Of a stretch of DNA of 31,837 nt, positions 1 to 31,837 are shown piece after piece. This DNA is from a virus. The stretch spans positions 1 to 31,837 of the IMG/VR virus record IMGVR_UViG_3300046804_003924; one strand, written 5' to 3'. The first letter of the stretch is position 1; each line of letters opens with the position of its first letter. The notes beneath the pieces were generated by a model, which searched no databases, had not been told where the DNA came from, and worked only from the letters and a program-made list of their open reading frames with translations. The translations under genes were made by a program, and so were the position numbers.

Positions 1-21
1 GAGTATTATAATATTCTTATT

Positions 22-45
22 GGAAGCGTGGCAGAGTGGTTTATT
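22..45 (+). pseudogene. Possible 5' fragment of a tRNA-Ser gene
   Basis: The bases from GGAAGCG at 22-28 through GCAGAGTGGTTTATT read like the acceptor strand and D-arm of a phage class II tRNA-Ser. No matching anticodon arm follows. The complement of the acceptor strand, CGCTTCT, occurs at 607-613, directly after the complete tRNA-Ser. I read these as the two ends of an older tRNA whose middle was replaced by the HNH plus tRNA cassette, but a chance match is possible. Confidence 0.35.
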
Positions 46-85
46 CTTATAAATATTTCATAAGATATCAATAAACCACCGTGCC
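30..85 (+). promoter_or_regulatory. Hairpin over an HNH start codon, with a late promoter in its loop
   Basis: Bases 30-45 and 70-85 are inverted repeats: GGCA pairs with TGCC and GTGGTTTATT pairs with AATAAACCAC, separated by a 2-nt internal mismatch, 14 bp in all. The 3' arm contains the GTG start (81-83) of the HNH gene. The 24-nt loop contains a perfect T4-type late promoter TATAAATA at 48-55. Inference: read-through transcripts would fold and hide the start codon, while late transcripts starting in the loop lack the 5' arm and can be translated. Confidence 0.65.
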
Positions 86-533
86 CAGAAATCCAAACTG
101 TTCTTGTTGTGTTTGTGAAAAATTAATCTATAGAAGACCATCCCAAATAATTGGAAATGTTTTTTGTAGTTCTGAATGTTGTGGAAAATTCCAAAGAATA
201 AATGAAAAACTTTGTCCTATATGTGGCAAATCATTTATTGGACATAAAAAAACCTGCTCAAGGTCTTGTTCAAATAAATCAAGAACTGGTATAAAATATG
301 ATGGAACTAATTCAAATAACAAATCTACTAGGAGTAAAAGATTAAGACTTCAACTTGCCTCAAAGAGAAGTGGTAAGTGTGAAGAATGTGGCAATGAAAA
401 TTACAATATTCTTCAAGTTCATCATATAATTGAAAGATGTAATGGTGGAACTGATGAAGAAAGTAATTTACAATTACTTTGTCCTAACTGCCATTATACA
501 AAACATTTAGGTTATTCAAAATATGGAGAATAG
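81..533 (+). CDS. HNH homing endonuclease, 3' end overlapping tRNA-Ser
   Basis: 150 aa, GTG start, no clear Shine-Dalgarno sequence. The N-terminal half holds several Cys pairs (CCVC, CSSEC, CPIC, CSRSC) that look like small zinc-binding modules for DNA recognition. The C-terminal part is a standard HNH nuclease: CEEC, then VHHI with the catalytic His, then the Asn in ESNLQLLC, and CPNCH. Such free-standing nucleases are common in T4-like phages and spread by cutting an allele that lacks them. The last nine bases, including the stop, are the first nine of tRNA-Ser. A late promoter and a start-covering hairpin lie just upstream. The family is clear; the target is unknown, although the adjacent tRNA locus is the natural candidate. 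Confidence 0.88.
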   Translation: MPRNPNCSCCVCEKLIYRRPSQIIGNVFCSSECCGKFQRINEKLCPICGKSFIGHKKTCSRSCSNKSRTGIKYDGTNSNNKSTRSKRLRLQLASKRSGKCEECGNENYNILQVHHIIERCNGGTDEESNLQLLCPNCHYTKHLGYSKYGE

Positions 534-608
534 CACCGATGGTCGGTAAATCGTCTTGAAAACGATGCCAGGGATAAAACTCTGATAGTTCGATTCTATT
601 ATTCTCCG
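525..608 (+). tRNA. tRNA-Ser(UGA)
   Basis: 84 nt. The acceptor GGAGAAT (525-531) pairs perfectly with ATTCTCC (601-607), with discriminator G608, typical of serine tRNAs. The anticodon stem ATCGT/ACGAT encloses the loop CTTGAAA with anticodon TGA at 557-559. The variable arm has a CAGGG/CTCTG stem, and the T-loop is TTCGATT. The D-stem is short (ACC/GGT) and position 8 is A instead of the usual U, so this tRNA is somewhat degenerate. No CCA is encoded. Its first nine bases belong also to the preceding HNH reading frame. Confidence 0.88.
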
Positions 609-613
609 CTTCT

Positions 614-621
614 TATAAATA
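614..621 (+). promoter_or_regulatory. Late promoter TATAAATA
   Basis: A perfect match to the T4-type late promoter, six bases after the end of tRNA-Ser and 22 nt before the fibre-type gene at 643. The 12-mer TTCTTATAAATA here (610-621) is repeated exactly at 44-55, so the HNH plus tRNA cassette is bracketed by two copies of the late-promoter region. Confidence 0.75.
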
Positions 622-642
622 CCAGAAAAGTCTTTGTGACTA

Positions 643-1572
643 ATGGGTATTCAAATAAACGGAAATACTGACACTGTTACTTCAACGACTGCTGGAGGAA
701 GAGTAACGGTTACGCCTGCCTCATTTCCTTCTGTTAATAATATCAATGCTACTGGACTCTCTACGTTTTCTGGTGGTCTTTTAGTTGGAACAGGAGCATC
801 TATTAGTTCCCCTACGACTAATGTGTTGACTCTGGGAACTAATAATACTGAAGCGATTCGTATAGATTCTAGTGGTAATGTGGGTCTTGGAACAGTATCT
901 CCAGGTAGAAAACTTCATCTTTACGGAAATCTAGTAGAACTGCTTATTGAAGATCCATCAAATTCAATAAACTCAAACAGATTAAATTTATATCTTTCTG
1001 GTGATAAAGCAAACTTTAGAATGCTAAACCAGGCAGGAACTGGTGGGACAGTATTTTTACAAGGAGATGCTGTTGGTAATATTACGTTACCAACAGCTAA
1101 TACATCAATTTTAAATAGTTCTGGAAGAAAAATACTCAATCAAACTGGTGGAGTTCTTCAAGTCGTCAATACAATTAAAACAAACCAGTTTACCACCACT
1201 TCGGGAACCGCAGTAGATGTTACTGGACTTAGTGCTGCTATTACACCATCATCAACATCTAGTAAAGTTTTAGTAATTGCTTGGGTTGTTATTTCTACAA
1301 GTGGTGGTGGCGGTGATGGATATGCTAGGTTAATGAGAGATTCCACATCAATTGGAAATGGGGATGATGGATACTTTGGTCAGTCTGCTGGGCAAGATTA
1401 TTTTGCCGGTCACTCAAAGCCAATAACATATCTAGATAGTCCAGCATCTAACTCATCTTTAACTTATAAAATACAAGTATGGGGCGCCAATACATCTTAT
1501 GTAAATGGAAGGGGTTATGATGGATCATTCCGTACAAGCAGCGGAATCACACTAATGGAGATAGCAGGATGA
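643..1572 (+). CDS. Tail-fibre-like structural protein
   Basis: 309 aa, rich in Gly, Ser, Thr and Asn. The N-terminal half has beta-structured segments such as NINATGLSTFSGGLLVGTG and IRIDSSGNVGLGTVSPGRKL, the latter a motif common in bacterial and phage fibre proteins. The C-terminal half (about residue 170 on) looks like a compact beta domain ending in SSGITLMEIAG. A late promoter sits directly upstream, as expected for a virion gene. Wording such as GLSTF matches the repeats of the large structural gene at 29263, which suggests shared ancestry or function. The stop overlaps the start of the next gene. The receptor-binding role is inference; the fibre-like composition is seen. Confidence 0.7.
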   Translation: MGIQINGNTDTVTSTTAGGRVTVTPASFPSVNNINATGLSTFSGGLLVGTGASISSPTTNVLTLGTNNTEAIRIDSSGNVGLGTVSPGRKLHLYGNLVELLIEDPSNSINSNRLNLYLSGDKANFRMLNQAGTGGTVFLQGDAVGNITLPTANTSILNSSGRKILNQTGGVLQVVNTIKTNQFTTTSGTAVDVTGLSAAITPSSTSSKVLVIAWVVISTSGGGGDGYARLMRDSTSIGNGDDGYFGQSAGQDYFAGHSKPITYLDSPASNSSLTYKIQVWGANTSYVNGRGYDGSFRTSSGITLMEIAG

Positions 1573-1883
1573 CTTTTATAGTAGAAGCATTAGAATCACT
1601 AAGACCAGGAGCACGGTGGTCTCTTGATGGGGATACTTATGAGGGTCTTGAGTGGTTAGATGAAACTCAATCCAAACCAACAAAAGAAGAAGTTGAAGCA
1701 GAAATAGCAAGACTTCAATCACAGTATGATCTAACAGAATACCAACGTCAAAGAGCACCAGAGTATCCAGACCTTAAAGAATTTGTTGATGCTTATTATT
1801 GGTCGCAAAAAGGTGATGAAACTAAAATGAATGAATATATTGCAAAGTGTGATGAAATAAAAAATAACTATCCAAAACCATAG
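1569..1883 (+). CDS. Small tail-fibre-associated protein, possibly an assembly chaperone
   Basis: 104 aa. It starts within the stop of the fibre-like gene (ATGA overlap), so it is probably translationally coupled. The N-terminus is compact (LRPGARWSLDGDTYEGLEWLD); the rest is charged and helical, with YQRQRAPEYPDLKEFVDAYY. Phage proteins with this last motif usually sit immediately behind fibre genes and are described as fibre-associated or assembly proteins. No catalytic motifs are visible. The link to fibre assembly rests on position and general resemblance. Confidence 0.6.
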   Translation: MTFIVEALESLRPGARWSLDGDTYEGLEWLDETQSKPTKEEVEAEIARLQSQYDLTEYQRQRAPEYPDLKEFVDAYYWSQKGDETKMNEYIAKCDEIKNNYPKP

Positions 1884-1927
1884 TAATTTAATATTTCCTT
1901 AAACACTTTCTTGAAACGCTAACAAAC

Positions 1928-1968
1928 TTGACACTGTAGAAATACTCACTAGCATAACTAGTAGTATT
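1928..1968 (+). promoter_or_regulatory. Possible promoter with inverted repeat upstream of the PTOX cluster
   Basis: A consensus -35 box TTGACA lies at 1928-1933. Downstream there is no perfect -10, but CATAAC (1953-1958) is possible at 19 nt spacing. An imperfect hairpin covers this place: AATACT-c-ACTAG (1941-1952), loop CATAA, then CTAGTAGTATT (1958-1968), 11 bp with one bulge. It could be an operator-like site or a 5' RNA hairpin. Confidence 0.4.
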
Positions 1969-1981
1969 CAAACATAACCTT

Positions 1982-2131
1982 ATGGATCAGCACACCTACG
2001 ATAATTGGGTGAAGATCAAGGAGACTTTTGAAGCCTCTGGGAACATGGATAATATGTTCTACAAGAGAGCAGTTGAAATAGTTAAAACTCGCAAGGATCC
2101 TCTTGCGAAATTTCTTGGAGACGAGAAATGA
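1982..2131 (+). CDS. Small hypothetical protein
   Basis: 49 aa starting MDQHTYDNWVKIKE, soluble and helical with mixed charge, ending KFLGDEK. It is the first gene after the TTGACA-containing gap and starts a chain of ORFs that all overlap by a few bases (its TGA overlaps the ATG at 2128). I do not recognise the family. Confidence 0.6.
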   Translation: MDQHTYDNWVKIKETFEASGNMDNMFYKRAVEIVKTRKDPLAKFLGDEK

Positions 2132-2334
2132 TGGAACCTTTTGATCACGATTATGTATCTCGCACTGAAGTTCAGGAGATGATCGATGCTGCTATCAGAA
2201 GACACAACCGTAATGCTTCTATCATTAGCATGTGCGTTGGTTGGGTGGTCCTTGCTTTATTTGCTGAAGGACTCTTAAGACTTATTGGAGTTATTCCACC
2301 TTTACTACCATGGATCAACATTACCCTGAAATAA
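2128..2334 (+). CDS. Small membrane protein
   Basis: 68 aa. The first 33 residues are hydrophilic (EVQEMIDAAIRRHNRN), followed by one long hydrophobic segment from about residue 34 to the C-terminus (CVGWVVLALFAEGLLRLIGV), likely one membrane helix, perhaps two short ones. It overlaps the preceding gene by 4 nt and the next by 25 nt. No enzyme motif is seen. Its place beside PTOX hints at a role in the host thylakoid or inner membrane, but that is only context. Confidence 0.6.
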   Translation: MMEPFDHDYVSRTEVQEMIDAAIRRHNRNASIISMCVGWVVLALFAEGLLRLIGVIPPLLPWINITLK

Positions 2335-2489
2335 TTGGTATAGTTTTCCTGTTAGTATTTGCCGCCACGATGTTTTATCAAGGCACCTGTATTATGAGAG
2401 GTCAAAGGGGATATTCTCTCCGAGACTATATGAAACAGGAAAGCACAAACATGCGTCAAAGAATAGAAGAACTACTCAAGGACAAATGA
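2310..2489 (+). CDS. Small single-span membrane protein
   Basis: 59 aa. A short N-terminus (MDQHYPE) is followed by a membrane helix (residues about 8-22, IIGIVFLLVFAATMF) and a basic, then helical tail ending RQRIEELLKDK. It begins inside the preceding gene in another frame and its stop overlaps the next start, which supports its being translated. Family not recognised. Confidence 0.55.
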   Translation: MDQHYPEIIGIVFLLVFAATMFYQGTCIMRGQRGYSLRDYMKQESTNMRQRIEELLKDK

Positions 2490-2599
2490 TATCTCTCACA
2501 GACGAAGATATACAAGAATTACAAGGACGAGTTCTACAACAAAAGTTAGACGAACTATTTGAAGAACCATCTACTTACGAGGACGAAGAAGATGAGTAA
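2486..2599 (+). CDS. Very small acidic protein
   Basis: 37 aa, strongly acidic: MISLTDEDIQELQGRVLQQK at the start and a tail EDEEDE. Both ends overlap neighbouring ORFs in the ATGA/GATGA manner seen along this cluster. Position and overlap are the main evidence; function unknown. Confidence 0.5.
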   Translation: MISLTDEDIQELQGRVLQQKLDELFEEPSTYEDEEDE

Positions 2600-2681
2600 A
2601 ACAATTTACACTGCTATGACTCTTTTTGGTGCGATTGGACTTTTTATTATCTGGGGACTTAATCACGCATATCCACAATGA
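2592..2681 (+). CDS. 29-aa membrane peptide
   Basis: A 29-residue peptide made almost entirely of one membrane helix (residues 5-23, TLFGAIGLFIIWG) with a polar end NHAYPQ. It begins in the end of the acidic ORF and its stop overlaps the PTOX start. Its size and shape resemble small single-helix subunits of photosynthetic complexes, but it matches none that I recognise. Confidence 0.5.
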   Translation: MSKTIYTAMTLFGAIGLFIIWGLNHAYPQ

Positions 2682-3178
2682 AAAAGTTTAACGATATAAT
2701 ACTAACAGTCACGATATCAATCATTGACTTCCTGTATCGTGACTTACCTATTCAAAGATTCTGGGTTCTAGAAACAATCGCTAGAGCACCTTACTTTGCC
2801 TTTGTAAGTGTGCTTCATCTCAAGGAATCTCTAGGACTCAGAGACTTATCTCATTATTACTTGATGAAAGAACACTTCGCACAGACTTTAAATGAAACGG
2901 AACACCTTGTTGAAATGGAGCATCGTGGCGGAGCAGATCGCTGGGTTGATCGCTTTTTCGCTTATCATTTGGTTCTCATCTATTATTGGATTCTGGTGGG
3001 TTATTATTTTGTTGCTCCCGTTTCTGCTTATCACCTGAACGCAGGTATTGAGTATCACGCCACAGAAACCTATCTCTCATACCTCTGGGATCATCAGGAA
3101 GATACAAGGATCGCTGAGATCGCAGTGGATGAGATGAATCATTATATTGAACTTACAAGAGCAATGGAGATGGTCTGA
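2678..3178 (+). CDS. Plastoquinol terminal oxidase (PTOX, alternative oxidase family)
   Basis: 166 aa di-iron oxidase that would pass electrons from plastoquinol to oxygen at the membrane. The ligand motifs are present in order: E32 in VLETIARAPYF, E73 and H76 in NETEHLVEMEH, a Glu in YHATETY near residue 130, and E152/H155 in VDEMNHY. Hydrophobic stretches near 96-116 match membrane association. In cyanophages PTOX is thought to relieve over-reduction of the electron chain while photosystem II is kept running, so it fits functionally with psbA, psbD and petF here. It is coupled by 4-nt overlap to the peptide before it and by 1 nt to the one after. The family call is firm. Confidence 0.88.
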   Translation: MKKFNDIILTVTISIIDFLYRDLPIQRFWVLETIARAPYFAFVSVLHLKESLGLRDLSHYYLMKEHFAQTLNETEHLVEMEHRGGADRWVDRFFAYHLVLIYYWILVGYYFVAPVSAYHLNAGIEYHATETYLSYLWDHQEDTRIAEIAVDEMNHYIELTRAMEMV

Positions 3179-3300
3179 TGTTATTAGCAAAGGCACTTTT
3201 ATTTGTTTCAGTCCCGTTTGTTTTAGCAACACTCTATTTCGGAACAAGAGGAGGGTATTATGACTCCAAAGATTATAAAGGAAACGGAACCGCACATTAA
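3178..3300 (+). CDS. 40-aa membrane peptide after PTOX
   Basis: One N-terminal hydrophobic segment (LLAKALLFVSVPFVLATLYF, about residues 2-21), then a polar tail with GGYYDSKDYKGNG. Its ATG shares a base with the PTOX stop, so it is coupled to PTOX. The last 41 nt are shared with the next gene in another frame. This tail resembles the ends of small photosystem-associated cyanophage peptides, but I cannot assign a family. Confidence 0.55.
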   Translation: MLLAKALLFVSVPFVLATLYFGTRGGYYDSKDYKGNGTAH

Positions 3301-3481
3301 ACAGAGATATCACTTTGCCGCATCGGCATTTGTGAGAATGTGGGGGCACAGTTCATTACACGATCATAAGATTGTAGACTTTTGTATTGAGTGGGCACAC
3401 CGAGAAGAAAATGCTCCATTAGATGATAAGGTTCTTGACCAATATTTCTATTACGAATTTAAGACTTGGAGGGGATATTGA
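3260..3481 (+). CDS. Small hypothetical protein
   Basis: 73 aa, soluble, rich in His, Trp and Tyr (RYHFAASAFVRMWGHSSLHD, and YFYYEFKTWRGY at the end). A strong Shine-Dalgarno GAGGAGG lies about 5 nt before the ATG, inside the preceding gene. It overlaps its neighbours on both sides. No known domain recognised. Confidence 0.6.
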   Translation: MTPKIIKETEPHIKQRYHFAASAFVRMWGHSSLHDHKIVDFCIEWAHREENAPLDDKVLDQYFYYEFKTWRGY

Positions 3482-3630
3482 TGGGACACTTCGCACGATG
3501 GGTATTAGAAAATCCTTATACTCTTGGTATTATTGGATATCTTTTAGTCGTTGTACCGATTATGGGTATCTGGGCAATTCATAAATACGATTGGCAGCAC
3601 TGGGCTCCGTTTGACAAAAAACATAAATAA
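3481..3630 (+). CDS. Small single-span membrane protein
   Basis: 49 aa. A short N-terminus (MGHFARWVLENP) precedes a membrane helix at about residues 13-32 and a tail with aromatic residues and lysines (DWQHWAPFDKKHK). It overlaps the previous stop by one base. Its own stop lies in the late-promoter-like octamer CATAAATA (3622-3629). Last gene of the PTOX cluster; function unknown. Confidence 0.55.
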   Translation: MGHFARWVLENPYTLGIIGYLLVVVPIMGIWAIHKYDWQHWAPFDKKHK

Positions 3631-3652
3631 CGGTAGATAAATTTATTCTACC
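3611..3652 (+). promoter_or_regulatory. Late-type promoter and leader hairpin before the second HNH gene
   Basis: CATAAATA (3622-3629) fits NATAAATA. A consensus -35 hexamer TTGACA lies at 3611-3616, with only a weak -10 (TAGATA, 3634-3639) at 17 nt. A 6-bp hairpin GGTAGA/TCTACC (3632-3637 and 3647-3652) ends 3 nt before the ATG at 3656. Confidence 0.5.
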
Positions 3653-3655
3653 AAA

Positions 3656-4012
3656 ATGAGAACGCATAAATGTGGGCATTGTGGAGAAACCGACCCATCT
3701 AAATTTTATGGACACAAAAAATCAGTATGTGGGTTGTGCCATAACAAATATACACTAGAGTTGGGGCAGAAAAAAAGAAGTTTTATTATTGAGCAAATGG
3801 GAGGCAAGTGTGTTTCTTGTGGATATGATAAATATTCATCAGCACTTCAGGTTCATCATTTAGACCCTTCTCAAAAAGATGCTAAATTTCATGGTATTCG
3901 TGGATGGAGTCACGAACGCATTCTTGACGAAATAAAGGGATGTGTGCTATTATGTGCTTGTTGCCACGCAGCAGTTCACTCTGGTGAATTAGAACTACGG
4001 AGTATCGCCTAA
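3656..4012 (+). CDS. HNH endonuclease, 3' end overlapping tRNA-Pro
   Basis: 118 aa. The N-terminus has a Cys-rich module (CGHCGE and CGLCHNKY). The nuclease core reads GGKCVSCGY, then LQVHHLDP (catalytic His) and the closing CACCHAAVH, the usual C..C-HH-C..C layout of compact HNH enzymes. There is no good Shine-Dalgarno. The last 15 nt, including the stop, form the acceptor strand and first bases of tRNA-Pro, just as the first HNH gene runs into tRNA-Ser. In T4, the nuclease SegB moves a neighbouring tRNA cluster, so homing of the HNH-tRNA pair is a reasonable inference. Confidence 0.85.
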   Translation: MRTHKCGHCGETDPSKFYGHKKSVCGLCHNKYTLELGQKKRSFIIEQMGGKCVSCGYDKYSSALQVHHLDPSQKDAKFHGIRGWSHERILDEIKGCVLLCACCHAAVHSGELELRSIA

Positions 4013-4073
4013 CTTGGTTATGGCACCGCTTTTGGGAAGCGGAATAATCTCGGTTCAAATCCGGGTACTCCGA
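3998..4073 (+). tRNA. tRNA-Pro(UGG)
   Basis: 76 nt with a clean cloverleaf: acceptor CGGAGTA/TACTCCG plus A73, D-stem GCC/GGC, anticodon stem CCGCT/AGCGG with loop TTTGGGA (anticodon TGG at 4033-4035), T-arm CTCGG-TTCAAAT-CCGGG. No encoded CCA. A 7-bp hairpin TGCCAGT/ACTGGCA (4075-4094) follows immediately and may help 3' processing. The 5' end lies inside the HNH gene. Confidence 0.93.
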
Positions 4074-4097
4074 TTGCCAGTTTCTTCACTGGCACAC

Positions 4098-4126
4098 TTG
4101 ACTAAATACAATCCAAACCTTATAAT
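4098..4126 (+). promoter_or_regulatory. Sigma70-type promoter
   Basis: TTGACT (4098-4103), 17-nt spacer, TATAAT (4121-4126). This is a near-consensus host-type promoter 22 nt before the gene at 4149, consistent with early expression of the small genes that follow. Confidence 0.8.
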
Positions 4127-4148
4127 ACTAAGGCAACAATTCAAAACA

Positions 4149-4364
4149 ATGTCTCTGATTCAAAAGTTCAAAAAGGATGTTAGCACTCTTCGCTCTGCTG
4201 CTAACGGAGAATTCTACCTTGACGTAAAGAGTCCGAAACTTTATAAAAAGGTACGCCGCTTTTATGAAAATGAAGGTGTCGTGTTTTCTGGTGATCCTCT
4301 TGACGATTATGAAATGCTTATGGATTACATCGCCCAAGATCTTGAGTCTATTGAGGTTGCTTGA
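4149..4364 (+). CDS. Small hypothetical protein
   Basis: 71 aa starting MSLIQKFKKDVSTLRSA; the middle is basic (KSPKLYKKVRRFYE) and the end acidic (DPLDDYEMLMDYIAQDLESI). The ATG at 4149 is chosen because it follows a strong promoter; an earlier in-frame start would lie in the tRNA. Likely an early cyanophage protein of unknown function. Its stop overlaps the next ATG. Confidence 0.65.
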   Translation: MSLIQKFKKDVSTLRSAANGEFYLDVKSPKLYKKVRRFYENEGVVFSGDPLDDYEMLMDYIAQDLESIEVA

Positions 4365-4606
4365 TGAAGGTCGTAAAAAAACCTACCGTTCTTATGGAGC
4401 GGTTTCCTTATCGTTATGTCCAGGTCGGTACATTGGAAATCAATGGAAAACCTGATTGTCGCATTCAAAAAGTAGATTCTTATACTGGTAGGTATAGGGA
4501 TATGTATCTCTGTGATAATGAGATGCAGTTGCTGACTGCGATGGAAGACTTTGATTACACCTGCTGGTTGGATCCCGACAGGGTTCCTGCTTATGTGCGG
4601 GATTGA
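4364..4606 (+). CDS. Small hypothetical protein
   Basis: 80 aa, coupled to the preceding gene by an ATGA-type overlap (ATG at 4364). Soluble and beta-rich (MERFPYRYVQVGTLEINGKP), with a Trp/Asp/Pro end (CWLDPDRVPAYVRD). No domain recognised. It shares the 4098 promoter with the gene before. Confidence 0.6.
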   Translation: MKVVKKPTVLMERFPYRYVQVGTLEINGKPDCRIQKVDSYTGRYRDMYLCDNEMQLLTAMEDFDYTCWLDPDRVPAYVRD

Positions 4607-4652
4607 TCGTCACGGATGGACGTAAACAGCACTGGTCGGGAGCAAACCCCTT

Positions 4653-4880
4653 ATGTCTAAAACTAGTATCCTAAGGTATCTTGGGAACTTTCTCCTCTTA
4701 CTTGGTTATCAAGTTATGTTATGGGGAGATTTTAAAAGTGGTTTAGCAATAAAGTTTATCGGTGGTTTACTTGGTATTCCTTTTGCTATCAAACTCAAAC
4801 TCTGGGATGTGCTATTTCTGATAGCATTCTTTGGTATTTCCGAGATATCAAAGTTAACCCAACTTTTCTTGGTTTCTTAA
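4653..4880 (+). CDS. Small membrane protein with two or three helices
   Basis: 75 aa, mostly hydrophobic: helices at about residues 8-25 (YLGNFLLLLGYQVMLWG), 30-45 (AIKFIGGLLGIPFAIK) and 52-65. It begins 46 nt after the previous gene and is followed by the structured non-coding stretch at 4881-5044. It looks like an inner-membrane protein of unknown role. Confidence 0.55.
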   Translation: MSKTSILRYLGNFLLLLGYQVMLWGDFKSGLAIKFIGGLLGIPFAIKLKLWDVLFLIAFFGISEISKLTQLFLVS

Positions 4881-5044
4881 AATCAAGTGGTGGAGTCAAT
4901 CTGACCTCTTTTGGTTTCTTGCTTTCCCATAAAAAAGCAAGTGGTGCGGATGGGGTAACCCCGCCTGGTTTCCAATTTCCAGTAAAAGAATTGGTGGCGT
5001 GCATGAAAGACCTAACGGGAGAGTTGCATAAACTCTCCTTTTTT
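4881..5044 (+). ncRNA. Structured intergenic stretch, candidate small RNA
   Basis: I see no convincing gene in 4881-5076. The stretch holds consecutive hairpins: CTTGCTTT/AAAGCAAG (4918-4941), GGGG-TAA-CCCC (4952-4962), CCAATT/AATTGG (4972-4994) and the terminator at 5018-5044. Such a series ending in an intrinsic terminator is what a small RNA or a structured 3' UTR of the preceding gene would look like. I do not match it to a known RNA family and no clear own promoter is visible. Confidence 0.35.
5018..5044 (+). terminator. Intrinsic terminator
   Basis: GGAGAGTT (5018-5025), loop GCATA, AACTCTCC (5031-5038), then six T. The loop region overlaps the -35 box of the glycan operon promoter. 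Confidence 0.88.
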
Positions 5045-5052
5045 AGTATAAT
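5024..5052 (+). promoter_or_regulatory. Sigma70-type promoter of the glycan operon, -35 in a terminator loop
   Basis: TTGCAT (5024-5029) and TATAAT (5047-5052) are 17 nt apart. The -35 box straddles the 5' stem and loop of the terminator. This is the only good promoter before the 17-gene run starting at 5077. Confidence 0.65.
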
Positions 5053-5076
5053 ACATAGTATAGAGTTTATGATTTT

Positions 5077-6129
5077 ATGAGTCAGTATATGAAGAAAGCA
5101 CTAGTGCTGGGTGCTGGTGGTTTCATTGGAAGTCATATGGTTCGCAGACTGCGTTCCGAAGGATATTGGGTTCGTGGTGTAGACCTTAAGTATCCAGAGT
5201 ATTCAGAGCACGAAGCGAATGAATTTGTTCGTGGAGATCTACGTGATGTTGATTTTGTTCGCCGTGTTCTTGAATATAAAGGTGATCGTGGAAACTTTTA
5301 TCACTCAGTTCCCTATCGTTATATTCAGTCATTTGATGAGATCTATCAGTTTGCTGCTGATATGGGTGGAGCAGGTTTTGTATTCACTGGTGACAATGAT
5401 GCCGACATCATGCACAACTCAGCAACAATCAACTTGAATGTTCTGGAAATGCAACACCAGATGAATGAACGTCTGGGTAAGAACAGCACCAAGATCTTCT
5501 ATTCTGGATCTGCGTGTATGTATCCAGAGCACAATCAACTAGACCCTGATAATCCCGATTGCCGTGAAGAGTCAGCCTACCCCGCTAACCCAGATTCTGA
5601 ATATGGTTGGGAGAAACTTTTCTCAGAGCGACTCTTTTTCGCTTATCATCGTAATTACGGGATTCCTGTACGGGTTGCTCGTTATCACAACATCTTTGGT
5701 CCTGAAGGAACCTGGGACGGTGGACGTGAAAAAGCACCCGCAGCAATCTGCCGTAAAGTAGCATATCTTCCAGAAAAGGGTGGTAGTATTGATGTGTGGG
5801 GTGATGGAAAGCAAACTCGTTCATTCCTTTACATTGATGAATGTATTGAAGCAACCCGTCGTCTAATGGATTCCACCTTTATTGGTCCAGTCAACATTGG
5901 ATCTGAAGAGATGGTGACCATTGATCAACTGGTTGACACTGCTGCTAAGGTTTCTGGCAAGACTGTTGAGAAGAATCATATTCCTGGTCCTCTGGGTGTT
6001 CGTGGTCGTAATTCAAATAACGACGTGATCCGCAGAGAACTTGGATGGGATTATTCTCAGACTCTGGAAGAGGGAATCCGTAAGACTTATGCATGGATTA
6101 GTGAGCAAATCAATGCGAAAAAAGTTTAA
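5077..6129 (+). CDS. GDP-mannose 3,5-epimerase-like SDR enzyme
   Basis: 350 aa extended short-chain dehydrogenase/reductase. The NAD-binding GAGGFIG is at residues 12-18. The sequence follows the GDP-mannose 3,5-epimerase family closely: QFAADMGG, FYSGSACMYPE with the acid/base Cys C147, YGWEK with Y176 and K180, the substrate segment GGREKAPAAICRK (K219), WGDGKQTRSF and VNIGSEEMV. These enzymes turn GDP-D-mannose into GDP-L-galactose and GDP-L-gulose in the cytoplasm. It opens the glycan operon. ATG 5077 is used; ATG 5089 (MKKALVLG) is an equally possible start. Family assignment strong, exact product inferred. Confidence 0.85.
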   Translation: MSQYMKKALVLGAGGFIGSHMVRRLRSEGYWVRGVDLKYPEYSEHEANEFVRGDLRDVDFVRRVLEYKGDRGNFYHSVPYRYIQSFDEIYQFAADMGGAGFVFTGDNDADIMHNSATINLNVLEMQHQMNERLGKNSTKIFYSGSACMYPEHNQLDPDNPDCREESAYPANPDSEYGWEKLFSERLFFAYHRNYGIPVRVARYHNIFGPEGTWDGGREKAPAAICRKVAYLPEKGGSIDVWGDGKQTRSFLYIDECIEATRRLMDSTFIGPVNIGSEEMVTIDQLVDTAAKVSGKTVEKNHIPGPLGVRGRNSNNDVIRRELGWDYSQTLEEGIRKTYAWISEQINAKKV

Positions 6130-6913
6130 TCTGGTTGGGGATACTTTTACACATCTAACTGGCGGAAATAAAGGATATTCTGTTCACGGTAAAGTATCCA
6201 AGTATATTGAGTGGGTCAAAGAAGGTGGTGATGCCACCTTCTATATTGACAATACGATCAATCAAGGAGTTCAGGATAAAAGACCTGGACTGAAGTATCT
6301 TTGGTTATTGGAATCTAAGTTCATCAAACCAGGAATGGTTGAGAGTATTATTGAAAATCGTGAACTGGTTGAAAGTACATATGAAGTTATTTTTACTCAT
6401 GATCAAAGACTTCTTGCTTTAGGTGACAAGTTTAAGTGGGTTCCTGCCCAAGGATTCTGGATTCAAGAACCAAAGATCTATGAAAAGTCAAAGATGATTT
6501 CTATGATCTCTTCTAACAAGAGAATGTGTGAAGGTCATGTAAAAAGACTTGAATGGATTGAAAGAATCGGAGATCAGGTTGATCTTTATGGGCGTGGATT
6601 CAACGAAATCACTCTGAAAGAAGAAGGTCTTTGTGATTATATGTTCTCGGTTGCGATTGAGAACGGTCAATATGAGACTTACTTCACAGAAAAACTTTTG
6701 GACTGCTTTGCCACAGGAACAATTCCTGTTTATCTTGGAGCACCAGACATTGGTAAACACTTCAATAAAGATGGTATAATAGATCTTACAGAAGAGTTTG
6801 ATGTATCTGAAGACATTTACTATTCCAAAATGGATGCCATCAAAGAGAATCTGGAAAAAGCAAAGGAGATGGAAATCCTAGAAGACTTTATTTACCTCAA
6901 TTACTTTAATTAA
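6113..6913 (+). CDS. Glycosyltransferase, GT10 (fucosyltransferase) type
   Basis: 266 aa. The C-terminal half carries the GT10 signature: the SNKRMCEGHVKRLEWIE region, DLYGRGFNE, the donor-binding stretch MFSVAIENGQ, and YFTEKLLDCFATGTIPVYLG. GT10 enzymes are alpha-1,3/1,4-fucosyltransferases using GDP-fucose; related GDP-sugars are possible. ATG 6113, overlapping the epimerase by 17 nt, is the natural start (MRKKFNLVG). A GDP-sugar donor fits the GDP-mannose enzymes nearby. Family confident, acceptor unknown. Confidence 0.82.
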   Translation: MRKKFNLVGDTFTHLTGGNKGYSVHGKVSKYIEWVKEGGDATFYIDNTINQGVQDKRPGLKYLWLLESKFIKPGMVESIIENRELVESTYEVIFTHDQRLLALGDKFKWVPAQGFWIQEPKIYEKSKMISMISSNKRMCEGHVKRLEWIERIGDQVDLYGRGFNEITLKEEGLCDYMFSVAIENGQYETYFTEKLLDCFATGTIPVYLGAPDIGKHFNKDGIIDLTEEFDVSEDIYYSKMDAIKENLEKAKEMEILEDFIYLNYFN

Positions 6914-6914
6914 A

Positions 6915-7565
6915 ATGGGACAAATTTATCAAGCAATCAAACCAAAAGAAGTCATTGAGACTTTTGGTATTAAAAACTTTGTAGAGACTGGCACAGGAAT
7001 TGCCGACAGTCTTTCTTATATTCTCAACGTTCGTCCAGACGATCTCAATGTTTATACGATTGAGTTGATGGATGAACTTCATAACAAGTTGGTAGAGAAG
7101 TTTGAGGGAACTCCTAATCTTCATCTCATCAAAGGATATAGTCATGTTGAGATGAAAACCATTCTGGAAACTCTGTCACCAGAACCAACTCTGTTCTGGC
7201 ACGATGCTCATTTCCCTGGTGCTGACTTTAATATCAATGGTGCTACTTATACGAGTGAACCAGATCCTACCAAACGAATTCCTCTTGAATCTGAATTGAG
7301 AGTTATTAAAGAAAGTGGTAGAGATATTTCAAAGGACGTGTTTGTTCTTGATGATTTGAGAGTTTATAAGGATGGTCCTTATGAAGGTGGAAACTGGGAC
7401 TTAAGGAAAGTTGCTGGTGCTGATGGAATTGATTTTGTGTATGAGTTGTTTGATGAAACTCATGTTATAATTGAATCGTATATTGCTCAAGGGTTCTTGA
7501 TTCTGTTCCCTGTTGATGCTGACCTTGAAGTTTGTAAAGATCTTATTGAAGGAGTTGTAAATTAA
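6915..7565 (+). CDS. Methyltransferase-like protein
   Basis: 216 aa with a class I SAM-methyltransferase-like fold outline: FVETGTGIADSLSYIL (motif I position, residues about 22-37), VYTIELMDEL (acidic residue after strand 2), NLHLIKGYS and TLFWHDAHFPG at the strand 4 position. Proteins of this kind in surface-sugar clusters are thought to methylate sugars, which I infer here. It starts 1 nt after the GT10 stop and shares a base with the next gene. The GxGxG motif is degenerate, so the exact family is not certain. Confidence 0.6.
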   Translation: MGQIYQAIKPKEVIETFGIKNFVETGTGIADSLSYILNVRPDDLNVYTIELMDELHNKLVEKFEGTPNLHLIKGYSHVEMKTILETLSPEPTLFWHDAHFPGADFNINGATYTSEPDPTKRIPLESELRVIKESGRDISKDVFVLDDLRVYKDGPYEGGNWDLRKVAGADGIDFVYELFDETHVIIESYIAQGFLILFPVDADLEVCKDLIEGVVN

Positions 7566-8542
7566 TGAAGTTTTTAATCACTGGAATCACTGGGTTTGCT
7601 GGTCCTCACTTGGCAAATCTTCTTCATAGTGAAGGTCACGAAGTCTATGGTTTGATTCGTCGTACCAATGGTATGGAGACTGATATTCGTGACGTAGTAC
7701 CCGATGAAGTCTACAATTCAATCACCTTCCTGTATTCTGATCTTTGTAACTATCGTTCGCTGCGTAATGTATTTGAGAAGTATCAGTTTGATGGTGTCTT
7801 CCATCTAGCAGCACAGTCTCATCCTCCTTCTAGTTTCCTTGATCCGATTGGTACAATGGAAACTAATGTGATGGGTAGTGCCAATCTGATTCAGGTGATT
7901 GTGGATCATCAACCAAACTGTAAGTTGATGTTCTGCTCAACATCTGAAGTTTATGGTAATGTTGGACAAGATGGTCGTAAGATTCATTGGGAAGATACAA
8001 TTCTTCCTGCCAATCCTTATGGAGCATCAAAGGCAGCGACTGATGTCTATCTTCAAGAACGCATGCAGAATGGATTCATCAAAGGATTCATCACTCGTGC
8101 TTTTTCACATACTGGTCCCCGCCGAGGTAAGATCTTCTCCATCTCATCTGATGCCTATCAGATCGCCAGAATGATGAAGGGTCATCAGGATCCTGTGCTT
8201 CTTGTTGGTAACTTAAGCACGACTCGTGTTGTGATGGACGTGCGTGACACTGTACGTGCTTACTATTTGGCAATGATTAATCCAGAAGTAACGAATCATA
8301 TCTTTAATATCTGTGGAGATACTCCTCGTAAGATGCAGTTCTTTACTGATAAGTTGATTGAACTGTCTGGTCTCAATCATGTGGAGCAAAAGATCCATGA
8401 ACCTTTCTGGCGTCCTCATGAGATTTACTATCAACACGGCGATTCTACCAATCTTGTAGAACTGACTGGATTCAAGGAAGAGTATGATATTGATACGACT
8501 CTGAATGATCTTCTCAAGTATTGGTACGACAAGATTAACTGA
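7565..8542 (+). CDS. GDP-sugar SDR enzyme (GDP-mannose 4,6-dehydratase / 6-deoxy-mannose reductase group)
   Basis: 325 aa extended SDR. GITGFAG at 7-13 binds NAD(P); LAAQS at 81-85; CSTSEVYG around 124-131 supplies Ser/Thr; Y152 and K156 form the YxxxK pair. SHTGPRRG and the segment VGNLSTTRVVMDVRDTVRAY are typical of GDP-6-deoxy-sugar enzymes. The two possible roles are dehydration of GDP-mannose to the 4-keto-6-deoxy intermediate, or its reduction (Rmd type); the TGPRRG and VGNL context leans to Rmd. Either would feed the fucosyltransferase-type enzymes. Which of the two is not decided by sequence reading alone. Confidence 0.75.
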   Translation: MKFLITGITGFAGPHLANLLHSEGHEVYGLIRRTNGMETDIRDVVPDEVYNSITFLYSDLCNYRSLRNVFEKYQFDGVFHLAAQSHPPSSFLDPIGTMETNVMGSANLIQVIVDHQPNCKLMFCSTSEVYGNVGQDGRKIHWEDTILPANPYGASKAATDVYLQERMQNGFIKGFITRAFSHTGPRRGKIFSISSDAYQIARMMKGHQDPVLLVGNLSTTRVVMDVRDTVRAYYLAMINPEVTNHIFNICGDTPRKMQFFTDKLIELSGLNHVEQKIHEPFWRPHEIYYQHGDSTNLVELTGFKEEYDIDTTLNDLLKYWYDKIN

Positions 8543-9264
8543 TGAATATTATTATTGATCAGGCAGGAGGACTGGGAGACATCTTCTTTATTCAGAAGAT
8601 CGCAACAGTTTTATCTCAAGAGCATACTGTTTATCATCCAGTCACTCCTTCTTGCTGGTCTGCTGGTGTTGATCAGATGATTACTAATTCTCATATTGGT
8701 GCTCAAGGACAACTCCAACTTCCTTCTGGTGAGGTTGGAGTTCTTGATTTGTCTAATGTTCCCAAACCAAGAGGATCTTGGGATGTGATGGGCACAAAGT
8801 ATGATGCTGTTGGAATCTCTTATGATGATTGGCAAGATTACTTCAAGTATGAACGTAATCCTGAAAGAGAAGAGAATCTTCGTAAGCGACTTGGATTGGA
8901 GAAGGGAGATCCTTTTATTTTTATCAATCCATATTATAGTGTCTACAAACCAATGAAAGGAGTTTATCAGCAAATTCCAGAAGGATATGATGGAAAGATT
9001 GTTGAGATGGATCCAAATATTCCTGGTGGTAAAGTTTTTGATTGGTGCTGGGTATTTGAAAATGCTGAAGAGATGCATTCTGTTGATACGTCACTTCATT
9101 ATGTGATGGAGACATTAGATCTCAAAGCAACAAGACTTACGATTCACCCACGTCATTATAAGTATTCGGAAAGAGTCTATGATGGGATTCTTAAGAAACC
9201 CTGGCAGTGGATTGAATATACAAGAGATGAATGGAGAGAGATGACTCCAATGGAGGTAGAATGA
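8542..9264 (+). CDS. GLGD-motif protein, possible GT9-like glycosyltransferase (copy 1)
   Basis: 240 aa starting MNIIIDQAGGLGDIFFIQKI. The GGLGD near the N-terminus sits where heptosyltransferases (GT9) have their GD motif. Other features shared with the next gene: DDWQDYFKYERNPEREE, FDWCWVFENAEE and a Thr-Ser then METLD end. It is shorter than true GT9 enzymes (about 330 aa). With a heptose kinase and nucleotidyltransferase in the same operon, heptose transfer is an attractive but unproven idea. Confidence 0.5.
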   Translation: MNIIIDQAGGLGDIFFIQKIATVLSQEHTVYHPVTPSCWSAGVDQMITNSHIGAQGQLQLPSGEVGVLDLSNVPKPRGSWDVMGTKYDAVGISYDDWQDYFKYERNPEREENLRKRLGLEKGDPFIFINPYYSVYKPMKGVYQQIPEGYDGKIVEMDPNIPGGKVFDWCWVFENAEEMHSVDTSLHYVMETLDLKATRLTIHPRHYKYSERVYDGILKKPWQWIEYTRDEWREMTPMEVE

Positions 9265-10013
9265 AAGTAGGATTAATTTACCAACCCTGTGGTCTTGGAG
9301 ATATTTTATTTCTTCAAAAACTGGCACATCATATGAAGGATCAGGGATATGAAGTCTATTGGCCAGTCGTATCTGAATTTGAATGGTTGAACGATTATAT
9401 TCCAGACTTTAATTTTATTTCCTGGGATGATAAAGAAGTAAAACTGACTCGTCCACCATTACCAGAGCACGTTCAGTTTCCTGGAATTGAGCATTATCTT
9501 CCAGAAAAGCAGACTGAAATCACTGATGAGTTGTTTTACTTCCAGGGTTTTGGAAATTATCAACCAATCATGGCAGGTAAGTATGATAGTATTGGAATGG
9601 ACTGGACAGATTGGAGAGATCATATTAAGTTTGTTCGCAATCAAGAAAAGGAAGATAAACTGTTTTATGATGTCCTAGGACTCAAAGATGATGATGTGTA
9701 CGTTCTTGTCAATCGTTACTGGTGTACAAGACCACAAGTTGAAATCTGTGATAGAATATCTGTAAATCCTGCTGACTATGGTGGAGCACAAGTCGTAGAG
9801 GCAAAGCATATTGAAGGATATTCTTTGTTTGATTGGTGTAAAGTCATTGAAAAGGCAGCAGCATATAACTTCATTGAAACATCCTGGAACTATCTCTTTG
9901 AGACCTCTGAACTATTTGATAAGGTCAAGAACAAACCAATGTTTCTTCATCACCGTTGGGGTGATTGGTCACAAACAAGATACTTATTCAATCTACCCTG
10001 GCAATACCAATGA
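9261..10013 (+). CDS. GLGD-motif protein, possible GT9-like glycosyltransferase (copy 2)
   Basis: 250 aa, tandem paralogue of the gene before it: MKVGLIYQPCGLGDILFLQKL, TDWRDHIKFVRNQEKEDKLF, LFDWCKVIEKAA and NFIETSWNYLFETSE line up with the same places there. ATG 9261 has a good Shine-Dalgarno (GGAGG, 9252-9256) and overlaps the previous stop. Function as for copy 1: a nucleotide-sugar-using transferase is likely, the donor is inferred. Confidence 0.5.
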   Translation: MKVGLIYQPCGLGDILFLQKLAHHMKDQGYEVYWPVVSEFEWLNDYIPDFNFISWDDKEVKLTRPPLPEHVQFPGIEHYLPEKQTEITDELFYFQGFGNYQPIMAGKYDSIGMDWTDWRDHIKFVRNQEKEDKLFYDVLGLKDDDVYVLVNRYWCTRPQVEICDRISVNPADYGGAQVVEAKHIEGYSLFDWCKVIEKAAAYNFIETSWNYLFETSELFDKVKNKPMFLHHRWGDWSQTRYLFNLPWQYQ

Positions 10014-10501
10014 TTAAAAAAATCAACTATCAAGAAACTGAATATCCTCACTTTCAAACGATTGGTAATGCTTCGCAGTTTGCAATTCCATTTGCCAAGC
10101 ACGTTTGTTCTGGGTTTGGGTACGACATTGGATGTATGAAACCTGAATGGTCTTTTCCTGGATCCACACCCATTGACTTAAGTTTTGATGATCCTTGGGA
10201 TGCGAACAATCTTCCAGAACAAGATCCTGATTATATCTTCTCTAGTCATTGTCTTGAACACGTTGATGATTGGGTTGAGACAATGAATTACTGGTATGAA
10301 CGTCTGGTAAATGGTGGAGTTCTTTTTCTTTATCTTCCTGATTATAGTCAGAAGTATTGGAGACCTTGGAATAACAGAAAGCATAAGCACGTTTTTGTTC
10401 CAGAGATGATTCATGATTATATGGTTGATCGTGGATATAATAATGTATTTGTTTCTGGAGTTGATCTTAATAATTCGTTTATGATTATGGGGGAAAAATG
10501 A
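10010..10501 (+). CDS. SAM-dependent methyltransferase-like protein
   Basis: 163 aa. GYDIGCMKPEW at about 37-47 occupies the SAM motif I place, DLSFDDPWDANNLPEQ the acidic loop, and DYIFSSHCLEHVDDWVETM is the hallmark strand 4 segment of type 11 methyltransferases, followed by WYERLVNGGVLFLYLPDYS. It would methylate a small molecule or sugar in the glycan pathway. The start overlaps the preceding stop (ATGA) and its end overlaps the next start. Confidence 0.72.
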   Translation: MIKKINYQETEYPHFQTIGNASQFAIPFAKHVCSGFGYDIGCMKPEWSFPGSTPIDLSFDDPWDANNLPEQDPDYIFSSHCLEHVDDWVETMNYWYERLVNGGVLFLYLPDYSQKYWRPWNNRKHKHVFVPEMIHDYMVDRGYNNVFVSGVDLNNSFMIMGEK

Positions 10502-10896
10502 AAATCATCTTTGTAAATGGTTGCTTTGACGTGCTTCATCCTGGACATATTCAACTGTTTGAGTATGCCAAGTCTCTGGGTGATTATTTGATTGTTGCGA
10601 TTGATTCTGATGAGAAAGTCTCACAGATGAAAGGTAAAGAGAGACCAATCTTTTCCCAAGAGGATCGTTCCAAAGTATTACAGGCAATACGTTATATTGA
10701 TGTTGTTCATATCTTTAATAGTAAAGAAGAACTTGAGGATTTGATAAAAACAATTAATCCTGATATAATGATTGTAGGATCTGATTGGAAAGGTAAAGAA
10801 GTTGTAGGTGGACAGTATGCCAAGGCAGTTCGGTTTTTTGACAGAGTTGGAGAATACTCAACAACGAGAACACTTCAAGGTCTTACTTATCGGTGA
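10498..10896 (+). CDS. Heptose-1-phosphate nucleotidyltransferase (HldE C-domain / RfaE2 type)
   Basis: 132 aa. NGCFDVLHPGHIQLF contains the HxGH catalytic motif (residues 14-17) of cytidylyltransferase-like enzymes; IVAIDSDEKVSQMKGKERPI and DIMIVGSDWKGKEVVGG are diagnostic of the RfaE domain II group, and YSTTRTL (residues about 120-126) is the nucleotide-binding end. It would activate D-glycero-D-manno-heptose-1-phosphate, normally to ADP-heptose. In many bacteria this is the C-terminal domain of HldE; here it is a separate gene placed before the kinase gene. Confidence 0.85.
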   Translation: MKIIFVNGCFDVLHPGHIQLFEYAKSLGDYLIVAIDSDEKVSQMKGKERPIFSQEDRSKVLQAIRYIDVVHIFNSKEELEDLIKTINPDIMIVGSDWKGKEVVGGQYAKAVRFFDRVGEYSTTRTLQGLTYR

Positions 10897-11611
10897 GTCT
10901 TGTAAAGACATTTATCACTATGGTGTCTGCGACAGGTTATGTGCGGAGGCACCTGTTCCTGTATTTGATTATAGAGCAGAAGAAACTCGCCCAGGAATGG
11001 CAGCAAACGTCAGAGAGAATCTGCTTGCTTATGGGTTGGATGTTGACTTTATTACCAATGATCCAGATCAACTGATTAAAAGAAGATTTGTAGATACAAA
11101 GTCCAATCAACTTCTTTTGAGAGAAGATCTTGGGCATCAGGTAGATGCTGTTGAAATACCTGATTGTAAAAAGTATGATGCTGTAGTCATATCTGATTAC
11201 TGTAAGGGAATTCTTGATCTTGAATCCATCGGTGTTTTGTGTGAAAAGTTTGGTGGTCCAGTTTTTGTTGACAGTAAAAATCCAGATTTAAAACACTTCA
11301 ACAATGCGATCATCAAGATTAATAATGATGAAGAAAACAAGATGAAGAGTCTTCCAGAAAATTGTGAACTTGTGGTCACGATGGGTAAGATGGGTGCAAA
11401 GTGGAAAGACAATGTATACAGATCTCCTCAAGTGGATGTGTTTGATGTTACTGGAGCTGGAGATGTTTTTCTGGCAACCCTTTGTTATTTCTACCTACAT
11501 ACTAGAGATTTAAATGTTGTCATACCAAAGGCAGTTTATCTGGCTTCCAAATCAGTTCAGCATATGGGAGTTTATATTTTAACTCAAGAAGATATTAATG
11601 AGGTTCTATGA
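10817..11611 (+). CDS. Heptose-7-phosphate kinase (HldE N-domain, PfkB family)
   Basis: 264 aa from ATG 10817. LLIGESCKDIYHYGVCDRLC, EAPVPVF and PGMAANVRENL follow the RfaE kinase N-terminus; the PfkB signature DVTGAGDVFLATL with catalytic Asp is near residue 213. It would phosphorylate heptose-7-phosphate at C1, upstream of the nucleotidyltransferase. The frame overlaps the previous gene by 80 nt; a later start (for example TTG 10838) is possible because the kinase core only begins at about residue 21. Overlap means tight coupling of the two steps. No GmhA-type isomerase is in the window, so the host or another region must supply the precursor. Confidence 0.82.
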   Translation: MPRQFGFLTELENTQQREHFKVLLIGESCKDIYHYGVCDRLCAEAPVPVFDYRAEETRPGMAANVRENLLAYGLDVDFITNDPDQLIKRRFVDTKSNQLLLREDLGHQVDAVEIPDCKKYDAVVISDYCKGILDLESIGVLCEKFGGPVFVDSKNPDLKHFNNAIIKINNDEENKMKSLPENCELVVTMGKMGAKWKDNVYRSPQVDVFDVTGAGDVFLATLCYFYLHTRDLNVVIPKAVYLASKSVQHMGVYILTQEDINEVL

Positions 11612-12486
11612 AAGTTTTAAATTTTGTAAGACCAGAAAATGGACTTACTGAAGATCCTTTATACTATTTAAATTTTGAAAAGTATGAGGATGTTGCCAGA
11701 GATTGCTATTTGTTCATGGCAGATTTTTATGGTGACTTATATTCTGGTCAGTATGAAGATAAAGAGAAAGTTGTTCTGACATTAGAAGAACCAAACTTTT
11801 GCGTTGTTCAAGGACCAAAGACAGTTCTTCATGAAAAGGCAGATACAATCCTGACAATTTGCCCTTACACTGCCGAACTGTTTGATAATAGAACTTTTGT
11901 CTTCTTTCCATTTAGTGAAAAGTGGATTTTGGAAGAAAGAGAAAAAACAATAGATGTATCTTATTTTGGAAGTCTTCCAAGATCAGTGCCTTGGGATAGT
12001 TATATTCAGAATGTCTTCACCAAATATAATTTTAGATTCGGTCACTATAGTATGGGCAATGTTGCTAGATGCTCATACGCAGATAAAATGATTATGCTGT
12101 CTGAAACTAAAGTGGCAGTCGTTCACGGTCTTTGTAATATTGACCCAGCAACCGCAGAAAATTATTACAACTTCCCTAGGGGTAGAGAGAATAAGGCATT
12201 CACACATATTGATCATGGAACAATGCCTCAAATTAAATCTAGAATGTTTGAAGCAGCATTTTCCAAGTGTGTGATTCTTTGCCAAAGAGATCCTTGGAAT
12301 CCAATTGAGTATTTCTTTACACCAGATCAAGACTTTATGTATTTTGATAATGAAGCAGATCTTGATAAGAAATTAGAATACATTATCAATCATTATGATG
12401 AATTTGACTCTATGAGAGAAAACGCTTATAATAAAGCAGTGAATAACTACACGACAAAACACTTCGTTGAAAAATATTTAATGTGA
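11608..12486 (+). CDS. Glycosyltransferase, GT-B (group 1) type
   Basis: 292 aa. The C-terminal third holds the segment typical of group 1-type transferases: MPQIKSRMFEAAFSKCVILC, then DPWNPIEYFFTPDQDFMYFD and a final helix with DLDKKLEYIINHYDEFDSMR, i.e. the donor-binding fold and the 'glycosyltransferase then helix' layout. The N-terminal half (for example VVLTLEEPNFCVVQG) is the acceptor-side domain and is less conserved. It starts 4 nt inside the kinase. Sugar and acceptor unknown. Confidence 0.7.
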   Translation: MKVLNFVRPENGLTEDPLYYLNFEKYEDVARDCYLFMADFYGDLYSGQYEDKEKVVLTLEEPNFCVVQGPKTVLHEKADTILTICPYTAELFDNRTFVFFPFSEKWILEEREKTIDVSYFGSLPRSVPWDSYIQNVFTKYNFRFGHYSMGNVARCSYADKMIMLSETKVAVVHGLCNIDPATAENYYNFPRGRENKAFTHIDHGTMPQIKSRMFEAAFSKCVILCQRDPWNPIEYFFTPDQDFMYFDNEADLDKKLEYIINHYDEFDSMRENAYNKAVNNYTTKHFVEKYLM

Positions 12487-13394
12487 ACAAGTATATTGTA
12501 ACGACAACTATTAATCCTCCGACTCTTGCTACGATCAAGTATTCACGGAAAGAGGATTGGACTCTGATTGTGGTAGGTGATACTAAAACTCCTCACTATG
12601 ATTATGAAAATCTAAATTGCATTTATCTCTCTCCAGAATATCAAGAGAAAACATATCCAGAGTTGAGTGAGACGATTGGTTGGAAATCTATTCAACGTCG
12701 CAACATTGGATTTGTTGAAGCATATAATCGTGGTGCTGATATTGTTGCGACCGTTGATGATGATAATATTCCCTATGATGACTGGGGAACTAATGTTATT
12801 GTTGGTGAAACTGTAGAGATTGATTTCTACAATACTGACCTGGGAGTTTTTGATCCACTGTCAGTCACGGAACACAATCAAGTCTGGCATCGTGGATTCC
12901 CAATTGATCTGGTTCCTTATAGGAGCAGAGTTTCTTATGGTGGCAAACTTAAGCGTAGAGTTCTTGTTCAGGCAGATCTATGGGATGGCGATCCTGATAT
13001 TGATGCGATGGCACGACTCTCTATTCGTCCTATCGTGAAGTTTGATAAGATTCAAGGTCCTTATGGATCTCTTTCTATCTCACCATTCAATAGTCAGAAT
13101 ACTTTCCTTGCCCGTGAGGTTATTCCTTATTATTCAGTATTCCCCCACGTTGGTCGGATGGATGATATTTGGGGTGGATATGTTCTTCAACATTATTTCC
13201 CCAAAAGTGTTGTTTATAATAAGGCATCAGTTTACCAAGACCGAAACGTTCAGGATCTTGTCACCAATCTTGAAAAAGAAATCATTGGATATAGGTACAC
13301 AACTGATTTGATTCGTGGTCTATCTGATTGGCAAGAGATTGTTCCGAAAGAAACTGTTGATTATTGGAATGCTTATCGGAGGTGTTTTGAGTGA
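12483..13394 (+). CDS. GT-A-type glycosyltransferase (reversibly glycosylated polypeptide/STELLO-like)
   Basis: 303 aa, GTG start. KYIVTTTINPPT is a GT-A first strand; VVGDTKTPHYDY, YLSPEYQE, IGWKSIQRRNIGFVEAYNRG and DIVATVDDDNIPYDDWG with the DDDN metal-binding motif match the superfamily of plant RGP/UDP-arabinopyranose mutase and STELLO-like proteins. The late segment HVGRMDDIWGGYVLQ is probably the catalytic acceptor side. It might be a true transferase or a nucleotide-sugar mutase. The GTG overlaps the stop of the GT-B gene. Confidence 0.65.
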   Translation: MNKYIVTTTINPPTLATIKYSRKEDWTLIVVGDTKTPHYDYENLNCIYLSPEYQEKTYPELSETIGWKSIQRRNIGFVEAYNRGADIVATVDDDNIPYDDWGTNVIVGETVEIDFYNTDLGVFDPLSVTEHNQVWHRGFPIDLVPYRSRVSYGGKLKRRVLVQADLWDGDPDIDAMARLSIRPIVKFDKIQGPYGSLSISPFNSQNTFLAREVIPYYSVFPHVGRMDDIWGGYVLQHYFPKSVVYNKASVYQDRNVQDLVTNLEKEIIGYRYTTDLIRGLSDWQEIVPKETVDYWNAYRRCFE

Positions 13395-13711
13395 AGTATG
13401 TGGTTGATATTGATGGGACAATATGCTCTATCACTGATGGTAAGTATGATGATGCTGTTCCGAATGAGGATAGAATTGCCAAAATAAATAAGTTGTATGA
13501 TGAAGGAAACCAAATCATTTATCTTACCGCTAGAGGTATGGGTAGGTCAGGCAACAATGCTGACCTAGCGAAAAAAATATTCTATGAACTTACAAGAAAT
13601 CAACTAGACCGTTGGGGTTGTAAGTATCATAAGTTATTTCTAGGTAAACCCTCTGGCGATTACTACATTGACGATAAAGGAATGAATGCCAATGAGTTCT
13701 TCGGAGATTAA
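13391..13711 (+). CDS. HAD-family phosphatase, small
   Basis: 106 aa, GTG start. VVDIDGTIC (D6 and D8) is HAD motif I, LTARGMGR is motif II with a Thr, a Lys in HKLFLGKPSGD is motif III, and YYIDDKGMN is motif IV with two Asp. All four are present, so it is probably active. Such compact phosphatases occur in capsule operons. Here it could remove a phosphate from heptose-1,7-bisphosphate (the GmhB step between the kinase and the nucleotidyltransferase), but that substrate is a guess from context. Its end overlaps the next gene by 26 nt. Confidence 0.72.
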   Translation: MKYVVDIDGTICSITDGKYDDAVPNEDRIAKINKLYDEGNQIIYLTARGMGRSGNNADLAKKIFYELTRNQLDRWGCKYHKLFLGKPSGDYYIDDKGMNANEFFGD

Positions 13712-14048
13712 GTTTGTTCCCAAAGGATGGGGATTTGAAAAGTGGATTGTGAATTGTGAAGAATACTGTGGGAAACTCCTTTATTTTGTAAAGGGGAGAA
13801 AGTGTTCTTGGCATTATCACAAACTCAAAGATGAGGTCTTCTACATTCAAAGTGGAAAAATTTTGTTAAGATATTCTCTGGATGATGACATTGCTCTTGC
13901 CGATACAATCATTCTATCCAAGGGTGATCGGTTTCACATTTATCGTGGACTAAAACATCAGATGGAAGCATTAGAAGATACGGAACTCTTTGAATTTTCA
14001 ACACAGCATTTTGACGAAGACAGTTACAGACTTATTACTGGAGACTAA
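13686..14048 (+). CDS. Cupin protein, sugar isomerase/epimerase-like
   Basis: 120 aa single cupin domain. WHYHKLKDEVFYIQSGKILL has the G(X)5HXH-type metal-binding residues and the Glu; the second motif GDRFHIYRGLKHQMEA supplies the last His. KGWGFEKWI near the N-terminus is like the WG(x)E start of mannose-6-phosphate isomerase type II domains. A role in supplying or epimerising sugar nucleotides is plausible. ATG 13686 is used, 13692 is an alternative. Confidence 0.65.
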   Translation: MPMSSSEIKFVPKGWGFEKWIVNCEEYCGKLLYFVKGRKCSWHYHKLKDEVFYIQSGKILLRYSLDDDIALADTIILSKGDRFHIYRGLKHQMEALEDTELFEFSTQHFDEDSYRLITGD

Positions 14049-14908
14049 TGAAAATTACTATTCTTGGATCAAGTGGGCAGATAGGTGCCTATCTTTCAGA
14101 ATACTTGCGTGACAAGGGACACGTAGTTATTGATTTTGATAAGGTTGAAACGCCGAATCATGATATGACTGTGATTCCAAATCAATATCTAGAGAATGCC
14201 ATTAAAGAAGCAGACTTTGTTTTCTTCCTTGCTTTTGATGTTGGTGGGTCTAGGTATTTGAAAAAGTATCAGCATACTTTCCAGTTCATTAATAACAATA
14301 CTCGTTTGATGGCAAATGCTTTTGGACTGTTGGAAAAATATAATAAAAGGTTTGTATTTGCATCATCGCAGATGAGTAATATGAGTTACTCTCCCTATGG
14401 TGTTCTTAAAAACGTCGGAGAACTTTATACCAAGTCACTCAAGGGTCTCACTGTAAAGTTCTGGAATGTTTATGGTGTAGAGAAGGATCTAGAAAAGTCG
14501 CACGTTATTACTGATTTTATCCGTAAGGGATTTGAAGAAGGTGAGTTTGAAATGCTCACTGACGGGACAGAAGAACGACAGTTTCTATATGCTGAAGATT
14601 GTTGTGAAGCACTAGAAACAATTATGGAATCTTATACGGATTTCAAACCAGAAGATCCTCTACACATTACTTCTTTCCGTAGTGAATCAATCAAGCAGGT
14701 TGCTGAAATCATTCAAGGACAATTCAATCTTATTGGTAGATATGATGTGAAGATTAAACCAGGGATCGCAAAAGACAGCGTTCAGATGGATAAGAGAAAC
14801 GAAGCTGATAATTACATTACGAATTGGTGGATGCCAAAGACTAATCTACAAGATGGCATCTCAAAAGTATTCCAGAGTATGAAAGAGCATTATGACAATA
14901 TCGTATAA
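14048..14908 (+). CDS. NAD-dependent epimerase/dehydratase (SDR)
   Basis: 286 aa. GSSGQIG at 7-13 is the nucleotide-binding motif; SSQMS near 106-110 gives the Ser, and SPYGVLK gives the Y117/K121 pair. KFWNVYGVEKD and QFLYAEDCCEALE are typical late extended-SDR segments. It differs from the other two SDR genes of the operon. Likely nucleotide-sugar epimerase or reductase; substrate not assignable by reading. It overlaps the next gene by 17 nt. Confidence 0.72.
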   Translation: MKITILGSSGQIGAYLSEYLRDKGHVVIDFDKVETPNHDMTVIPNQYLENAIKEADFVFFLAFDVGGSRYLKKYQHTFQFINNNTRLMANAFGLLEKYNKRFVFASSQMSNMSYSPYGVLKNVGELYTKSLKGLTVKFWNVYGVEKDLEKSHVITDFIRKGFEEGEFEMLTDGTEERQFLYAEDCCEALETIMESYTDFKPEDPLHITSFRSESIKQVAEIIQGQFNLIGRYDVKIKPGIAKDSVQMDKRNEADNYITNWWMPKTNLQDGISKVFQSMKEHYDNIV

Positions 14909-15740
14909 TCGTCTTGGGTCAAATGGAAGACTTGGCAACCAGATGTTTCAGTATGCTGGTTTTCGGGGAGTTGCTGCCAATCGTGGATTTGATTGGGTGA
15001 TTCCTCCAGAGGATGCTGAGTCCACTTGTAATTATGGACTATTTGAATGTTTTAAAATGTCTCATGTTCAGGAACAGAACAAGGGATATGGGCATTCTAA
15101 CTGGCAGACAATTGACAGTACGATCTTTCACTTTGATGAAGATCTTTATCACAACTGTCCAGACAATGTAAATGTAAATTCATATTTTCAGACTGAAAAA
15201 TATTTTAAGAACATTGAAAAAGAAATTAGAGAAGACTTTACGTTTAATGATGAGATTGTAGAGTCTTGTCAAGAAATTATGAGTGATATTGGTGATGCTA
15301 TTTTCATTCACGTCCGTCGTGGAGACTATGTTGCGACTCCAGATTATCATCCAACTCTACCAATTGATTATTACAAACAGGCACTAAATCGATTTAATTC
15401 CGATCTTCCTGTTCTTATTTTTTCAGATTCTCTTGATTGGGTAAAGCAACAAGAACTTTTTGAGGATGATAGATTTTTGATTTCTGAAAACCACGTCAAG
15501 TATCCAAACAAAATTAAACTTGGTGATGGATCTATTCAACAGTCACTAGTTCCTTATTGGGATCTATGCTTGATGAGTATGTGTAAAGGTGCTATAATTG
15601 CTAATAGTAGTATGAGTTGGTGGGGTGCCTGGTTACAAAATGGAGCAGGTAAAGTGATTGCTCCTAATCTTTGGTTTGGCAGTGCTTATTCACACTATAT
15701 TATGGATGATTTAATTCCTGAATCCTGGGAGAAGATTTAA
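14892..15740 (+). CDS. GT11 family glycosyltransferase (alpha-1,2-fucosyltransferase type), copy 1
   Basis: 282 aa. Three GT11 hallmarks: NGRLGNQMFQYAGFRG at the N-terminus, FIHVRRGDYV (GDP-fucose binding) and ANSSMSWWGAWLQ near the C-terminus. The middle QTEKYFKNIEKEIREDF is also family-typical. GT11 enzymes transfer L-fucose or similar from GDP-fucose. It is the first of three related copies here; it overlaps the SDR gene and shares one base with copy 2. Confidence 0.85.
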   Translation: MTISYNRLGSNGRLGNQMFQYAGFRGVAANRGFDWVIPPEDAESTCNYGLFECFKMSHVQEQNKGYGHSNWQTIDSTIFHFDEDLYHNCPDNVNVNSYFQTEKYFKNIEKEIREDFTFNDEIVESCQEIMSDIGDAIFIHVRRGDYVATPDYHPTLPIDYYKQALNRFNSDLPVLIFSDSLDWVKQQELFEDDRFLISENHVKYPNKIKLGDGSIQQSLVPYWDLCLMSMCKGAIIANSSMSWWGAWLQNGAGKVIAPNLWFGSAYSHYIMDDLIPESWEKI

Positions 15741-16597
15741 TGCTCACGTTTAATAAACTTGGAAAGTCTGGAAGACTTGGTAATCAGATGTTTCAGTATG
15801 CTGCATTAAGAGGTATTGCTGCGAACCGTGGATTTGATTGGGCAGTTCCACCTCCAGGCACATCAGGAGTTGATGAGTTTGGGTGTGAGAATAATTATTG
15901 CATGTTTGACACCTTCAAACTTCCTCATGCCACTCCAGAACATCATGGAGTTTCTGATGATTTTCCTTGGGCAATCTGGAAAGAGTTTCACTTTAACGAA
16001 GAACTGTTCAATAATTGTCCCGACAATGTGAATCTTGATGGATACTTTCAGACCGAAAAGTATTTCAAAAACATTGAGAAAGAAATTCGTAAAGACTTTC
16101 AGTTCCAAGATGACATCTATAATCCTTGTAAGGAGATGATGGACAGTCTGGGTGAAGGTAGAAAACTGTTTCTTCACATTCGTAGAGGAGATCCTAAACT
16201 TCCTTGGGCATATGTGAATCTTCAAAATGCTCACCCAGTTCAGACTTGGGAATACTATGAAGAGGCACTCAGTCATTTCCCAGATGACATTCCAGTCTTT
16301 GTATTCTCTGATGTAATTGAGTGGTGTAAGGAGCAAGAGTTCTTTCAACCAGATCGTTTTATTCTTTCAGAAACACTTGATGAGTTTGCTGATGGGCAGA
16401 GAGTTCCCTGGATTGATCTTTGTCTGATGTCTATGTGTACGGATGCGATTATTGCCAACTCTTCATTCTCTTGGTGGGGTGCTTGGTTGATTGATAATCC
16501 AGAAAAGACTGTGATTGCTCCTAAGAAGTGGTTTGGTTCACAGTTTGATCACTATAAGATGGATGATTTGATTCCAGAGGGGTGGACTCAACTATGA
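15740..16597 (+). CDS. GT11 family glycosyltransferase, copy 2
   Basis: 285 aa. SGRLGNQMFQYAALRGIA, FLHIRRGDPKL and ANSSFSWWGAWLI mark GT11. Compared with copy 1 it has a longer insert after the RRGD motif (WAYVNLQNAHPVQTWEYYEE) and extra residues near position 36 (FGCENNYCMFDTF). Note RRGDP in place of RRGDY. Immediately adjacent to copy 1, so it very likely arose by tandem duplication. Specificity probably differs. Confidence 0.85.
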   Translation: MLTFNKLGKSGRLGNQMFQYAALRGIAANRGFDWAVPPPGTSGVDEFGCENNYCMFDTFKLPHATPEHHGVSDDFPWAIWKEFHFNEELFNNCPDNVNLDGYFQTEKYFKNIEKEIRKDFQFQDDIYNPCKEMMDSLGEGRKLFLHIRRGDPKLPWAYVNLQNAHPVQTWEYYEEALSHFPDDIPVFVFSDVIEWCKEQEFFQPDRFILSETLDEFADGQRVPWIDLCLMSMCTDAIIANSSFSWWGAWLIDNPEKTVIAPKKWFGSQFDHYKMDDLIPEGWTQL

Positions 16598-17409
16598 AAG
16601 ATCTGACTTATATTCTTCCCACAAGAATTGAATCAGAAGACCGCCTCAAGAACATCATCACTTCTGTAACTTATCTTCTTAAGAATTTTCCAGAGGCAAC
16701 AGTGATTGTCAAGGAAGTCAGTGATCACGCAACGTTTAAGTTTCGTGCGATTCCAGAGATTAAGAAGTATGTGAGTATTGATAATCTTCAATATATCTTT
16801 GAGGAAAACACAGAAGATCTATTTCACAAGACTCGGATTCTCAATGATTTGATTCTGCTAACAAAGACAAAGGTTGTTTGTAGTCATGATGTTGATGTTA
16901 TCTACCCTGTGAGTAGTCATCAGCAGGCATATCAAACAATCCTGAATGGAGAGGCAGATGTAATCTATCCTTATGGTTGTGGAGTCTATCAGTTTCAGGT
17001 AGACTATCCCATGGAAGTCTTTCAATCATTTCTTGAAAGTGGATTTGATATGAGAGTCATTGAAACCAGATGTAGAACAGAATCTTCTACGATTGGTTGG
17101 ACACAGTTCTATTCCAGAGAAAAGGTAATCGCTGGTGGAATGTGGAATGAAAACTTCTTGTCCTGGGGTGCCGAAGATTGTGAATTTTATTTTAGGTTCA
17201 ATGCTCTGGGATACAAAGTCGGTAGAATCAATGATTGGATCTGGCACTTTGAACATTCCAGAACACATAACTCTCATTATCATAATCCAAAGTTTATGGA
17301 TAATCATAACCTGTGGCAGTGGTTGAGGGAGCAAGATAAGGATACGATTGTAAAATATATGAATCAACAGGAATACTTGGCACGGAGATTTAGTGATGCT
17401 CGCATTTAA
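16594..17409 (+). CDS. Glycosyltransferase, GT-A (family 2/galactosyltransferase-like)
   Basis: 271 aa. TYILPTRIESEDRLKNI at the start is a GT2-like first strand, CSHDVDVIYP carries the DxD metal motif, and GGMWNENFLSWGAEDCEFYF is the hallmark of the galactosyltransferase C-terminal region (WGxEDxEF), followed by RINDWIWHFEHSR. ATG 16594 overlaps the GT11 stop, so I prefer it over the GTG 12 nt upstream. It sits between GT11 copies 2 and 3 and breaks up the array. Confidence 0.78.
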   Translation: MKDLTYILPTRIESEDRLKNIITSVTYLLKNFPEATVIVKEVSDHATFKFRAIPEIKKYVSIDNLQYIFEENTEDLFHKTRILNDLILLTKTKVVCSHDVDVIYPVSSHQQAYQTILNGEADVIYPYGCGVYQFQVDYPMEVFQSFLESGFDMRVIETRCRTESSTIGWTQFYSREKVIAGGMWNENFLSWGAEDCEFYFRFNALGYKVGRINDWIWHFEHSRTHNSHYHNPKFMDNHNLWQWLREQDKDTIVKYMNQQEYLARRFSDARI

Positions 17410-18187
17410 TCATTTAGGACACCTGGGTAGACTGGGCAATCAGATGTTCCAGTATGCATCATTGAGAGGTATTGCTGCTCGTAGAGGATATGACTTTGGG
17501 ATTCCACCTTCTAAGTTTGAAGATGAATGGAGATCTCATCAGTTGTTTGAAGTATTTGATCTTCCAAATCTTCCTAGATCAAATGTTAAGTATCTGGACG
17601 GTGGTAATGCTCCTGTTGCCCAAGAACGATTTTTTCATTTTGACCAACTGTTATTTGATCAGTGTCCAAATGATGTATCACTGTTTGGATTCTTTCAGTC
17701 GGAGAAATATTTCAAGCACATAGAGAATAGTATTCTTGAGGACTTTACGTTCCGAGATCATATTCTGGAACCGTGTAAAGAGATTGCCGAAGGTTTTGAC
17801 AATCCAGTGTCCCTTCACGTTCGTCGTACAGACTACTTGACAAATAATGCGAATCATCATAATCTAGACTTAAGTTATTATGAAGAAGCACTGAAGCATT
17901 TTGATGGAAGACAAGTGATTGTTTTCTCTGATGATCCAGAGTGGTGCCAGGAACAAGAACTGTTCTCCGATGATCGGTTCCTTGTATCCGAATCTGGTGA
18001 TAATAAGATTGATCTGTGCCTGATGACTTTCTGTACAGGACATATTATTGCCAATTCTTCATTCTCCTGGTGGGGTGCGTGGTTGGCAAAAAGTGAAAAG
18101 GTCATCGCACCATCAAAATGGTTTGGTCCCAATAATGCTGATAAAGAAACCAAAGATTTAATTCCTGAAACTTGGACTATCATCTAA
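17396..18187 (+). CDS. GT11 family glycosyltransferase, copy 3
   Basis: 263 aa. LGRLGNQMFQYASLRGIA, LHVRRTDYLTN (RRTD instead of RRGD) and ANSSFSWWGAWLA show GT11. It is shorter than copies 1 and 2. ATG 17396 is used (GTG 17393 directly before is possible); a Shine-Dalgarno GGAG is at 17384-17387. The RRGD to RRTD change may alter donor use. It overlaps the stop of the GT-A gene by 14 nt. Confidence 0.84.
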   Translation: MLAFNHLGHLGRLGNQMFQYASLRGIAARRGYDFGIPPSKFEDEWRSHQLFEVFDLPNLPRSNVKYLDGGNAPVAQERFFHFDQLLFDQCPNDVSLFGFFQSEKYFKHIENSILEDFTFRDHILEPCKEIAEGFDNPVSLHVRRTDYLTNNANHHNLDLSYYEEALKHFDGRQVIVFSDDPEWCQEQELFSDDRFLVSESGDNKIDLCLMTFCTGHIIANSSFSWWGAWLAKSEKVIAPSKWFGPNNADKETKDLIPETWTII

Positions 18188-18978
18188 TGGATAAGAATAA
18201 GTCAACCTATAAACTCAAGAACATTGCTCCCATATACTATCTCAATCTGGATGGACAACCAGAGAGAAGGCAGTACATGGAGGATCAGTTCAAGTATTGG
18301 GAAGTAGAAAACTATACTCGCATTTCTGCTTATGATGGTCGTGATGATGACTTGAGTGATATTATCAAAGGTCGGTATCCAGAGGATATGACTTCTGGTG
18401 AGATTGGATGTACAACCTCTCATCTCAAGGCAATCAAACATTGGTATGAAACTTCTGATAGTCCTTATGCCATCTTTATGGAAGATGACGTTGATCTAGA
18501 TACTGTTCGTTTTTGGGATTTTACTTGGACGCAGTTTGCTGGTAAACTTCCTTATGATTGGGATGTAGTTCAACTGGCAATCATTTGTACAGGTGCTCTT
18601 CATGTAAAACTTCATCGTAGGTTTATTAATGATTTTTCTACTGCCTGCTACATGATCACTCGTCATCATGCAGAGAAACTTATCAAACATCATGTGAGAG
18701 ATGACAAATATAAACTTGATCAAGGTGTAAAACCCAGAGCAGTTGCAGATGATTTAATTTATAACTCTGGTAATACTTATGCTATTCCACTGTTCTTGTA
18801 TAAGATTCAACTAGGGTCTTCTATTCATCCAGAGCATATTGATATTTTTCATAGAGCAAGTCATGATGGTTTGAGACAGTATTGGGAACAGCAAGGATGT
18901 AATCTCAAACTTGAAGAGTTGATGGACTATGATCCTTATTTGGGTAGGGTGACCGAACCAGTTCAGGCAGAACAGTAA
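18187..18978 (+). CDS. GT25 family glycosyltransferase (LPS galactosyltransferase type)
   Basis: 263 aa. IYYLNLDGQPERRQYM is the family's first strand with the Arg pair, EIGCTTSHLKAIKHWYE is the characteristic Cys-Ser-His segment and AIFMEDDVDLD the metal-binding EDD motif. Members add beta-galactose or related sugars to LPS inner core or to collagen-like proteins. The last gene of the operon; ATG 18187 shares a base with the previous stop. The C-terminal 40 residues, with the tail RVTEPVQAEQ, are outside the core. Confidence 0.8.
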   Translation: MDKNKSTYKLKNIAPIYYLNLDGQPERRQYMEDQFKYWEVENYTRISAYDGRDDDLSDIIKGRYPEDMTSGEIGCTTSHLKAIKHWYETSDSPYAIFMEDDVDLDTVRFWDFTWTQFAGKLPYDWDVVQLAIICTGALHVKLHRRFINDFSTACYMITRHHAEKLIKHHVRDDKYKLDQGVKPRAVADDLIYNSGNTYAIPLFLYKIQLGSSIHPEHIDIFHRASHDGLRQYWEQQGCNLKLEELMDYDPYLGRVTEPVQAEQ

Positions 18979-19011
18979 GCATTTATACTTAATTTGTTAG
19001 GATATTTGAAC

Positions 19012-19038
19012 AAAGGGGCTTGACGCCCCTTTATTTTT
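19012..19038 (+). terminator. Intrinsic terminator of the glycan operon
   Basis: AAAGGGGC (19012-19019), loop TTGAC, GCCCCTTT (19025-19032), then ATTTTT. The loop is part of the -35 box of the next promoter. Confidence 0.88.
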
Positions 19039-19048
19039 GCTATATAAT
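19020..19048 (+). promoter_or_regulatory. Sigma70-type promoter of hli, -35 in terminator loop
   Basis: TTGACG (19020-19025), 17-nt spacer, TATAAT (19043-19048). The -35 lies in the loop and first stem base of the terminator. Drives hli, petF, peroxiredoxin genes, with the ATG of hli 27 nt downstream. Confidence 0.8.
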
Positions 19049-19075
19049 TGTGTAACAATTCTTAACGAATTTACG

Positions 19076-19270
19076 ATGACTGTAACGACTAATGAATATG
19101 GGCAACAGAATATGTTTGCCAAAGAGCCTACCATGTATTATGAGAACTATGGGATGCTCACCCCTAATGAAGTAAAGGAGAGAACCAATGGACGCTGGGC
19201 TATGGTCGGCATTGTTGCTGGCTTCATTTCTTATGCTATCACTGGCAACCTCTACTTCGGACTCTTCTGA
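19076..19270 (+). CDS. hli: High-light inducible protein
   Basis: 64 aa. The signature ERTNGRWAMVGIVAGFISYA (residues about 35-54) is the chlorophyll-binding single helix of HLI/ELIP-type proteins, followed by ITGNLYFG. Works in the thylakoid membrane to protect photosystem II from excess light. ATG 19076 lies 27 nt after the -10 of a strong promoter, so it is preferred over an earlier in-frame start. Common in cyanophages along with psbA. A second, shorter hli gene is at 19929. Confidence 0.9.
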   Translation: MTVTTNEYGQQNMFAKEPTMYYENYGMLTPNEVKERTNGRWAMVGIVAGFISYAITGNLYFGLF

Positions 19271-19279
19271 TACTTGACA

Positions 19280-19366
19280 ATGACTTCAATTATCTTTACA
19301 ATTACTAGTGTTGCCTTTTTCGTTTTACTGGCACACTCCGTAAATCAACTATCAGAGACTTATTAA
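19280..19366 (+). CDS. 28-aa membrane peptide between hli and petF
   Basis: MTSIIFTITSVAFFVLLAHS, then VNQLSETY: one hydrophobic helix of about 17 residues. It starts 9 nt after hli stops and ends 3 nt before petF. Shape fits a single-helix photosynthetic subunit, but I compared it in memory with PsbT, PsbM, PsbN, PetN and Psb30 and none match. Real but unassigned. Confidence 0.5.
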   Translation: MTSIIFTITSVAFFVLLAHSVNQLSETY

Positions 19367-19369
19367 ACT

Positions 19370-19660
19370 ATGGCTTACAATGTTACTCTCCGCTCTCCCG
19401 ACGGCACCGAGACCACCATTCAGTGCGAAGGCGATCAGTATATTCTTGAAGCAGCAGAAGAAGCAGGTGTGGACCTTCCTTCTTCATGTAAGGCAGGTGC
19501 TTGCTCTGCCTGTGCTGGCAAACTGATTAGTGGCACTGTAGATAATGAAGAACAGTCTTTCCTTGATGATGACCAAATTGCTGATGGTTGGGTACTCACC
19601 TGTGTTGCCTATCCTACTAGCGATTGTGTGATTTTGACCGAGCAAGAGGAAAACCTGTGA
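19370..19660 (+). CDS. petF: Ferredoxin [2Fe-2S], plant type
   Basis: 96 aa. All four iron-sulphur cysteines are in place: C40, C45 and C48 in [13 protein letters not shown], and C78 in WVLTCVAYP. It accepts electrons from photosystem I and can feed ribonucleotide reduction or bilin reductases during infection. In cyanophages petF often sits with other electron-transfer genes as here. Its end overlaps the next gene by 4 nt. Confidence 0.92.
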
Positions 19661-19932
19661 CCGCTGGAATGCTTGGGCAGTTTGCTCTTGCCCTTGAAAA
19701 ACTTGGATGGGACGCCAACGATGAACTCTCTGTTGAGATTGGCGGTGTAGCAGTCACAGGAACTGCTACTCACCCAGACGCAAATGCTAAGTGGGCGAAG
19801 CCATTTGGAACCGTATCTTACCAGAACGACGCTTTTATTGTTATTAAGAATAAAACCAGAAGTCCTATGGTCTTCTCCCAACCCAATCCCGAACTTAAAC
19901 AACAACACCCCTATCAAGGAGAAAAACAATGA
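19657..19932 (+). CDS. Small hypothetical protein after petF
   Basis: 91 aa from GTG 19657, which has a GAGGA Shine-Dalgarno at 19646-19650 and overlaps the petF stop. [20 protein letters not shown], then beta-strand-rich [20 protein letters not shown] and a Gln/Pro-rich C-terminus. No domain recognised. Co-expression with petF suggests a photosynthesis-related role but nothing more specific. Confidence 0.6.
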
Positions 19933-20036
19933 ACGAAAAAGCAGAACGTATTAATGGTTGGGCAGCAATGATTGGTATTGTTGCCGCTATGGGCTCTTAT
20001 GCCTTCACTGGTCAAATCATCCCTGGTATTTGGTGA
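19929..20036 (+). CDS. hli: Short high-light inducible protein
   Basis: 35 aa: ERINGWAAMIGIVAAMGSYA then FTGQIIPGIW. The (E)R-NG-AAMIG core is that of HLI proteins, and the length is at the low end of phage hli genes. ATGA overlap with the gene before; its stop TGA is followed at 20038-20042 by the Shine-Dalgarno of peroxiredoxin. A second hli of different type in the same operon. Confidence 0.85.
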   Translation: MNEKAERINGWAAMIGIVAAMGSYAFTGQIIPGIW

Positions 20037-20047
20037 TGGAGGTTTCT

Positions 20048-20575
20048 ATGCGTAAAGAAGGATATCAAGTTCCTCAGGTAGAATTCGTATTCCGTGAAGA
20101 TGGACAATTTATTACTCGCACATCTTCCGATCTCTTTGATAATAAGCGTGTGGTTATTTTCAGTCTACCTGGTGCATTCACTCCTACTTGCAGTGCTTAT
20201 CAACTCCCTGGATTTGAGGAAAAGTACGAGGAGTTTACTGCTCTTGGTATTGATGCTATTTACTGTGTATCTGTTAATGATGGGTTTGTTATGAATGCCT
20301 GGGCACAAGACCAGAACATTGAGAAAGTAAAACTTATCCCCGATGGAAATGCTTACTTCACTCGCTCAATGGGTATGCTCGTCAACAAGTCTAACCTTGG
20401 TTTCGGTAGTCGCTCTTGGCGTTATGCTGCGGTTGTGGATAATGGAGTCATCCAGAAACTATTCGTGGAAGACAGTCAACGTGACAATGCAGACACAGAT
20501 CCTTATGAGGCAACTACACCAGAAGCGGTACTTGAATATGTAAAGTCAAGTGTGAGGGAAACCGCACAAGTTTGA
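20048..20575 (+). CDS. Peroxiredoxin, Prx5-type
   Basis: 175 aa thiol peroxidase. PGAFTPTCS contains the peroxidatic Cys C48, and LPGFEEKYEEFTALGID plus CVSVNDGFVMNAWAQ are specific to the Prx5 (type II) subfamily. It reduces hydrogen peroxide and organic peroxides, and probably limits oxidative damage while photosynthesis runs during infection. ATG 20048 follows the GGAGG at 20038-20042 at 5 nt, so it is preferred over ATG 20036. Close relation to cyanobacterial enzymes is likely; not tested here. Confidence 0.87.
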   Translation: MRKEGYQVPQVEFVFREDGQFITRTSSDLFDNKRVVIFSLPGAFTPTCSAYQLPGFEEKYEEFTALGIDAIYCVSVNDGFVMNAWAQDQNIEKVKLIPDGNAYFTRSMGMLVNKSNLGFGSRSWRYAAVVDNGVIQKLFVEDSQRDNADTDPYEATTPEAVLEYVKSSVRETAQV

Positions 20576-20595
20576 AATAATATGATATAAACTAA

Positions 20596-20627
20596 AACTC
20601 TGCTCTAAATACTGGGCAGAGTTTTTT
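20596..20627 (+). terminator. Intrinsic terminator, late-promoter-like octamer in loop
   Basis: AACTCTGC (20596-20603), 12-nt loop TCTAAATACTGG, GCAGAGTT (20616-20623) and T-run. The loop carries TCTAAATA, one base off NATAAATA. The next start codon is at 20633. Confidence 0.82.
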
Positions 20628-20632
20628 AGTAT

Positions 20633-20797
20633 ATGCCCAGAGGATACCTGACTAAAGATATTATTAAATGTGAAGTTCTTAAGTTAAAAGCAGACTTGGA
20701 TAAAGAGTGGATGAATAAATCTGGATATGATCCAAAGTGGTTGGCGCATCAATATCTTAATAAGGTTCTAGACAAAATAGAAGAATATAGAGTATAA
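20633..20797 (+). CDS. Small conserved-looking hypothetical protein
   Basis: 54 aa: MPRGYLTKDIIKCEVLKLKA, a helical charged middle with KADLDKEWMNKSGYDPKWL, and LNKVLDKIEEYRV at the end. It follows a terminator with a late-promoter-like loop. Looks like a compact two-helix soluble protein. Family unknown. Confidence 0.6.
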   Translation: MPRGYLTKDIIKCEVLKLKADLDKEWMNKSGYDPKWLAHQYLNKVLDKIEEYRV

Positions 20798-20803
20798 TAA
20801 ATA
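20796..20803 (+). promoter_or_regulatory. Late promoter-like octamer AATAAATA
   Basis: Matches NATAAATA and lies 28 nt before the ATG at 20832. It is within a palindromic AT stretch (ATAATA-AA-TATTAT). Confidence 0.5.
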
Positions 20804-20831
20804 TTATTAATGCCAAGAATGACAATAGTTA

Positions 20832-21074
20832 ATGGGTATCTTTAAGAAGACGATAAAATATTCTAAAGATTCTAAAGATCTTAATAATCAAATAAAGAAT
20901 CTTGATGAAGATCTGAAGAAAACTGGTGTCATTTCTGAACAGAATGATGCTGAGACTTTTTGTGTAGAAGAAAAAAAAGAAGAAAATGTTCTCAAAATTG
21001 TTGATAATGTTAAAGTAGTGGAAGAAAAGTTATACAATTGGAGAGAAAGTTTTTTAAATATTCAAAAACACTAA
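20832..21074 (+). CDS. Small coiled-coil-like hypothetical protein
   Basis: 80 aa, Lys/Glu/Asp-rich, with LNNQIKNLDEDLKKTG and KIVDNVKVVEEKLYNWRE giving a heptad-like pattern. Starts MGIFKKTIKYSKDSKD. No Cys motif, no membrane segment. Likely a small virion or regulatory protein; not recognised. Confidence 0.55.
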   Translation: MGIFKKTIKYSKDSKDLNNQIKNLDEDLKKTGVISEQNDAETFCVEEKKEENVLKIVDNVKVVEEKLYNWRESFLNIQKH

Positions 21075-21089
21075 CATAAACTTCATTAC

Positions 21090-21131
21090 AACTCCAAACC
21101 TACCTAAATAATAGTAGGTTTGGAGTTTTTT
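21090..21131 (+). terminator. Terminator hairpin that also covers the RBS of the next HNH gene
   Basis: AACTCCAAACCTAC (21090-21103) pairs perfectly with GTAGGTTTGGAGTT (21114-21127), a 14-bp stem with loop CTAAATAATA, followed by a T-run. It looks like an intrinsic terminator. The 3' arm carries the GGAG Shine-Dalgarno (21122-21125) of the HNH gene at 21132. The loop side contains CCTAAATA (21103-21110), near the late-promoter octamer. Confidence 0.8.
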
Positions 21132-21617
21132 ATGTGCTCTGCTATTGTCCTCTCTACTGATAAGTATAACTATCGTAAGGTTGCCCAAGAACACTATGGA
21201 CTTACTGACGAGCAGATGAAGGATATTGATATTCATCACAACCCACCAAGATGTGAAGGTGGTAGAAATATTCCAGAGCATCTTTATGTTTATCATCCAG
21301 CAACTCATAAACTTATTCACGATAAGCAAGCAATCAACTGGGCAAAGAAGAGTAAAGGAAACTCAACTGAAAAAAGAGGAAAACCACCAAAGAAAACTGA
21401 ACCAACACAGCAAGAACTATCAATATTAAAATATCGTCAATCTGGATTATCAAGAAAAGAAGTTGCTGATTTACTTGGACTAAAAGAACACCAAGTCAAA
21501 AGGGCTATTCGTGAGTGCTCAAAGTTTGGATATGAACTTCACATCAAACCTGGACCTAAAAAGGGATGTGAGCAAAGGGGTGGAAACATAATGGGAGTTA
21601 ATCAATATACCTCTTGA
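21132..21617 (+). CDS. HNH endonuclease-like protein with C-terminal helix-turn-helix
   Basis: 161 aa from ATG 21132. MKDIDIHHNPPRCEGGRNIP contains the catalytic-type His pair and the GGR-N segment, followed by HLYVYHPATHKLIHDKQA (Asn/His-containing part of the HNH fold). The C-terminal half has a helix-turn-helix DNA-binding segment: SGLSRKEVADLLGLKEHQVK, as in many homing nucleases. It sits right before the psbA promoter, in the same position relative to photosynthesis genes as nuclease genes in other cyanophages. Start: an upstream TTG at 21120 is in frame, but only ATG 21132 has the GGAG at proper spacing. Confidence 0.75.
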   Translation: MCSAIVLSTDKYNYRKVAQEHYGLTDEQMKDIDIHHNPPRCEGGRNIPEHLYVYHPATHKLIHDKQAINWAKKSKGNSTEKRGKPPKKTEPTQQELSILKYRQSGLSRKEVADLLGLKEHQVKRAIRECSKFGYELHIKPGPKKGCEQRGGNIMGVNQYTS

Positions 21618-21647
21618 CTTCCCCAGAGGATGGTGTTATGATAAATA
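21614..21647 (+). promoter_or_regulatory. psbA promoter: sigma70 and late motif superimposed
   Basis: TTGACT (21614-21619), 17 nt, TATGAT (21637-21642). The late-type octamer GATAAATA (21640-21647) overlaps the -10 box, so host polymerase and the phage late sigma could use the same place. The -35 lies in the last codons of the HNH gene. Confidence 0.75.
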
Positions 21648-21654
21648 CAACAAC

Positions 21655-21826
21655 GAGTTAAGAAATGTAACAGGTTCTTAACACAAGTTCTTGCCGAAAA
21701 GGGACGAAACTCCTCACCGAGACTAGGCAAGTAAAAGATGTCTCTCATATCCACAGTGGAGGGTGCTGTGGAGTATAATCGTAACGGTTCGTCCCCCCGA
21801 ACTTTTATCTAACTCTCTTAAAAAAA
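21655..21826 (+). promoter_or_regulatory. Structured 5' leader of psbA (possible PhotoRC-type RNA)
   Basis: About 170 nt between the promoter and psbA, with no gene. Hairpins: GTTAAGAA/TTCTTAAC (21657-21682), CTTGCC/GGCAAG (21690-21731), TCCACAG/CTGTGGA (21750-21772) and GTTCG/CGAAC (21787-21802) followed by TTTT. No Shine-Dalgarno is seen before the ATG. Conserved PhotoRC RNA motifs are known upstream of psbA in marine cyanobacteria and cyanophages, so I suspect that class, but I have not matched the consensus. Confidence 0.45.
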
Positions 21827-23112
21827 ATGACTGCTACAATTTCACAACAACGACAATCAAATACTTGGGAACAGTTTTGTAACTGGATTACTAGCACAGA
21901 CAACCGCATCTATGTGGGGTGGTTTGGTGTATTGATGGTGCCTTGCCTGCTTGCTGCTACCATTTGCTTCATCGTTGCCTTTATCGCTGCTCCTCCTGTG
22001 GACATCGACGGCATCCGTGAACCCGTTGCTGGTTCACTCCTCTACGGAAACAACATCATCTCTGGTGCTGTGATTCCGTCGTCCAATGCTATTGGACTTC
22101 ACTTTTACCCCATCTGGGAAGCTGCTTCCCTAGATGAGTGGCTCTACAACGGTGGACCTTTCCAACTGGTAGTGTTCCACTTCCTCATCGGCATCTATGC
22201 TTACATGGGTCGTGAGTGGGAACTTTCCTACCGTCTGGGTATGCGTCCTTGGATCTGTGTTGCCTATTCCGCACCTGTTGCTGCTGCGAGCGCAGTGTTC
22301 CTGGTGTATCCTTTTGGTCAAGGTTCTTTCTCTGACGCAATGCCTCTTGGCATTTCTGGTACTTTTAACTACATGCTTGTGTTCCAGGCAGAGCACAACA
22401 TCCTGATGCACCCCTTCCACATGCTTGGAGTTGCTGGTGTGTTCGGTGGTTCTCTGTTCAGTGCCATGCGCAGAACTATGGTTACAAGTTCGGTCAAGAA
22501 GAAGAGACCTATAACATCGTTGCTGCTCACGGTTATTTCGGACGCCTTATTTTCCAATATGCTTCCTTTAATAACTCCCGTTCGCTGCACTTCTTCCTTG
22601 CTGCCTGGCCTGTTGTAGGTATCTGGTTCACTGCTCTGGGTGTTTCCACGATGGCATTCAACCTGAACGGTTTCAACTTCAATCAGTCTATCGTTGATAG
22701 TCAGGGCAAGGTAATCAATACCTGGGCTGACGTTCTCAACCGTGCTGGACTGGGCATGGAGGTAATGCACGAACGCAACGCTAGAATTGTTGGTGTTGTT
22801 GCCTAGTAATAGGCATTAGAAAAATCGGGTTAAACGGGGAAACTCTCTATGAGACAATCCCGTACCAAGTCAGAAAGGGTTTAAGTTTTCTGAAAGGTCT
22901 AACGACTAGGTAGTGAGTCCCAACAATAATCTACCCACGAATGCCCGACTCCTTAATAACCATAAGGATGAAGAGATAGTCTGAACTTACTGGCGACAGT
23001 AAGAAGTAAAGAATAAAGAGTCTTTACGATAACAAAATTGCATAATTTCCCTCTTGACCTTGCAGCAGCAGAAGCAACCCCAGTTGCTCTTACTGCTCCC
23101 GCAATCGGTTAA
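21827..23112 (+). pseudogene. psbA: psbA, photosystem II D1, interrupted by intron and broken by a 52-nt deletion
   Basis: D1 core protein of photosystem II. Exon 1 (21827-22782) and exon 2 (23041-23112) flank a group I intron; joining gives ERNA-HNFPLDL across the junction and a normal end ALTAPAIG. The first 214 residues are normal through FGGSLFSAM. After Met214 (22466-22468) the next family residues are QNYGYKF, in another frame starting at 22471: codons for His215 to about Ser232 are missing. Exons total 1028 nt; plus 52 gives 360 codons, the family length. The frame therefore ends early at 22618 (263 aa). His215, ligand of the non-haem iron, is lost. Either a true mutation or a sequencing/assembly fault. 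Confidence 0.88.
22783..23040 (+). other. Group I intron in psbA (258 nt)
   Basis: The boundaries are fixed by D1 homology: exon 1 ends in ..AACGCT (U at the 5' site) and the intron ends in ..AAAATTG (terminal G), as for group I introns. Inside are GAAGAGATAGTCTGAAC (about 22970-22986), resembling the conserved P7 region, and typical core elements such as CCCGTACCAAGTC upstream. No ORF is inside. A psbA group I intron at this point near the 3' end is known from cyanophage S-PM2. Short enough to need a nuclease in trans for mobility. Confidence 0.85.
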
Positions 23113-23119
23113 TAAAATT

Positions 23120-23146
23120 AGAGACCCTTTACGGGTCTCTTTTTTT
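23120..23146 (+). terminator. psbA terminator
   Basis: AGAGACCC (23120-23127), loop TTTAC, GGGTCTCT (23133-23140), then T6. The loop overlaps a weak -35 (TTTACG, 23128-23133). Confidence 0.9.
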
Positions 23147-23165
23147 ATGGTATACTATATAAATA
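23128..23165 (+). promoter_or_regulatory. Promoter region of the GIY-YIG gene
   Basis: A perfect late promoter TATAAATA at 23158-23165, 27 nt before the ATG. Also TTTACG (23128-23133) and TATACT (23151-23156) at 17 nt, a weak sigma70 pair starting in the terminator loop. Confidence 0.65.
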
Positions 23166-23191
23166 GTTATGGAAAGTTATGAGCAACCTTT

Positions 23192-23785
23192 ATGGATTTG
23201 CACCAACTAGTAATATCTGAATGTGATAGAAGAGGATTGGAACTAATCCATCTTCCTGAAAAACTTGTTCGTCGTTCTACTGATGTGATTGTAAGCTGCC
23301 CTTGTACGGGTCAACGAAATATGAGTATAAGAAACTTTATTGTGACTTATGAGAAAGGTGGAGAGGCATTCTGCTGTAAGAGAAAATCAAAAGTTGGAAA
23401 AAATAATCCTGCATTTGGAAAACCAACTTGGAATGCTGGAACTGTTGGTGTATCAAAGAGTTATGGATTTTTTGGTTTTAAAGAAGAGTGGTCTGATAGA
23501 GAGGACTACTTATATTTTATTGAAACCATATATGGAACCTATAAAATTGGTAGGTCTTTTCATGGCATAAAATATCGTTTTACTGAAACTATAAATGAAC
23601 TTGGTGAGTGGAAAGCATCTCATAAAGAGGTGTTTGATTGTGAGAGGTATATTTTAGAAAATTATAAGCAATATCAAAAAAAGATAGATGGTATAATTGG
23701 TGGGTCGGAACACTTTACCAAAGAATTACCCATTCAAGAAATTATGGAATATGCAGATCAAAAATTGAGCACTAATACTCATTGA
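23192..23785 (+). CDS. GIY-YIG-type homing endonuclease between psbA and psbD
   Basis: 197 aa. N-terminal zinc-like pairs (CPC and FCCKRKSK), then KVGKNNPAFGKPTWNAG, a NUMOD3-like DNA-binding motif, then a GIY-YIG-like core: YLYFIETIYGTYKIGRSFHG (Tyr, Gly and the catalytic-type Arg), KYRF and the Glu-containing FDCERYILENYKQY, ending GGSEHFTKE. In S-PM2 the free-standing nuclease F-CphI occupies this place and targets the intron insertion site of intronless psbA. I expect the same role here but have not compared sequences. Start ATG 23192; weak ribosome binding site. Confidence 0.75.
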   Translation: MDLHQLVISECDRRGLELIHLPEKLVRRSTDVIVSCPCTGQRNMSIRNFIVTYEKGGEAFCCKRKSKVGKNNPAFGKPTWNAGTVGVSKSYGFFGFKEEWSDREDYLYFIETIYGTYKIGRSFHGIKYRFTETINELGEWKASHKEVFDCERYILENYKQYQKKIDGIIGGSEHFTKELPIQEIMEYADQKLSTNTH

Positions 23786-23815
23786 CCTTTTTATTACGAT
23801 ATGTTAAGATAAATA
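23782..23815 (+). promoter_or_regulatory. psbD promoter: sigma70 and late motif superimposed
   Basis: TTGACC (23782-23787), 17 nt, TAAGAT (23805-23810), with GATAAATA (23808-23815) overlapping the -10. Same layout as at psbA. The gene follows after a strong Shine-Dalgarno AAGGAGG. Confidence 0.75.
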
Positions 23816-23836
23816 TGAGAAATAACTAAGGAGGTC

Positions 23837-24898
23837 ATGACTTCTTCTACTCTTTCACAACCAATTTCACAGAGAGGATGGTTCGATGTTCTCGATGACT
23901 GGCTTAAGCGTGATAGGTTTGTTTTTGTCGGTTGGTCTGGTTTACTTCTATTCCCGACTGCTTATCTCGCTCTTGGCGGGTGGCTTACAGGAACCACCTT
24001 TGCTACCAGTTGGTACACCCACGGCATTGCGAGTTCATATCTTGAGGGGTGTAACTTTCTTACTGCTGCTGTATCTACTCCTGCTGACGCTCTCGGACAT
24101 TCTCTTCTACTCCTATGGGGTCCTGAAGCTCAGGGAGATTTCGTCCGCTGGGTCCAACTTGGGGGACTCTGGCCTTTTGTGGCGCTCCACGGAGCTTTCA
24201 GCCTAATCGGATTCATGCTGCGTCAGTTTGAGATTGCCCGTCTTGTAGGCATCAGACCTTACAACGCAATCGCATTCTCTGGTCCTATCGCAGTATTTGT
24301 TTCTGTGTTCCTGATGTACCCACTGGGACAATCCAGTTGGTTCTTTGCACCTTCCTTTGGTGTTGCTGCTATCTTCAGGTTCCTTCTGTTCCTTCAGGGT
24401 TTCCACAACTGGACTCTCAACCCCTTCCATATGATGGGTGTGGCAGGTATTCTTGGTGGTGCTCTGCTCTGTGCTATTCACGGAGCAACTGTAGAAAACA
24501 CTCTATTTGAAGACAGTGACCAAGCGAACACTTTCAAAGCATTTGAACCGACTCAAGAGGAAGAGACCTATTCGATGGTTACTGCGAACCGTTTTTGGTC
24601 GCAGATATTCGGGATTGCTTTTAGTAACAAGCGTTGGCTTCATTTCTTTATGCTCTTTGTGCCTGTTATGGGTCTTTGGACTTCTTCCATTGGCATTATT
24701 GGTCTTGCCCTTAATCTTCGTGCTTACGACTTTGTGAGTCAGGAGATTAGAGCAGCAGAAGACCCGGAATGGGAAACTTTTTACACGAAGAACATATTGT
24801 TAAACGAAGGCTTACGTGCCTGGATGGCTCCTGTGGATCAACCCCACGAACGATTCGTTTTTCCAGAGGAGGTTCTTCCCAGAGGAAACGCTCTTTAA
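23837..24898 (+). CDS. psbD: Photosystem II D2 protein
   Basis: 353 aa, full length and apparently intact. Family regions are all present: [18 protein letters not shown] in the first helix, [35 protein letters not shown] with the P680-side and iron-binding His, [16 protein letters not shown] and the C-terminal [10 protein letters not shown]. It pairs with D1 in the reaction centre. ATG 23837 is preceded by AAGGAGG. The intact copy beside a broken psbA argues that the psbA defect is recent or an artefact. Terminator follows at 24904. Confidence 0.95.
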
Positions 24899-24903
24899 TA
24901 TCC

Positions 24904-24925
24904 AAGACCCGCAAGGGTCTTTTTT
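24904..24925 (+). terminator. psbD terminator
   Basis: AAGACCC (24904-24910), loop GCAA, GGGTCTT (24915-24921) and T-run. Confidence 0.88.
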
Positions 24926-24926
24926 A

Positions 24927-24960
24927 TTGACTTATTTTCCAAACTATGATATTATAAATA
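24927..24960 (+). promoter_or_regulatory. Superimposed sigma70 and late promoter before the nuclease-like gene
   Basis: TTGACT (24927-24932), 17 nt, TATTAT (24950-24955) overlapping a perfect TATAAATA (24953-24960). Follows directly on the psbD terminator. Third example of this layout. Confidence 0.75.
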
Positions 24961-24985
24961 ATATAAGTTATTCATAGTTTGGAAA
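24936..24985 (+). promoter_or_regulatory. 14-bp hairpin covering the RBS of the nuclease-like gene, late promoter in its loop
   Basis: TTTCCAAACTATGA (24936-24949) pairs perfectly with TCATAGTTTGGAAA (24972-24985). The 3' arm carries the ribosome binding site GGA (24981-24983), and the ATG is at 24989. The loop contains TATAAATA. Read-through RNA from psbD would hide the site; late RNA starting in the loop lacks the 5' arm. Confidence 0.75.
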
Positions 24986-24988
24986 GTT

Positions 24989-25486
24989 ATGTTGTGTATT
25001 TTAGATATAAAGTCCGCACCAAAAGGTAGAATAGCAAAGTGTCTTTGTGAATGTGGAGTAGAGAAAAATATATTTTTATACTCTATAAAACCTGGTGGTA
25101 AAGTTAGGAGTTGTGGGTGTTATAGGAAGAAAGAGCGAGCAAGAAGAAATATGATAGAAAAACCTGTAGAGGAAAGGAAGTGTGATGATAGAAGATATAA
25201 GATGTTTCATAACGCTCAACACAGAGCAAAAATAAAAGGTATTCCTTTTAGTATAACTATAGATGATATTATTATTCCAGAAACTTGTCCTTTACTTGGA
25301 ATACCTTTGGTTTCTACTAATAATAAGAGAGACCCAAGAAACCCCAGTTTAGATCAAAAAGTTCCTGGTAAAGGATATACCCTAGATAATATTTGGGTTA
25401 TATCTTCAAGAGCTAACTGGATAAAATGTGACGCATCCCTACAAGAACTTGAACTCCTGGTAGAAAACCTCAAAGCACTTAAATGA
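24989..25486 (+). CDS. HNH-like endonuclease family protein
   Basis: 165 aa. The N-terminal part has CLCECGVEKNIFLYSIKPGG followed by SCGC, the Cys-rich DNA-binding segment found ahead of many phage nuclease domains. The C-terminal part FSITIDDIIIPETCPLLGIP, PSLDQKVPGKGYTLDNIWVI and SSRANWIKCDAS resembles the phage HNH-like group with D-N-V/I-ISxRAN. It is coupled to the next gene by a 4-nt overlap (ATGA). No clear classical HNH triple is visible; assignment by likeness to that group. Confidence 0.65.
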   Translation: MLCILDIKSAPKGRIAKCLCECGVEKNIFLYSIKPGGKVRSCGCYRKKERARRNMIEKPVEERKCDDRRYKMFHNAQHRAKIKGIPFSITIDDIIIPETCPLLGIPLVSTNNKRDPRNPSLDQKVPGKGYTLDNIWVISSRANWIKCDASLQELELLVENLKALK

Positions 25487-26037
25487 AACGCAGCATACTT
25501 GCTATTCTTTTTCTTCTATCCTTTGTCCCCATAAGCAGTCAGAATAAAACTCTGAGCAACTATGGGGTCAAGGATAGAACCGTCACGCCCACAGTCATCA
25601 GTAATGTTGTATCCAATGTTCCAATGACTCGTGCGATGAGTTATGAGAAACTACAAACTCTGGTTCCTTATATCAAGAGGGCAAGTAAGCAATTCAACAT
25701 CCCAGAGAACGTCATCGCAGCAGTTCTGTATGAGGAAATCCTTCACCGCAAACCAGTGGACGTAAAGACTTTTGGTGTTGCACAACTTGGTCTAAAAGAA
25801 CTTATCATACAAGGACTTCCACCCAAGAGAGAACTGTTGGATGATGATGAAGTAGCAGTCTGGTTATTAGCAAGCAAACTTCGCAGACTTCAAAACGAAA
25901 CTGGGTCTTTAAGAGATGCTATTATTCTTCATAATGGATACTATGACTATTATGACTCTGTAAGAAAGACCGCAAAAGACCCAAAGGTATTAACACTTTT
26001 ATCCCAACAACAACGCCGTATAACAATATTGACGTGA
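25483..26037 (+). CDS. Secreted lysozyme/transglycosylase-like protein
   Basis: 184 aa. MKRSILAILFLLSFVPISSQ at the start is a good signal peptide with probable cleavage after it. The core IPENVIAAVLYEEILHRKPV followed by KTFGVAQLGLKEL is similar to the SLT-type lysozyme region with the catalytic Glu, the GVAQL motif and further helices (VWLLASKLRRLQNETG). It probably cleaves peptidoglycan in the periplasm, for lysis or entry. It starts within the stop of the nuclease-like gene, so it is likely translated with it. Confidence 0.65.
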   Translation: MKRSILAILFLLSFVPISSQNKTLSNYGVKDRTVTPTVISNVVSNVPMTRAMSYEKLQTLVPYIKRASKQFNIPENVIAAVLYEEILHRKPVDVKTFGVAQLGLKELIIQGLPPKRELLDDDEVAVWLLASKLRRLQNETGSLRDAIILHNGYYDYYDSVRKTAKDPKVLTLLSQQQRRITILT

Positions 26038-26162
26038 TTAGTTCAGAAACACCTTACAAGTTAGCAGAAATAATACGTGATACTTGGCCTAACCTTTACA
26101 GAAAACCCCAAGTGTCCTATAATGAAGAAAAGCAACAAGATGATGAACAAGTATCGGAGTGA
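26034..26162 (+). CDS. Small hypothetical protein overlapping the next gene
   Basis: 42 aa from GTG 26034, whose start overlaps the stop of the lysozyme-like gene by 4 nt. MISSETPYKLAEIIRDTWPN then a charged tail ending EQVSE. It overlaps the following gene by 23 nt. Evidence is the neat overlap and soluble composition only. Confidence 0.4.
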   Translation: MISSETPYKLAEIIRDTWPNLYRKPQVSYNEEKQQDDEQVSE

Positions 26163-26451
26163 AGATTATTTTTCAGTGATTGATAAAAACACTGGAAAGA
26201 AACTTTTAGATTGTGGTGATGAGATGGATGCTCTTGCGATGGTTGCTATGGATCCAGAGAACAGAACTTATACACGTAATAAGTTTCTGATGGGTCAGGT
26301 TGTGGATGTTCAAATGCCCAAGGCACTGCCGACGAATGAGATTGTGGTGAATATGGACGGTGGAGTTGGTGGTTCTTGGGAAGTTCGTGAACCAGAAAAA
26401 CTTCCTCAAATCAAACTCCCAGAGGGGCAGCAAGAACCTGTAAGAGTATGA
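26140..26451 (+). CDS. Small hypothetical protein
   Basis: 103 aa. MMNKYRSEDYFSVIDKNTGK, a middle DCGDEMDALAMVAMDPENRT and a Pro/Gln-rich end EKLPQIKLPEGQQEPVRV. An upstream ATG at 26122 is in frame. It overlaps the next gene by 4 nt. No known domain seen. Confidence 0.6.
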   Translation: MMNKYRSEDYFSVIDKNTGKKLLDCGDEMDALAMVAMDPENRTYTRNKFLMGQVVDVQMPKALPTNEIVVNMDGGVGGSWEVREPEKLPQIKLPEGQQEPVRV

Positions 26452-26597
26452 GTAAGTTCAAGTATCCTAACGACCCACCAGACGCCAAGTGCCCTTATTG
26501 TGGAGAGTCTGGTAAACCTTGCTCTCATATAGACAGTATGGCAAGAGCATATGCCCGTGGTGCTTGTAAGAAGATAAATAGTCCTAAGTCGCAGTAA
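26448..26597 (+). CDS. Small zinc-ribbon-like protein
   Basis: 49 aa. CPYCGESGKPCSH gives two Cys pairs with a His, then a Cys in RGACKK, so a small zinc finger is likely. Such phage proteins may bind DNA or RNA. Coupled by ATGA overlap to the gene before it and 3 nt from the HNH gene after it. Confidence 0.55.
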   Translation: MSKFKYPNDPPDAKCPYCGESGKPCSHIDSMARAYARGACKKINSPKSQ

Positions 26598-26600
26598 CTT

Positions 26601-26972
26601 ATGGATCTCCTCCATTCGCCTCAAGAGTACTTGTTCAATCTACGAACAACAAGTCCAGGAGAAGCGAAACGAATATGGAGGCGAGAGATAAGAGAGAAAT
26701 GGGAACACCAATGTGCTTATTGTGGGTCGGAAGAGAACCTCACAATAGACCATATTGTTCCTCAGTCCAAAGGTGGGATGGACTTCACAAAGAACGTTGT
26801 CTGTTGCTGCCACTCCTGCAACCAAGACAAGGGACATACTCCTTGGGAAGACTGGTACTTCTCACAGGAGTTTTTTGACATGGAAAGATATCAGAAAATT
26901 AAAGACTGGATGAAACCAGATCCTCCGACTAATTTATTTGCTTATCGCCCCAGAAGGAATAATGCTACTTGA
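26601..26972 (+). CDS. HNH endonuclease
   Basis: 123 aa with a complete core: CAYCGSEENLTIDHIVPQSK (first Cys pair, D-H catalytic pair), GGMDFTKNVVCCCHSCNQDK (Asn and second Cys pair) and WYFSQEFFDMERYQK. The N-terminal 40 residues (EAKRIWRREIREKWEH) are charged. It may be a free-standing homing nuclease or a restriction-type HNH protein of the phage. Sixth nuclease-like gene of the window. Confidence 0.8.
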   Translation: MDLLHSPQEYLFNLRTTSPGEAKRIWRREIREKWEHQCAYCGSEENLTIDHIVPQSKGGMDFTKNVVCCCHSCNQDKGHTPWEDWYFSQEFFDMERYQKIKDWMKPDPPTNLFAYRPRRNNAT

Positions 26973-26979
26973 ATAAATA
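26972..26979 (+). promoter_or_regulatory. Late promoter AATAAATA before the structural genes
   Basis: Matches NATAAATA, 51 nt ahead of the structural gene at 27030. The intervening leader has GCAGTA/TACTGC (26987-27000). Confidence 0.6.
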
Positions 26980-27029
26980 AATGAAAGCAGTACATACTGC
27001 TTCTTCTGGTAAATACCGAATGAAAATAA

Positions 27030-28910
27030 ATGGCAACACCGTTTAGGATTAAAAGATCTGCTGTACCTGGAAAAAAACCTGCGGTCGGAGATCTACAACT
27101 TGGAGAATTAGCTCTTAATACGTATGATGCGGAACTTTATACACTAAGAGATAGATTCGCTCAGACAGGAATTGCCACAGAAGTCGTTCGTGTATCTGCT
27201 GGAACAACAGTTACAAATATTTTATATGTCACAAAAGACGGAAACGATAATAACACAGGAAGAAAAATCGGGGACGCCAAAGCGACCATCAAAGCAGCAG
27301 TCGGAATCGCTACGACAATCCCAGGAGCAGTTATTAAAGTTTCTGCTGGTACATATGTAGAAGATAATCCAATTGCTCTACCATCACAAATCAGCGTCGT
27401 TGGAGATTCGCTAAGAGAAGTCACGGTTGTTCCTAGTAATGCCAATCAAGACTTATTCTATGTTTCTCCTGGAAACTATGTTGCTGAGATGTCTTTTACT
27501 GGGACAATGAATCCAGGAAAGGCAATCTTTGCTTTTGATCCAAACAATATTAAGTATTTTGCTCAGTCACCATACGTTCAGAACTGTACCAATTTCATTC
27601 CGGATAGTATCGGAATGAAGATTGATGGTAACAAAGCGATTGGACCACTGAAATCAATGGTTGTTGACTCTTATACTCAATACAATCAAGGCGGTATCGG
27701 AGTTTCAATCACCAACAGTGGATATGCTCAGTTGGTTTCGCTGTTTACGATCTGTGATGATATTGCTGTTTACTGTGGTACTGGAGCTGCTTGTGATCTA
27801 ACAAACTCCAATGCTTCTTTTGGTAATTATGCTCTTGTTGCTGATGGTGTAAGTCCAGTCAGATATACTGGAATCATTACTTCTGCCGCTGGAGTAAATT
27901 CCGATGAATTTATTGTCAATCTAACAGCACCGACTCTTGGAGTACAGACGGCAACCTATAATAATACAACTGGTCTTTTAACAATTACAACCAATACCAA
28001 TCATAACTTGACAGTTGGTATGGGTGTAACGATTGCTGGACTTGGATTCACCTGCCCATCAGGACCGGGCATTGTGACTTATCCAAGTGGAAATTATGGA
28101 TATGTCTTTAATGTAGATTCTGTCGGAGCAGCAAATAGTTTCTCTGCTTACGTCGGAACATCTACTCTTCCACATACTTATGTTAGTGGTGGTACAGTCA
28201 AGATTGATATTCAAAGACCTTTTGATGGTCAGGTAGTTTATTTTGAGAACTTGTATTATACTGTCAAGAGAATTAATGTTACTGGAGTTGGAACTGGTTA
28301 TATCAATCCACCTACAGTCACGATTGGTGATCCCAGTACAGGAAATGATTGGGGAGTTGCTGCTACTGCTGTCCCTGAAATTTCAAATGGATCAGTCTCA
28401 AATGTTGAGATGGTCTCAAATGGTAGAGGATATACATCAGTTCCAACGGTCACTTTCTCCGCTCCTGATGTTGGAATAAATACAGCAACAGGGACGGCAG
28501 AATTACTTCCAACATATTATTCAATCATTAGTTCAACTCCAATATCCGCTGGAATTTGTACAATTACTTTAAATGAAAACGTTCCATATGCTGTTGGTGT
28601 CGGCACAACGGTTCCTTTCTTTAAGCAAAGTAGAGTCCTAGCTTCTGGACATTCTTTTGAATATATTGGTTCTGGAACAAACATTAATGCTGCTCTTCCT
28701 TCTCAGGGTGGTGTTCCCATTCAAGAGAATGAGACCGATGCAAGAAACGGAGGACTAGTGGTTTATACAAGTACCGATCAGGCAGGCAACTTCCGAATTG
28801 GTGACGGTGTTCAGATCAACCAAGTTACTGGAACTATTTCTGGTACTTTCTACTCCAAGAGTTTGTTTGCGACAATGACACCATTTATTCTAGCATTAGG
28901 AGGAAATTAA
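27030..28910 (+). CDS. Large structural (tail or fibre) protein
   Basis: 626 aa, Gly/Thr/Ser/Val-rich. The N-terminal MATPFRIKRSAVPGKKPAVG then LGELALNTYDAELYTLRD is a motif seen at the start of many phage tail and fibre proteins. Residues about 60-300 look like a beta-helix (VTKDGNDNNTGRKIGDAKAT, then IKVSAGTYVEDNPIALPSQI), typical of adhesins and tail spikes. A long C-terminal region follows. A late promoter lies 51 nt upstream. No catalytic residues recognised; structural role is firm by type, exact location in the virion unknown. Confidence 0.75.
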   Translation: MATPFRIKRSAVPGKKPAVGDLQLGELALNTYDAELYTLRDRFAQTGIATEVVRVSAGTTVTNILYVTKDGNDNNTGRKIGDAKATIKAAVGIATTIPGAVIKVSAGTYVEDNPIALPSQISVVGDSLREVTVVPSNANQDLFYVSPGNYVAEMSFTGTMNPGKAIFAFDPNNIKYFAQSPYVQNCTNFIPDSIGMKIDGNKAIGPLKSMVVDSYTQYNQGGIGVSITNSGYAQLVSLFTICDDIAVYCGTGAACDLTNSNASFGNYALVADGVSPVRYTGIITSAAGVNSDEFIVNLTAPTLGVQTATYNNTTGLLTITTNTNHNLTVGMGVTIAGLGFTCPSGPGIVTYPSGNYGYVFNVDSVGAANSFSAYVGTSTLPHTYVSGGTVKIDIQRPFDGQVVYFENLYYTVKRINVTGVGTGYINPPTVTIGDPSTGNDWGVAATAVPEISNGSVSNVEMVSNGRGYTSVPTVTFSAPDVGINTATGTAELLPTYYSIISSTPISAGICTITLNENVPYAVGVGTTVPFFKQSRVLASGHSFEYIGSGTNINAALPSQGGVPIQENETDARNGGLVVYTSTDQAGNFRIGDGVQINQVTGTISGTFYSKSLFATMTPFILALGGN

Positions 28911-28911
28911 A

Positions 28912-29253
28912 ATGCCATTACCCTTAAACATATATCAAACAGTCACAAGTGTTGTTGGTGTTAATACCGTTGGAATTTATACAGCACCAACTGGATACAG
29001 CGGCGTTGTTCTTTTAGCACAAGCAGCAAATGTTGATGCTGTGACTCACAATGTTTCGTTCTCGCACAAGAGAACTGTTGCTGGCATAGCAGTGACAACC
29101 GAAATTGTCAAAGATCTACCTATACCTGCGAATGATTCAGCGAATCTTTTGTTTGGTAAATTGATTCTTGAGACTGGTGATACTCTTCAGATTCGTGCTG
29201 ATGACGCTTCTAACGTCAAGTTTATCGCAAGTATTTTAGAAACACTTAACTAA
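28912..29253 (+). CDS. Small structural protein
   Basis: 113 aa, starting one base after the previous stop. MPLPLNIYQTVTSVVGVNTV then GIYTAPTGYSGVVLLAQAAN and LILETGDTLQIRADDASNVK: a compact beta sandwich like phage capsid or fibre decorations. It lies between two large fibre-type genes, so a virion role is likely. Confidence 0.65.
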   Translation: MPLPLNIYQTVTSVVGVNTVGIYTAPTGYSGVVLLAQAANVDAVTHNVSFSHKRTVAGIAVTTEIVKDLPIPANDSANLLFGKLILETGDTLQIRADDASNVKFIASILETLN

Positions 29254-29262
29254 TATCTAAAA

Positions 29263-31837
29263 ATGTCCCAACCATATAAGAGCGGCAGACAACAGAATCT
29301 CAATCTTGGTATTTCATCTGTAACCGAGAATCGTACAGTCTTACAGACGATTGGTAAAGTTGGGATTGGGACGACAAACGCTCAGAATCATTCCTTGTTT
29401 GTTGTTGGTTCAACTAACATCACAGGGGATGTTTATGTAGGTGGGGCATCTACATTCGTTGGTGTTGGTACATTTGGAAATGATCTATATGTAAACAATC
29501 AACTCTATGTTAATGGGGTTAATGTCTCTGGTGGAGCAACAATTGGTCAGGACATTACCACAAGACATATCTACGCCAGTGGTGTCTCCACATTCGTTGG
29601 TGTAAGTACATTTGGAAACGATGTTTATATTAATTCTGATTTATATGTAAAGGATGATCTGACAGTTGATGAGATCAATGCTCGTAATGCGTATGTCAGT
29701 GGGATCACCACCCTTAACATCACATCAGCAACTAGTGTTAATGCTTCTGGTATTATTACTGCGAATAGCTTCAGACCTAGCAGTGGTTTTATTCAGGCAG
29801 CAGACGGAACAAACTCATTCTACATTTATAGTGGAAGTGGAAATGTAGCATTCCAGGGAACCATTGGTGCTTCTAGCATCAACAATGGACAGGGATACCA
29901 GGCAATTAATTTTACCACTTCATCAACGCCAACTGTCTTAATTCCAAATGATTTAAACGTAACTGGTCTAACGACTCTTGCTTCTGCTGGTGGAATCACG
30001 ACTACTGGTGGTGATCTTTATGTTGGTAATGACTTATATGTAAAAGATGACATCACTGCTGATGAACTTAATGTTCGTAATATCAGAGCCACAGGTGTTT
30101 CTACACTCACAAGTTTAGATGTTCTGACTAATTTTGATGTTTATGATACTACAGCAACTTTCCATAGTAATGTTCGTATTGATGGAAACCTGAGTATTGG
30201 TGGAACATCAACTGTTATTCTGGCACAAGACCTTAAAGTCTTAGATAAAGAAATTACTCTTGGTATTACTACAGATGCGTTTGGTAATGATATTTCCAAT
30301 GATGTAACAGCAAACCATGGTGGTATTTCTATTGCCTCTACGGTAGGATATCCATTAGTAGATCTTTCTCTCACTGGTTTCAGTACCATACCAGCAACTT
30401 ATAAGCAGTTGATGTGGGTTGCTGCCAACTCTTATGGAGTTGGAACCACTGATGCCTGGATGTTTAACTATGCTGTTGGTATTGGATCAACACTTGTTCC
30501 TAATGGTGTTCGTTTAGCAGTTGGTGGAATTCAACTGACCGACACTCAAATTAATGCAAGAAGAGCAGACATTCAGTATATTGATGCTCAACAACTTAGA
30601 GTTGCTGGAGTTTCTACTTTTACAAATGGACCAGTATTAATTGGTAGTGGAACTTCAACAGGAACTCTAAATCAGAAACTACAAGTCACTGGTGGTGGTT
30701 ATATTTCATCTTATGTTGGTATTGGATTCACAGATCCATTCTCCAACCTGGCAATCTATGATTCAAATGGTGCCTGGATTTCTCTGGTAGATCCTGGACA
30801 ATCAAGTTCTGCCTTTGAGAATAATAACGGAACACTCTATATTAGAGCAGAGCAAGGTTCTGGAAACAGTGAAATCATCTTCCAGACTGGAACCTCTAAC
30901 TACGAACAAAAACCATCCGTATCTGGATCAAACAGAGTCAAGATTAATAATCAGGGTGTTCTGTTGGTCAATATGGAAACTTCTTCGGGAGTTGCCCAAC
31001 AGAATTTACAAGTCACTGGCGGCGCCTATGTTTCTGGGAACACTGGTATTGGACTTTCAAATGCCACTTCAAGACTACATGTTCAAGGTGATGAACTTGT
31101 AACTGGAGTTGTAACAGCAACCAGATTCTACGGTGAGTTTGTTGGTACTGGACTCAGTGTTACTGGAATCTCCACGATTGGAATTCTTTCAGCTTCCAAC
31201 CTTACAGTATCTGGAATCGTTACTGTCGGATCACTTTATGTTGATGCAACTCAAGTCTTATCAAACGATAGAAGACTGAGAAATATTACATCTATTCAGG
31301 CATCTGGAATTACGACTCTTGGAATCACCACTTTGAGTCAACTTTATGTTGCTGGTATTTCCACATTTGATGGTTTGATTGATGCGAATGCTGGGGCAAC
31401 AATTAATAATATTCGTATTGGTGTTGCGAATGACAATACAATTGACACCATTACCGGAGGTCTTACACTTGACTCTAATAGTGGAACAGTTACCGTTGAT
31501 GATAATCTAGCAGTTTCTGGAAGTAATACACTTTCATTTAATAGTAGTTCTTTAAATATTAGCCATAGTGGTGGAAATGCAAATATTTTCAACGGACTTG
31601 GTGATTTAATTCTCGGAGCTGATGGAAATAGAAGTATTCGTCTAGAAAGAGTTGGTGTCGCTACTCTGGCACGATTCACTCACAACGGATCTGCTGAACT
31701 TTATTATTCTGGAAGTAAAAAATTAGAAACTATTGGTTCTGGCGTAACAATTACAGGAACAACATTTACAAATCAATTAAGTGTTTCTGGTGTTTCTACT
31801 TTTAGTGGTGATAGTAATTTCAATCAAAATATTAATG
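29263..31837 (+). CDS. Large repetitive fibre-type structural protein (3' end outside window)
   Basis: At least 858 codons without a stop, open at the window edge; starts MSQPYKSGRQQNLNLGISSV. The body consists of repeated segments of about 40-60 residues with the wording GVSTF, GNDLYV, YVKDDLT/ITADELN, SGVTTL, LQVTGGAYVS. They recur near 29456, 29581, 30007, 30611, 30997, 31327 and 31789. Such arrays form long fibres or a shaft of beta structure. Late in the sequence TFTNQLSVSGVSTFSG recalls the gene at 643, which carries GLSTFSG. Probably a long tail fibre or related virion protein. Confidence 0.78.
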   Translation, partial: MSQPYKSGRQQNLNLGISSVTENRTVLQTIGKVGIGTTNAQNHSLFVVGSTNITGDVYVGGASTFVGVGTFGNDLYVNNQLYVNGVNVSGGATIGQDITTRHIYASGVSTFVGVSTFGNDVYINSDLYVKDDLTVDEINARNAYVSGITTLNITSATSVNASGIITANSFRPSSGFIQAADGTNSFYIYSGSGNVAFQGTIGASSINNGQGYQAINFTTSSTPTVLIPNDLNVTGLTTLASAGGITTTGGDLYVGNDLYVKDDITADELNVRNIRATGVSTLTSLDVLTNFDVYDTTATFHSNVRIDGNLSIGGTSTVILAQDLKVLDKEITLGITTDAFGNDISNDVTANHGGISIASTVGYPLVDLSLTGFSTIPATYKQLMWVAANSYGVGTTDAWMFNYAVGIGSTLVPNGVRLAVGGIQLTDTQINARRADIQYIDAQQLRVAGVSTFTNGPVLIGSGTSTGTLNQKLQVTGGGYISSYVGIGFTDPFSNLAIYDSNGAWISLVDPGQSSSAFENNNGTLYIRAEQGSGNSEIIFQTGTSNYEQKPSVSGSNRVKINNQGVLLVNMETSSGVAQQNLQVTGGAYVSGNTGIGLSNATSRLHVQGDELVTGVVTATRFYGEFVGTGLSVTGISTIGILSASNLTVSGIVTVGSLYVDATQVLSNDRRLRNITSIQASGITTLGITTLSQLYVAGISTFDGLIDANAGATINNIRIGVANDNTIDTITGGLTLDSNSGTVTVDDNLAVSGSNTLSFNSSSLNISHSGGNANIFNGLGDLILGADGNRSIRLERVGVATLARFTHNGSAELYYSGSKKLETIGSGVTITGTTFTNQLSVSGVSTFSGDSNFNQNIN
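29456..31810 (+). repeat. Degenerate coding repeats in the fibre gene
   Basis: Recurrent DNA phrases such as TCTACATTCGTTGGTGTTGG, TTATATGTAAA(G/A)GATGA and GTTTCTACTTTT appear many times. The repeats are protein-level, of uneven length and in one frame, so they encode the fibre shaft and are not independent DNA elements. Confidence 0.7.

Follow-up and report, generated by a model that had tools for sequence, protein, structure and literature searches.

Why should an HNH nuclease gene end inside a tRNA gene, and why should a second, different one do the same a few kilobases away? The window, by which we mean the whole stretch of DNA that was analysed (a 31,837-base virus record), has its best DNA matches among T4-like cyanophages with psbA/psbD. 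The features that raise the question are:

81–533, + strand: HNH1, an HNH gene different from HNH2; 150 aa, starting with GTG; ends GGA GAA TAG, 9 nt inside tRNA-Ser
3656–4012, + strand: HNH2, a free-standing HNH nuclease gene; 118 aa; its last 4 codons and TAA stop lie inside tRNA-Pro
3998–4073, + strand: tRNA-Pro(TGG), the occupied site, found by ARAGORN and also by Rfam; insertion point between 3997 and 3998
3998–4012, + strand: overlap of HNH2 and tRNA-Pro, 15 nt; the stop TAA is tRNA positions 13–15

According to the initial annotation, two quite different HNH genes each stop within the first 15 nt of a tRNA, HNH2 doing so in tRNA-Pro. Both statements agree with the coordinates above and with the differing profile scores given below. 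Elsewhere in the window, a plastoquinol terminal oxidase gene (2678–3178; phrog_4235) lies upstream of the tRNA-Pro locus, and a wcaG RNA motif (4910–5008; RF01761, E=8e-19) lies 5' of a nucleotide-sugar epimerase gene.

HNH2 is a predicted HNH endonuclease

HNH2 is predicted to belong to the HNH endonuclease superfamily. A profile search matched it to PHROG 2255 'HNH endonuclease' (E=7.5e-25), with a match to Pfam PF01844 under the curated cut-off (E=0.012). HNH1 matches PF01844 at E=7.4e-12, and the two are distinct HNH proteins; Pfam and PHROGs return HNH families for both, with a GIY-YIG domain in neither. Two matches with internal stops were left out of the alignments of matches. Across 44 aligned sequences of the HNH2 family, C52, C55, H67, H68, C100, C103, H104 and H108 are invariant, and HNH2 has the catalytic HH and second H together with the CxxC..CxxC zinc pairs. 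The predicted structure (pLDDT 92.7), inspected for a beta-beta-alpha metal fold, has strands at 64–68 and 96–100 and a helix at 101–108; pLDDT drops to 74 in the final 8-residue block, half of which is encoded by the tRNA. The best PDB matches of the model are the HNH nucleases Cap5, Gme HNH and EndoVII, all of them weak (E at least 0.14).

HNH2 is an intact, single, stand-alone ORF with its own leader and lies in neither an intron nor an intein, and its dN/dS of 0.05–0.16 indicates purifying selection. Among the matches listed, named cyanophage isolates hold no close relative; the nearest named relatives there are in coliphages (navn and others, 60% identity), where the HNH gene lies within the tRNA region and is not flush with a tRNA. 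One contig (L206) carries an HNH2 relative in two pieces 5' of tRNA-Pro, apparently a decaying copy. Two others (L023 and L027) have a permuted tmRNA, called by ARAGORN with the tags ANKIVAFTRTAQTV and ANKIVAFARTAQTV, some 690 nt upstream of the HNH2 stop and near the HNH–tRNA-Pro unit.

Conserved tRNA triplets account for the overlap

The 3' end of HNH2 reads CTA CGG AGT ATC GCC TAA, in which everything from CGG onwards is nucleotides 1–15 of tRNA-Pro. Close relatives with the 3' end present likewise stop in or directly before tRNA-Pro; in the 33 unique contexts listed for the HNH2 cluster, the stop lies 15 nt in (25 contexts), 16 nt in (3), 11 nt in (3) or directly before the tRNA (2). In the HNH clusters that run into a tRNA, the stops are mostly TAG at about nucleotides 8–10 (15 clusters, 10-nt overlap) and TAA at 13–15. 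tRNAs conserve U8, A9 and G10 as well as A14 and R15, so that almost every tRNA offers a stop to an ORF that lacks one. This makes the overlap a side effect of flush insertion, by which an ORF without its own stop reaches the conserved triplets (U8-A9-G10 or N13-A14-R15), and not a separate targeting signal. We dropped the 15-nt overlap as such a signal: the overlap lengths track the conserved triplets, and in some relatives the stop codon falls just short of the tRNA.

HNH genes are over-represented at tRNA starts

An overlap of this kind could also arise through compaction only, with tightly packed phage genes ending near a downstream tRNA and an ORF that has lost its stop running into it. 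Ordinary genes are indeed found close to tRNAs (in many cyanophages an 85-aa gene ends 0–10 nt before tRNA-Ser and a 54-aa gene 6–9 nt before tRNA-Val), and here too the conserved tRNA triplets would set exact overlap lengths. The initial annotation had argued that two cases in one window make chance unlikely, and had proposed a survey of HNH ends at tRNA starts.

At least 80 HNH2 relatives were collected from IMG/VR, and further loci were added via HNH1, the tRNA-Pro pattern, the neighbouring gene phrog_552 and an HNH alignment. The resulting set comprises at least 372 loci (3.1 Mb), seeded partly with the window's own HNH gene and with tRNAs called by ARAGORN only. HNH genes were clustered at 70% identity (n=119), and a gene was counted as at a tRNA start where its 3' end fell at −45 to +20 of a same-strand tRNA start, a cluster being counted when one of its members did so. 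By this measure 47 of the 119 HNH clusters (39%) end at a tRNA start compared with 222 of 3,649 control genes (6.1%), an odds ratio of 10 with p about 1e-24 for clusters that are not fully independent. HNH 5' ends show no excess at tRNAs (5/119 clusters versus 151/3,649 controls, p=0.8). The neighbour-anchored cyanophage set, chosen through phrog_552 without reference to HNH genes, gave the same enrichment: 9/17 HNH genes are flush with a tRNA start, against 50/892 other genes (p=1.8e-7). The initial annotation had named a survey lacking such an excess as what would refute its proposal, and this outcome did not occur. Roughly half of the HNH clusters end elsewhere than at a tRNA.

Named isolates also have the arrangement: in phiK7A1 an HNH gene overlaps tRNA-Lys by 10 nt, in PAK_P4 one is likewise at a tRNA start, and in SE_PL 8 nt separate the HNH gene from tRNA-Asn. 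A separate observation concerns 14 HNH clusters (L071, L072, L078, L079, L215 and others) that end where a tRNA on the other strand has its 3' end, 12% against 1.4% of controls (51 genes; p about 7e-9).

Compaction fits these results poorly. HNH genes are 10-fold over-represented at tRNA starts, in many unrelated families and at 15 tRNA isotypes; where a conserved ordinary gene abuts a tRNA it mostly stops short of it, whereas 33 of the 47 flush HNH clusters overlap the tRNA; and empty alleles, described below, place the insertion at that very nucleotide. Compaction only is accordingly very unlikely, and as a full explanation both it and chance are ruled out by the control genes and the exact empty sites.

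Empty alleles place the insertion at tRNA nucleotide +1

One and the same site is occupied in some genomes and empty in related ones (L280/L290, L029/L166, L036/L186 and L025/L184); the pairs L256/L127, L032/L098, L244/L186 and L249/L290 were left out of the empty-site comparison. In the best pair, L280/L290, the left flank is 98% identical over 253 nt, tRNA-Pro is identical and the right flank nearly so; L280 differs by a 365-bp insert between tRNA −1 and +1, with one base of ambiguity. Compared with L166, L029 has a 382-bp insert exactly at +1, and in L036/L186 and L025/L184 the insertion point agrees within a few nucleotides. Two different HNH families (clusters 0 and 61) stand at the same tRNA-Pro nucleotide; the HNH genes of L280 and L029 differ in family, so that this nucleotide was used twice independently. 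These alleles give a precise form to the proposal of the initial annotation that HNH genes repeatedly insert at tRNA 5' ends: HNH2-type genes lie exactly at −1/+1 of a resident tRNA-Pro.

Occupancy by HNH2 is patchy (33 occupied and 59 not, among the 92 tRNA-Pro contexts listed). HNH2 relatives also stand at the start of tRNA-Pro genes of quite different sequence (L038, L040), and the same nuclease family is found before tRNAs in several genomic contexts. That HNH2 and tRNA-Pro always move as one cassette was rejected: the tRNA-Pro genes of L038 and L040 differ, and L280 and L290 share their tRNA. For the tRNA-Pro allele of L040, the matches listed in a search for an unoccupied counterpart comprised the two occupied contigs only. 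In the window the insert also removed a short leader, and at this place empty relatives (L120) hold a TTGACA..TATAAT promoter.

The insert carries a late-promoter-like motif and a hairpin

The leaders of the two genes contain the following elements:

3622–3629, + strand: CATAAATA, resembling a T4-type late promoter; lies at the left edge of the HNH2 insert and at its end overlaps the upstream gene's stop codon (3628–3630)
3632–3652, + strand: HNH2 leader hairpin GGTAGA..TCTACC, directly before the ATG; −7.6 kcal/mol, z −3.7
38–77, + strand: HNH1 leader hairpin GGTTTAT..ATAAACC; −8.1 kcal/mol, z −3.1
48–55, + strand: TATAAATA, late-promoter-like, in the loop of the HNH1 leader hairpin

The allele comparisons show the insertion of one unit, its left edge formed by the late-promoter-like motif and hairpin and its right edge by the last HNH codon, at tRNA −1/+1. 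The hairpin recurs in almost every HNH2 relative whose leader can be read. The family of L280 has the late-promoter-like motif inside the hairpin loop, as in HNH1, with a hairpin z of −7.0. Over the survey, the motif precedes 22/47 flush HNH clusters versus 46/387 other genes; combined with, or shortly ahead of, a stem of 6 bp or more, it is found at 18/47 flush HNH clusters, 15/75 non-flush clusters and 30/387 other genes. In T4, a late promoter and hairpin in the leaders of I-TevI, segB and others confine translation to late infection (PMC2988022).

HNH1 and a resident tRNA-Ser

At the HNH1 locus the left junction lies within a tRNA gene:

22–45, + strand: 5' part left over from the tRNA-Ser that formerly resided here (GGAAGCGTGGCAGAGTGGTTTATT), whose D loop HNH1 entered and broke; the remnant is similar to the intact tRNA-Ser that L242 has at this place
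525–609, + strand: tRNA-Ser(TGA), which arrived with HNH1; called by ARAGORN, below the Rfam gathering score

The D arm of the tRNA-Ser at 525–609 is unusual, and this tRNA is possibly atypical or degenerate. Other resident tRNA-Ser alleles are broken at the same D-loop point in L085, L089 and L095, and at least three different resident alleles have been broken there by HNH1. These insertions keep the first 22–26 nt of the resident tRNA-Ser, have a complete new tRNA-Ser downstream, and leave remnants that in different alleles all reach GGTTTAT, the 5' arm of the HNH1 leader hairpin. In the empty state of the site, it is the 85-aa gene mentioned above that ends just before tRNA-Ser; in the HNH1 state, HNH1 either comes directly after that gene (L091–L094) or sits in the D loop as just described; in a third state the site holds a PD-(D/E)XK nuclease, treated below. 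Judged from the junctions, the alleles show HNH1 to have replaced resident tRNA-Ser genes with its own, the left junction being in the D loop. The suggestion that HNH genes move together with a tRNA is thus upheld as well.

In L311 a different HNH family stands before tRNA-Ser(act), with a 25-nt tRNA-Ser 5' fragment upstream that is much like the downstream tRNA; from this fragment, D-loop insertion was probably independent there. When the DNA preceding the other flush HNH genes was scanned automatically for tRNA 5' remnants, L311 was the one further case.

The position of HNH1 between a tRNA-Ser 5' fragment (22–45) and a tRNA-Ser (525–609) might suggest a group I intron or its remnant, in which the HNH ORF lies in a tRNA intron and the tRNA is spliced; tRNA introns often house homing nucleases. 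However, the downstream tRNAs are complete, and the inserts of about 365–382 bp are nearly all ORF and leader. Rfam detected no group I intron in window positions 1–6000 at the gathering score, and on this ground the intron reading, which we regard as extremely improbable, was rejected.

An unrelated nuclease ends at the same site

A nuclease of the PD-(D/E)XK superfamily (PDDEXK_5) ends exactly at tRNA-Ser −1 in 8/8 of the unique contexts with a readable 3' end listed, for example:

L119, 12649–13032, reverse strand: PDDEXK_5 nuclease with a late-promoter/hairpin leader (also in L377–L389)

In L388 it precedes the same tRNA-Ser type that accompanies HNH1 in the window. These phage nucleases resemble HNH2 in lying exactly at tRNA −1/+1 behind the same kind of leader, but have another nuclease fold and their own stop codon. 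The cyanobacterial prototype of PDDEXK_5, I-Ssp6803I, has its gene within a group I intron of tRNA-fMet. As read from the gene ends, unrelated nucleases evidently use the same site at the tRNA start.

Such convergence might reflect tolerance without targeting, where nuclease genes land anywhere and insertions between a tRNA promoter and its tRNA survive via RNase P. The insertion site (tRNA −1/+1) coincides exactly with the RNase P cut site, and three unrelated nuclease superfamilies, presumably of different specificities, are found at the site or within a few nucleotides of it. Yet the inserted genes identified are nearly all nucleases, HNH2 relatives keep to tRNA-Pro despite strongly differing sequences (which suggests isotype-linked recognition), and gaps beside ordinary genes should tolerate insertion equally. 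As the whole account we think tolerance unlikely; part of the enrichment could nevertheless come from a harmless site instead of from targeting.

Comparison with SegB and other phage nucleases

That SegB and HNH genes are linked to tRNAs was already known. The likeness to T4 SegB drawn by the initial annotation holds for position and leader: the T4 segB 3' end is 5 nt before tRNA-Arg, and SegB of T4/T6 is, like HNH2, encoded in a tRNA region by a gene that finishes at the 5' end of a tRNA and has a late promoter and hairpin in the leader (PMC2988022). It does not extend to the family, since SegB has a GIY-YIG rather than an HNH domain and neither HNH1 nor HNH2 is of that family; moreover, segB has its own stop before the tRNA and lies in a tRNA array, not at single tRNAs as in cyanophages. 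The Mob proteins of T4-like phages, MobE among them, share with HNH2 a stand-alone HNH gene adjoining a conserved gene and hairpin-regulated late expression (Aeh1 mobE, PMC2988022). In contrast to HNH2, Mob genes adjoin protein genes (nrdA/nrdB and others) and are not flush with tRNAs.

In mycobacteriophage and mycobacterial tRNA arrays, the excerpted accounts give HNH nucleases as the most widespread protein genes and propose them as diversifiers of tRNA repertoires (PMC5966550, PMC6409571, citing Pope et al. 2014). These excerpts report them as array gene content, and contain no +1 insertion, stops inside tRNAs or empty alleles. In the open-access literature we found no description of nucleotide-exact insertion at tRNA +1, or of one site common to several nuclease superfamilies.

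SegB is tied to the spread and amplification of tRNA genes: it is enriched within 1 kb of tRNAs, and in T6 drives tRNA gene amplification and escape from host defence (PMC13096335). The nucleases described here might similarly have been domesticated, serving the phage by excluding the tRNA genes of rivals or by multiplying the phage's own tRNAs in response to host defences that cut tRNAs, a role that would be compatible with homing. The strong purifying selection on HNH2 is in keeping with such a function. Its patchy presence at tRNA-Pro is less so, and ARAGORN showed no tandem tRNA copies in the window; a domesticated role is therefore doubtful.

A model for homing at tRNA 5' ends

We conclude that HNH2 and HNH1 are probably free-standing homing-endonuclease genes, and that they occupy, as their niche for insertion, the 5' ends of phage tRNA genes; this is a reading of gene arrangement and allele comparison. 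The HNH enzyme would cut or nick the tRNA gene of a co-infecting phage without the insert, and repair of the break would copy in the nuclease gene, sometimes together with its tRNA. The site would be tolerated because RNase P remakes the tRNA 5' end whatever lies upstream, and because every tRNA could supply in-frame stop triplets (U8-A9-G10; N13-A14-R15) to a stop-less ORF. By analogy with T4, transcripts reading through from upstream would fold the hairpin and leave the nuclease untranslated, while those from the late promoter would begin inside the hairpin and be translated. RNase P processing would in turn sever the stop codon from the nuclease mRNA, so that each transcript would give either tRNA or nuclease.

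The tRNA is the same with and without the insert in L280/L290, so a target confined to the tRNA would not spare the carrier itself. Self-protection of the HNH enzyme must then come from a target read across the junction, from a nickase that tolerates its own site (nicking both alleles) or from regulation. Occupied sites do not share a conserved leader 5' of the insertion point, and this speaks against a junction target of any great length.

More broadly, the tRNA 5' end may be a general, nucleotide-exact docking site in phages on which HNH, PD-(D/E)XK and GIY-YIG homing nucleases have converged. The tRNA would offer a conserved target, a junction that RNase P repairs by itself and a ready stop (U8-A9-G10 or A14-R15); a nuclease gene would be acceptable before any tRNA, leaving it unharmed, and RNase P would throttle nuclease expression. 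We regard the case for and against this generalization as evenly balanced.

The empty and occupied alleles provide clear DNA substrates for determining the specificity of HNH nucleases without a known target, and the rule that emerges, to inspect tRNA nucleotide +1, is applicable to any genome. Phage tRNA genes are important for translation and for evading host defences that cut tRNAs, yet why they are distributed so patchily is poorly accounted for. By docking at tRNA 5' ends, and in one case here replacing the resident tRNA as well, such nucleases would be a concrete engine of phage tRNA turnover.

Follow-up and report, generated by a model that had tools for sequence, protein, structure and literature searches.

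An inverted repeat over the start of a gene next to psbD

The window analysed here (W in comparisons) is a whole virus record of 31.8 kb, and its source is a cyanobacterial virus of the T4-like cyanophage type. The genes of interest are arranged in the order psbA, ORF 23192, psbD (23837-24898) and a nuclease-like gene, the start of which lies in an RNA hairpin hereafter referred to as a cage. A group I intron (22773-23003) splits psbA, the leader of which carries the PhotoRC-II RNA of Rfam (21679-21786). Another Rfam element, wcaG RNA (4910-5008), is located 5' of an epimerase-like gene; the inverted repeat at 5027-5071, considered as a possible cage, was rejected and looks like a terminator 3' of the wcaG RNA.

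psbD ends 90 nt 5' of the nuclease-like gene on the same strand, with an intrinsic terminator in between (Table 1), and in all loci examined, including isolate S-SKS1, the gene is located directly 3' of psbD in this orientation. The ORF product matched phrog_3322 (endonuclease, 1.3e-30) and phrog_1035 (endonuclease VII, 1.5e-18) of PHROG and no model of Pfam, and the PHROG matches bear out the label "nuclease-like" used in an earlier note on this DNA. The site is empty in L070, L074, L076, L086 and L087, in which psbD is followed directly by the next gene, as expected for a mobile gene. The PHROG signature and the empty sites together suggest a free-standing mobile nuclease gene, possibly that of a homing endonuclease. 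About 20 N-terminal residues of other branches are missing from the group A proteins, so that their nuclease activity is uncertain; for the product of ORF 24989-25486 it is presumed from the protein sequence.

Among named phages, DNA matches to this exact region were limited to the psbD end, and relatives were therefore taken from IMG/VR (labelled L plus a number). Group A was aligned together with L030, giving a total of five sequences (the window, L001, L004, L005 and L030); group B consists of L007, L010, L025, L029, L034 and S-SKS1; and group C has nine members, among them L011, L013, L014, L016 and L017.

The two arms of the hairpin are 14 bp long, 100% complementary and separated by a 22-nt loop. 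The loop contains TATAAATA, a perfect match to the T4 late consensus, and the GGAAA Shine-Dalgarno is located in the 3' arm, just before the ATG; in these three respects the earlier description of the hairpin was correct. The fold of RNA 24920-25010 was calculated at -21.7 kcal/mol (z = -4.6), and none of 200 shuffles was as stable. The window has two perfect inverted repeats with arms of 14 bp or longer and a loop of at most 60 nt, against 0.03 expected from 60 dinucleotide shuffles of its full sequence; each of the two surrounds a box resembling a late promoter and is followed 3' by a nuclease-like ORF.

Table 1. Positions of the hairpin, promoter-like and coding features in the window
Feature	Position	Strand	Remarks
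Cage of HNH ORF 81-533, 10 bp	36-79	+	around TATAAATA (48-55); beside tRNA-Ser; tRNA-like D-arm as 5' arm
Second 14-bp perfect hairpin	21090-21127	+	before ORF 21132-21617; loop CTAAATAATA; GGAG in 3' arm; TTTTTT after
Composite promoter	21614-21647		before psbA
Composite promoter	23128-23165		before ORF 23192
Composite promoter	23782-23815		before psbD
Composite promoter	24927-24960		before nuclease gene
psbD intrinsic terminator	24904-24921	+	7-pair stem, then T-rich tail
-35-like hexamer TTGACT, sigma-70-type	24927-24932	+	invariant in W, L001, L004, L005, L030
Hairpin 5' arm TTTCCAAACTATGA	24936-24949	+	perfect complement of 3' arm; covariation
Extended -10 TGA-TATTAT, sigma-70-type	24947-24955	+	17-nt spacer; TATTAT at 24950-24955
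T4-type late promoter box TATAAATA	24953-24960	+	in loop
Inferred RNA starts	24961-24966	+	sigma-70 ~24961-24963, late ~24966; from T4 and sigma-70 spacing
Hairpin 3' arm TCATAGTTTGGAAA	24972-24985	+	perfect complement of 5' arm; covariation
Weak Shine-Dalgarno GGAAA	24981-24985	+	end of 3' arm
Nuclease-like ORF	24989-25486	+	165 aa; Zn-finger-like CxC..SCGC, HNH/Endo VII-like C-terminal part

Opening of the ribosome site and covariation of the arms

The accessibility of the start was estimated as the opening cost, a calculated and not a measured quantity, defined as the free energy needed to open positions -15 to +3 around the start codon. For the nuclease-like gene it was 17.7 kcal/mol when the RNA reads through from psbD, 2.1 when it begins at the inferred late start and 3-4.7 when it begins at the inferred sigma-70 start; scrambling of the 5' arm gave 5.7 +/- 1.5 kcal/mol. 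By computation, the ribosome site of RNA initiated upstream lies in a stable helix, and the unpaired probability of GGAAA in read-through RNA is about zero. Both inferred starts fall 3' of the 5' arm, and late RNA, the start of which is placed at 24966 by T4 spacing, would be made without this arm. Among the T4 controls, e (15.3 to 1.9-4.7 kcal/mol) and segB (17.3 to 5.7 kcal/mol) showed patterns like that of the window gene, and soc (7.6 vs 6.3 kcal/mol) showed no clear effect. By this measure, the parallels to T4 drawn in the earlier note hold for e, which separates, and not for soc.

In the five-sequence alignment, 96% of cells are paired and four pairs have changed on both sides, a level reached by 2 of 500 shuffles, and the signal is abolished by sliding the partner arms. 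Compensating changes in relatives, proposed beforehand as a check of the hairpin, are therefore present. The same gene in group B carries a cage (ATACCTTC.../...GAAGGTAT) unrelated in sequence to that of the window and 10 bp long in S-SKS1, with opening costs of 8-17 (read-through), 1-4 (late) and 3.6-4.8 kcal/mol (sigma-70); its covariation is weaker (three double-changed pairs, 18 of 500 shuffles as high, S-SKS1 included). The cages of GIY-YIG genes make up a third unrelated family, with 17 aligned pairs and individual phages reaching 23 bp; 98% of cells are paired and three pairs are double-changed, as matched by 37 of 500 shuffles by count and 4 of 500 by covariation score.

Upon addition of group C to the alignment, pairing drops to 82%. 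Little or no cage is found at the same locus in most of this group (L011, L013, L014, L016, L017), and with the nuclease at the same place the cage is absent in L069 and L075 and partial in L090. The observation named in advance as damaging, arms changing without compensation, was thus encountered in part. Since most of group C and L069/L075 do with little or no cage, it is dispensable; judged from these alignments, the cage is under selection in several lineages, yet not obligatory.

Comparison of W with L072, both of which have a cage, gave 100% DNA identity from 25195 to about 25434 and only 40-62% over 24911-25194, a stretch that takes in promoter and cage together with the N-terminal part; for cage and N-terminal part the identity is 40-55%. 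The jump in identity is sharp and falls within the nuclease gene, near 25195. The presence of two unrelated cages on one catalytic part points to exchange of a module made up of regulatory region and N-terminal part, and the comparison of W with L072 suggests that such a module may have been swapped between relatives.

Overlapping promoters and the proposed role of the cage

A consensus match to a sigma-70-type promoter, TTGACT-N17-TATTAT, runs through the 5' arm and overlaps the late box. Its score of 11/13, extended -10 included, was reached in 7 of 3000 shuffled versions of the intergenic region, and the match persists in every group A member and in six of the nine of group C; within group A, TTGACT and TG are invariant and the intervening bases vary. 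The composite layout, an extended -10 sigma-70 match with a 17-nt spacer and an overlapping NATAAATA box, is found four times in the window (Table 1). ORF 23192, one of the genes preceded by it, has no cage (opening cost 5.0 vs 4.2 kcal/mol); tblastn against named phages gave no match to it, and Pfam and PHROG gave no nuclease match. In group B, TATAAT with TG stands at the beginning of the 5' arm; a full -35/-10 match is present in L007, L010 and L025 and in none of L029, L034 and S-SKS1, and RNA from TATAAT would lack most of the 5' arm in L010, L025 and L034. The cages of GIY-YIG genes have no overlapping sigma-70 match. CCAAAC, considered as a general upstream element of late promoters, was dropped: neither the GIY-YIG nor the group B cages contain it, and an extended -10 accounts better for the conserved TATGA.

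For cyanomyoviruses, early promoters that overlap late ones have already been proposed (PMC2984593). The sigma-70-type promoter in the window is probably a source of RNA early in infection. If so, the nuclease gene would be translatable early. The earlier claim that only late transcripts are translated is thus unsupported as written, since RNA from the sigma-70-type start would also be uncaged, and so is the claim that the hairpin limits early nuclease synthesis, given the conserved match overlapping the late box.

Accordingly, the reading that we prefer, with a probability of about three in four, is that the RNA cage ties translation of the nuclease to the gene's own promoter or promoters and silences read-through from psbD. 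RNA that passes the psbD terminator would contain both arms, its ribosome site would be locked in the 14-bp helix, and little nuclease would be made. RNA begun inside the loop would be without the 5' arm and its ribosome site would be open; this would apply to late RNA from the loop box, and the overlapping sigma-70-type promoter would probably yield equally open RNA earlier in infection. With both own-promoter RNAs escaping, only read-through RNA would be caged, and the hairpin most likely insulates the gene from psbD read-through and is not the sole setter of lateness. The observations underneath are the sequence, base-pair covariation, calculated energies, conserved promoter-like motifs, the position after psbD and the empty sites, from which we infer the transcription starts, the promoter activity and the effect on protein level. 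Against this reading stand the relatives with little or no cage, the psbD terminator, which should already restrict read-through, the weak Shine-Dalgarno, the shortened N-terminus of the group A proteins, and the promoter itself (TG and -10), which could account for part of the conservation of the 5' arm. Late timing and read-through insulation, two ideas usually merged, are here separated. From the earlier interpretation as a whole, the hairpin, the loop box, the hidden ribosome site and the covariation stand, and the late-only timing is not supported as written.

Strict gating of the T4 style, with the gene silent early, the sigma-70-like motif inactive and only gp55-type late RNA translated, agrees with the perfect T4 consensus of the loop box, with the GIY-YIG cages that have no overlapping sigma-70 match and with the T4 precedents. 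It leaves unexplained the extended -10 match, with its score and its retention in groups A and C, and the same layout before psbA, psbD and ORF 23192; it is weaker than the insulation reading, and we regard it as rather unlikely. The inverted repeat might instead be a DNA operator at which the nuclease or another dimeric protein represses the promoter. I-TevI, and probably I-TevII and I-TevIII, have operators overlapping their promoters (PMC2988022), and autorepression of this kind would fit both the overlap of the repeat with the promoter and the retention of CCAAAC..TATGA of the 5' arm in group C despite the looser pairing there. A protein site, however, would keep its letters, whereas the two arms vary together from family to family, G-U pairs being tolerated, and the same gene is served by unrelated arm sequences; an operator is improbable. 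A terminator or 3'-end stabiliser of psbD RNA would suit the position 3' of psbD and the terminator-like hairpins with a T run at 21090-21127 and 20594-20625, but the terminator reading was rejected for want of a T run after 24985, a normal terminator being present at 24904-24921 and the start region lying under the stem in every family, and this alternative as a whole is very improbable. A chance palindrome or functionless insertion remnant, as the A/T-rich region and the relatives without a cage might suggest, is hardly credible in view of the excess over the 0.03 expected, the compensatory changes and the enrichment of cages before nuclease genes described below.

Known systems and cages on other genes

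I-TevI, e and mobE are established cases of hairpin gating (PMC2988022, PMC3014915). The hairpin before the nuclease-like gene is real, conserved in its pairing and of the same kind as those of T4 I-TevI, e and segB and Aeh1 mobE. segB of T4 is likewise a free-standing nuclease gene with a caged late box (CATAAATA), a hidden start region and the opening costs given above, but it encodes another family (GIY-YIG) at another locus (the tRNA cluster); in the part of the literature consulted no sigma-70 match is reported for segB. mobE of Aeromonas phage Aeh1, a free-standing HNH gene, has its ribosome-binding site in an RNA hairpin from which late RNA escapes (PMC2988022, PMC3014915); it is embedded in a ribonucleotide reductase gene, and the likeness is one of description. 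I-TevI, I-TevII and I-TevIII share the logic of a promoter within a hairpin but are intron-encoded, and the I-TevI hairpin, unlike that of the window gene, also protects splicing and is accompanied by an operator. T4 e follows the same logic, although neither e nor soc is a nuclease gene. F-CphI of S-PM2 is another cyanophage nuclease that is free-standing and located in the psbA region (PMC6083498), but it adjoins an intron-containing psbA and its described control is by antisense RNA, with no cage (PMC2984593). The literature was searched with incomplete coverage, and within it an earlier report of the device in cyanophages was not found. A classical control device of T4 would be carried over to cyanobacterial phages, at the photosynthesis genes psbA and psbD, and the unrelated cages on one gene form a natural set suited to reporter tests.

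Cages on other genes were looked for in a sample of 82 late genes, the loci of which were gathered by the string TATAAATAATAATAG only, regardless of cages; this string could favour some families. The calculated gain from a start in the loop was at least 5 kcal/mol for 7 of 19 nuclease ORFs versus 3 of 63 others (Fisher p = 0.001), nuclease status being judged by eye from sequence and backed by PHROG matches for a subset. When every NATAAATA/CTAAATA site of the unbiased loci was scanned, the excess was only weak; it emerges upon restriction to TATAAATA sites that are intergenic and lie within the required distance of the start codon. An inverted repeat that hides the start and has a late box within it is a sign, readable from the sequence alone, of mobile nuclease genes.

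Two further nuclease-like genes of the window are caged. The first, ORF 21132-21617, is HNH-like in appearance and has only HTH matches in the libraries; its opening cost is 16.6-19.8 vs 4.2-4.7 kcal/mol. The hairpin before it could be a terminator, a late promoter and a cage of the ribosome-binding site in one. It is kept in most of L049-L066; uncompensated mismatches occur in L057/L058 and L054, in which it is still closed (14 vs 4.7-5.0), and the 3' arm is missing from L061/L062. The second, HNH ORF 81-533 (GTG start; examined together with 22-79), has a tRNA-like 5' fragment on one side and an intact tRNA-Ser (525-609) on the other, a setting parallel to that of T4 segB. Its leader contains AATAAACCAC, complementary to the tRNA-like D-arm that serves as the 5' arm, and its opening cost is 14.5 vs 2.3 kcal/mol; the tRNA-like arms are kept in relatives L301-L306, and another arm is found in L309/L310.

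From these cases it may tentatively be proposed, at somewhat less than an even chance, that RNA cages enclosing a promoter are a regulatory module general to mobile nuclease genes in T4-like cyanophages, that unrelated cages, one with a tRNA D-arm as its 5' arm, repeatedly arise or are swapped, and that at psbD a composite early/late promoter is caged, the device being an insulator and not a timer.

GIY-YIG/NUMOD3 genes in L217-L235 and on the minus strands of L059 and L008 have 16-23 bp cages around TATAAATA with clean compensatory changes and, in these genes, no obvious Shine-Dalgarno. Genes of the endonuclease VII type, each with a late box whose cage is short or imperfect, were found in L017 (2026-2385), just 3' of psbA, where the calculated effect is nil (5.1 vs 5.2), and in L175 (1892-2413), where it is large (12.1 vs 0.7). 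In the window, a 10-bp terminator-like hairpin with CTAAATA in its loop (20594-20625), also present in L016, L013 and L056, precedes ORF 20633-20797 (54 aa), which has no Pfam match. A large gain of openness (16.5 vs 2.6 kcal/mol) was calculated for L185 407-949, a non-nuclease ORF, and caging is therefore not confined to nucleases.
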